DNA from: Sedimentisphaerales bacterium
GTDB lineage: Bacteria; Planctomycetota; Phycisphaerae; Sedimentisphaerales; SM23-30
DNA: 42,598 nucleotides
NCBI GenBank assembly: GCA_016934515.1
Contig: JAFGSR010000102.1
Location: 1-42,598, forward strand
Direction of reading: 5' to 3'
Below are positions 1 through 42,598 of the stretch, in pieces. The position numbers and the translations under genes were made by a program. Numbering within the stretch: position 1 is the stretch's first letter; each line of letters opens with the position of its first letter. Under the pieces are notes generated by a model that was not told the origin of the DNA, did not search any database, and worked only from the letters and a program-made list of their open reading frames with translations.

Positions 1-486
1 ACTGATTTACACTGATCCGGCTTCGCTTAAGCTCCGCCGCGACAAGTTTACGCAGATTTGACAGGTGTTAGGTTCCAGGTGCTAGATTTTAGGTAAAAGC
101 CAGAAAAATCGGCCACGAAAAAGCACCCGCTCGCCATGCTGACGCATCGTCGCAGCAAGCCGGGGCAGGCCTGACGCAGCAAGAAGACGCGGAGAAGAAT
201 ATTGAACAAAAGGAAACGAAGAAAGCAAAGAGATTATAAATTTTGGATTATAGATTTTAGATTGAAGAAAAAGAATTTTCACGCAAAGACGCACTCGTCG
301 GGGCAGGCCCGTCGCGGCGGGGAAAAAACACAAAAGAGATTTAACCATGAAGAGCATGAAGAAGAAAGCCTGAAGGATGAAGCCTGAAGTTTAAGAATAG
401 CCACGAAAAAGCACAAAAAACACAAAAGAGATTTTACCATGAAGAGCATGAAGAAAATGAAGTATATTTAGACATGAATGGTGGGA
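1..486. other. Repeat-rich intergenic stretch, no gene seen
   Basis: No open frame here looks like a real protein. The DNA is a mosaic of short repeats. The 15-mer GCCACGAAAAAGCAC occurs at 112-126 and 400-414, with a one-base variant at 1704-1718. A 42-bp block at 323-364 recurs at 415-456 with about 40 identical positions; its core is ACCATGAAGAGCATGAAG. The block at 293-322 shares GGGGCAGGCC with 157-166. Such sequences are familiar as intergenic debris in planctomycete-like genomes and give rise to spurious short protein predictions. Confidence 0.6.
323..456. repeat. Direct repeat pair (about 42 bp each)
   Basis: Copy 1 is 323-364 and copy 2 is 415-456. They are identical except for about two positions, and each contains CACAAAAGAGATTT followed by ACCATGAAGAGCATGAAG. 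A 50-bp spacer separates them and contains one copy of the 15-mer GCCACGAAAAAGCAC. Neither copy has terminal inverted repeats or a coding frame. Confidence 0.7.
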
Positions 487-609
487 ATGATGGGATTTGA
501 AGGGTATCTTAGAGAAATTAATAAGGCTTGGCAGCGCGGGGATGCGACGGAGCACACGCACCGGCTGACTTTTAAGGTGTTGGTTGAGACTATAGGGGAA
601 AGCAGATGA
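487..609 (+). pseudogene. Truncated N-terminus of a restriction-modification DNA methyltransferase
   Basis: A 40-residue frame begins at ATG 487 (or 490) and stops at 607-609. Its segment LREINKAWQRGDATEHTHR matches what I know as the extreme N-terminus of large N-6 DNA methylase / type ISP-like restriction-modification enzymes, which carry a GDATEHTxRPALK motif. Those enzymes run to many hundreds of residues. Here the reading frame ends shortly after the motif (VLVETIGESR then stop), so methylase and helicase domains are missing. The stop codon overlaps the ATG of the next gene at 606. I infer a decayed remnant cut off by a rearrangement, perhaps the one that brought in the downstream PEP-CTERM gene. 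An expressed 40-residue peptide cannot be excluded. Confidence 0.5.
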
Positions 610-1742
610 AGACATTACTTCCACAAAGAAATTGGAAAAAAGTACCTGACCCCTTTATTGTGGGGATAGCATTTATTGTTGTGATCGGCACTAATATTGC
701 TCAGGCTAATGAAATTATTTATATAAATGACAACTTGCAGTATGAGATTACATCGGCGTTTGACGAAATTGGCGTAGTTCACGGTATTAATGACAACGGG
801 GCGATTGTTGGTAGTTACCTCTCAGAAAGACAAGAAATAAGGCCATACTATTGGGATTCAGCGGATGGATTTATTGATATAGGCAATGATTTTGAAACTA
901 GTGACCAACAAGACTGGGGAGAAGCTTACGGAGTAAACCGTAATGGTGAAGTTGTAGGATTTTATGATTCACATCAATTTTTATGGTCGAAGACTGCCGG
1001 TGTAATTAATGAAAGTCTGCCATTGTATCCGGGGGCAATAAATAACCATGGAGTAATTGCGGGCATGAAAGATGGCCAGCTAGCTACTTGGGATAGTACA
1101 AATGGTTTGGATCTCCTGGGCAATCTTGGTGGTGATATTTATCCAATAGCTGATATCAATGATAATGGACGGATAGTTGGGGCGTCTTACATTTCTATTC
1201 GGGAGATGTATCACCATGCGTTTATATGGGATGAAATATCCGGTATGCAGGACTTGGGTGGGATTTCTCTTACTTTTGAAAACACAACGAGTATCGCTCT
1301 TGCAATAAACAGCACAGATAATATTGTAGGCAAAAGCTGGCATTACGGTGTCAGGTGGAATGAAGCTAAGGAAATATTTGATATGGGCATTGAACTAGGA
1401 GAACCTACAGATATTAATGATATCGGGCAAATCGTTGGAACTTTACCTGGAGGTTACGGTGATGCTTTTCTTATAGACCAAGAAAGCGGATTGTTAATAT
1501 TGGAGGATTATTTTCCGAAAAACAGTCTATGGAGTTATCTGGGCGGCGAGATACACATTAACAATGCAGGGCAAATTGTTGGAACAGGGACTTATAATGA
1601 CCAGCCTTGTGTTTTTATGATGACACCAGTGCCGGAGCCAGGGATGTCAGTACTGTTATTGCTGGGTAGCGGATTGGCCTGGCGGCGCAGGGGAAAAGGA
1701 ATGGCTACGAAAAAGCACAAGTGGGTTAATGGTGAGAGGTAG
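606..1742 (+). CDS. Secreted HAF-repeat protein with PEP-CTERM sorting signal
   Basis: This 378-residue protein has a signal peptide (hydrophobic core about residues 17-30, likely cleavage after Ala34). Its body is made of repeats of the form (A/G)xxINDNGxIVGxxx...Fx(W/I)xxxxGxxxLG, for example GINDNGAIVGSY and DINDIGQIVGT, typical of the HAF family of extracellular repeats predicted to form beta-propeller-like folds. The C-terminus has VPEPG (residues 342-346), a hydrophobic helix and WRRRGKG, the classic PEP-CTERM signal recognised by exosortase/archaeosortase for export and surface attachment. Thirteen residues follow the basic cluster, which is unusual; part of them is encoded by a dispersed repeat (1704-1718). 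AGGGGAA lies just upstream of ATG 606. Exosortase is not in the window. Substrate or role unknown; probably a cell-surface or exopolysaccharide-associated protein. Confidence 0.88.
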   Translation: MKTLLPQRNWKKVPDPFIVGIAFIVVIGTNIAQANEIIYINDNLQYEITSAFDEIGVVHGINDNGAIVGSYLSERQEIRPYYWDSADGFIDIGNDFETSDQQDWGEAYGVNRNGEVVGFYDSHQFLWSKTAGVINESLPLYPGAINNHGVIAGMKDGQLATWDSTNGLDLLGNLGGDIYPIADINDNGRIVGASYISIREMYHHAFIWDEISGMQDLGGISLTFENTTSIALAINSTDNIVGKSWHYGVRWNEAKEIFDMGIELGEPTDINDIGQIVGTLPGGYGDAFLIDQESGLLILEDYFPKNSLWSYLGGEIHINNAGQIVGTGTYNDQPCVFMMTPVPEPGMSVLLLLGSGLAWRRRGKGMATKKHKWVNGER

Positions 1743-2283
1743 AGGAATAGCAGAGATCAAAATAGCTGAGTTGCGGCGGGTATTTGGTTGGTTGGGATGC
1801 GGTGGTATAAGGTATTGGCATGACAACGGTAGAAGATAAGAATGCCGGCAGGATGCCAGCGGTACATAAGAGTGCCGGCAGGATGCCAGCGGTACATAAG
1901 AATGCCGGCAGGATGCCAGCGGTACATAAGAATGCCGGCAGGATGCCAGCGGTACATAAGAATGCCGGCAGGATGCCAGCGGTACGGGATTACGGTAGGA
2001 AATCGGCGGAACAAGGGTGTGGTTAAACGGCGGATGGAACACGGAGTAAATGGGAGGGTGGTTGGCAAAAGCTGTGGATTATTTTAATGGCGAGGGGTAT
2101 GATAATAGTTGGCAGAAGCTTTGAGAAAGTCATAGAAAAAGCGAAAATTTCTGTAAAAACGCCGATTTTGAGCCATTAGACCATTTTCTTGACATCAGGA
2201 AAAAGGTTTCGCTCATTACAATTTGATGTAAGACAGGTGGAACGGCGGGCAGGGCGTGGTTTACTGGAATCAGGGATGAAATT
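1743..2283. other. Intergenic region with tandem repeat and weak promoter-like boxes
   Basis: This 541-bp gap has no convincing gene. The frames running across 1820-2087 are open in all phases only because the tandem array has a period of 30, a multiple of three. Before the next gene there is a TTGACA at 2189-2194 and a TACAAT at 2217-2222, but the 22-bp spacing is too long for a normal sigma70 promoter, so I do not call one. Confidence 0.6.
1841..1985 (+). repeat. 30-bp tandem repeat, five copies
   Basis: Units start at 1841, 1871, 1901, 1931 and 1961. The unit is AATGCCGGCAGGATGCCAGC followed by GGTACATAAG; unit 2 has one change (AGTGCC) and the last unit breaks after GGTAC. Inside each unit GCCGGC and GCCAGC can pair around AGGAT with one mismatch. 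The near-perfect identity implies recent amplification. A related single copy lies at 39236-39258 on the other strand (same TGCCGGC...GCC...GGTAC framework), so the array seems to be an expansion of a dispersed palindromic element. It is not CRISPR: there are no unique spacers. Confidence 0.9.
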
Positions 2284-2307
2284 ATGAAATACAGGGCAGG
2301 TAAGGTT

Positions 2308-3426
2308 ATGAATAGAGGATTGTTTTGGGCAGGAATGGTTTGTGTGGTGATGGTGCAGGTGGGGATGGTATGGGGTCAGGCGGTTGAGGCAGAGCCGGTG
2401 GTGGGAGCGGTTGGGGTAGGGAGTGGTTCGGGGAGTGGGATGTCGGTAGCTGGGGAGATGCAGTCATCGACGGTAAATGGAGAGGTTAAAGCTAAGCCGG
2501 TAGCCCCGCTGCTGCCGGAGGGATACATGGTGGGCGGTCGGCAGGCGAAGCTGGTGAAGCTTGACGGCGATACGCGATGGTTTCTGGTGTTTCGAGATGT
2601 AAGCGGAAGCGACAGTCCGGTTGAGGAGCTTAACGAGCTATTGCTGGCGGCGCAGGATACAAAGGCCAAGGAGACGGAGAAGGTTAGCGAGCCGAGTCCG
2701 TTTATGACACCGCTGGAAGTGTTGCCGAGCAAATGGCTGACAACGATGACGCAGGTGATGGGCGAGCGGGTGAAAATGGATATTGATTTTCGCGTATGGG
2801 GCGAGATGACGGTGTATCACGGCAGGAATTTTGTGATGCCGACGAAGGTGCTGGAGTTGACGATGTTTGGGGACCGGGGGAAACCGAAGCAGCAAAAGAT
2901 GCCAAAGAAGGATTTGCTGGCGCAGACATTTGGGGTAAAGAGTCCGGCAGAGGAGGAGTCCAGCGGGGAGAAAAGCGTGAAGGAACAGGATAAGCTGCCG
3001 GAGCAATTGCGAGAGGCATTGATGGGTTTGCCGCGGATACGGCCTTTGGAGCTGACGGAGGATCAGTCAGAGCAATTTGAACGAAAGTTGCCGAAAGTAA
3101 GAAAGACGGTTTCGACGGGAACGCAAACCCAACAGGCGGACTGGAAAGACGGATACATGATAATCGACCGGATTGGTCGTTTGAATTACAGTACTGAAGA
3201 GGAATGCTGGTTTTTCGATTTTGAGTCGGACGGAGCGAGTTTGGCGGAGCCACCGGTGCGTTTGCAACCGAACCGGCTGTTGGAGGAGATGGAAAAGCAC
3301 TACAAAGACAGTCTCGGTGGAGTGAAATTTCGGGTATCGGGGATAATCAGTAAATATCAGGGAATGAGCTATATGCTGCTGCGGAAAGTGCTGGTGGCAT
3401 ATGAGATGGGGAATCTGGGGAAGTAA
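2308..3426 (+). CDS. Secreted or periplasmic protein with internal duplication, unknown function
   Basis: I do not recognise the family. ATG 2308 is preferred over ATG 2284, because it is preceded by GGTAAGG and puts a signal peptide (MNRGLFWAGMVCVVMVQVG...) at the very start; residue numbers below count from 2284. After the signal comes a Gly/Val/Ser-rich linker (about 38-75). Two related halves follow. The first has GYMVGGRQAKL (80-90), WFLVF (99-103), LPSKWL (147-152) and FRVWGEMTVYHGRNFVM (169-185). The second has GYMIIDRIGRL (290-300), WFFDF (309-313), LQPNRLL (327-333) and FRVSGIISKYQGMSYML (349-365). A charged, Lys/Glu-rich spacer (195-270) separates them. Each half ends in a strand pattern G-x-(V/I)-xx-Y-x-G-xx(F/Y), which looks like a small beta-barrel edge. 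No catalytic motif is visible. Confidence 0.75.
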   Translation: MNRGLFWAGMVCVVMVQVGMVWGQAVEAEPVVGAVGVGSGSGSGMSVAGEMQSSTVNGEVKAKPVAPLLPEGYMVGGRQAKLVKLDGDTRWFLVFRDVSGSDSPVEELNELLLAAQDTKAKETEKVSEPSPFMTPLEVLPSKWLTTMTQVMGERVKMDIDFRVWGEMTVYHGRNFVMPTKVLELTMFGDRGKPKQQKMPKKDLLAQTFGVKSPAEEESSGEKSVKEQDKLPEQLREALMGLPRIRPLELTEDQSEQFERKLPKVRKTVSTGTQTQQADWKDGYMIIDRIGRLNYSTEEECWFFDFESDGASLAEPPVRLQPNRLLEEMEKHYKDSLGGVKFRVSGIISKYQGMSYMLLRKVLVAYEMGNLGK

Positions 3427-3550
3427 GAATGTAACTGGCAACCAGCTGCGACCAGCCCGTCTTGGCGGGTGAGCGTCAGCACGGCGAGTGCACGAGGCTA
3501 AACGCGGATTTTTAAGCGAAAAAACGGCTAAAACGGGCAAAAAGAATGAC
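3427..3550. other. Intergenic region with small inverted repeats
   Basis: No gene is seen. The segment around 3450-3490 contains CCCGTCTTGGCGGG-type inverted repeats, similar in style to the other dispersed palindromes in the window. There is no run of T after the stem, so I do not call it a terminator. Confidence 0.4.
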
Positions 3551-3579
3551 TTGAGAAAGCGGTTTGTTTAGCCTAGAAT
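3551..3579 (+). promoter_or_regulatory. Sigma70-type promoter for the partner-switching cassette
   Basis: TTGAGA at 3551-3556 and TAGAAT at 3574-3579 are separated by exactly 17 bp. Each box matches five of six consensus positions. Transcription would start near 3586 and read into the STAS gene at 3704, leaving a leader of about 118 nt. Confidence 0.72.
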
Positions 3580-3631
3580 GCTATATTGTGATACGAGGAA
3601 GCAAGAGTTTTATGGATGAATAACCGTTTAG

Positions 3632-3665
3632 CCGGCGGAGGTTACGAGCCGCCCTGGTAGCTATG
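3632..3665 (+). other. Structured 5' leader hairpin before STAS gene
   Basis: In the leader, AGCC-GGCGG pairs with CCGCC-(CT)-GG-(T)-AGCT around the loop AGGTTACGAG, giving a stem of about ten pairs with a small bulge. It matches no riboswitch class that I can name. The SD-like GAGG of the downstream gene lies outside this stem. Confidence 0.4.
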
Positions 3666-3703
3666 AGTTAAAGTAAATATAAGGATGAAAACAGAGGCCC
3701 GAG

Positions 3704-4060
3704 ATGACAAACCAAGCAAGAATTGAAGTAAGACATGAGGGGAAAGCTAAGATCGTTGAGCTTCTCGATGAAGAGATACTGGACGAAATTACCATCAGCG
3801 AGATAGCGGAATCATTGTTTAGTGTACTGGAGGAAGGTTCTGCGAACCAGATGGTGTTGAGCTTTGCGCGGGTGAAGCACCTGAGTTCGATGGCGTTGGG
3901 GACGTTGATACGTCTGAACAAGCGGGCGGAGGAACACGGGGGCAAGTTGAAGCTTTGTGAGATACGCAAGAATCTGTATGAGATATTTGAGATTACCAAG
4001 CTGAATAAGCTATTCGATATATACGAGAGCCGAGATTTGGCAATCAGCAGTTTTGGATAG
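3704..4060 (+). CDS. STAS-domain anti-sigma factor antagonist (SpoIIAA/RsbV-like)
   Basis: A protein of 118 residues, the usual size of a single STAS domain. The central strand-turn-helix reads VKHLSSMALGTLIRLNKRAEEHGG (about 58-81), where Ser61-Ser62 sit where these proteins are normally phosphorylated. The C-terminal ITKLNKLFDIY (about 98-108) is the typical STAS end helix. Family knowledge: the unphosphorylated form binds an RsbW/SpoIIAB-type kinase and frees its target; kinase phosphorylation breaks the complex. It is the first gene after the promoter at 3551-3579 and is followed by a matching kinase (4264) and a second STAS gene (4765). SD-like GAGG lies about ten bases before ATG. The target (sigma factor or other effector) is not in the window. 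Confidence 0.87.
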   Translation: MTNQARIEVRHEGKAKIVELLDEEILDEITISEIAESLFSVLEEGSANQMVLSFARVKHLSSMALGTLIRLNKRAEEHGGKLKLCEIRKNLYEIFEITKLNKLFDIYESRDLAISSFG

Positions 4061-4071
4061 CGGTTAATCGG

Positions 4072-4119
4072 TGCGGGCAGTTGAACACCGGGCCGGGCCC
4101 ACAAGAGTTATCGCCCGCA
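4072..4119 (+). other. Long-range hairpin between STAS and kinase genes
   Basis: TGCGGGC (4072-4078) is the exact inverse of GCCCGCA (4113-4119), and the enclosed segment holds a second GC-rich inverted repeat (GGGCCGGGCCC). No T-run follows, so it is more likely an mRNA structure or dispersed palindrome than a terminator. Confidence 0.4.
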
Positions 4120-4170
4120 TAAGGGGGCTAATAAAAGCGAATTGCGGCGAGAATGGTTTTTGTTTAATTT

Positions 4171-4248
4171 GCTCTATCAAAATGAGTTTTGTTTGGATTA
4201 AAGGCCAATAAACAATATAGATGCAGGATATTGTTTGGTGCTCAATTA
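4171..4248 (-). repeat. Dispersed inverted-terminus element, copy A
   Basis: Plus strand begins GCTCTATCAAAATGAGTTTT and ends TGTTTGGTGCTCAATTA, with the core AAAGGCCAATAA in the middle. It is strongly similar to the copies at 20046-20122 and 15932-16010. This copy lies upstream of a plus-strand gene, whereas most copies lie in the minus-strand ribosomal operon. Confidence 0.65.
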
Positions 4249-4263
4249 TCGGTAAATGTAAGC

Positions 4264-4680
4264 ATGTCATCTGAAACTATTCGTGAATTAACAATTGATA
4301 GTGATTTTCAACAGGCGAAAGAAGTTGAAGATTTGATTGTGGAATCTGCTGAGACTTTTGGGTATGACGAGGAGGTGCTGTTTGCGTTGCGGTTGAGCCT
4401 GGAAGAGGGTTTGACCAATGCGATTCGTCACGGGAACGGTTATGACAAGGCCAAGCGGGTGCGGATTCGGTTTTTGGTAAGCCCGGAGAAGATTGACGTT
4501 TATATCGAGGACGAGGGGAAAGGATTTGATCCGGAAAAAGTACCGGACCCGACGACACAGGCTAACCTGGAGAATCCGAGCGGCAGAGGTATAATGTTGA
4601 TGCGGGCCTACATGAGCGAAGTTATCTATAACGAAACCGGCAACGAGTTGCACCTGGTGAAATACAGCAAGGCGGGGTGA
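4264..4680 (+). CDS. RsbW/SpoIIAB-like ATP-binding anti-sigma factor or switch kinase
   Basis: The start is taken as ATG 4264 (138 residues). A TTG-initiated extension back to 4189 lies inside the repeat element and is unlikely. GHKL-ATPase motifs are clear: N-box EEGLTNAIRHGN (47-58, with Asn52), G1 box DEGKGFDP (83-90) and G2 box GRGIMLMR (107-114). Family role: a serine kinase that binds either an anti-anti-sigma STAS protein or its target, and phosphorylates the STAS partner. Flanking STAS genes at 3704 and 4765 strongly suggest a partner-switching module. No PP2C phosphatase, sigma factor or sensor is seen nearby, so input and output are unknown. Confidence 0.88.
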   Translation: MSSETIRELTIDSDFQQAKEVEDLIVESAETFGYDEEVLFALRLSLEEGLTNAIRHGNGYDKAKRVRIRFLVSPEKIDVYIEDEGKGFDPEKVPDPTTQANLENPSGRGIMLMRAYMSEVIYNETGNELHLVKYSKAG

Positions 4681-4764
4681 AAGCGGCGAGAGACAAAAAT
4701 CAAGTCAAGCTACTCGATAGAAATTAAACCTTAGAGTTTAAGGGGTGTTTGGGATCGGGAAGGT

Positions 4765-5130
4765 ATGACAGGCGGCTTAGAAATTTCTGTAGTTGAGCGC
4801 GACGATGTGGTTGTGGTTGAATTGAAAGGTTCGGCGGATATCAGTGAGACAACGGCACTGGAGAGTCGGCTGGCGGGGATATTCGCGATGGGGCGGAATC
4901 GGATCGTGATAGACCTGAGCGGTTTGACTTTTACATCGAGTGTGGGACTGGGCAGTTTGATTCGGGCGCACATTCGTTGTCGCGAGAGCGGTGGTGGTTT
5001 GGCGTTGGTGAATCCTCAGCCGGCAGTGATGCGAATTTTTAAAACGACGCGGCTGAATGATTTGTTTGAAATGTACGGCGGTGTTAATGAGGCATTTGAG
5101 GTGATCAAAGTGAAGGGCGTTCAAGGATAG
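4765..5130 (+). CDS. STAS-domain anti-sigma factor antagonist, second copy
   Basis: A 121-residue single STAS domain. N-terminal strands (LEISVVERDDVVVVELKG) are followed by the conserved block IDLSGLTFTSSVGLGSLIRA (about 49-68). Ser58-Ser59 are the likely phosphorylation residues; which one cannot be decided by eye. The end IFKTTRLNDLFEMY (about 92-105) is typical. GGGAAGGT lies immediately before ATG 4765. It differs enough from the STAS gene at 3704 to have a separate job, for example one as antagonist and the other as decoy or scaffold (inference). It is 84 bp downstream of the kinase gene. Confidence 0.88.
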   Translation: MTGGLEISVVERDDVVVVELKGSADISETTALESRLAGIFAMGRNRIVIDLSGLTFTSSVGLGSLIRAHIRCRESGGGLALVNPQPAVMRIFKTTRLNDLFEMYGGVNEAFEVIKVKGVQG

Positions 5131-5168
5131 AACAGTTTTCCAATGCAATAGCCAAGGATGGGCAAAAT

Positions 5169-5849
5169 ATGATTAAGCAGGAATTTGCGGTAAAAGGGAT
5201 TTTTGGGTTTGTGGTGGTTTTGTTGGGATTGGGGGCGATGGGTTGTCAACCGAACAGGAACTACTTACCAAAACCGACTGTTAAGCCGGTGGTTGGTGTT
5301 TATAAGCCGTTGCCGGTGGAGAAACCGCCGCGGGTTGACTATCCGGCAGAGTCGCAAGGTCAGTGGCCACTGGGTTGGGTGCCTTCGCCATCGGTAGAGA
5401 ATAAGCGTCGTTGGCGGGGGATTACGCTCCACCATTCAGCAAGCGAATCGGGGAACGCGGCTCAATTTGATCAGATACATAAAAGAAACAACGGCTGGGA
5501 CGGGCTGGGATATCATTTTGTTATCGATAACGGTCGGGGCGGGAGGGATGGTGCGGTTGAAGTTGGTTATCGCTGGAAAGATCAAAGTACGGGGGCGCAT
5601 TGTCGGCCGAGGAATTGTGCAGATAATTACTGGAATGAGCACACGATTGGGATATGTCTGGTGGGCAATTTTGAGGTTTCGCAGCCCAGTAGAGCACAGA
5701 TGAACTCGTTGACCAAGCTGGTACAATTTCTTCAGCAGCGGTATCACATTTCGACCAGTGAGATTCGCGGCCATGGTCAGGTTCCGGGTGCTCATACGGC
5801 GTGTCCGGGCAAGAATTTATCGGTATGGCAGTTTAAGCAACGGCTTTGA
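5169..5849 (+). CDS. N-acetylmuramoyl-L-alanine amidase (Amidase_2/PGRP fold), probable lipoprotein
   Basis: A 226-residue zinc amidase that would cut the bond between N-acetylmuramic acid and L-alanine in peptidoglycan. The N-terminus is a signal sequence ending GAMGC (Cys26), a weak lipobox, so lipid anchoring is likely but not certain. A Pro-rich linker (about 31-75) follows. Catalytic domain: ITLHHSA (His88 zinc ligand), GLGYHFVID (Tyr115, equal to the catalytic Tyr of T7 lysozyme), NEHTIGICLVGNF (156-168), RGHGQVPG (His202) and HTACPGK (Cys212, with Lys215). It lies 38 bp after the STAS gene on the same strand and converges with the HIT gene, 25 bp away. Presence of the enzyme implies a peptidoglycan wall or recycling system. 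Confidence 0.9.
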   Translation: MIKQEFAVKGIFGFVVVLLGLGAMGCQPNRNYLPKPTVKPVVGVYKPLPVEKPPRVDYPAESQGQWPLGWVPSPSVENKRRWRGITLHHSASESGNAAQFDQIHKRNNGWDGLGYHFVIDNGRGGRDGAVEVGYRWKDQSTGAHCRPRNCADNYWNEHTIGICLVGNFEVSQPSRAQMNSLTKLVQFLQQRYHISTSEIRGHGQVPGAHTACPGKNLSVWQFKQRL

Positions 5850-5874
5850 GGGAGCGGTGGTTTTTCGAGGGTAA

Positions 5875-6294
5875 TCAGAGGGCGAGTGAATCGGTTATTT
5901 TTTGTTGTATTTGTTCCATCTTGCCAGGGGGATATTTACCGGCGGGCCAGTGTCCGAAAAGTCCATCGTCGGGATTGCGGGGGATGATGTGAAAATGGAC
6001 GTGTTCGACGAGTTGTCCGGCACAGGGGTGGTTGTTGTTGAGGATGTTGTATCCTGGGGCATTGACGGCGGCAATTACGGCCTGGGCGATGGGTCCGAGT
6101 CGAGCTGCGAGTGCTGCGGCTAAATCCGCGGGGCACTGTTCCAGTCGGGCGTAATGTTTTTTGGGGATTACGAGGCAATGGCCGGGACTGATGGGGCCAA
6201 TGTCGAGAAAGGCAAGAACCTGATCATCTTCAAAGATTTTGGCGCAAGGAATGTTACCATGGACAATTTCGCAAAAAATGCACTGATCCGACAT
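5875..6294 (-). CDS. HIT-family nucleotide hydrolase or transferase
   Basis: 139 residues. The histidine triad is HVHFHIIP (His98, His100, His102), preceded by the usual QLVEH. CIFCEI at 5-10 is the Cys pair often binding zinc in bacterial HIT proteins. The family hydrolyses nucleoside phosphoramidates or related dinucleotides; the true substrate here is unknown. It is the last gene of the minus-strand block, 56 bp after rplQ. Its AAGGA ribosome site sits in the loop of a GCTTAG/CTAAGC hairpin (6296-6319) that ends right before the start codon, which might modulate translation. Confidence 0.93.
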   Translation of the reverse strand: MSDQCIFCEIVHGNIPCAKIFEDDQVLAFLDIGPISPGHCLVIPKKHYARLEQCPADLAAALAARLGPIAQAVIAAVNAPGYNILNNNHPCAGQLVEHVHFHIIPRNPDDGLFGHWPAGKYPPGKMEQIQQKITDSLAL

Positions 6295-6295
6295 G

Positions 6296-6319
6296 GCTTA
6301 GGTCCTTGAAAATCTAAGC
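6296..6319 (-). promoter_or_regulatory. Hairpin enclosing HIT gene ribosome binding site
   Basis: GCTTAG (6296-6301) and CTAAGC (6314-6319) form a six-pair stem. The loop contains AAGGA on the minus strand, and the stem ends one base before the ATG. A translational role is possible but untested. Confidence 0.35.
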
Positions 6320-6350
6320 TGCCATGAAAATTATGCGGCTGCTGATGAGG

Positions 6351-6929
6351 TTATTCGTTTTTGGGTACTTCTTCTGTGCTTTCGGAAGGAGCTTCTTCAG
6401 GCTGGTCCGCAGGAGTCTTTTCATCAGTTTCAACGTTTTCAGTTGTTTCATCAACAGTTGGAGGAGCAGATTGTTCAACTTGAGGCGCGGCGAATTCGGT
6501 GGTGGCTTTTACGGCGTGGGAAGATACAGTTTCGCCGATAAGTTGTAACAAAACCAGCTTACCATTGTCGCCGATGCGTCGGTGGGGCAGATTGAGGATT
6601 CGGGTGTAGCCACCGTTGCGATCTTTGAATTGGGGGCCAAGTTCAGAAAAAAGCCTTTGTATTACGGAAGTAACTTTGACGGGTTGGCCATCTTCTACGG
6701 TGCAGATGTCACGATCCTGCAAAAGAGCAATGGCTCGACGTCGGGCATGTAGTGAGCCCTTTTTAGCGAGGGTGATGAGTTTTTCAGCGAAAGGCTGGAC
6801 GAATTTGGCTTTTTCGCGGGTGGTTAAAATGTTTCCATGTTCGAACAGAGAAGCGGCCAAATTACGGCGCAGGGCAGTTCGGTGGGCACTGGTACGATTT
6901 AAATGTTTTCCAGCAACTTGATGTCGCAT
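6351..6929 (-). CDS. rplQ: 50S ribosomal protein L17 with acidic C-terminal tail
   Basis: 192 residues. The core (1 to about 134) has the L17 signature MRHQ...LNRTSAHRTALRRN and NLAASLFEHGNILTT, ending near RRIGDNGKLVLLQL. L17 sits at the exit-tunnel side of the large subunit. Typical L17 is about 120-130 residues; the remaining 58 or so here are low-complexity, rich in Glu, Pro, Thr and Ser and strongly acidic. It follows rpoA by 66 bp, the classic alpha-operon order. AGGATT precedes ATG 6929. Confidence 0.97.
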   Translation of the reverse strand: MRHQVAGKHLNRTSAHRTALRRNLAASLFEHGNILTTREKAKFVQPFAEKLITLAKKGSLHARRRAIALLQDRDICTVEDGQPVKVTSVIQRLFSELGPQFKDRNGGYTRILNLPHRRIGDNGKLVLLQLIGETVSSHAVKATTEFAAPQVEQSAPPTVDETTENVETDEKTPADQPEEAPSESTEEVPKNE

Positions 6930-6995
6930 TTTTTTTAATCCTACTGAGCAATGAAGCCGGCTACAAGATAGCAGGCAGATTTAAAATTCAATAAC

Positions 6996-8012
6996 TTATC
7001 CTTCGGAGTTTGAGGGGTAATCAAACTCCATCCCTAATTCGAGGCCGATATCGGCCAGTTTTCTTTTTACCTCGCGCAGAGAGGTTTTTCCGAAGCTGCG
7101 TAGGTTGAGCAGTTGGGCTTCGGTTAATCTGACGATATCGCCAATAGTTTCGAGTTTTGCCATTTCGAGGCAGTTGTTGGCCCGGACGGACAATTCGAGT
7201 TCGGCGACAGGAGTTTGTAGTTTTTTGAGCAATTCTTCGTCGATTTCACATTCATCCAATTCGAGTTGTTCAATTTCAGCCGGTTGAGCGAGGTCCTGTC
7301 CCATTTCGAAATACTGGACAAAGGGTCCGAGGTGTTTTCTGAGGATTTTAGAAGCTTCGACGAGCGCCAATTCGGGAGCGAGTGTTCCGTCGGTCCAGAT
7401 TTCCATAACGAGACGATCGTAATTGATAATTTGGCCGACGCGGGTTTCCTCGGTTTTGTAGCGGACGCGTCGAACGGGAGAATAGATGGCGTCGATGGGT
7501 ATGACACCGATTTCTTTGTCGTCGAAATCACCTTCGTCGGAATTTACGGGGACATAACCGCGGCCTTTTTCGACGACCATTTCGATGGAGAAATCCATAT
7601 CCTGACTTAAGGTAGCGATGACCTGATCGGGGTTGATGATGGTAATGGCGGCATCGGCCTGGATTTGCGAAGCGGTTACGATTCCGGCTTTAGAAGCTGT
7701 GAGTTTCATGGTTTTTGGTTCATCGCTGTCGAGTTTTACCACCAGAGATTTGACATTCAGGATAAGATCGGTGATATCCTCAACGACGCCGGGAATAGAG
7801 GTGAATTCATGAGGAGCGCCGGCGATTTTTACCGAAGTAACGGCGCTGCCTTCGAGAGCGGAAAGCAGGATACGGCGCAAACTGTTTCCGATAGTGATAC
7901 CAAAGCCACGTTCAAAAGGTTCGATGACCAATTTTCCATAGGTATTGTTGGACACATCACGATCCAGTTGCACCTGGTTGGGTAATTCAAGTCCTCGCCA
8001 TCTAATTCTCAT
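6996..8012 (-). CDS. rpoA: RNA polymerase alpha subunit
   Basis: 338 residues, the normal length. The N-terminal domain (1 to about 235) has GFGITIGNSLRRILLS (dimer interface and beta contact) and GYVPV. An acidic linker (about 240-262) leads to the C-terminal domain with helix-hairpin-helix-like motifs: LELSVRANNCL (about 272-282) and LRSFGKTSLREVKRKL (about 304-319), which bind UP elements and activators. It assembles with RpoB and RpoC, encoded 20 kb upstream in the same block. GGGAGA precedes the ATG. The gap to rpsD is 155 bp and has small GC hairpins (GCTGC/GCAGC near 8056-8070). Confidence 0.98.
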   Translation of the reverse strand: MRIRWRGLELPNQVQLDRDVSNNTYGKLVIEPFERGFGITIGNSLRRILLSALEGSAVTSVKIAGAPHEFTSIPGVVEDITDLILNVKSLVVKLDSDEPKTMKLTASKAGIVTASQIQADAAITIINPDQVIATLSQDMDFSIEMVVEKGRGYVPVNSDEGDFDDKEIGVIPIDAIYSPVRRVRYKTEETRVGQIINYDRLVMEIWTDGTLAPELALVEASKILRKHLGPFVQYFEMGQDLAQPAEIEQLELDECEIDEELLKKLQTPVAELELSVRANNCLEMAKLETIGDIVRLTEAQLLNLRSFGKTSLREVKRKLADIGLELGMEFDYPSNSEG

Positions 8013-8167
8013 ATTAAGATCTCCCGCAAAACAACAAACATCATCGACCCGAATCCGCTGCGGGCGGCAGCTGCTTTACACAAACAGCGTCAAACGCAGG
8101 CCTGCTTTTGTTTGTCGAATAAAAATTTCATCAAAAACAACGTCCAAAAACATACAGACACAAAAGC

Positions 8168-8800
8168 CTACCTGGAGCAGAACTCCACAATCAATTGCTC
8201 TTCAACGGGTATTTGAACATCTTCTCTGGAGGGCAGAGCGACAACAAGGCCTTCGAGCTTGGTATTATCCACCTGAATCCAAGGCTGCACCGGGAGGCCG
8301 GAATCAGCTTCGAGATTTGCGTTAACAAGTTTCTTTGAGGCGTCGGTAGCTTTAATTGAAACGATGTCACCCTGTTTAACCTGAAAGCTGGGGATGTCAA
8401 CCTTATGGTTGTTGACTTTAACATGACCGTGGGCGATTAACTGTCGAGCCTGTCGATGCGACTGGGCAAAATGCATTTTGCAAATGACATTATCAAGCCG
8501 TCGCTCAAGCAGGCTGAGCAATTGTTCGCCGGTGTTACCGTGGGCACGTTCGGCATTTTTGAAGTAGATACGGAACTGCTTTTCCAAGACGCCGTAATAC
8601 CGTTTTACTTTTTGTTTTTCGCGTAGTCGTATGCCAAAGTCACTGATTCGTCCCCGGCGCCAGGAAAACATACCCGGAGGATGATTTCGATTCTGGCTTT
8701 CCATGGGGCACTTGGCGGTTTCGCAACGAGTGCCTTTAAGCATAAGCTTAACGGTTTCGCGCCGACACAAACGGCAAACTGGTCCTAACGTTCTTCCCAT
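8168..8800 (-). CDS. rpsD: 30S ribosomal protein S4, zinc-binding form
   Basis: 210 residues. This is the Cys-containing variant: Cys9-x2-Cys12 and Cys26-x4-Cys31 form a zinc site near the N-terminus. The S4 RNA-binding domain is seen in LERRLDNVICKMHFAQSHRQARQLIAHGHVKVN. S4 starts small-subunit assembly on 16S rRNA and in many bacteria represses its own operon. Its place between rpsK and rpoA is standard. Confidence 0.98.
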   Translation of the reverse strand: MGRTLGPVCRLCRRETVKLMLKGTRCETAKCPMESQNRNHPPGMFSWRRGRISDFGIRLREKQKVKRYYGVLEKQFRIYFKNAERAHGNTGEQLLSLLERRLDNVICKMHFAQSHRQARQLIAHGHVKVNNHKVDIPSFQVKQGDIVSIKATDASKKLVNANLEADSGLPVQPWIQVDNTKLEGLVVALPSREDVQIPVEEQLIVEFCSR

Positions 8801-8944
8801 TTTTTATCAAATCCTATAAAAATTTATTACCAATTTCAGGCAAGTTTAAAATCACTATTCGAGCAATAATTCCTTCAAGACGAAGTTCAATAATTATAAT
8901 TCCTGTTTATTTTTCAGGTGTACTCAACCTATCAGCCGGAGTAA

Positions 8945-9328
8945 TTATACGCGTCGTCTCTTTTTCGGACGGCAGCCATTGTGGGGCAAAGCGGTAACAT
9001 CTTCGATGGAAGAGATTCTCATGCCGGCGGCCTGTAAAGCGGTAATAGCAGATTCCCGGCCGGAGCCTGCGCCTTTGACGCGGACTTCGACTTCAATAAC
9101 ACCGAATTTTTTAGCGGTATTAGCGCATTTTTCCGCGGCCCGCTGGGCGGCAAAAGGAGTGCTTTTGCGTGACCCTTTAAACCCGATAGTCCCGGCGGAA
9201 TCCCAGCAGAGAGTTTCACCGCTAACATCGGTAATGGTAATGATGGTGTTGTTAAATGAAGCCTTGATGTGCGCGACGGCACGTCCGACATTCCTTCTAA
9301 CTTTCTTTTTTCCGGTTTTTTTGGCCAT
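8945..9328 (-). CDS. rpsK: 30S ribosomal protein S11
   Basis: 127 residues, normal size. Typical features are the basic N-terminus [54 protein letters not shown] and the C-terminal [13 protein letters not shown]. It forms part of the platform of the 30S subunit near the mRNA exit. It follows rpsM after 117 bp that contain two perfect seven-pair hairpins (CGCTAAG/CTTAGCG overlapping the rpsM stop, and CCGACAA/TTGTCGG). Confidence 0.98.
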
Positions 9329-9376
9329 ATAATTTACCTTTGGGCAACATTATTATTCATCTCTGATTAAATATTT

Positions 9377-9450
9377 TTTTCATTGTTTCCGCCGACAAGT
9401 GATTAGAAGTTGTCGGAGCTAATTTTTTTTAATCGCTAAGCGACCTTAGC
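9377..9450 (-). other. Two hairpins between rpsM and rpsK
   Basis: CCGACAA and TTGTCGG pair around an 11-nt loop. CGCTAAG and CTTAGCG pair around a 4-nt loop overlapping the rpsM stop codon. On the minus strand the second hairpin is followed by ATTAAAAAAAATTAG, an A-run and not a U-run, so it is not an intrinsic terminator; it may be an mRNA end-protection or processing structure. Confidence 0.45.
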
Positions 9451-9829
9451 GCATTTCCTTAACACCTTTTTTGCCGGCGACGGTTTTTCTGGGGCCTTTT
9501 CTGGTTCGGGCGTTACTCTGCGTGCCTTGTCCGCGTACGGGCAGTCCCCGACGATGCCGAAGCCCGCGATAACAAGTGATGTCACGCAGTCGAATGATAT
9601 CCTGAGCTACCTGTCTGCGAAGTTGACCTTCGACGACGTAGTTTCGGTCGATGATACCGCTGATGCGGCTGATTTCATCTTCGTTAAGCTCTTTAGCGCG
9701 GATAGTTTCGCTAATCTGCGCTTCTTTAAGAATCTGTTTAGACAAATAATCGCCAATTCCCTGGATATAGGTAAGGGCCTTCCAAACGGGTTTATCGTTG
9801 GGCACATCGATACCAGCAATACGTGGCAT
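9446..9829 (-). CDS. rpsM: 30S ribosomal protein S13
   Basis: 127 residues. Recognised by PRIAGIDVP at the start, TYIQGIG helix-two-turns-helix and the basic C-terminal block [14 protein letters not shown]...ARTRKGP. S13 sits in the head of the 30S subunit, contacts S19, the P-site tRNA and bridge B1. GAGGAT lies before ATG 9829, and the gene is 18 bp after rpmJ. Confidence 0.98.
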
Positions 9830-9847
9830 TTTTTATCCTCGCTTGAT

Positions 9848-9967
9848 TTATTTACCCTGCCGCTGTTTGTGGCGGGGATTAGCCTTGCAAATGACGCGGA
9901 CAATGCCGCGCCGTTTAACAATTTTACAATTTTCACAAATCCGTCTAACTGAAGTACGCACTTTCAT
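9848..9967 (-). CDS. rpmJ: 50S ribosomal protein L36, zinc-ribbon form
   Basis: The start is ATG 9967, giving 39 residues ([20 protein letters not shown]...). The zinc ligands are Cys11, Cys14, Cys27 and His32, so it is the zinc-containing paralog type. The upstream in-frame extension is not supported because the family always begins MKVR. Position between infA and rpsM is the standard order. Confidence 0.97.
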
Positions 9968-10082
9968 AATCAACCTGCCTGAGTATTTATTCGTTCGGGC
10001 AAAACTTTTCGCACAAAGATTTTGGCCAATTTTTGGCCAGTAAATCTTTATTAATGACTCACTTCGTTCTGAGCACAACTGC

Positions 10083-10298
10083 TCACTTACGCAACACGAT
10101 GCGACCGCGGGTGAGATCGTAAGGACTCAACTCAACGGTGACGGTGTCACCCGGAAGAATTCGAATAAAATTCATTCTCATCTTTCCGGACACATGCGCC
10201 AACACTTCATGCTCATTTTCCAGGGTCACTTTGAATACGGCATTGGGTAGAGCCTCCCTTACGGTAGCATCAACCCTAATGGCATCCTTTTTTGTCAT
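10083..10298 (-). CDS. infA: Translation initiation factor IF-1
   Basis: ATG 10298 gives 71 residues ([13 protein letters not shown]...), normal for IF-1; a TTG six bases earlier is unlikely. The single OB-fold shows [22 protein letters not shown] and [12 protein letters not shown], the usual signature. IF-1 binds the 30S A site during initiation. AGGA lies about eleven bases upstream. It lies between map and rpmJ. Confidence 0.97.
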
Positions 10299-10385
10299 AT
10301 TCAAGTATCCTGTTTTTTAACGAAAAAAACCACAATAACAAAAACTTATGAGGTGAGCCCAAAGGGCCGGTTAAACCTCTGTGTT

Positions 10386-11165
10386 TTATTCGTTTATGGT
10401 GAGGACATCAGCGCCATTTTCGGTTATGGCGATGGTGTGCTCAAAATGGGCCGACGGCTTATGGTCGCTGGTAACGACCGTCCAACCGTCATCCAAAACT
10501 TTAACTTTCCAGGTGCCCAGATTAACCATGGGCTCAACGGCAAGAATCATTCCCTTGCGCAAGCGAAAGTCATTTCTGAGCAGTTCATTGCTGACGAAAT
10601 TGGGCAGCTTGGGATCTTCATGCATTTTTCGTCCGATGCCGTGTCCGACATAATCACGAACGACACCATAGCCGGCTTTTTCGGCATGGTCCTGCATTAA
10701 GCGTGCCACCTGGCTCCAATACATGCCCGGTTGGGCATTTTCAACGGCGATACCGAGCACCTGCCGGGTTACATCGACGAGCCGTAGTATTTCGGGTTCG
10801 ACTTGGCCGATGGTAACGGTGATGGCGGCGTCGCCACAGTAACCTTTAAGTTTGACGCCGCAATCGATGCTGATGATGTCGCCGTTTTCCAGTTTTCTGG
10901 AATCGGGTATGCCGTGGACCACCTGCTCATTGATGCTGGTGCAAATACTGGCGGGGAAATCAAAATTGGCGGCAGGATTTTTAACACCTTTGAACAAGGG
11001 TATCCCGCCGGCATCGGCGATCATCTGGTCGCTGATTTCAGCCAGTTGTGCTGTGGTTACGCCCACGTCAGCAAACTCTCTTAACTTTTTAAGGATCCGG
11101 CCGACAACAGAGCCAGCGGCCCGGATCAATTCAATTTCTTTGTTTGTTCGAATCGCAACAGCCAT
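10386..11165 (-). CDS. map: Methionine aminopeptidase type I
   Basis: 259 residues. It removes the initiator Met from nascent proteins. All five metal ligands are present: Asp101, Asp112, His175 (in VGHGIGRKMHEDP), Glu211 (in AVEPMV) and Glu242 (in FEHT). VVHGIP (82-87) supplies the substrate-side His84. It has no N-terminal zinc-finger extension. The gene is 13 bp after adk, in the common secY-adk-map-infA run. Confidence 0.98.
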   Translation of the reverse strand: MAVAIRTNKEIELIRAAGSVVGRILKKLREFADVGVTTAQLAEISDQMIADAGGIPLFKGVKNPAANFDFPASICTSINEQVVHGIPDSRKLENGDIISIDCGVKLKGYCGDAAITVTIGQVEPEILRLVDVTRQVLGIAVENAQPGMYWSQVARLMQDHAEKAGYGVVRDYVGHGIGRKMHEDPKLPNFVSNELLRNDFRLRKGMILAVEPMVNLGTWKVKVLDDGWTVVTSDHKPSAHFEHTIAITENGADVLTINE

Positions 11166-11178
11166 TTAATTATCAAAC

Positions 11179-11832
11179 TCAGGTGCTCACACGATCCAGT
11201 ATATCGCACATTGCCTGAGTAACCTGCTCGATAGCAACATTACCGTCAACATTTTTCAAGTTGCCCTTTTCTTTATAGAAGGACACCAACGGAGCGGTCT
11301 GATCGTGGTAAGTTTTGATTCGGTTTTTTACTACTTCAGCGGTATCATCGCTTCTTTGGGTCAGTTCTTTTTGGCACTTGTCACAGATGCCATCGACCTG
11401 GGGCGGATTGAAGGTAATGTGATAAGCGGCGCCGCAACCGCTGCAACTTCTTCGTCCGGTAATACGATGTTCGAGTTTGTCATCATCGACATCGAGGCAA
11501 AGAACGACATCGATATCCTTGCCGGCAGCGTTAAGAGCTTTGTCGAGTTCTTCGGCCTGACCGATGGTGCGGGGGAAGCCGTCAAGAACGACGCCGCTGT
11601 TGGTATCGGCGGCATTGATTTCTTTCATCATCATGGCGACAATGAGGTCATCGGGAACTAACCGGCCGCTATCCATGAAAGACTGAGCTTTTTGGCCCAG
11701 ATCGGTATTATCGGCGCGTTCCCGGCGGAGAATATCGCCGCTGGAAAGGTGCCGCAACTGGTAACGATCAGCAATCACTTTGCATTGTGTGCCTTTGCCG
11801 GCACCGGGTGGTCCCAGGAAAATAACATTCAT
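11179..11832 (-). CDS. adk: Adenylate kinase, zinc-lid type
   Basis: 217 residues; catalyses ATP + AMP = 2 ADP. P-loop GPPGAGKGT (7-15), AMP-binding SSGDILR (30-36), DGFPRT (84-89) and lid with four cysteines Cys130, Cys133, Cys150 and Cys153, a structural zinc site found in many Gram-positive and other bacteria. Two bases separate it from secY, so the two are probably translationally linked. Confidence 0.98.
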   Translation of the reverse strand: MNVIFLGPPGAGKGTQCKVIADRYQLRHLSSGDILRRERADNTDLGQKAQSFMDSGRLVPDDLIVAMMMKEINAADTNSGVVLDGFPRTIGQAEELDKALNAAGKDIDVVLCLDVDDDKLEHRITGRRSCSGCGAAYHITFNPPQVDGICDKCQKELTQRSDDTAEVVKNRIKTYHDQTAPLVSFYKEKGNLKNVDGNVAIEQVTQAMCDILDRVST

Positions 11833-11834
11833 GT

Positions 11835-13199
11835 TTAACTCCTCCCCTTAACACGGCCGCCGTCCATAAAGCCGCCATAATTTCTCATGATAAGGTTGGT
11901 TTCGATTCTCTGGACGAGGTCTAGCGAAACCGAAACCACAATCAGCAAGCCTGTACCGCCGAGGAAGGTGGCAATGCCGAAGGGGATATTAAGCCAAACC
12001 ATAACGACGGTAGGAACAACCGCGATGATGGCTAAGAATCCGGCACCGACATAGGTTATGCGTCCCATTACTTTTTCGAGGTATTCGGCGGTTCTCCGTC
12101 CGGGTCTGAGCCCGGGGATGAAGCTGCCGTAATCTCTAAGGTTGTTGGCCATTTCTTTGGGCTGAAACTGAACTGTAGTCCAGAAATAGGCAAAGAAGTA
12201 AATCATGGCGACATATATGAAGTTGTAGGTAAAAGCATTCATTTGAAAAGCAGATTGTATTTCGTAAACGATTCTGGAATCGGTGATTTTGGTTATCATG
12301 CCGATAACCATAGAGGGAAAGAGCATGATGGTAGAGGCGAAGATGATAGGCATGACGCCGCCATGGTTGACCCGCAGGGGCAGATAGTGGCGTTGTCCGC
12401 CATACTGTCGTCGTCCGCGTACCATTTTTGCCTGCTGGATAGGAATGCGTCGCTGGGCTTGAGTAATAAAAATGGCTCCGGCGACAACGCAGACAAAGGC
12501 GAGAACCAGGAAAATTATTTTCGGTGGGCCAATCGCTTCCGGCGGAGCATCGAAGGAAAAGTCGGTCATGGTGAAAAGCTGATAGATGGCAGAGGGCATG
12601 CGAGCGACGATCCCGGCCATAATGATAAGGCTGATACCGTTACCTAGTCCATATTCGTCGATCTGTTCTCCGAGCCACATCAGGAAGATGGTACCGGCGG
12701 TCATAGAGACCACCCCCATCAGGAAGAACATGGTGGCATGTTCCGAAAAAACCTCTTCGTAAACAAACCTATTGCTTTTTAAATACATCAGCCAGAAAGC
12801 CGCCTGGATGACACAAATCAGCACGGTGGCGTATCGGGTATATTCCTGGATTTTTTTTCTGCCGGTCTCCCCTTCTTTGTGGAGTTTTTCCAGGGAGGGG
12901 ATAACGGTAACCAGCAGTTGGAAGATAATGGAGGCTGAGATATAGGGCATGATACCGAGACCGAACAGGGTGCTTTGTCGGAGATTTCCGCCGGTAAATA
13001 GTTGGAGGTAATCAGCGAAGCGACCGAACGGGGTGGATTCACCGCCCTGGTTTTGAGAAAAAGCAGCCAGAGCTTCCTGATCGATGCCGGGGACCGGGAC
13101 GTGAAAACCCACCCGATAGATAATGAGCATCATCAGGGTGAAGAATATTTTCTTACGCAGCTCAGGAATTCTAAAAATATTAATTACGGGACCGATCAT
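11835..13199 (-). CDS. secY: Preprotein translocase subunit SecY
   Basis: 454 residues with about ten predicted membrane helices. Seen are VPVPGIDQEAL (first periplasmic region), LGIMPYISASIIFQLL (helix 2), the gate helix near GNGISLIIMAGI, the cytoplasmic loop QAQRRIPIQQAK and the C-terminal PFGIATFLGGTGLLIVVSVSLD. It forms the membrane channel for exported proteins with SecE, encoded at 38789 in the same block. AGAGG precedes ATG 13199. The gap to rplO holds a dispersed element copy. Confidence 0.98.
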   Translation of the reverse strand: MIGPVINIFRIPELRKKIFFTLMMLIIYRVGFHVPVPGIDQEALAAFSQNQGGESTPFGRFADYLQLFTGGNLRQSTLFGLGIMPYISASIIFQLLVTVIPSLEKLHKEGETGRKKIQEYTRYATVLICVIQAAFWLMYLKSNRFVYEEVFSEHATMFFLMGVVSMTAGTIFLMWLGEQIDEYGLGNGISLIIMAGIVARMPSAIYQLFTMTDFSFDAPPEAIGPPKIIFLVLAFVCVVAGAIFITQAQRRIPIQQAKMVRGRRQYGGQRHYLPLRVNHGGVMPIIFASTIMLFPSMVIGMITKITDSRIVYEIQSAFQMNAFTYNFIYVAMIYFFAYFWTTVQFQPKEMANNLRDYGSFIPGLRPGRRTAEYLEKVMGRITYVGAGFLAIIAVVPTVVMVWLNIPFGIATFLGGTGLLIVVSVSLDLVQRIETNLIMRNYGGFMDGGRVKGRS

Positions 13200-13223
13200 A
13201 ATAACCTCTGAAGCAAATTTTTT

Positions 13224-13321
13224 CCTCTAACAAAATGAGTGTTCGGCCGAGTTAAAGGCCACAATCATTTTTTAACGCATTCCCGATCAAGGTCGAGGAC
13301 AAGCTTTGTTAGGGTTTCTTA
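13224..13321 (-). repeat. Dispersed inverted-terminus element, copy B
   Basis: Plus strand starts CCTCTAACAAAATGAG and ends TTTGTTAGGGTTTCTTA; the last three bases are the rplO stop codon read on the minus strand. The core is TTAAAGGCCACAATCATT. It carries about 20 extra bases in its second half compared with copies C and D. It fills almost the whole gap between rplO and secY. Confidence 0.7.
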
Positions 13322-13780
13322 ATTTTTTGCATTCACCTCGATAATCTGGGTTGAGCCACCGGCACTGGTGATTTTCTGTTGAGCGGAACGAGAAAATTTA
13401 TGCGCGACAACGGTAAGCTTGCGGTTAAGTTCGCCATTTCCGAGAATTTTAACCGGTACTTTAGCGGAACGAATAAGTCCGGCGTTACAGAGCAAATTGG
13501 GATCGACCTGAGAACCCTCTTCGAAGGTATCCAGTTGCATCACGTTAACGATAGCAAAGCGGTGGGCAAAATTAGCGTTGTTGAAGCCTCTTTTGGGAAT
13601 TCTGCGGAACAGAGGCATCTGGCCGCCTTCTTTGGTAATGGGAGGTAAAGAACCCGCGCGGGAGAGCTGGCCCTTGTGACCCTTTCCACAAGTTTTCCCC
13701 AGACCGCTTCCGGGGCCTCGCCCGATACGACGCCTGGGTTTGTGTTTCCCTACCAGTGATGTAATCTCATGACTCATCAT
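13319..13780 (-). CDS. rplO: 50S ribosomal protein L15
   Basis: 153 residues. The Gly/Arg-rich N-terminus RRIGRGPGSGLGKTCGKGHKGQ and GGQMPLFRRIPKRGF are diagnostic. It directly follows rpsE with 18 bp between, so rpmD (L30) is missing from its usual slot. Start may be ATG 13780 or ATG 13777. Confidence 0.98.
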   Translation of the reverse strand: MMSHEITSLVGKHKPRRRIGRGPGSGLGKTCGKGHKGQLSRAGSLPPITKEGGQMPLFRRIPKRGFNNANFAHRFAIVNVMQLDTFEEGSQVDPNLLCNAGLIRSAKVPVKILGNGELNRKLTVVAHKFSRSAQQKITSAGGSTQIIEVNAKN

Positions 13781-13798
13781 GGCTTTAAAATCCTTTAT

Positions 13799-14308
13799 TT
13801 ATGCCTGAGCGGTGACACCGCGTAATTTTTCAATTTCTTCACGATTGCACAGTGTTTGCAGAGCTTTGAGTGTGGCCTTGACGACATTTTTAGCGCTGGT
13901 GGAACCAAAAACCTTGGTCAGGACATCATGGACCCCAGCAAGTTCGAGGACCGCACGAACGGCTCCACCGGCGATTACCCCGGTACCCTCATTAGCAGGA
14001 ACGAGGACTACCTTTGAAGCACGATATTTTGCACTGGTCTGATGCGGGATACTGGTACCCAGAAGATTAACGGAAACAATGTTTTTCCGAGCATCCTTAA
14101 TAGCTTTTTCGACGGCGGGTGGAACTTCTTTAGCTTTCCCGTAGCCGACGCCGACGTTACCATTTTTATCGCCCACCACTACCAGAGCAGCAAAGCTAAA
14201 TCGTCTTCCACCTTTAACCACCGTGGAGCAACGATAGATTTTCACTACCTGCTCCTGATAGGGGCTTTCCTCGGGGGGAGACTGTTTTTGTGGTTTCCAC
14301 TGAGCCAC
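13799..14308 (-). CDS. rpsE: 30S ribosomal protein S5
   Basis: GTG 14308 is preferred because GGAG lies six bases before it; a TTG at 14320 overlaps that site. This gives 169 residues. The core has VVKGGRRFSFAALVVVGD, GNVGVGYGKAKEVP and the C-terminal GTGVIAGGAVRAVLELAGV. S5 takes part in decoding fidelity and helicase activity at the mRNA entry. The N-terminal 20 residues (rich in Gln, Pro, Glu) are variable. Confidence 0.96.
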   Translation of the reverse strand: MAQWKPQKQSPPEESPYQEQVVKIYRCSTVVKGGRRFSFAALVVVGDKNGNVGVGYGKAKEVPPAVEKAIKDARKNIVSVNLLGTSIPHQTSAKYRASKVVLVPANEGTGVIAGGAVRAVLELAGVHDVLTKVFGSTSAKNVVKATLKALQTLCNREEIEKLRGVTAQA

Positions 14309-14429
14309 TTTATTCTCCAAAAATTATTGGGTTTAAAAAAATAGCCAAAAGTTCAATTTTTATCAACACATCCCAAACCATTTAATTGATAACAGCAAAC
14401 TGTTGCAATTGCCGGTATTGTCAGAAACT

Positions 14430-14798
14430 CTAAAATACCAATCCTTCTTTACGAGCGCCCTCGGCAAGAGCTTTTACGCGGCCATGATATTTATAACCCT
14501 TGCGATCAAAACGCACCTGATGGATGCCGACGGCCAGAGCTTTTCTGGCCAGGAGTTCGCCGACCTGAGCGGCGGCGGCAATATTTCCGGCAGGATTGCC
14601 TTTACTTTCGAGGGCTTTATCGAGGGTGCTGGCCGAGACCAGAGTGGCGCCATTATCATCGTCAATGATCTGGGCGTACATATGTCTGAGAGACCGAAAA
14701 ACCGCAAGCCGGGGGCGATCCGGATCGCCATAAACAGATTTTCGTACGCGGCGTTTTCGGCGTATCGATTTTACATTTTTACTTTTATTTTTATCCAT
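14430..14798 (-). CDS. rplR: 50S ribosomal protein L18
   Basis: ATG 14798 gives 122 residues ([17 protein letters not shown]...), the usual length; a TTG thirty bases upstream adds atypical residues. [20 protein letters not shown] and the C-terminal [22 protein letters not shown] match the family. L18 carries 5S rRNA together with L5. A 121-bp gap without recognisable signal follows before rpsE. Confidence 0.97.
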
Positions 14799-14856
14799 TA
14801 TCGCAATCTCACTATGATTCCAAGGCAATGAGTCTTGAATACAATATTAATTCGCT

Positions 14857-15432
14857 CTAACCGCCGCTGCCAAAGGCCTTTCCAACTTTCTTTTTAATGA
14901 CTTCGTCAGCATAACGAATGCCCTTACCTAAGTAAGGTTCCGGAGGTCTGACCTGCCGGATAGATGCGGCGAACTGTCCAACGGACCATTTGTCGGGGCC
15001 GCTAACTATAAATTCGGCGGGCACATCGTTACCACGGGCATTGGGGCTTTTGATGTCAACTTTGACGCCGGCAGGAATCGGCACGGAAACCGAATGAGCA
15101 AATCCGACATTAACCACCAGATTCTGCCCCTGCACAGCGACGTTGTAACCGGTACCAAAAATTTTCAGTCCCCGGGAAAAACCCTGAGTTACACCCAGGA
15201 TCATATTAGCAATCAGTGCCCGGGTGGTGCCATGCAGCGCCTTGTGCAGGCGTTGGTCACCGTTACGGGTAACTACAACTTCACCGGCGGCACTGTCGTA
15301 TTTGACATTGATCTCGGGACGTACGTTAAAGGTCAAGGCGTCTGAACCGGAGCTGATTTTAACAATCTCACCGGCCACTTCGACTTTGACATTCGCAGGT
15401 ACCTTAACAGGTTTTTTTCCAATACGACTCAT
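14857..15432 (-). CDS. rplF: 50S ribosomal protein L6
   Basis: 191 residues. SRIGKKPVKVP at the start and the C-terminal block RPPEPYLGKGIRY are diagnostic of L6, which lies near the factor-binding site. It has two similar domains. Four or five residues after KGIRY it ends KKKVGKAFGSGG. Order rpsH-rplF-rplR is standard. Confidence 0.98.
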   Translation of the reverse strand: MSRIGKKPVKVPANVKVEVAGEIVKISSGSDALTFNVRPEINVKYDSAAGEVVVTRNGDQRLHKALHGTTRALIANMILGVTQGFSRGLKIFGTGYNVAVQGQNLVVNVGFAHSVSVPIPAGVKVDIKSPNARGNDVPAEFIVSGPDKWSVGQFAASIRQVRPPEPYLGKGIRYADEVIKKKVGKAFGSGG

Positions 15433-15491
15433 ATCAAACCAATCTCGCTATATCGAATTAAAATTCACACCTTGTTATAAACGACCGTTAC

Positions 15492-15890
15492 TTAACAAAC
15501 GGTACAAATCAGTTCACCGCCGATATTTTCCATTTCACACTGCTGGCTGGACAAAACACCTTTGCTGGTGGAAACGATGGCAATACCCATGCCTCCCATA
15601 ACTTTGGGCAAGTCGCTTACCGAGCAGTAAACGCGGCAGGAAGGTTTGCTGCAACGTTTGATTTGGCGAATCACCTGTTCGCCCAGCGTGCCATATTTCA
15701 GTGTGATTCTGATGAGGTCCTGTTTATTTGCTGTGGAGATTCGATCGTAATCTTCGATGAATCCCTGTTCGCGAAGGACCTTGGCAATACCTTCACAGAC
15801 TCTGGAAGCCTTGATATTAACCTGGTCTTTCTGGACCCGTACGCCATTACGTATCCTGGTCAGCATGTCAGCAATTGGATCAGCGTGCAT
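15492..15890 (-). CDS. rpsH: 30S ribosomal protein S8
   Basis: ATG 15890 (preceded by AGGAG) gives 132 residues, starting MHADPIADMLTRIRNG. An upstream in-frame extension runs through the dispersed element and is discarded. The C-terminal STSKGVLSSQQCEMENIGGELICTVC corresponds to the usual helix-capping STSxGxxxxxxA motif. S8 is a primary 16S-binding protein and in E. coli represses the spc operon. Confidence 0.97.
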   Translation of the reverse strand: MHADPIADMLTRIRNGVRVQKDQVNIKASRVCEGIAKVLREQGFIEDYDRISTANKQDLIRITLKYGTLGEQVIRQIKRCSKPSCRVYCSVSDLPKVMGGMGIAIVSTSKGVLSSQQCEMENIGGELICTVC

Positions 15891-15931
15891 ATTTACTTCA
15901 CTCCTGCGGCCGAAGCCTGAATGACATATTC

Positions 15932-16010
15932 GCTCTAACAAAACCGGTTTTTCGGCGGGTTCAAAGGCCAACATTCATTGTTTTTTATCGAGTTTTGTCA
16001 GGGTCTCTTA
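15932..16010 (-). repeat. Dispersed inverted-terminus element, copy C
   Basis: Starts GCTCTAACAAAACCGGTTTT and ends TTTTGTCAGGGTCTCTTA on the plus strand. Its first part contains the perfect 12-bp palindrome AAAACCGGTTTT, and the core is TCAAAGGCCAACATTCATTGTT. The termini GCTCTAACAAAAC and the inverse GACCCTGACAAAAC are imperfect inverted repeats. It lies in the 124-bp gap between rpsZ and rpsH, ending about five bases from the rpsZ stop. Confidence 0.72.
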
Positions 16011-16014
16011 GTTA

Positions 16015-16200
16015 TTACCAACTGGCTTTTCTAACGCCAGGTATTTTTCCTTGGTTGGCCATGGTACGAAAACAAATTCTACAAATCTTGAACTTTCGAT
16101 AGACGGCTCTGGGCCGGCCGCACAACTGACAGCGGGTGTAACCGCGTACCTTAAATTTTGGTGTACTTTCCGCTTTTAATCTTATTGCTTTAGTGGCCAT
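16015..16200 (-). CDS. rpsZ: 30S ribosomal protein S14, zinc (type Z) form
   Basis: 61 residues, the short zinc form: Cys24-x2-Cys27 and Cys40-x2-Cys43 in [25 protein letters not shown] (the cysteine spacing identifies it). The C-terminus [11 protein letters not shown] is typical. S14 sits in the 30S head. The zinc-free long form common in Proteobacteria is not here. Confidence 0.98.
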
Positions 16201-16251
16201 TTATCCCTCTTCGGAACATTAAAATTTTCATTTACCCATGCCGTTTAAAAA

Positions 16252-16797
16252 TTATTTCTTATCACGAAACGGCATACCGAAAAGTTTGAGCATATATCTT
16301 GATTCATCATCGTTTTTCGAGGAAGTAACCATGGTGATATTCATTCCCTGGGGAACCGAAACGGTGTCAGGATTAATTTCCGGGAAAATTAATTGTTCGG
16401 TAACGCCCATGTTATAATTACCCAGGCCATCAAAGGCATTGGGATTCAGTCCGCGGAAATCTCGAACACGAGGAATCGCCAGGCTGATGAGCCGATCCAT
16501 GAATTCGAACATCCTTTTCTTCCTTAGAGTTACTTTCAGCCCGATTTCATAACCTTCGCGCAGTTTGAAGTTTGAAACACTCATGCGAGCTTTGCAGCGT
16601 AAGGGTTTTTGACCGGCGATAATGGTAAGGTCACGTTCGGCGTTCTCCAGGATTTTTTTGTCCTGGATAGCACGACCTACTCCCATGGAAACGATGACCT
16701 TTTCCAGCTTGGGCACCTGCATTAAGTTCTTATACTGAAACTTCTTCTGCAATTCAGGTATTATTGTTGATTTATAAAGTTCCTCTAACCGCGCCAT
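16252..16797 (-). CDS. rplE: 50S ribosomal protein L5
   Basis: 181 residues. VPKLEKVIVSMGVG, TIIAGQKPLRCKAR and PRVRDFRGLNPNAFDGLGNY are diagnostic. L5 binds 5S rRNA and contacts P-site tRNA and S13 in the inter-subunit bridge. It is 11 bp after rplX. Confidence 0.98.
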   Translation of the reverse strand: MARLEELYKSTIIPELQKKFQYKNLMQVPKLEKVIVSMGVGRAIQDKKILENAERDLTIIAGQKPLRCKARMSVSNFKLREGYEIGLKVTLRKKRMFEFMDRLISLAIPRVRDFRGLNPNAFDGLGNYNMGVTEQLIFPEINPDTVSVPQGMNITMVTSSKNDDESRYMLKLFGMPFRDKK

Positions 16798-16808
16798 ATA
16801 TATTTACC

Positions 16809-17144
16809 TTATTTAGCATGCCTAATGGTATTGATGACATTGCCGCCATTGACGGCAACGAGTTTTTTCGAGCCATCGGAGTCGATTTGCACCCGCACCC
16901 TGGTGGGCCGGTTGGTTTTTGGATCGACCAGCATAACATTACTGATGTCGAGGGGTTGTTCAATCTGCAAACGGCCACCCTGGGGGTTGCGTTGCGAAGG
17001 CCTAACGTGACGATAAGCCTTATTGATACCCTGAACAACCACCTGGCGTTTTTTAGGATCGACCTTCAGGACTTTGCCGCGCTGTCCGCGATCGTCCCCG
17101 GCGATTACCTCAACCAGATCATCTTTTTTTATTTTAATAGCCAT
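16809..17144 (-). CDS. rplX: 50S ribosomal protein L24
   Basis: 111 residues. A KOW motif is visible in EVIAGDDRGQRGKVLKVDPKKR near the start; the rest matches L24 (GINKAYRHVRPSQRN). L24 starts large-subunit assembly and sits by the tunnel exit. Its ATG overlaps the rplN stop (TAATG), and its ribosome site GGAGGTGG lies within the end of rplN, so coupling is likely. Confidence 0.98.
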   Translation of the reverse strand: MAIKIKKDDLVEVIAGDDRGQRGKVLKVDPKKRQVVVQGINKAYRHVRPSQRNPQGGRLQIEQPLDISNVMLVDPKTNRPTRVRVQIDSDGSKKLVAVNGGNVINTIRHAK

Positions 17145-17530
17145 TAAACCACCTCCGAAGCAAGTGAGATGATTTTCATAAAATTCTTTTCCCTTAATTC
17201 GCGAGCGACAGCGCCAAAAATTCGCGTGCCGACCGGATTACCGTCGGCATCAATAATGACGCCGGCATTGCTGTCAAATCGGACATAACTGCCATCCGCA
17301 CGACGGGTGGGATATTTGGTACGAATAATTACGACACGATGAACTTTTTTGTCGTCGAGATTCATAGTTGGCAGAGATTTCTTGATCGCGACGATAACTA
17401 TATCACCGACAGAAGCGGTTCTGCGGGTGAATTTTCCGCGAGCGGTACTGCCACCAAGAACCCTGACAACCAAAGCGGTTTTGGCGCCGGAATTATCAGC
17501 TATGTTAATTATAGATTCTTGCTGAAGCAT
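17144..17530 (-). CDS. rplN: 50S ribosomal protein L14
   Basis: 128 residues. [17 protein letters not shown] at the start, [12 protein letters not shown] and [20 protein letters not shown] at the end are the L14 signature. It lies at the subunit interface. The mid segment [19 protein letters not shown] is the usual beta-barrel. The last codon overlaps the next gene. Confidence 0.98.
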
Positions 17531-17584
17531 TCAAATCAATCCTTTTTACTTCATTACAACCGTAACATTTTTCTCAGCAGGTCA

Positions 17585-17610
17585 GGTTCCGGTAACGGCC
17601 CTGATCCGAA
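17585..17610 (-). other. Hairpin in the rpsQ-rplN gap
   Basis: GGTCAGG and CCTGATCC can pair, with an inner CCG/CGG stem (CCGGTAACGG). There is no U-run. It probably represents another palindromic intergenic insertion or an mRNA structure. Confidence 0.35.
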
Positions 17611-17615
17611 ACATA

Positions 17616-17882
17616 TTATTTTTCCGCCGAACCCACAACCTTGATCAACCGCCAGCTTTTAGTCTTGCTCATGCGGCGACATTTGACGATTTCGACAAAG
17701 TCGCCGACATTGGCCAAATTCGCCTCGTCATGAACGTGAGCAACAGTACGCCTTTTGAGCATTTTTCCGTATTTGGGGTGTTTGGTAAGATAATCAAGCA
17801 CCACCCGGACGGATTTATCTCCGGACCGGGAAGATACCTGTCCGACAATAGTACTAAGCGCTTTTCGCTGGGTTGCATCCAT
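17616..17882 (-). CDS. rpsQ: 30S ribosomal protein S17
   Basis: ATG 17882 is preferred (AGGA nine bases upstream), giving 88 residues (MDATQRKALSTIVGQV...); an ATG 18 bases upstream has no ribosome site. OB-fold motifs KSVRVVLDYLTKHPKYGKML and VGDFVEIVKCRRMSKTKSWRLIKVV match the family. S17 is an early 16S-binding protein. Confidence 0.97.
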   Translation of the reverse strand: MDATQRKALSTIVGQVSSRSGDKSVRVVLDYLTKHPKYGKMLKRRTVAHVHDEANLANVGDFVEIVKCRRMSKTKSWRLIKVVGSAEK

Positions 17883-17922
17883 TATACGAATATCCTGCAT
17901 TAAAATTTGGTTTTCAATTCCT

Positions 17923-17973
17923 TTTCATAACCAACCCACCTGCCCGATCAGGAGCAGCGTGGCAGTTATGAAA
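17923..17973 (-). other. Long hairpin between rpmC and rpsQ
   Basis: TTTCATAAC (17923-17931) is the exact inverse of GTTATGAAA (17965-17973). Inside, CCAC-CTGC pairs with GCAG-(C)-GTGG around a ten-base loop. Together they give a bulged stem of about 17 pairs filling most of the 96-bp gap. It has no U-run, so a regulatory or processing structure, or a dispersed palindrome, is more likely than a terminator. Confidence 0.55.
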
Positions 17974-17978
17974 CAAGT

Positions 17979-18194
17979 TTATTTTTCAACTTCAGTTGGT
18001 TTTTGCTGGAGTTCTCTTTCCCGCAGAACGGTTTTCAGCCGGGCAATATCCTTTTTGGCTTTTAACAGTTGGCTGGGATCTTCGAGTTTCTCGGTTACCG
18101 CCTGGGTACGTATGTCAAAAAGCCGACGCTGGAGAGTTTCCAGTTCGCCTTGCAACTCATCCGGATTCATTTCTTTGATTTCAGCAGCTTTCAT
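17979..18194 (-). CDS. rpmC: 50S ribosomal protein L29
   Basis: 71 residues; an all-helical protein of the tunnel exit that docks trigger factor and SRP with L23. ELQGELETLQRRLFDIRTQAV and KKDIARLKTVLRERE are the two helices typical of L29. It sits in standard order between rplP and rpsQ. Confidence 0.97.
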   Translation of the reverse strand: MKAAEIKEMNPDELQGELETLQRRLFDIRTQAVTEKLEDPSQLLKAKKDIARLKTVLRERELQQKPTEVEK

Positions 18195-18227
18195 CTTATT
18201 AATTACCTACCAAGAATAAACATCAAA

Positions 18228-18644
18228 TCAGGCCCGATGCCGGGTAACAAAGCGACATTTCACGGGCATTTTGTGAGCGACACGAAGCAAAGCCCTTTTG
18301 GCCAGGTCTTCGGGTACGCCGCCGATTTCGTAAAGGATGGTGCCGGGTTTGATCTTAGCTTCCCAGCGGTCCGGTTCGCCTTTACCCTTACCCATGCGAG
18401 TTTCCAGCGGTTTGGCACTCACTGAGCGATGGGGAAAAATTCTGATATAAACTTTTCCGACACGATGAAGAAAGTGCGTCGCAGCAACACGACCGGCTTC
18501 GATCTGCCTGCCGGTGATCCTGCCCGTAACCAGCGACTGAATGCCAAATTCACCAAAAGCGACATAATTGCCCTTGGTGGCATTGCCACGGTTGTGCCCG
18601 CGTTGATACTTACGCCATTTAACTCTTTTTGGCATCAAAGCCAT
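18228..18644 (-). CDS. rplP: 50S ribosomal protein L16
   Basis: 138 residues. LMPKRVKWRKYQRG at the start, GRITGRQIEAGRVA, VYIRIFPHRSVSAKP, RMGKGKGEPDRWEA and RVAHKMPVKCRFV are all diagnostic. L16 organises the A-site and peptidyl-transferase region. AAGGAT lies before ATG 18644. Confidence 0.98.
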   Translation of the reverse strand: MALMPKRVKWRKYQRGHNRGNATKGNYVAFGEFGIQSLVTGRITGRQIEAGRVAATHFLHRVGKVYIRIFPHRSVSAKPLETRMGKGKGEPDRWEAKIKPGTILYEIGGVPEDLAKRALLRVAHKMPVKCRFVTRHRA

Positions 18645-18686
18645 TTTCAGTATCCTTTACAAAACCTGCTATTTTTTTTACTTATT

Positions 18687-18733
18687 CACTCTAACGTCAA
18701 AAGGCCGCAGAATTTCAGACTCCGGGGTCTAAT
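18687..18733 (-). repeat. Dispersed inverted-terminus element, short copy E
   Basis: Starts CACTCTAACG, keeps the core AAAAGGCCGCAGAATTTCAG and ends CCGGGGTCTA at the rpsC stop codon. It lacks the AAAAnnnnTTTT hairpin of the longer copies, so looks like a deleted derivative. It occupies the gap between rpsC and rplP. Confidence 0.45.
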
Positions 18734-19418
18734 TCCGTCTGCCCATCGGGCGTTTGGGCGGCGTGTCCATATCAATCTGATCACCAAACATGCCGCGGTA
18801 AATCCAGACTTTTACGCCGATCACACCGTAAGTGGTCCTGGAAACGGCAAAACCATAATCCACATCCGCCTGCAGAGTGTGCAGCGGGATCGAACCCATG
18901 ACCGTTCTCTCGGAACGGGCGATTTCAGCACCACCAAGCCGGCCGCCAACCATGATTTTTACGCCTTTGGCGCCGGCGGCCATGGTGTTATCGCAGGCCT
19001 GTTTCATGGCCCGGCGAAAAGCACCGCGACGCTTGAGCTGCTCGGAAATATTCTCGGCAACCAGTTGAGCATCCACGTCGGGATTCTTGATCTCAATAAT
19101 GTTTAGGGTAACCTTACGGTCGATCATGTCTTCGAGTGTTTCGCGGAGACTATCAACTTCGGCACCTTTGGGACCAATTACCAAACCCGGCCGAGCTGTT
19201 CGCAACAATACGCGAACCTCATCGCGGGTTCTTTCAATTTCCACACTGGAAACCGCCGCGTATGGAGGCTGACGGTTGAGACGATAATCCAAAAAACGAC
19301 GGATTTTCTCGTCTTCGATCAGGAAATCTCCATAAACGCTTTTTGGAGCAAACCAGCGGCTTTTCCAACCCAGCGTGATTCCGGTTCTAAAACCAATCGG
19401 TGAAACCTTTTGGCCCAT
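18729..19418 (-). CDS. rpsC: 30S ribosomal protein S3
   Basis: 229 residues. MGQKVSPIGFRTGIT at the N-terminus, a type II KH domain with the GPKG loop (IGPKGAEVD) and the C-terminal domain RRAMKQACDNTMAAGAKGVKIMVGGRLGGAEIAR identify it. It surrounds the mRNA entry of the 30S subunit. AGGAAATATA lies before ATG 19418. Confidence 0.98.
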   Translation of the reverse strand: MGQKVSPIGFRTGITLGWKSRWFAPKSVYGDFLIEDEKIRRFLDYRLNRQPPYAAVSSVEIERTRDEVRVLLRTARPGLVIGPKGAEVDSLRETLEDMIDRKVTLNIIEIKNPDVDAQLVAENISEQLKRRGAFRRAMKQACDNTMAAGAKGVKIMVGGRLGGAEIARSERTVMGSIPLHTLQADVDYGFAVSRTTYGVIGVKVWIYRGMFGDQIDMDTPPKRPMGRRN

Positions 19419-19462
19419 TATATTTCCTCAGTTCTCGCTGCCGGGGGCAGCATTGGCTAACG

Positions 19463-20011
19463 TTATTCCATATCTACGCTTACATGAATATGGCTGGCCA
19501 GTCGGGTCCAGGAAACCGCACGACCGCGATCTTTGGGCCGCCATCTTCGGGTGTTTAATCTGACGCCGCCTTCATCGACACGGGCGTCACAAACATACAA
19601 ACGCTCAACATCCGCTTCCTGCTCGTCCGCATTGGCAACGGCGCTGCTGAGCACTTTTTCCACCATCACCGCAGCCCGCTTGTTGGCAAATTTGAGCAGG
19701 TCCAATGCATCCTGCACAGACCGACCACGAATTAGGTCAGCAACCAAACGGACCTTACGCGGAGCCATCGGTGCATATTTGTGCGAGGCCGTCCAGACCA
19801 CCAAATCGTTACTGGACACCTCTAAAGCCCGGGCCAGTTTTCGAATGTCTTCCGTAGTCGGCTCCGGAACCAGCTTACCTGCCTGCCAGTTTTTTATAGC
19901 CGCCTGAGCCTGCTTTGGGTTCAGCCCCGCACGGGTAATCGCCTGGGCCAAATAGCTAATGCTGCGGCCGGATGTATTACACAATCTTTTTAATTTATCA
20001 CTGCTTAGCAT
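19463..20011 (-). CDS. rplV: 50S ribosomal protein L22 fused to an N-terminal HTH-like domain
   Basis: 182 residues, against about 110-120 for ordinary L22. The L22 core begins near residue 73 (ASHKYAPMAPRKVRLVADLI) and ends with RRWRPKDRGRAVSWTRLASHIHV, covering the tunnel-constricting hairpin. The first 70 or so residues look like a Cro/C1 (XRE) helix-turn-helix: ISYLAQAITRAGL, PKQAQAAIKNWQAGK (recognition-helix pattern with Trp), then DIRKLARALEVSSNDLV. No other ATG lies before the core; a TTG/GTG around residues 69-71 could yield a normal-length L22. ATG 20011 has a weak ribosome site. The extension may bind RNA or DNA, or be a lineage-specific ribosomal addition. Confidence 0.9.
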   Translation of the reverse strand: MLSSDKLKRLCNTSGRSISYLAQAITRAGLNPKQAQAAIKNWQAGKLVPEPTTEDIRKLARALEVSSNDLVVWTASHKYAPMAPRKVRLVADLIRGRSVQDALDLLKFANKRAAVMVEKVLSSAVANADEQEADVERLYVCDARVDEGGVRLNTRRWRPKDRGRAVSWTRLASHIHVSVDME

Positions 20012-20045
20012 ATTTCACTATTCCATGGACTCTGGAAAATTTTTA

Positions 20046-20122
20046 GCTCTATCAAAATTAGTTTTCCGTAGGAGCAAAGGCCAATAATCATTGTTCCTGA
20101 CAAATTCTGTTCGGGGCTCTTA
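20046..20122 (-). repeat. Dispersed inverted-terminus element, copy D
   Basis: Plus strand starts GCTCTATCAAAATTAGTTTT and ends TGTTCGGGGCTCTTA, where TTA is the rpsS stop codon on the minus strand. The core is GCAAAGGCCAATAATCATTGTT. It fills most of the 108-bp gap between rpsS and rplV. Confidence 0.72.
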
Positions 20123-20386
20123 TTTTCTTCCGCCGCTATGTCCCTTAAACGTTCGGGTTGGAGAGAACTCACCCAGTTTGTGCCCAACCATGTCTTCAGT
20201 TACATAGACTTTATGAAAAATTTTGCCGTTATGAACCATAAAGGTATGCCCGACAAATTCCGGTATAATAGTACATCTGCGCGCCCAGGTTTTCAGAGGG
20301 TCACGATCACTGCCGGCCTGCTGCTTAATAACCTTGGCAAAAAGTTTTTCGTCAACAAAAGGTCCTTTTTTTAACGAACGTCCCAT
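20120..20386 (-). CDS. rpsS: 30S ribosomal protein S19
   Basis: 88 residues. [49 protein letters not shown] and the end KGHSGGRK are diagnostic. S19 forms a complex with S13 in the 30S head. AAGGAT precedes ATG 20386, 12 bp after rplB. Confidence 0.98.
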
Positions 20387-20398
20387 GTTTGAGATCCT

Positions 20399-21256
20399 TT
20401 AATTCTTAATTACAGCCTCTACGCCGCGAGCATTTTTACGACGACGGATAATTCTTTTGTTCGAGCTTTTCCGTTTGTTTCTGGTTTTGCCGCCCTTGGC
20501 CAGAACACCGGTAGGCGAACATGGGTGCCTTCCACCGTTACTGCGACCTTCGCCGCCGCCGAGCGGGTGCGCAACCGGGTTCATGGCTTTGCCACGAACG
20601 TGCGGGCGACGACCCATATGACGTTTCCGACCGGCTTTACCAAGGGTGACATGCTGATGGTCCAGATTACCAATTTGGCCGATGGTAGCCCGGCAGGTCA
20701 GCGGGATCATACGCATTTCGCCGCTGGGCATGATTATGTGAGCCCATTTACCTTCTTTGGCGGCAACCCGAGCAACGGTGCCGGCCGAGCGAACCAGTTT
20801 GCCGCCTTGGCCGACGTTCATTTCAATATTGTGCACTTCCAGACCGGTGGGAATGTCGCCCAGCGGCATGCAGTTACCCAGCTTGGGCTCGACTTTTCTG
20901 CCGCTTTCCACAACGTCATCGACAGTCAATCCCAGCGGTGCCAGAATGTAGCGTTTTTCGCCGTCAACATAATGCAGCAGCGCAATGTGACAGGTACGGT
21001 TGGGATCGTATTCGATCGCAGCAACCCGGGCGGGAACCCCGTCCTTAGTCCTTTTGAAATCGATGATCCGATACATCTTCCGGGCCCCGCCGCCACGGAA
21101 ACGGGCAGTGGTTTTGCCACTATGGTTACGGCCGCCGGTTTTACTAATCCGCTTAACGAGCGATTTTTCCGGGCTGGAACGCGTTAGTTCGGCAAAATCA
21201 CTTACCGAGCCATGTCGGCGTCCGGCACTGGTTGGTTTGTATTTTCGAATAGCCAC
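20399..21256 (-). CDS. rplB: 50S ribosomal protein L2
   Basis: 285 residues, GTG start. [12 protein letters not shown] near the N-terminus, [15 protein letters not shown] and the C-terminal [16 protein letters not shown] are typical. His230 matches the conserved His of the peptidyl-transferase region (His229 in E. coli); the second His of the usual HPHGGGEGR is Leu here. L2 is essential for subunit joining. Confidence 0.98.
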
Positions 21257-21274
21257 TTTAATCTCGCTTTTCTA

Positions 21275-21553
21275 TTAGAACAAATCAATCCGACAATCTT
21301 CGTGTAAAACAACCACCGCTTTTTTCCAGTTGGCGGTAATGCCGCGAGTTCGCCCACGCCGTCGGGGTTTACCCTTGCGGTTGGCGGTTCGCACATCAGT
21401 TACTTTAACATTGTATATCTTCTCTACCGCCTGCTTGATCTGGACCTTATTGGCTTTGGGGTGCACCTGAAAAGGATACGCCCGCAGCGCCTCGGCCAGA
21501 TGCGTGCCCTGCTCGGTAATCAACGGTTTTATAACAATCTGGTACGGATCCAC
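21275..21553 (-). CDS. rplW: 50S ribosomal protein L23
   Basis: 92 residues, GTG start with AGAGG upstream. IVIKPLITEQGTHLAE, FQVHPKANKVQIKQAVEKIYNVKVTDVRT and the basic loop RKGKPRRRGR match L23, the tunnel-exit dock for trigger factor and SRP. The 94-bp gap to rplD has TGCCTAACAAAAACTG, faintly like an end of the dispersed element. Confidence 0.98.
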   Translation of the reverse strand: MDPYQIVIKPLITEQGTHLAEALRAYPFQVHPKANKVQIKQAVEKIYNVKVTDVRTANRKGKPRRRGRTRGITANWKKAVVVLHEDCRIDLF

Positions 21554-21647
21554 TTTTTTAACCTCTGGTTATTTCAAGTGCCTAACAAAAACTGTGGCGA
21601 TTAAGTCATTCGCAACTGGTGCCTCTCCAGGCCTTGTCAGCAAAAAT

Positions 21648-22289
21648 TTAGTCAACCTGCTCCTGTGCTGGTGCGGGGTTCAGGATTTTTTCCAAAGCCG
21701 CACGAGTAAACAGTAATTTTTTACGCCGCAGTATATCTCCGGCATTCAGTTGCGAAACATCCAGCGATTCAATTTTTGGAATGTTCCGCAACGATTTATA
21801 AACATTAACATCATAAGCTTCGGTGGCAACCAGGCAACTGCGGTCCACGTTCAGATTCTTGAGGATACCGGCAAAAAGACTGGTTTTCGGAGCATCGAAG
21901 CTGAGTTGATCTACGACCAGAGCGTCTTCACTGCGTAATTTTGCCAGAATCGCGGAATTACGGGCCAACTGACGCTGTTTCTTAGGCATCCGTTGGCTGA
22001 AATCACGGGGCAGCTTGGCAAAAGCCACACCGCCTCCACGCCGCACAACCGTCCGGGAAGCACCCATACGAGCCCGGCCGGTGCCCTTTTGACGATAGAG
22101 CTTAGCGGTGGAACCTGCTACCATACCCCGGCTTTTGGTAACCGCGTTGCCCTGCCGGCGGTTGGCCAGATACATCACCAGGGCCTGCTTCAACAAAGCC
22201 GGTCTGACTCTGCCGCCGAGCTGATTTTCATCAACCTGCATTCGATCAACTTCTTTTCCGTCTTGATTGTAAACTGGTATATCTATCAT
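21648..22289 (-). CDS. rplD: 50S ribosomal protein L4
   Basis: ATG 22289 gives 213 residues (MIDIPVYNQDGKEVD...). AYLANRRQGNAVTKSRG-like region with GTGRARMGASRTVVRRGGGVAF is the tunnel loop, and KLPRDFSQRMPKKQRQLA follows. In E. coli L4 also represses the S10 operon by acting on the rpsJ leader; the leader here (23368-23743) has terminator-like hairpins, making a similar circuit plausible. Confidence 0.97.
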   Translation of the reverse strand: MIDIPVYNQDGKEVDRMQVDENQLGGRVRPALLKQALVMYLANRRQGNAVTKSRGMVAGSTAKLYRQKGTGRARMGASRTVVRRGGGVAFAKLPRDFSQRMPKKQRQLARNSAILAKLRSEDALVVDQLSFDAPKTSLFAGILKNLNVDRSCLVATEAYDVNVYKSLRNIPKIESLDVSQLNAGDILRRKKLLFTRAALEKILNPAPAQEQVD

Positions 22290-22325
22290 AAGTTTCGCCC
22301 TGTGAGCGCGTCTCAAATTCAGGTG

Positions 22326-22967
22326 TTATTTTTTAGTTTTCGCCTGCGAGACCGTAACATATCCATTATTTGAACCGGCCACGGGGCCTTTAACGATTAG
22401 TAGATTATTTTCAACGTCAACACTAACAACCTGATGGTTTTTGGTGGTTTTTCGTTCACAGCCCATGTGGCCGGACATTTTCTTACCCTTGCGGATACCA
22501 CGTCCGGTGTTACCCGAAACCACTCCTATCGAGCCGGGACTGCGGTGTTTTCTTTCGACACCGTGACTGGCCAACTGTCCTTTGAAGCCATGCCGTTTTA
22601 TAAAACCGGCAAAGCCCTTACCCTTGGTCGTGCCAACAACATCAACGTATTTAATATCCGCAAAAAGATCGACCTTCAACTGATCGCCCAACTGCTGCTG
22701 TGGTTCATCGTTGAGACGAACTTCACGCACAAAAGTTTTTGGATCAGTGTTGGCTTTTTTGGCATGACCCTTCTGGGGTTCCTTCTGGCGGGATTTCTTG
22801 ATCTCACCGAAACCCAGCTGCAAGGCGTTGTACCCGTCCGTCTGCTCGGTTTTAACCTGCATAACCGTACAGGGACCCATCTGCAGAACCGTCACCGGAA
22901 CAATGACGCCCTTGTCATCATATACCCGCGTCATTCCAATTTTTTTTCCTAAAAGCAATGTTACCAT
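22326..22967 (-). CDS. rplC: 50S ribosomal protein L3
   Basis: 213 residues. [51 protein letters not shown] and [13 protein letters not shown] are diagnostic. It is an assembly initiator near the peptidyl-transferase centre. ACGGAAAG is a weak, distant ribosome site. A strong intrinsic terminator lies between it and rpsJ (23015-23046), so its expression may need readthrough or its own promoter. Confidence 0.98.
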
Positions 22968-23009
22968 GGCTTATTCTTTCCGTCGCTGCTACTGAGTACC
23001 CAAAAATAA

Positions 23010-23037
23010 TTTATAAAAAAAACGTGCCAGAAAACAA
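23010..23037 (-). promoter_or_regulatory. Possible promoter for rplC overlapping the rpsJ terminator
   Basis: On the minus strand TTGTTT (loop of the terminator hairpin) and TATAAA are 16 bp apart. The -10 box is good, the -35 box moderate. The overlap with the terminator means the boxes could be a chance by-product of the T-run. Confidence 0.3.
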
Positions 23038-23046
23038 ACTGACACG
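23015..23046 (-). terminator. Intrinsic terminator between rpsJ and rplC
   Basis: On the minus strand CGTGTCAG and CTGGCACG form an eight-pair stem (one G-U pair) around an eight-base loop, followed at once by eight T residues. This is a textbook Rho-independent terminator in the middle of the S10 operon, 12 bases past the rpsJ stop. Confidence 0.68.
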
Positions 23047-23058
23047 CTCAATAATTCA

Positions 23059-23367
23059 TCATACTTTAATCTTTACAAAAACTCCCGCCGGTACCACCAG
23101 ACGATTAAGTGCTTCAATCGTACGCGGATTGGCATCAAAAATATCTATCAGGCGTTTATGGGTACGCATTTCAAACTGCTCACGAGATTTCTTGTCAATG
23201 TGAGGCGAACGCAAAACCGTATAACGCTCGATACGCGTAGGCAGAGGGATAGGCCCCGAAACCCGGGAGTTGGTTCTCCGGGCATGGTCCACAATTTCCT
23301 TAGCCGATGCATCTAATGAACGATGATCATAGGCCTCCATGCGAATTCGGATTCTTTCGGTATCCAC
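23059..23367 (-). CDS. rpsJ: 30S ribosomal protein S10 / NusE
   Basis: GTG 23367 (TGAGG upstream) gives 102 residues, the family length; an in-frame ATG further up adds 17 atypical residues. [68 protein letters not shown] are diagnostic (the loop [10 protein letters not shown] is conserved). S10 also acts as NusE in antitermination. First gene of the S10 section; it has a promoter at 23750-23778 and a long leader. Confidence 0.97.
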
Positions 23368-23743
23368 TAGCCAAACCTCACAACAAAAATATACAAAATC
23401 CTTATGCCACTGCCGCAACCGGCCACTGGCCGCGTTTACTAACCTTTAAGTTCCTTAACTTGCTGCCGTAGCAACAATTTAGACAGACCCATAAGCATAG
23501 CGAAAGATCGCTATGAGTCAACCTAAAATTCAAGAAAAACGCCAAATTTGACGAAATATTCCTGAAAAAATCCTGAGCCTATAACGGATAACCGAAAAGG
23601 CAAGCCGAAGTGCAGAGTTTTTCAATGAAAACCCTTAAGGTATGCCCCACCGTAGGGCCAAACCGGCAATTCATATAAAGCCAAGTTTGACAACACCTTA
23701 CACTAACGCGAGATAGTCACTATCCCGCTCGCCCAGGTACAGT
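23368..23743 (-). promoter_or_regulatory. Long structured leader of rpsJ
   Basis: From the predicted start near 23743 to the rpsJ GTG there are about 376 nt without a gene. Minus-strand hairpins in order: GCGGGATAGT/ACTATCTCGC (23708-23728), GTTTTC/GAAAAC (near 23619), CGTCA/TGGCG followed by TTTTTCTT (23532-23553), CATAGCG/CGCTATG (23496-23515) and AAGTT/AACTT (near 23446). In E. coli L4 binds such a leader and causes attenuation. Homology of this leader to that one cannot be judged by eye. Confidence 0.5.
23532..23553 (-). terminator. Attenuator-like hairpin in rpsJ leader
   Basis: CGTCA-AATT-TGGCG followed by TTTTTCTT on the minus strand. The stem is only five pairs, one of them G-U, so efficiency would be moderate. 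It lies about 165 nt before the rpsJ start and 190 nt after the predicted transcription start, a sensible place for attenuation. Confidence 0.4.
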
Positions 23744-23749
23744 TTGATA

Positions 23750-23778
23750 AATATACAGAAAAACCGCCAATCTGTCAA
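23750..23778 (-). promoter_or_regulatory. Promoter for the S10 section, overlapping fusA stop
   Basis: TTGACA (23778-23773) and TATATT (23755-23750) are separated by 17 bp. The -35 box is perfect and the -10 matches five of six. The fusA stop codon TGA (23777-23775) lies inside the -35 box. Confidence 0.75.
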
Positions 23779-25853
23779 TAGGCAGTTTCTAAAACTTTTT
23801 TAGATAATTGTTCGGGCATGGGTTCATATTTATTCGGCTCCATAGTATAGGAGGCCCGCCCCTGGGTGCTGCCCCGGAGGTCCGAGGCATAGCCAAACAT
23901 CTCCCCCAGCGGAACACAAGCGTCAATGATTCGAAACTTTCCCCGCTGGTCGGTATGGTTGATAACCGCCCGCTTTCGGGAAAGATCGCCCTGAACCACA
24001 CCATAAAATTGCTCCGGCGTCACCACCTGCAAAGACATTATCGGCTCCAGCAGTATTGGCCCGGCCATTTTGACCGCATTGTTAAAAGCCAAAGCTCCAG
24101 CCTGCTGAAAAGCAATATCAGAAGAATCCACCGCATGGAAAGAGCCGTCCAGAAGGGTAATTTTCAGGTCAATTACCGGGAATCCGCCCAGAATGCCATT
24201 GGATGCAGCATCGGTAATTCCGGTAATTACCGCCGGAATGTACTCTTTGGGAATAGCTCCGGATACAATTTTATTCTCGAAAACCAGATGACCCTGCCCC
24301 GGTTCAGGTTTGTTGGGCTCAACCAAAATAATTACATGTCCGAACTGTCCCCGGCCTCCAGTCTGACGGATGAACTTGCCCTCTCCCTGAGCCTTTTTAG
24401 AGATAGTTTCCTTGTATGCCACCCGTGGCCTGCCCACCAGCACATCCACTTTCATGTCCCTGGTTATCTTGTGCTGTAGGATTTCCAGGTGTAGCTCACC
24501 CATTCCGGATATAATGGTCTGCCCAGTTTCTTCGTTGTATTTTGCTGAAAAACTGGGATCTTCACGCTTGAGGACCTCCAGAGCTTCGGCAAGTTTCTGC
24601 CTTTCTCCGGCCGAACCCGGCTCAATCGACAAACTGATCACCTGCTCGGGAAATTCGATGGAATCCAGCACGATGGGATTTTTCGGCAGGCACAAAGTGT
24701 CCCCGGTAAGCGTGTGTTTCAGGCCGACCAGGGCAACAATGTCTCCCGCCCGGGCTTTTGGACGAGCTATTCGGTCATCCGCGTGCATCTGGTAAATTTT
24801 GCTGACGTTTTCCTTGCGGTCACGAGAACTGTTGAGAATTTTGGTATTAGTGCTCAAGGTGCCGGAATAAATTCTGGTATAAGTCAGATCTCCATGCTGA
24901 TCGGAGGTTATCTTAAATGCCATCGCTACCAGCGGACCATCCGGATCACAGGAACATTCAACCGTTTTGTCTGCTTTTCCCGGAACACGACCATGAATCA
25001 CAGGGCAATCCAGCGGACTGGGCAAATAAGCGATAATCGCATCCAGCAGTTTTCGTGAACCGATACTCTGCAAAGCAGCACCGCATAACACCGGTTGGAG
25101 CTTACCTGCCAGAGTTCCCGCTCGCAGGCCGGTAACAATTTCTTCATTGGTCATCGGCTCATCATGAATGTATTTTTCCATCAACTTATCGTCGAACTCG
25201 GCTGCCTTTTCAATCATGTCGTGGCGGGCCTGTTCAGCATCAGCACGCATTTCGGTGGGAATTTCCTCAATTTCACAATTGGAACCCACTTTTTCCTGCT
25301 GAAAAATCAGGGCTTTCATTTCGAGCAGATCAATAAAACCTCGAAAACTGCTATCAGCTCCCAGGGGCAACTGAACAGGAACCGGATTAGCTAACAACCG
25401 ATCACGCAGACTTTTCACCGACATTTCAAAATCCGCCCCAACCTTATCCATCTTGTTGATGAAACAAATACAGGGAACTTGGTATTTCTGGGCCTGCCGC
25501 CATACCGTTTCGGACTGGGCCTGAACACCTTCACTGGCATCAAAAACCGCAACCGCACCATCGAGAATACATAGCGAACGTTCCACCTCCACCGTAAAAT
25601 CTACATGCCCGGGGGTATCGATCAAATTGATCGTGTAACCCTTCCAGGGACATGTTGTTGCTGCCGAAGTAATGGTGATCCCCCGCTGCTGCTCCTCAAT
25701 GAGATAATCCATAACCGTGGTGCCGTCGTGAACTTCACCAATTTTGTGGGTTTTGCCCGTAAAATAGAGAATTCGCTCAGTAACGGTGGTTTTCCCGGCA
25801 TCGATATGAGCCATGATGCCAATATTGCGAATTTTCGTAAGTTCAGAATTCAT
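23775..25853 (-). CDS. fusA: Elongation factor G
   Basis: 692 residues, normal length. GTPase domain: AHIDAGKTT (15-23), [11 protein letters not shown] (switch I, with normal RGITI), DTPGHVDF and NKMDK. Domains II to V follow, with GGRGQFGHV and the C-terminal [25 protein letters not shown] (the recognisable element is RGSTQGRA). EF-G moves tRNAs and mRNA after peptide transfer and helps recycle ribosomes. It ends the rpsL-rpsG-fusA unit; tuf is not next to it but 14 kb upstream. Confidence 0.98.
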
Positions 25854-25949
25854 AATCAGTTACCTACGCTACAGACAAAATCATTATGATAGAAAATTCT
25901 GATTTCAAAGTACCCGCTAAAACAGCCACTCAGATAACGCAATAACCAG

Positions 25950-25964
25950 AACGGTTAAACCGTT
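25950..25964 (-). other. Small palindromic hairpin before fusA
   Basis: AACGGT-TAA-ACCGTT is a perfect six-pair inverted repeat in the 178-bp gap between rpsG and fusA, just downstream (minus strand) of the larger hairpin at 25975-26015. Function is unknown. Confidence 0.35.
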
Positions 25965-25970
25965 AATATA

Positions 25971-26015
25971 CAAAACTGCCACAAGCAGGAATATATTGAT
26001 CCCGATTGTGGCAGT
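25971..26015 (-). terminator. Possible terminator or attenuator between rpsG and fusA
   Basis: ACTGCCACAA (25975-25984) is the exact inverse of TTGTGGCAGT (26006-26015), with a 21-base loop. The minus-strand stem is followed by TTTGTATATT, a modest U-rich tail. Adjacent to it the 16-bp perfect palindrome AATTTTCGCGAAAATT (26018-26033) covers the end of rpsG. It may reduce fusA transcription or protect the rpsL-rpsG message end. Confidence 0.45.
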
Positions 26016-26031
26016 AAAATTTTCGCGAAAA

Positions 26032-26505
26032 TTACCAGGCAAAATGCGCAAAGGCTTTGTTGGCGTCTGCCATACGGTGAACATTTTCACGCGTAGTCAT
26101 GGCATTGCCTTCCTTCTTATAGGCGGCAACCAATTCATCGGCAAGACAAACTGCCATAGGTTTTCCGCTTTTACCGCGCGCCGCGGCTAAAATCCAGCGA
26201 AAGGCCAATGCCTGCTGACGGGATGGTCTCACCTGCATGGGAACCTGATAGCTGGCACCGCCGACACGCTTGGAACGCACCTCGATAAGCGGTTTAACGT
26301 TACTGATCGCCGTTTCAAATACCTCCAGCGGAGGTACATCTGAAACACGTTTGCCAATAATGTCCATCGCATCATATAACACCCGTTGAGCGACAGATTT
26401 TTTCCCAGCCAACATTAAGCAATTAACGAACTTGCTGACCAGCACACTGTCAAATTTCGGATCGGGTTTAAGTTGTTCAGCCGAAGCCGTAAAACGTTTG
26501 GGCAT
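26032..26505 (-). CDS. rpsG: 30S ribosomal protein S7
   Basis: ATG 26505 (GGAGG eleven bases upstream) gives 157 residues, as expected; an in-frame start 45 bases earlier is unlikely. [42 protein letters not shown] and the end [13 protein letters not shown] match S7. It organises the 30S head and in E. coli represses the str operon. Confidence 0.97.
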
Positions 26506-26577
26506 TGCTACCGGAACCTCCGTATTGGGTTTCCGCCCGGCGGAAACCACTTTTTAATCATTTTCTTCTAAAACTAA

Positions 26578-26949
26578 TTATTTTGGTGCACGAGCTCCAT
26601 ATTTACTACGTGCCTGCTTACGATTGGCAACTCCAAGGGAATCGAGAACACCGCGAACGATGTGATACCGAACACCGGGCAAGTCACGCACTCTGCCACC
26701 GCGGACCAGCACAATGCTGTGTTCCTGCAGATTATGGTCGATACCGGGTATGTACGCCGTAACTTCCTTGCCATTACTCAGTCGAACACGGGCCACTTTT
26801 CGCAGTGCCGAGTTAGGCTTCTTGGGGGTCTGGGTCCTGACCTGCAAACATACGCCGCGCCTTTGCGGACAGTGGTCCAGGTCAGGGGTGCGGGTTTTGC
26901 TCCGCGACTTTTTCCGGCCCTGTTTTACCAGTTGGTTGATAGTCGGCAT
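26578..26949 (-). CDS. rpsL: 30S ribosomal protein S12
   Basis: 123 residues. [30 protein letters not shown] and [13 protein letters not shown] are diagnostic. Residue 88 (Met counted as 1) is Arg, whereas most bacteria have Lys; Lys-to-Arg at this site is a known streptomycin-resistance substitution in several species. Residue 43 is the normal Lys. S12 monitors codon-anticodon pairing. GGAG precedes the ATG; promoter at 27071-27099. Confidence 0.98.
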
Positions 26950-27070
26950 TTAAATCTCCAAAAAATTCTTCGCCCTGAAAACGCGTTTCCAATACGCCTA
27001 ACGGCCAATATTCGAAATTCTGACGCGTTTTGCCAAAGGCACTAAATATATTTTCTCGCTAAAAAGGATT

Positions 27071-27099
27071 ATTGTAACTAATTATTTTTACTATGTCAA
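27071..27099 (-). promoter_or_regulatory. Promoter for rpsL-rpsG-fusA at the end of rpoC
   Basis: TTGACA (27099-27094) and TACAAT (27076-27071) are 17 bp apart. The -35 box lies within the last codons of rpoC (Leu-Thr) and is followed by its stop codon. Transcription would begin about 27064, roughly 115 nt before rpsL. Confidence 0.75.
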
Positions 27100-30000
27100 C
27101 CCCAGAGCTTCCTTAATTGCTGCTTCTGCGGCGGCCTCATCAGCCTGGCGTTGCTCGAATTCCTCGGTAATCAGCTCCGCCGGCTTGGGCGGCTCGGCCA
27201 GATGCTTGACCCGGATGTCCAAATAGGGCTTGAAAGCTGTCCCGGCAGGGATCAGATGTCCTAATATGACATTTTCCTTCAGCCCCAGCAGCCGATCTTC
27301 CTTGCCGGAAATGCTCGCTTCGGTCAGAACCCGCGTAGTTTCCTGGAAACTGGCAGCGGAAACAAAGCTTTCCGACTGCAGTGCAGCCTTGGTGATACCC
27401 AGCAATTGCGTCGTAGCCGATGCCGGGCGGCACTTTTCGCCAATTGCAGGATCGCCGCCAATCGACAAAATCGGCTCATTCACCCGCTCAAGCTCTTCCT
27501 TGCTACTGACCGTCCCGACCACCAGATCCGAATCGCCGGAATCAGTCACCTTTAAACTGCTGCTCAACTGATCATTCACGCTGCGGAACTTGAATTTATC
27601 AAGAATCTCTCCCGGCAGCACCGGAGCATCGCCGGGATTTTCAACTTTAACTTTTCGCAGCATCTGGGTAATGATAATCTCAACGTGCTTATCGTTAATC
27701 TTCACGTTTTGGGCACGGTAAACATTCTGGATTTCAACCAGCAGATAATGCTGCAATGCTTCTTCACCTCTGATCCGAAGAATATCGTGCGGCACCAGAG
27801 GCCCGTCCGTCAAAGACTCGCCCGCTTCGATATAGTCGCCGGTGTGAACGTTGAGGTGCTTGTCATGCGGAACATGATGTTCAACTTCCAGCCCGGATTC
27901 AGACCTGACAATGATGGTCATCTTGCCGCGCCGCTTGTCGCTACGCAACTCAACTCGGCCGGAAATCTCCGCCATGGCAGCGGGTTCCTTAGGCTTGCGG
28001 GCTTCGAATACTTCGGTAACACGAGGCAAACCACCGGTGATGTCCTGGGTACCGGTAATCGCCCGAGGTTGTTGGGCCAGCAAAGCACCGGCAGAAATTT
28101 CCTGTCCCTCTCCAACTTCAATACGGGCCTTGGCCGGAAGATAGTGGAAGTCAAGAATGTTACCCTCGGCGTCTTCGATAACCACCCGCGGGTGCTTGAC
28201 ACCTTTGTGCTCGATAACCACCGGCCTCATATCACGGCCTTGAGCGTCAGCTTCGGTCCGGATGGTTTCACCTTCTTCAACATCCTGGAACCGAACAATA
28301 CCGGACACTTCCGACAAAATCGGAACGCGGTGCGGATCCCACTCGAACAACGACGTGCCGGATTTAACGGCCTGTCCTTCCTTGACCAGAATGGTTGATC
28401 CGTATGGAGTACGATACCTTTCAAGTTCACGCCCCTTATCATCCAGAAGAATAACTTCACCGTTTCTCTTGAGCGAAACCGTTTTTATTTCTCCATCTTT
28501 CTGCGGCACATCGACCGCGTTCAGATCTGAGTATTTTACAACACCGTCAACGGTAGCCCGAGTCTGGTGTTCCATAACTGCACGCTCGGCGATACCACCG
28601 GTATGGAAAGTACGCATGGTCAACTGAGTGCCCGGTTCGCCAATCGACTGGGCGGCAACAATTCCCACCGCCAGCCCCTGTTCCACTAACCGACCGGTGC
28701 TCAGATCGACACCATAACACTTGGCACAAATCCCCAGCGGACTTTCACAGGTCATCGGTCCTCTAACCCGGATGGTATCCAGACCGAGTTCTTCAATTTT
28801 GGTCGCGATTGCCGGGGTAATAATATCATTTTCGGATACGATGATTTCGTCCGTAATGGGATTTCGGATAGTGTCGCGGGCAGCTCGGCCGATAATCATT
28901 TCCCGCAACGGAATTGAAACCTGCTCACCCTTGTAAATTGCACTCTTGCTGACACCCTGAAGCGTACCGCAATCATGCTCGTTGATAATCACGTTCTGGC
29001 TGACGTCGGTCAATTTACGGGTAAGATAACCGCTATCAGCGGTTTTTAACGCCGTATCAGCCAGACCTTTACGTGCACCGTGTGTCGAACTGAAATATTC
29101 AAGAACGTTTAGCCCTTCGCGGAAATTAGCTTTAATAGGCGTTTCAATAATTTCTCCCGAAGGTTTCGCCATCAAGGCTCGCATGCCGCACAACTGCTGA
29201 ATCTGATCCACCTTGCCCCGAGCTCCCGATTCAGTCATGACAAAAACCGGATTCAGATAAGGTTTTCCATCATGGGTATCATTCTCCAGTTCCAACATCA
29301 TCTCACTGGTAACTTCAACACGGGCATGTGTCCAGGCATCGATGATCTGATTATATCGTTCACCATCGGTTAGCGCACCGGCTTTATAGTTCTTTACGAT
29401 CCGATCTACCCGATTCTGGGTCTTATCAATAATCTCCTGCTTGCGGCTGGGAATCCGCAAATCTGTAACACTAATAGATAAACCAGCCAAGGTAGCCTGC
29501 AGAAAACCCAGATCTTTAATATCATCAAGCAAATCGATAGTCGCTCCACGACCGGCAAACTGGAAACAGTCGCTAATTACGCGCGAAAGCCCTTTGGATC
29601 CCATTGGGGTATTATAAAAAGGCATTTTCTTAACCAGGATGTCATTAAATATACAACGCCCCACCGTAGTTTCTATAACAGCACCATATTCACTGAATTG
29701 GTCTTTCTCGTCCACCGCCCGCTTGTCCTTCGTCAGGCGTACTTTAATCAGTGCATGGATGTCAACCTTTTTGTGACTGTAGGCCATTATCGCTTCGGAA
29801 GGACTGCAGAACCGCATCCCCTGCCCCTTCTGGTCCGGCTGCGCCAAAGTAATATAAAAGTTACCCAGCACAATGTCCTGCGATGGCGACATAATCGGAG
29901 AACCGTTTGCCGGCGAAAAAATGTTATTCGTGGAAAGCATCAGCACATGGGCCTCTGCCTGGGCTTCAACACTTAAGGGCAAATGCACCGCCATCTGGTC

Positions 30001-31374
30001 GCCATCGAAATCGGCGTTGAAACCCCGACAGACCAACGGGTGGATTTTAAGGGCATTGCCTTCGATAAGCACCGGCTCAAAAGCCTGTATCCCCATTCGG
30101 TGCAGGGTCGGAGCACGGTTGAGCATTACCGGATGTTCGCGTATAACGTCTTCCAGTACATCCCAGACAATCTCGTCACGGCGCTCGAGCATCTTCTTGG
30201 CGCTCTTGATGGTATCGGCCAAACCTCTATCCTTGAGCTGCCGAATAATAAAAGGCTGATATAATTCCAAGGCAATCCGCTTCGGCAAACCGCACTGGTA
30301 TAGTTTCAACTCCGGACCGATCACAATTACCGACCGAGCGGAATAATCAACTCGCTTACCCAGAAGGTTTTCCCGGAATCGACCCTGCTTGCCCTTAATC
30401 ATGTCTGTCAGACTCTTCAAAGGACGGTTGCTGGAACCGAGCACCGGTCGGCGGCAGCGACCGTTATCAAACAGAGCATCTACCGCCTGCTGGAGCATGC
30501 GTTTTTCGTTACGGATAATAACTTCCGGGGCATTAAGGTCCACCAGTTTCTTCAGACGGTTGTTACGATTGATTATCCGACGGTAAAGATCGTTTAGGTC
30601 GCTGGTCGCAAAATTGCCGCTTTCCAGCAATACCAGAGGCCGCAGATCCGGCGGAATAACCGGTATAACATCAAATATCATCCATTCCGGCTTGTTGCCG
30701 CTTTGACGTAGAGACTCAATAATTTTCAAACGCTTACTGATATCGCGGGTCTTCTGCTGGCTGTTGGTCTTGGCCAGACCATCACGCATTTCGACAATCT
30801 CCTGATCCAGATCCATCGCCATCAATAGCGTCCGAACCGCACCGGCACCCATATCCGCCTGAAAAGTATCACCATATTTTTCCAGGGCACGGCGATAATC
30901 CTCTTCCGAAAGTAATTCCCGATTCTTCAAGGGGGTTTCACCCGGATCGGTCACTACATAATCCTGGAAATAAACCACCTTTTCCAGATCAGAGGTCTTC
31001 ATGCTCAATATATTCGCCAAACGCGAAGGCATCGCTTTGAAAAACCAAATGTGCACAACCGGCGCCGCCAGGTTAATGTGCCCCATGCGCTTCCGGCGAA
31101 CGCGGCTATGCGTCACCTTTACGCCGCATCGGTCACAAATGATACCTTTGAACTTGGTACCCTTGTACTTCCCGCAGGCGCATTCCCAGTCACGCTCCGG
31201 TCCAAAAATTCGTTCACAGAACAAACCATCCTTTTCCGGACGATAGGTTCGGTAATTTATAGTCTCCGGCTTGCGTACTTCGCCAAATGACCAACTGCGA
31301 ATATCGTTCGGACTGGCTAGCCCAATCTTCACAGAACCATAATCATTGATACGGTCGTAAATCGACTCTATCAT
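27091..31374 (-). CDS. rpoC: RNA polymerase beta-prime subunit
   Basis: 1427 residues. The N-terminal zinc site is Cys65, Cys67, Cys80 and Cys83. The catalytic Mg loop is NADFDGDQ (453-460, with Asp455, Asp457, Asp459). The second zinc site includes [14 protein letters not shown]. The segment VRTLLMAMD (clamp region) and trigger-loop region RTFHTGG are also present. AGGAGTGA lies nine bases before ATG 31374. A 24-codon frame (31371-31445) with a CDRC motif ends with its TGA overlapping the rpoC ATG. Confidence 0.99.
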
Positions 31375-31583
31375 AACTGGTTCACTCCTTCATAAGCACT
31401 TCTTAAAATGTTACACCGATCACATATAAAAATTATGTCGCTCATTTTATAAATCTAAATCCGACAGCCCTTTAGAAAAGGACCTGTCAGGAATCATCAT
31501 ACCCATTGCGAAACTTTTGCAGTTTATTGTTACGTCAATCGCCACTAACCGGGCCTGACCAACAAAATCAAATAAAATGCACT
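31375..31583 (-). other. rpoB-rpoC intergenic gap with hairpin
   Basis: The 209-bp gap holds a two-part hairpin at 31463-31488: GACAG/CTGTC enclosing CCTTT/AAAGG. No U-run follows on the minus strand. A frame of 24 codons (31445 to 31371) overlaps the start of rpoC but has no ribosome site of its own, so I do not annotate it as a gene. Confidence 0.45.
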
Positions 31584-34500
31584 TTATATGATCCGCTTCT
31601 TTTCCAGTTGGATGTTCAAGCCCAGTCCGCGAATCTCGTTACACAATACATCGAAGGACACCGGCGTGCCCGCTTCCAGACAATTCAATCCCTTTACCAT
31701 CGATTCATAAATCTTCGTCCGGCCCTCGACATCATCACTTTTAACCGTTAACAATTCCTGCAGAATATAAGCCGTCCCGTAGGCCTCCAGACCCCAGACT
31801 TCCATTTCACCAAATCGCTGACCTCCCGTGCGGGCTTTGCCCCCCAGAGGCTGCTGCGTAATCAGACTGTATGGACCCGTCGCCCGGGCATGAATCTTCT
31901 CATCCACCAGATGGTGAAGCTTCATCAGATACATATTTCCCACCGTAACCGACTGATCAAATGCCTCTCCGGTCCGACCATCATAAACCGTCAACTTGCC
32001 ACCATAAGGCATCTTCACATATATTTCGTTAATATCAGGAACAGCATTTTCCCGTTCAACTCGCGCCACACTTTCATCAACTTTCTGGTTGGCCTCTTCG
32101 ATCACAGCATGAACTTCAGACTCCAGAGCACCGTCAAATACCGGGCTAACCGCCTGGAAGCCCATTATCCGTGCCGCCCAGCCAATGTGCGTCTCCAGAA
32201 TCTGTCCCACGTTCATTCGACTGGGAACACCCAGAGGATTCAACAACACATCCAACGGCGTGCCATCTTCCAAAAATGGCATGTCCTCTTCCGGAAGGAT
32301 CCGGGCAATAACTCCCTTGTTACCGTGCCGACCTGCCATCTTGTCACCCACCGACAACCGACGTTTGGTGGCCATGTAAATCTTCACCATCTCCAAAACA
32401 CCCGACGGCAGCTCATCCCCACGTTTCATCTGCTGAAGCTTACGCTGCATCTCTTCCTGTATTTCTTCGATGCGCGCCAGATAAGGCTCAATTAACGCCT
32501 GAACATCATCGCGCTTGGATGCCGGTTTCACCCAACTGATATCAAACGATTCAACTTGTTCCAGAACAATTTCATCCACATCGCTTTTACCCATTTTCTG
32601 CCGAGTGGACGGATCAACCACCACTAAATCCAGCTTATCGGTAATCGCATTTGACATCTGCCGAAATACCTCGCACACCTTATGCGACATCTCCTGCTGA
32701 TATTTCTTCATGTTCTGGTTGTGAACCTTACGCTGCTCGTCACTCATATACATCCGACGCGAGAACCGCTTGGTATCAATAACCACACCTTCCTGACCGC
32801 TGGGAACTTCCAGGGAATCGTTTTTGACATCCTCGCCCGCTCGGCCGAATATGGCATAAAGCAGCTTCTCTTCCGGCGAAAGCTCACTTTTACTCTTCGG
32901 TGATACTTTACCCACCAAAATATCGCCGGACTTAACATATGTACCAACCTGAACCACACCACCCTCATCCAGATTAGCTAACGCCTTCTCCGAAACATTC
33001 GGTATGTCTCGGGTAAACTCTTCACGCCCCAGCTTGGTCTCGCGAATCTCCACATCGTATTCCTCGATATGAATGCTGGTATAGGCATCTTCCCTGACCA
33101 GCTTCTCGCTGATAAGAATGGCATCCTCAAAGTTGTAACCGTCAAACATCATGAATCCAACCATAATGTTACGACCCAACGCCAATTCTCCCTGACAGGT
33201 CCCCGCACCATCGGCTATTACCTCTCCCTTTTTAACCTTCTGACCCAACTTGACAATTGACTTCTGATTAAGACACGTTCGTTCGTTCAGACCAACATAT
33301 TTTCGCAATACATATTCGTCCGCCTCATTAATCACAATACGCTGAGCATCAACATAAGTTACCACCCCCCCCTGCCGCGCAGTTACCACCATGCTGCTGT
33401 TCTCGGCAACAACTTTTTCAACTCCGGTTGCCACCATCGGCGGTTCCGTACGCATCAAGGGCACCGCCTGACGTTGCATGTTCGAACCCATCAATGCCCG
33501 GTTTGCATCATCGTGCTCCAAAAATGGAATCAACGCCGCCGAAACCCCCACCGTCTGTTTCGACGCAATATCAACATATTCAATCTCTGATGATTCAACC
33601 TGGGCCAGATCTCCCCCTACCCGCCCCAGAACCATTCCCTTCCTCATGGTCTTGCCGTCTGTTTCCAGCACATCCACCGGCGCCAGGATAGCATCGGTTT
33701 CCTGATCGGCCCGCAAATTCTCAATGCCGACAACCTTACCATTCTCAATCTTGCGATAAGGAGTTGCCAAAAAGCCATACTCATCGACATCGGCGTAAAT
33801 ACTCAACGATGAAATCAGACCGATGTTCGTTCCTTCCGGAGTCTCGATCGGACAGATTCTGCCGTAATGGCTGATATGCACATCACGAACTTCAAAACCG
33901 GCCCGTTTCCTGTTTAAACCACCAGGACCCAATGCCGAAAGCCGCCGCTCATGAGTCAATTGACTAAGCGGATTCGTCTGATCGACTACCTGGGAAAGCT
34001 CGCCCCGGCCAAAGAAAAAGTCGATACTGCTCGATATACTCTTGCTGTTGACCAACTCGGCAATACGCGCCAACTGATCCGGATCCTTCATACTCATTCT
34101 TTCCTGAACCGCTCGACGAAGTTTCAGGAAACCCTTTCGCAGCTCATCAACCGCCAACTCATCGATAGTTCTCAACCGCCGGTTACCCAGGTGGTCAATG
34201 TCATCAATTTCCCCTTCCCCATTCCGCAACGCCAACAGATATTTCATCGAATTAAGGAAATCTTCCGGACGCAGCGTCATTTCCTCTTCGCTGATGTCCT
34301 GCCCAAATTTCCGATTCAACCGAAACCGCCCCACGCGACCCAAACGATAGCGGTTGGCATCATAAAATTTCTCCTTGAAAAGCTGCTTCGCTTTTTCAAT
34401 CTGCGCCGGATTGCCCGGACGCAAACGCGAATAAATCCGCAAAACCGCCTGCTCATAATCCTCGCAGGGATCCTCCGCCAGCGTATTCATTATGATCGGG

Positions 34501-35324
34501 TCGCGAAGATTCTCCACCACCTCAACCTTCTTCAACGTAGATTGCTGAATAACCGCCAACGCTTCACCAAGCTGACAGCCCGCCTTAACCAGAACCTCGC
34601 CCGTCTCCTTATCGATAACCGGACCAACCGCCCACATCTCTGGTTTTAAGTTATCCACCGCTACATTTTTAGTGTCATGGAACTGACGAATAATCTCCGC
34701 CGTCGTGCCGTATTTCTCGTCCATCGCCCGCAAAAATATCGTCGCACTGATCTTGGACGACTGATCGATACGCACCACCATCACATCTTTCTTGGTAACG
34801 TTAATCTCAATCCAGCTGCCCCGCTCCGGTATCACCCGACACCCATGCAGCGGACGGTCCGTCTCCTGCGACTCAATAACAAAATCCACTCCCGGACTAC
34901 GGTGCAACTGGTTAACGATTACCCGCTCGGCTCCGTTTATGATAAACTCCCCCCCACCGATCATCAACGGCAACTCACCAAGATATACACTGTCCTCCAT
35001 GATCTCTTCTTTGCCCTTACGGAGAAGACGACAGCGTATCCTAAACGGAACACCATAAGTCAATCGCAATTGACGGCATTCGTCCGGACTATATCGCGGC
35101 TTGCCCAATTCATAGCTGAGATACTCCAATCGGGAGTTCTCATCATAACTGACTATCGGGAATATTTCACGCAACAACGCCTCCAAACCGGCTATCTTAC
35201 GCTTCTCCGCAGATTCTTCTCGCTGCAAAAATCGCGCATAACTCAACCGCTGGAGCTTACTGAGGGCGGGGATATCTATCGCCTCAGCAACCTTACCGAA
35301 ATTGCGGGTCTCTTTGAAAAACAT
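31584..35324 (-). CDS. rpoB: RNA polymerase beta subunit
   Basis: 1246 residues. The rifampicin-binding segment reads [24 protein letters not shown] then LSALGPGG; the key Asp, His and Ser positions equal to E. coli 516, 526 and 531 are unchanged, though Phe514 and Met515 are Val. [19 protein letters not shown] and [14 protein letters not shown] are conserved. The C-terminus has [15 protein letters not shown]. Typical lineage insertions of Proteobacteria are not evident. GAGG precedes the start. Confidence 0.99.
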
Positions 35325-35492
35325 ATAGGTTACCTCTTCGTGTCAAAGGTTCTCGCTGCCGAACATCGACAACATTTCCAGCTATCTAAAGAGCCCAAAT
35401 AATTTTTTAAACGCATAACAAAATAAGGAATAACTCGTAGCCTCGTTCTCTTAAACGATGCTCACTCCTGGTTCAAAAATAATTCCATAGAA

Positions 35493-35933
35493 TTACTCAA
35501 TCGAAACCGTTGCTCCAACTTCTTCGAGAATCTTGACCAGTTTATCAGCTTCTTCCTTATCAAGGCCCTCTTTGATCGGCTTCGGCGCCGAATCAACCAG
35601 TTCCTTCGCCTCTTTAAGACCCAGACCCGTAGCGGCCCGTACCTCTTTAATAACCTTGATCTTCTGATCACCAGCTGCCTTAAGCACCACATTAAATGAA
35701 GTCTGCTCTTCCTCTGCCGCTGCATCGCCGCCCGCTCCAGGCATCGCCGCTACTGCAACCGCTCCTGCCGCCGGCTCAATACCATGTACTTCTTTCAGGT
35801 AATCACCCAACTCTTTCGCCTGCAATAGCGTAAGACCGACAATCTTGTCGCCCAATGCTTTTGTCTCGTCGCTATAGGTTTTTTCTACTGCTGCTACTGT
35901 TTCTACTGCTGCTTCTGTTGCTTCTTCTGACAT
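35493..35933 (-). CDS. rplL: 50S ribosomal protein L7/L12
   Basis: 146 residues. An N-terminal acidic extension of about 20 residues ([15 protein letters not shown]) precedes the dimerisation domain, longer than usual. The hinge is Ala/Gly-rich (about 55-75). The C-terminal domain has [24 protein letters not shown], which recruits EF-G and EF-Tu. It ends in VGATVSIE. It makes the ribosomal stalk with L10. Confidence 0.98.
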
Positions 35934-36048
35934 CTCTATTAAACTCCTGCTTATTGCTCCGCCAATCCAAGTGCCGGAACTACTCTGTTCCGTTTTAACC
36001 CCGAAGGGGCAGTCGGTTCGACAAACTATATTTTCCTGATATTACTTT

Positions 36049-36579
36049 TTAAGCCGCCTCGGACTCTTCCAACTTCTCCACCAAAGTCTTAACACAACCC
36101 GCTATACGCCCGGCCGGGCCGATTAACGCCCCGGCTATATTGCTGCCCGGACTCAACACCTGACCAACCACCATCCCCTGAAGCTCCTGACGGTTCGGCA
36201 TCTTGGCCAATTCTTCACCCGCCTTAGCATCCAGAACCATACCCTCCAGAAAACCTCCCTTGATCTCCAGCGGCTCAAGCTTCTTACTCCATTCCACCAT
36301 CACTTTGGCAACATCTATAATACTGTCCCCGCCATAGGCAATCGCACACGGACCGCTTAGAACCTTACCCAGCCCCTCCATCCCCATGCTCTTGAACGCT
36401 CGACTCGCCAACGAATTCTTCACAACGTTGACGTGAATTTGCTTACTTAACAAATCGCCGCGAAGTTCATTGTTCTGAACACCGCTCAATCCGCGAAGTG
36501 ACACCACCAGGCAATCCTTCACCTCCGCAAACTGCGCCTGATATTCACTCTCTATATAACCTTTGACTTTTCTACTCAT
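36049..36579 (-). CDS. rplJ: 50S ribosomal protein L10
   Basis: ATG 36579 (GAGG upstream) gives 176 residues; the earlier in-frame ATG is not favoured. VVSLRGLSGVQNNELR and VVKNSLASRAF match L10, and the C-terminal helix KTLVEKLEESE binds L12 dimers. The 137-bp gap upstream, where an L10-binding leader would be, shows no clear kink-turn by eye. Confidence 0.97.
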   Translation of the reverse strand: MSRKVKGYIESEYQAQFAEVKDCLVVSLRGLSGVQNNELRGDLLSKQIHVNVVKNSLASRAFKSMGMEGLGKVLSGPCAIAYGGDSIIDVAKVMVEWSKKLEPLEIKGGFLEGMVLDAKAGEELAKMPNRQELQGMVVGQVLSPGSNIAGALIGPAGRIAGCVKTLVEKLEESEAA

Positions 36580-36716
36580 AATTGCCTCATAAAATTCCAT
36601 TACCATTCACGGAAAAACTTACTTACCGCCAGGAACACATCCCAACAAAAACGCTCCGGATCGTCATTAGTCATTAACATATTGACCAATATAAACCGTA
36701 AACGCTTATAAAAAAA

Positions 36717-37397
36717 CTACGCTTGCACCACCTGAACCGACGGACTCATCGTGGCACTGATACATATCTTCTTAATATACGTTCCTTTCGCCGCCGGCGG
36801 TCGCATACGTTTAATGTTATCTATAAACGCCGTAATGTTATCGACCAGCTTCTCCTTCTCAAAACTCACCTTGCCCACTATGGCGTGTACATTACCTCCG
36901 CTGTCATTACGAAACTCAACCTTACCCGCTGCGTAATCCTTGACCGCTTTGGCAATATCCGCCGTCACCGTCCCGCTCTTGGGCGATGGCATCTTGCCCT
37001 GCGGACCCAATACCCGACCTAATTTGCCCACTTTTCCCATCATCCGGGGATGCGCTATCGCCACATCAAAATCCAGCCACCCGTCCGACACCTTCTTCAC
37101 CAACTCGTCCGATCCCACTTCCGACGCCCCTGCCTCCTTGGCAGCTTCCGCATCTTCACCTTCGCAAAAGGCAATTACTCGCAAACTTTTACCGATCCCG
37201 TGGGGCAGTGATATCGCTCCTCGTATCGCCTGATCAGCTTGACGCGGATCAATCCCTAAGAGAATCACACATTCAACCGATTGGTCAAATTTGGTACTGC
37301 TCCAGCCCTGAACCTTTTCTACCGCCTCCGCTAAGGGAAGTTCTTCCTTATTCGCCTTCTCGGCATCTTTCTTATAACGATTACTTCTCGAACGCAT
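36717..37397 (-). CDS. rplA: 50S ribosomal protein L1
   Basis: ATG 37397 gives 226 residues (MRSRSNRYKKDAEK...). KFDQSVECVILLGIDPRQADQ, GKVGKLGRVLGPQGKMPSPKSGTV and the C-terminal YIKKICISATMSPSVQV are typical. L1 forms the mobile stalk at the E site and often represses its own operon. GCAAG-TTTT-CTTGC (37408-37421) forms a hairpin directly next to its ribosome site GAGGTG. Confidence 0.97.
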   Translation of the reverse strand: MRSRSNRYKKDAEKANKEELPLAEAVEKVQGWSSTKFDQSVECVILLGIDPRQADQAIRGAISLPHGIGKSLRVIAFCEGEDAEAAKEAGASEVGSDELVKKVSDGWLDFDVAIAHPRMMGKVGKLGRVLGPQGKMPSPKSGTVTADIAKAVKDYAAGKVEFRNDSGGNVHAIVGKVSFEKEKLVDNITAFIDNIKRMRPPAAKGTYIKKICISATMSPSVQVVQA

Positions 37398-37401
37398 TCT
37401 G

Positions 37402-37421
37402 CACCTCGCAAGTTTTCTTGC
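37402..37421 (-). promoter_or_regulatory. Hairpin beside rplA ribosome site
   Basis: A five-pair hairpin (GCAAG/CTTGC, four-base loop) lies immediately upstream of GAGGTG and ATG 37397. Could take part in L1 feedback, but there is no direct evidence. Confidence 0.35.
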
Positions 37422-37570
37422 TCCCACTGTCACCGGCCGTGGTTAACCGTTCACATTTTTATGTAATATATTATTTATACGTTATTTCACTTTTTTAAAC
37501 TACAGCTACCCACCAACTCCAAAACCGACTTTCCTCTCCGAATCAAGCCTCTATTGGACGCTTGACTTTT

Positions 37571-37999
37571 TTAGTCGGCCACTTCCAGACCCATGTTCCG
37601 CGCCGTGCCTTCGATAATCTTTACTGCCGCTTCTATCGTAAACGCATTGAGATCCTCAAACTTGGTCTTGGCTATCGTCGCCAACTGCTCCCGCGTAACC
37701 GTTCCCACCTTCTCTTTATTGGGAACGCCGCTACCCTTGACTATACCTGCCGCCTGCTTGAGCAACTCCGCCGCCGGCGGACTCTTCACGATAAAATCAA
37801 ATGACTTGTCCTGGTAAACATTGATCACTACCGGAACCAGCATCCCGTTTTTATCTTTGGTCCGCTCATTAAACTGAGAAACAAACTGTCCAATATTAAC
37901 ACCATGCTGACCAAGGGCCGGACCAATCGGCGGCGCCGGGGTCGCCTGACCTCCCGCCGCTTGGATCTTAATTTGTGTAACTACCGCTTTTTTCGCCAT
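37571..37999 (-). CDS. rplK: 50S ribosomal protein L11
   Basis: 142 residues. [26 protein letters not shown] (recognised by [15 protein letters not shown]) and [15 protein letters not shown] are diagnostic. The N-terminal domain contacts factors and thiostrepton; the C-terminal domain binds 23S rRNA. It starts the rplK-rplA unit after the 206-bp palindrome-rich gap. Confidence 0.98.
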
Positions 38000-38080
38000 C
38001 GTTTCTATTCACCTTGTCTTTTATCCCCAACCTGAAATCATGCTAATGTTCTCAAACCAACCAATGTTCAAATCAGTAGG

Positions 38081-38138
38081 ATGGGCTTTAGCCCATGCTG
38101 AATCTCCTCCTCAATAAAGTGGGTAACTTATCACCCAC
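38081..38138. repeat. Palindromic repeats in the nusG-rplK gap
   Basis: ATGGGC-TTTA-GCCCAT (38081-38096) and GTGGGT/ACCCAC (38119-38138) are two perfect six-pair inverted repeats. On the plus strand a T-run follows the second, but all genes here are on the minus strand. GATGGGCTTTAGCCCAT is a motif type seen as dispersed intergenic palindromes. Confidence 0.5.
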
Positions 38139-38178
38139 ACGGTTTTTTTCATTCGAACTTCGTCATTAATTCGTCATT

Positions 38179-38205
38179 CTCAAACTGACCATCGGTCAGT
38201 TTGAG
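38179..38205 (-). repeat. 12-bp perfect hairpin after nusG
   Basis: CTCAAACTGACC (38179-38190) and GGTCAGTTTGAG (38194-38205) with loop ATC, directly following the nusG stop codon. A related hairpin is at 39347-39367 and a degenerate arm at 42007-42020. No U-run follows, so it is not a canonical terminator. Confidence 0.6.
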
Positions 38206-38769
38206 TCAAACTTTCTCCAATTGCCAATACTCAATATCCAAAGGCGTCGCCCGTCCAAAAATAGTAACAATCACTCGTACCGTCCCTTTTTCCGTATCAA
38301 TGTCCTCTACATCACCTTCAAATCCCTCGAAAGAGCCTCCCTTGACCTTAATCCGGTCACCCTTGTTGAATTCCATCTGAATCGTCGGCGATTCCTCACT
38401 ACTTTCCACCTGATTGATTATCTTCGAAACATCAACCGCACTCATCGGACTGGGCTTACCCTCGGTTCCAATAAAGTCCCCCACACCGGACGTCTCCTTT
38501 ATAATAAACCAGGCTTCTTCCTGAACTCCACCATCTTCCGCCGGGGCCATTTCAACAAAAACGTACCCCGGGTAAAGCTTACGCTCGTAAACCCGCTGCT
38601 GACCGCCGCGAACTCGCTTTACCCGTTCAGTTGGAACTATGATTCTACCCAACTGATCCTGCAAAGCTTCCACTTCCACCTTGCGCAACATAGCGTCTCG
38701 AACCTGCTCCTCGCGATTGGAAGCAACCCGCAGCACATACCATCTTTTTACTGTCTGAGATTCAGGCAC
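38206..38769 (-). CDS. nusG: Transcription termination/antitermination factor NusG
   Basis: GTG 38769 (AAGG nine bases upstream) gives 187 residues; a TTG at 38775 is too close to that site. The N-terminal NGN domain has WYVLRVASNREEQVRDAM and KLYPGYVFVEM; the KOW domain has FNKGDRIKVKGGSFEGFEGDV. NusG couples RNA polymerase with S10/NusE and ribosomes; all partners are in this block. Confidence 0.97.
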   Translation of the reverse strand: MPESQTVKRWYVLRVASNREEQVRDAMLRKVEVEALQDQLGRIIVPTERVKRVRGGQQRVYERKLYPGYVFVEMAPAEDGGVQEEAWFIIKETSGVGDFIGTEGKPSPMSAVDVSKIINQVESSEESPTIQMEFNKGDRIKVKGGSFEGFEGDVEDIDTEKGTVRVIVTIFGRATPLDIEYWQLEKV

Positions 38770-38788
38770 CGGCAAAACCTTAATAATA

Positions 38789-39211
38789 TTAGCTCAAAAC
38801 CTTCAAAATACCCATTTTATGGAACAGCAGGGAAAATCCGGTATCTACCGCCGCCAGGATTATCGCCATCAAAAACACCGATATAATCACTATCTTCGTC
38901 GATCCAATAATCTCTTTCCGGGTTGACCAGGACACCTTCTTCATCTCGCCCTCGGTCGCTATCAAAAAATCAGCAAATTTGACGGAATTTACCACCTTGA
39001 ATATCACCCAGGACAACACCAAAAACAACGCCGCCGGGATCCCCGCTCGCAACCAAGTCTTGGCCGCCTCGCTTATCGTCTCACCCGGCGTTATCGCATC
39101 CAGCTTATTCCACAAACTGTAACACCCCAATGCTGCTAAAATCCCGCAACCTACTGCCGTGCTCAGACGGGTGTAATAACCCTGTCCCTTTTTATAAAAT
39201 TGTAATCCCAT
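38789..39211 (-). CDS. secE: Preprotein translocase subunit SecE, three-helix form
   Basis: ATG 39211 gives 140 residues. Three membrane helices are likely: about 20-38, 58-78 and 110-133. The last, with the preceding amphipathic EMKKVSWSTRKEI, is the core SecE part found in minimal versions; the other two resemble the E. coli arrangement. It partners SecY at 11835. Thirteen bases separate it from nusG. Confidence 0.95.
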   Translation of the reverse strand: MGLQFYKKGQGYYTRLSTAVGCGILAALGCYSLWNKLDAITPGETISEAAKTWLRAGIPAALFLVLSWVIFKVVNSVKFADFLIATEGEMKKVSWSTRKEIIGSTKIVIISVFLMAIILAAVDTGFSLLFHKMGILKVLS

Positions 39212-39235
39212 AACGCTTTCTTTCCAAGGCCTTCT

Positions 39236-39258
39236 GTACCACCGGCGCCTCGCCGGCA
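39236..39258 (-). repeat. Dispersed relative of the 30-bp tandem unit
   Basis: On the minus strand TGCCGGCGAGGCGCCGGTGG plus TAC matches the tandem unit of 1841-1985 at about 16 of 23 positions, including TGCCGGC and GGTAC at the ends. It contains CCGGCG/CGCCGG. It lies in the secE leader. Confidence 0.5.
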
Positions 39259-39290
39259 ATCTTGTCTTACACCAATCTCCGCTCCAACCT

Positions 39291-39314
39291 GTCATGCCCG
39301 CGGAAGCGGACATC
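39291..39314. repeat. CCGC-GGAA-GCGG palindromic intergenic repeat
   Basis: GTCATGCCCGCGGAAGCGGA then CATC, with the palindrome ATG-CCCGC-GGAA-GCGGa-CAT. It belongs to the very common class of GTCATnCCCGCG...GCGGG-like intergenic repeats. Confidence 0.5.
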
Positions 39315-39346
39315 CATCTTTGTCGCATCTATGTTTTCGTCATTTC

Positions 39347-39367
39347 AAACTGAACTTCGGTCAGTTT
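39347..39367. repeat. Hairpin related to the nusG hairpin
   Basis: AAACTGA (39347-39353) and TCAGTTT (39361-39367) pair; the sequence context CGTCATTTCAAACTGAACTT then CGGTCAGTTT resembles the hairpin at 38179-38205. It lies between tRNA-Trp and secE. Confidence 0.5.
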
Positions 39368-39394
39368 AAAAATAACTCTCCATGTGCTCTCCAT

Positions 39395-39467
39395 CAGGTC
39401 AGGAGGGAATCGAACCCCCAACCTACGGTTTTGGAGACCGTCGCTCTGCCAATTGAGCTACTGACCT
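39395..39467 (-). tRNA. tRNA-Trp (anticodon CCA)
   Basis: All arms pair: acceptor AGGTCAG/CTGACCT, D stem GCTC/GAGC, anticodon stem ACGGT/ACCGT with loop CTCCAAA, T stem GGGGG/CCCTC (one wobble) with TTCGATT. The discriminator base is G, as in tRNA-Trp. CCA is not encoded. A tRNA-Trp between tuf and secE is a common bacterial order. Confidence 0.97.
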
Positions 39468-39493
39468 ACATTTTTTTCTCCCGTTTATCCGGG

Positions 39494-39661
39494 CTATTTA
39501 CGCCGTAACTTATGGACAGTTCGTCTTTGATCCCGACTGCAAAACTTCTTCAATTCCAACTTCGGCACACCACCCATCGTATTAACCTCGGTGCGATAAT
39601 TACGCTCTCCACACTCGGTGCACTCCATCCAGAAATATTCCCTTTTTGTCTTCTTGGCCAT
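39494..39661 (-). CDS. rpmG: 50S ribosomal protein L33
   Basis: 55 residues, MAKKTKREYFWMECTECGER at the start. Cys14-x2-Cys17 is intact, but the second pair is Cys41 followed by Asp44 (FCSRDQRRT) instead of Cys-x2-Cys, so the zinc ribbon has three cysteines plus a possible Asp ligand. The gene is 26 bp upstream of tRNA-Trp on the same strand. L33 lies near the E site. Too short for some gene callers. Confidence 0.93.
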   Translation of the reverse strand: MAKKTKREYFWMECTECGERNYRTEVNTMGGVPKLELKKFCSRDQRRTVHKLRRK

Positions 39662-39738
39662 GGCCGATCTTTCATTCGGTAACTATTCGTTTACTCACCC
39701 GGCAACCTGAGATTCTCTCGGCAACCACACTTATTAAT

Positions 39739-39808
39739 CTCTAACAACAGGCGTATAAAATAATGATTATCAACCTTTAACGCCCGAAAATACACATCTG
39801 GTTAGAGC
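39739..39808 (+). repeat. Dispersed inverted-terminus element, copy F (opposite orientation)
   Basis: CTCTAACAAC at the start and GGTTAGAGC at the end are inverted repeats, and the core AATAATGATTATCAACCTTT equals the minus-strand core of copy D (AATGATTATTGGCCTTT) with small changes. It is the only copy whose core is on the plus strand, in the leader between the 39866-39894 promoter and rpmG. Confidence 0.55.
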
Positions 39809-39865
39809 AAAATACTAAATCACAGCTAGACGGAGAGCCCTAGGGACTCCCCGCCAAACGCCGCC

Positions 39866-39894
39866 ATTATAACCAGTTTATCTGCCGATCTCAA
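39866..39894 (-). promoter_or_regulatory. Strong sigma70-type promoter for rpmG-tRNA-Trp-secE-nusG
   Basis: TTGAGA (39894-39889), a 17-bp spacer and a perfect TATAAT (39871-39866) on the minus strand. Transcription would begin about 39859, after tuf, leaving a leader of about 198 nt before rpmG that includes repeat copy F. Confidence 0.8.
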
Positions 39895-39932
39895 GGAATT
39901 TCCTGATTGGCTTTTCCTCAATTTCAGCTGCT

Positions 39933-41138
39933 TTACTCAATCACCTTCGTAACCACACCGGCTCCCACTGTCCGACCGCCTTCCCGAACCGCAAATCGCA
40001 ATCCTTCTTCCATTGCAATCGGATAAATGATTTCTGCTTCAACCGTTACGTTGTCGCCCGGCATGCACATCTCCGCTTCTCCCAACAACTTCAAACTACC
40101 TGTTACATCTGTGGTACGGAAATACATCTGCGGACGATACCCCGTGAAGAACGGTGTATGTCGGCCGCCCTCTTCCTTGGTCAGCACGTAAATCTCACCC
40201 TCAAACTTGGTATGAGGTGTTATGCTGCCCGGAGCCGCCAAAACCTGGCCTCGCTGGAGCTCTTCCTTTTCCACTCCACGCAACAAACAACCAACATTGT
40301 CGCCCGCCTGACCGTAATCCAGAGTCTTGTTGAACATCTCAACCCCGGTAACAACGGACTTGCGGGTATCGGCCAATCCAACAATCTCCACTTCCGAACC
40401 CGTCTTGATCTCGCCCCGCTCGATACGACCGGTGCCCACGGTCCCGCGACCTTTGATCGAAAACACGTCTTCAATCGGTAGCAGGAACGGTTTGTCCGTC
40501 TCACGAACCGGCTCCGGTATGTAAGCGTCAATGGCATCCATCAATTCCTGGATGCACTTGGTTTTTTCCGGATCAGTAGGATTGGCTATCGCAACACTGG
40601 CCGATCCTTTAATGATCGGTATATCATCGCCCGGGAACTCATACTTGCTCAGCAATTCCCGCACTTCCAACTCCACCAGCTCCAACAGTTCATCATCATC
40701 CACCAAATCACACTTGTTCAGAAAAACCACCAATGCCGGAACATTCACCTGACGAGCCAACAGCACGTGCTCACGCGTCTGGGGCATCGGACCGTCTGCT
40801 GCCGATACCACCAAAATCGCACCGTCCATCTGAGCCGCTCCGGTAATCATGTTCTTGATGTAGTCCGCATGACCCGGGCAGTCAATGTGTGCGTAGTGAC
40901 GCGTCTCGGTCTCGTATTCCTGGTGACTGGTTGCAATCGTCAAAATCTTGGTCGCGTCCCGACGACCCTGTGACTCTGACGCCCGGGCAACATCATCATA
41001 TGATACCGCTTTCGACAAGCCCTTAGCCGCCTGAACAATCGTTATCGCCGAGGTTAACGTAGTTTTGCCATGGTCAATATGACCAATAGTCCCGACATTT
41101 ACGTGAGGTTTCGTGCGCTGAAAGACCTCTTTAGCCAT
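39933..41138 (-). CDS. tuf: Elongation factor Tu with atypical switch I
   Basis: 401 residues. GTPase motifs: GHIDHGKTT (19-27), DCPGH (86-90) and NKCD. Domains II and III are normal ([29 protein letters not shown]). Switch I reads [20 protein letters not shown] then [11 protein letters not shown]: about five residues longer than in E. coli and without RGITI, although the Mg-coordinating Thr (Thr67) remains. EF-Tu delivers aminoacyl-tRNA. AGGAGG precedes the start. Its EF-G partner here has a normal switch I, so the change is specific. Confidence 0.98.
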
Positions 41139-41167
41139 CCTGTGGTCCTCCTGTCTAAAAAACAGAA

Positions 41168-41196
41168 ATTACATATTTGTTTTAGTTAAATTCCAA
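41168..41196 (-). promoter_or_regulatory. Possible promoter between tRNA-Thr and tuf
   Basis: TTGGAA (41196-41191), 17-bp spacer and TGTAAT (41173-41168) on the minus strand; four and five matches to consensus. Transcription from it would start about 20 bases upstream of the tuf ribosome site. Confidence 0.4.
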
Positions 41197-41259
41197 TAAT
41201 CGCCAGGTGAACACATCACCAATAACTTCTCTTTATGATCTATTAAAAACAGCAAATAA

Positions 41260-41331
<72 letters not shown>

Positions 41332-41510
41332 ACGCCTAAACCAACCAGACACCTTACTAATGCAAAAATGCCCAGCAAAAAAACCACAAACACATTGCAA
41401 ACAATCGTTTACAACCTTTACTTCTGGCATCTTCACCCGGCCTGATATTAATTACCGGTACACCATCTGTCGGCCTGTAGCGCAGTAATACGCTCCCGCC
41501 ACTATAGAAC
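41332..41510. other. Upstream gap of the superoperon
   Basis: AT-rich, with no gene. I could not find a convincing promoter for tRNA-Thr here; the minus strand has TAGTAA near 41360 but no good -35 box at the right spacing. Confidence 0.4.
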
Positions 41511-41615
41511 TCAACAGTTTATAAACCTTAATGGCCTTTTGCCAAACAAAAATCTGAAAAAAAAATATTTTTTGCCGTTTTCAACAAATTTGCCCTCATC
41601 TTTACGCATATACAT
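41511..41615 (-). CDS. Doubtful small ORF, 34 residues, basic
   Basis: ATG 41615 is preceded at eight bases by AGGGGGG, a strong ribosome-site look-alike. The product begins MYMRKDEGKFVENGKK and is Phe- and Lys-rich. Just upstream the 14-bp perfect palindrome GTTATATATATAAC (41635-41648) could be an operator. No family recognised. It may be non-coding. Confidence 0.25.
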   Translation of the reverse strand: MYMRKDEGKFVENGKKYFFFRFLFGKRPLRFINC

Positions 41616-41634
41616 AATACATCCCCCCTGTTTT

Positions 41635-41648
41635 GTTATATATATAAC
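41635..41648. promoter_or_regulatory. 14-bp AT palindrome
   Basis: GTTATATATATAAC is perfectly symmetric and sits about 20 bases upstream of the small ORF start. In AT-rich DNA such palindromes also arise by chance. Confidence 0.25.
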
Positions 41649-41711
41649 TATATCACCCTTCCAGAATTGCCGCCAGAATTGATATCTTAATAATTTCAGA
41701 AAACGTTCACA

Positions 41712-41848
41712 CAAAAGTGAGGTTTTTAGGGCAATAACGCAGTTTTTAGGGCAAAAGTGCGGTTTTTAGGGTAAAAACGTTGTTTTTGAGGGCAAAAGTG
41801 CTGTTTTTATGGCAACAGTGCGGTTTTTGGGATAAAAACGCTGTTGTG
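41712..41848 (+). repeat. Degenerate tandem array, about 20-bp period
   Basis: Around seven copies of a unit like AAAAGTGCGGTTTTTAGGGC, alternating AAAAGTG and AAAAACG types (for example CAAAAGTGAGGTTTTTAGGG, AATAACGCAGTTTTTAGGGC, AAAAACGTTGTTTTTGAGGG). The steps are 20-21 bp, about two helical turns, with in-phase T-tracts. No coding potential. Confidence 0.75.
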
Positions 41849-42598
41849 TTTCACCATCTCACGAAAACGACAATTTGGAGGTCTCAAAATGCTCATTTTT
41901 GCGTCAAAATGACGTTTTTTCGCGTGAACGCTTACCTCATTTTTTATGCTAATTTTAACGAAAAACCCTGATTATCGGCATCCGTGAACGTTTTTTGGGT
42001 AGCGAATCGGCCAGTTTGAGTTAGTTAAGTCTTTTTTATGTATATATTTATGTAACAAGAAGGCATCCGTCGTCCAGGTTTATTGCGGAACTGCCATGGT
42101 GATTTTGATCGCTGCTGCTATCCGTATCTAAGTGGAGGCGAGGTAAAGGATTATGTTATTTTTGCTGATTATAATGAGTATTGTCGAGACGGTGGGTATC
42201 GGTGCGAGGGTGTTCCAGATGGGTTATGGTTCGCAATGTTCCTGTGGCAGCGGGATAATATGAGCGGTGATGGTGGCAGCCGAGGCGTTAATACAGATGC
42301 ATCCTATCCAGTTAATGAGATGAAAATGAACCGGAAAATGGGGAAAAAATGGACTGCCAATTTGGCAGCCGGGCGGTTGTAATGTCGATGCGGGGTATCC
42401 ATTATGTGGCTGAAAATGAGGCGCTAAAAGTGGGCCGAAAGTGAGAAAAGATGAAATTTTGTCAAAAAACATGGGTGAAAGTTGGGTGGTTTTGGGGTGG
42501 TTTTTGAAGAAAGTTGATGCCTGCGTCAAAAGTTTGCTCAGGCGGCGGTGCTGAGCTCTGGCGATTTCTCATATTCCCGGGAATTCGGTAAAAATCGC
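41849..42598. other. Apparently non-coding end of the window
   Basis: No convincing gene. Frames at 42083-42382 (plus) and 42224-42529 (minus) have unlikely composition and no good start context. 41902-41920 has CGTCA-AAA-TGACG followed by six T (plus strand), a terminator look-alike with a short stem. 42007-42020 repeats one arm of the nusG hairpin. Confidence 0.4.
41902..41920 (+). terminator. Weak terminator-like hairpin on plus strand
   Basis: Five-pair stem CGTCA/TGACG with a three-base loop and a TTTTTT tail. No plus-strand gene precedes it in this window, so it may be a coincidence. Confidence 0.28.

Follow-up and report, generated by a model that had tools for sequence, protein, structure and literature searches.

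Ribosomal protein uL22 of the Sedimentisphaerales carries an N-terminal domain with a predicted XRE/Cro-C1-type fold

The rplV locus and its extended reading frame

The window, i.e., the entire stretch of DNA that was analysed, comprises 42,598 nucleotides of contig JAFGSR010000102.1 of a Sedimentisphaerales bacterium. Its rplV gene is the single L22 copy in the whole genome and occupies the S10-operon position between the genes for S19 and S3. The following features were assigned at the locus:

20120..20386, minus strand: rpsS (S19), upstream neighbour
20012..20119, minus strand: spacer between S19 and L22, 108 nt
19463..20011, minus strand: rplV, encoding a two-domain uL22 of 182 aa (ATG start, stop codon at 19463-19465)
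19796..20011, minus strand: N-terminal XRE/Cro-C1-like domain, residues 1-72, assigned from AlphaFold2, Foldseek, conservation, and purifying selection
19802..19804, minus strand: candidate internal TTG start at codon 70, with GAGGTG at 19817-19822; site not conserved
19466..19795, minus strand: complete uL22 core, residues 73-182, assigned from PF00237/TIGR01044 and from Foldseek matches to solved L22
18729..19418, minus strand: rpsC (S3), downstream neighbour

In profile searches, residues 75-179 matched Ribosomal_L22 (PF00237) at an E-value of 7e-29 (100.5 bits vs. a cut-off of 28), and the window protein matched TIGR01044 with 100.3 bits (cut-off 73.65). The modelled core superposed on solved L22 chains in Foldseek with TM-scores that were mostly at least 0.9 on the target. 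About 72 extra residues precede this complete uL22, in agreement with the first-pass annotation, which had described the protein as about 70 residues longer than usual and had quoted three motifs, all of which are present in the window protein. In this lineage, uL22 genuinely consists of two domains. Separately, the bL17 core in the window (6537-6869, minus strand) was found to sit inside an open frame of 209 aa, and many bL17 frames of the Phycisphaerae are 190-280 aa long; bL17 of this class may thus be extended as well.

To cover the window's family and order, 59 genomes were surveyed, in 56 of which L22 was found. An open L22 frame of at least 183 aa was present in all 56, and the extension was recovered in every one of them via translated loci, profile searches, and, for the remaining members, sequences fetched later. 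In an alignment of 34 sequences, M1, N41, W42, P49, P51, and W73 were invariant. The dN/dS ratios of 17 close pairs ranged from 0.04 to 0.34 in the extension vs. 0 to 0.15 in the L22 core; the extension hence evolves faster than the core, though its reading frame is under purifying selection. A Shine-Dalgarno (SD)-like match of at least 4 nt was located before the extended start in 45 of 56 sequences, with the motif often being TAAGG in the Sedimentisphaerales and AGGA or GGAG in a further carrier family, f8 (see below); the window's own L22 start is preceded by a weak GGA only. Carriers of the extension have 235-402 nt between the S19 stop and the L22 core, compared to 27-231 nt, in most cases below 110 nt, in the other genomes. 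The extension is real coding sequence.

Alternative starts near the domain junction, which had been pointed out in the first-pass annotation, do exist in the window: the TTG at codon 70 is preceded by GAGGTG at a distance of 12 nt, and a GTG is located at codon 71. These sites are not conserved in the family; a manual count gave about 4 of 56 sequences that have an internal start near the junction together with an SD-like match of at least 4 nt, and many members possess none. A misannotated start, with translation beginning at about codon 70-73 to yield a normal L22, would agree with the TTG and its GAGGTG and with the L22 of non-extended relatives, which begins just ahead of the residue equivalent to W73. 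Set against this are the purifying selection and the invariant residues, the conservation of the extended starts with their SD motifs, the frame that is open in all genomes of the order in which L22 was found, the confidently predicted domain fold (see below), and the lack of conservation of the internal starts, which together make it extremely improbable that the extension is not made. A second alternative, suggested in the first-pass annotation, invokes a long and a short isoform, each made from its own start; the domain would then be present on a fraction of the ribosomes. The window and a few relatives have the internal TTG/GTG together with an SD-like motif; however, the rarity of such sites (about 4/56) leaves a conserved short isoform unsupported, and GAGGTG also encodes Glu-Val of the protein and may be a coincidence. 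The production of two isoforms is accordingly regarded as very improbable.

Predicted fold and DNA-reading positions of the N-terminal domain

AlphaFold2 predicted the full protein with a pLDDT of 90.8 and the domain alone with a pLDDT of 92.4 and a pTM of 0.80. The predicted domain is compact and consists of four to five helices with a short turn at residues 67-69; the L22 strand at residues 73-80 starts directly after it, with no linker in between. Helix boundaries were taken from DSSP on the AlphaFold2 models, and the elements of the domain are as follows:

19970..20002, minus strand: helix 1, residues 4-14
19937..19960, minus strand: helix 2, residues 18-25 (position 18 lacks the canonical XRE Gln in 56/56)
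19913..19933, minus strand: seven inserted residues, 27-33, within the HTH turn, from the alignment with two free-standing XRE proteins (L191, L193)
19883..19918, minus strand: helix 3 in the recognition-helix position, residues 32-43
19886..19891, minus strand: invariant Asn41-Trp42 (56/56 sequences)
19859..19867, minus strand: conserved Pro49-x-Pro51 loop, with flanks that are basic in most members
19823..19855, minus strand: helix 4, residues 53-63

The best Foldseek matches of the domain against the PDB were C.AhdI, C.Csp231I, P22 c2, the 434 repressor, SinR, and the HTH of MPnS. These XRE matches had probabilities of about 1.00 and TM-scores of about 0.6-0.75 on the query; their E-values were weak (0.075 or higher), which is often the case with domains this small. 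Searches against viral structures returned phage repressors. At the sequence level, the extension of the window protein alone gave sub-threshold XRE matches (HTH_26 at an E-value of 0.006 and HTH_3 at 0.01), phmmer with this single extension against PDB sequences yielded no useful match, and further profile searches resulted in weak matches only, the best being a TniQ HTH (E-value 0.001). Family-wide, the signal was clear, with best E-values of 3e-8 for HTH_31 and 1e-6 for HTH_3, and PHROG repressor families were matched by 30-33 of 56 members. In the HTH_3/HTH_31 search that the first-pass annotation had proposed, the window protein stayed below the Pfam cut-offs (HTH_3/19/26/31), and the full-length protein of one relative (L117) exceeded that of HTH_31 (30.6 bits vs. 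27). The structure prediction it had likewise proposed agreed with its assignment of an XRE/Cro-like domain, and both HTH similarity and conservation of the extension in relatives were found. An XRE/Cro-C1-type fold is therefore supported by models and profiles.

The domain shares with XRE/Cro-C1 repressors (HTH_3, HTH_31; C.AhdI, P22 c2, 434, SinR) the fold, the helix order, the hydrophobic core, an aromatic residue ending helix 3, and a proline in the next loop. It differs from them by the longer turn, the missing helix-2 Gln, variable recognition positions, and the fusion to L22. In the comparison with L191 and L193, which had been found with the domain profile, helices 1, 2, 4, and 5 were collinear and the L22 domain was longer by the seven residues between helices 2 and 3, so that it lacks the short canonical turn of the superfamily. 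Further insertions of about 7-14 residues just before helix 3 were observed in four members of the window's own family (L029, L132, L175, L177), which identifies this turn as a hot spot of length change. A Gln in helix 2 is typical of XRE proteins; at what we take to be the equivalent position, residue 18, it occurs in none of the 56 sequences. Positions 36-37, presumably the counterparts of the base-reading residues of 434 and P22 c2 according to our own alignment, are variable or small, position 36 being highly variable among the 56 sequences. What is retained is a hydrophobic core and a mostly basic loop, with the invariant N41-W42 at the end of helix 3, frequent basic residues at positions 6, 40, 44, 48, 50, and 52, a median net charge of +4, and a pI of 9.8. 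Judged from these sequences, the usual DNA-reading features are lost, which speaks indirectly against DNA binding, and the pattern fits a domain that would have kept its fold and acquired a new conserved surface rather than one that reads an operator.

This bears on autoregulation, a possibility raised in the first-pass annotation. In such a scheme, an excess of ribosomal proteins would lead free two-domain L22 to bind to an operator of the S10 operon and thereby repress the operon. The repressor fold and the basic character of the domain would suit such a regulator, and ribosomal-protein feedback is well known in S10-type operons, e.g., by L4 in E. coli. However, the spacer before L22 is of unequal length even between members of the same genus (108 nt in the window vs. 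about 30 nt in a relative, L023), an Rfam search of the window returned two tRNAs only and no known RNA leader family, and the domain has no separate dimerisation segment. Because a conserved spacer and a known leader are missing and the reading features are degenerate, DNA-binding autoregulation is weakened and considered unlikely.

Distribution in the Planctomycetota and origin

Profile searches identified carriers in 61 of 248 genomes of the class Phycisphaerae, namely in the Sedimentisphaerales and in families f8 and f12. A sample of 294 genomes of the phylum outside the class gave two weak matches only, both to other proteins. The survey of the Planctomycetota that had been proposed along with the first-pass annotation thus recovered the extension in all 56 L22 sequences of the order as well as in f8 and f12, and did not recover it in the other Planctomycetota sampled.

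The extension in f8 and f12 is a diverged version of the Sedimentisphaerales domain. Separate capture of an unrelated HTH in these families is unlikely, since a profile built from the Sedimentisphaerales only matched their extensions at E-values of 1e-11 to 1e-17; the same profile hit no other protein in the f8 and f12 genomes at an E-value of 0.01 or lower. In a tree of S19, the L22 core, and S3, the Sedimentisphaerales are placed apart from f8/f12, with the non-carriers f9, f10, f11, and others in between, and f8, f11, and f12 form one clade with a support of 98 in the S19 and S3 tree, f11 being without the domain. Transfer of the whole rplV gene between the carrier clades was rejected, as trees of the L22 core do not join the Sedimentisphaerales with f8/f12. 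Residue 73 is Trp in the Sedimentisphaerales and also in non-extended relatives whose L22 begins right there, and Phe in f8/f12; given this distribution, the L22 core looks vertically inherited. The history of the extension is hence either one ancient fusion with several losses, or a gain or spread of the N-terminal part on more than one occasion. During this survey, a contig titled Alphaproteobacteria (L078, JANQQE010000030.1) was found to encode an L22 of the Phycisphaerae type, which clusters in the tree with a UBA1845 Phycisphaerales record; the contig probably stems from a mislabelled or contaminated metagenome-assembled genome.

This distribution also counts in favour of a near-neutral passenger, i.e., a fusion fixed by chance that is folded and role-free and is kept since its removal needs a precise deletion. 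The domain is absent from many related families, seems to have undergone repeated loss or gain, and evolves faster than the core. Yet N41-W42 are absolutely conserved across deeply diverged lineages and dN/dS is well below 1, which indicates constraint, part of it perhaps for folding only. A passenger is therefore held to be improbable.

Proposed role on the ribosome and comparison with known systems

As an integral protein of the 50S subunit, uL22 contributes to the exit tunnel and its vestibule (PMC13338714); being a stoichiometric ribosomal protein, it would most probably keep the domain permanently on the 50S subunit and in a fixed copy number. The reading we favour with moderate confidence, which takes up the added contact near the tunnel exit suggested in the first-pass annotation, is that the XRE fold has been co-opted as a rigid ribosome-surface module that contacts rRNA or a ribosome-bound partner and is not a transcription factor. 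The domain would then sit on the solvent side near the exit region and act as a docking or stabilising module, with the N-W/basic-loop surface binding rRNA or a ribosome-associated protein; we infer this contact with the ribosome. The faster evolution of the extension compared to the core counts against the ribosome-surface module, as does family f11, which is nested among carriers and does without the extension.

Two candidate compensations were rejected. For lost rRNA, 23S sequences were located with a DNA probe, and 18 near-complete ones from the Phycisphaerae were aligned with the E. coli reference; among these 18, no insertion or deletion block tracked the extension and only loop differences of one to two columns were present. 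For a lost protein or chaperone of the exit region, bL32 and trigger factor were each detected in 90/91 genomes of the class and bL17 in 91/91, with carriers equal to non-carriers. These comparisons hence do not indicate which part is contacted or replaced. Two 23S stretches (L157 and L164, genomes G015 and G421) were 3192 and 3212 nt long, i.e., 250-400 nt longer than in relatives, which could be due to an intervening sequence or an intron.

A precedent by analogy for docking of the L22 domain may be seen in EDF1/Mbf1, whose Cro/C1 HTH is positioned between h16 and h33 of the 18S rRNA on the 40S subunit (PMC7486125). Like the L22 domain, MBF1/EDF1 of eukaryotes and archaea has a Cro/C1-type HTH, which is used on the ribosome; it is a separate factor of the small subunit, whereas the domain described here forms part of a protein of the large subunit. 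The HTH of MBF1/EDF1 is C-terminal and follows an N-terminal MBF1 domain or zinc ribbon, while that of L22 is N-terminal, so that the likeness is one of analogy only. MBF1/EDF1 has been described as absent from bacteria (PMC7486125). A more far-reaching idea, which is judged to be of low probability, is a built-in bacterial counterpart of MBF1, in which an XRE-fold sensor or docking platform on every 50S near the exit would read the state of the rRNA, sense adjacent ribosomes, or recognise a factor for targeting or quality control that is specific to the lineage.

Extensions of ribosomal proteins have been reported to be common in bacteria, and L22, S6, and L29 of Mycoplasma pneumoniae are extended (PMC9534751). 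The M. pneumoniae L22 extension is, as here, a lineage-specific structured addition; what the N-terminus of the L22 described here bears, however, is no helix or disordered tail but a whole, recognisable globular domain with a DNA-binding fold. PRK12279 (NCBIfam NF008917) likewise joins L22 to an added domain of unknown nature, but its match covers only the L22 part here (residues 82-177; 48.7 bits vs. a cut-off of 526). It is already known that ribosomal proteins, L22 among them, can be extended; the searchable literature, which reaches little into subscription journals, yielded no description of an L22 that bears an XRE-type domain.

A DNA-binding fold has been fixed on a universal ribosomal protein across a bacterial order, in which capture of a domain would remodel the surface of the ribosome. 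The fusion offers a testable case of what extensions of ribosomal proteins do, and it is possibly a second case, beside MBF1/EDF1, of a Cro/C1 domain that has moved from DNA to the ribosome.
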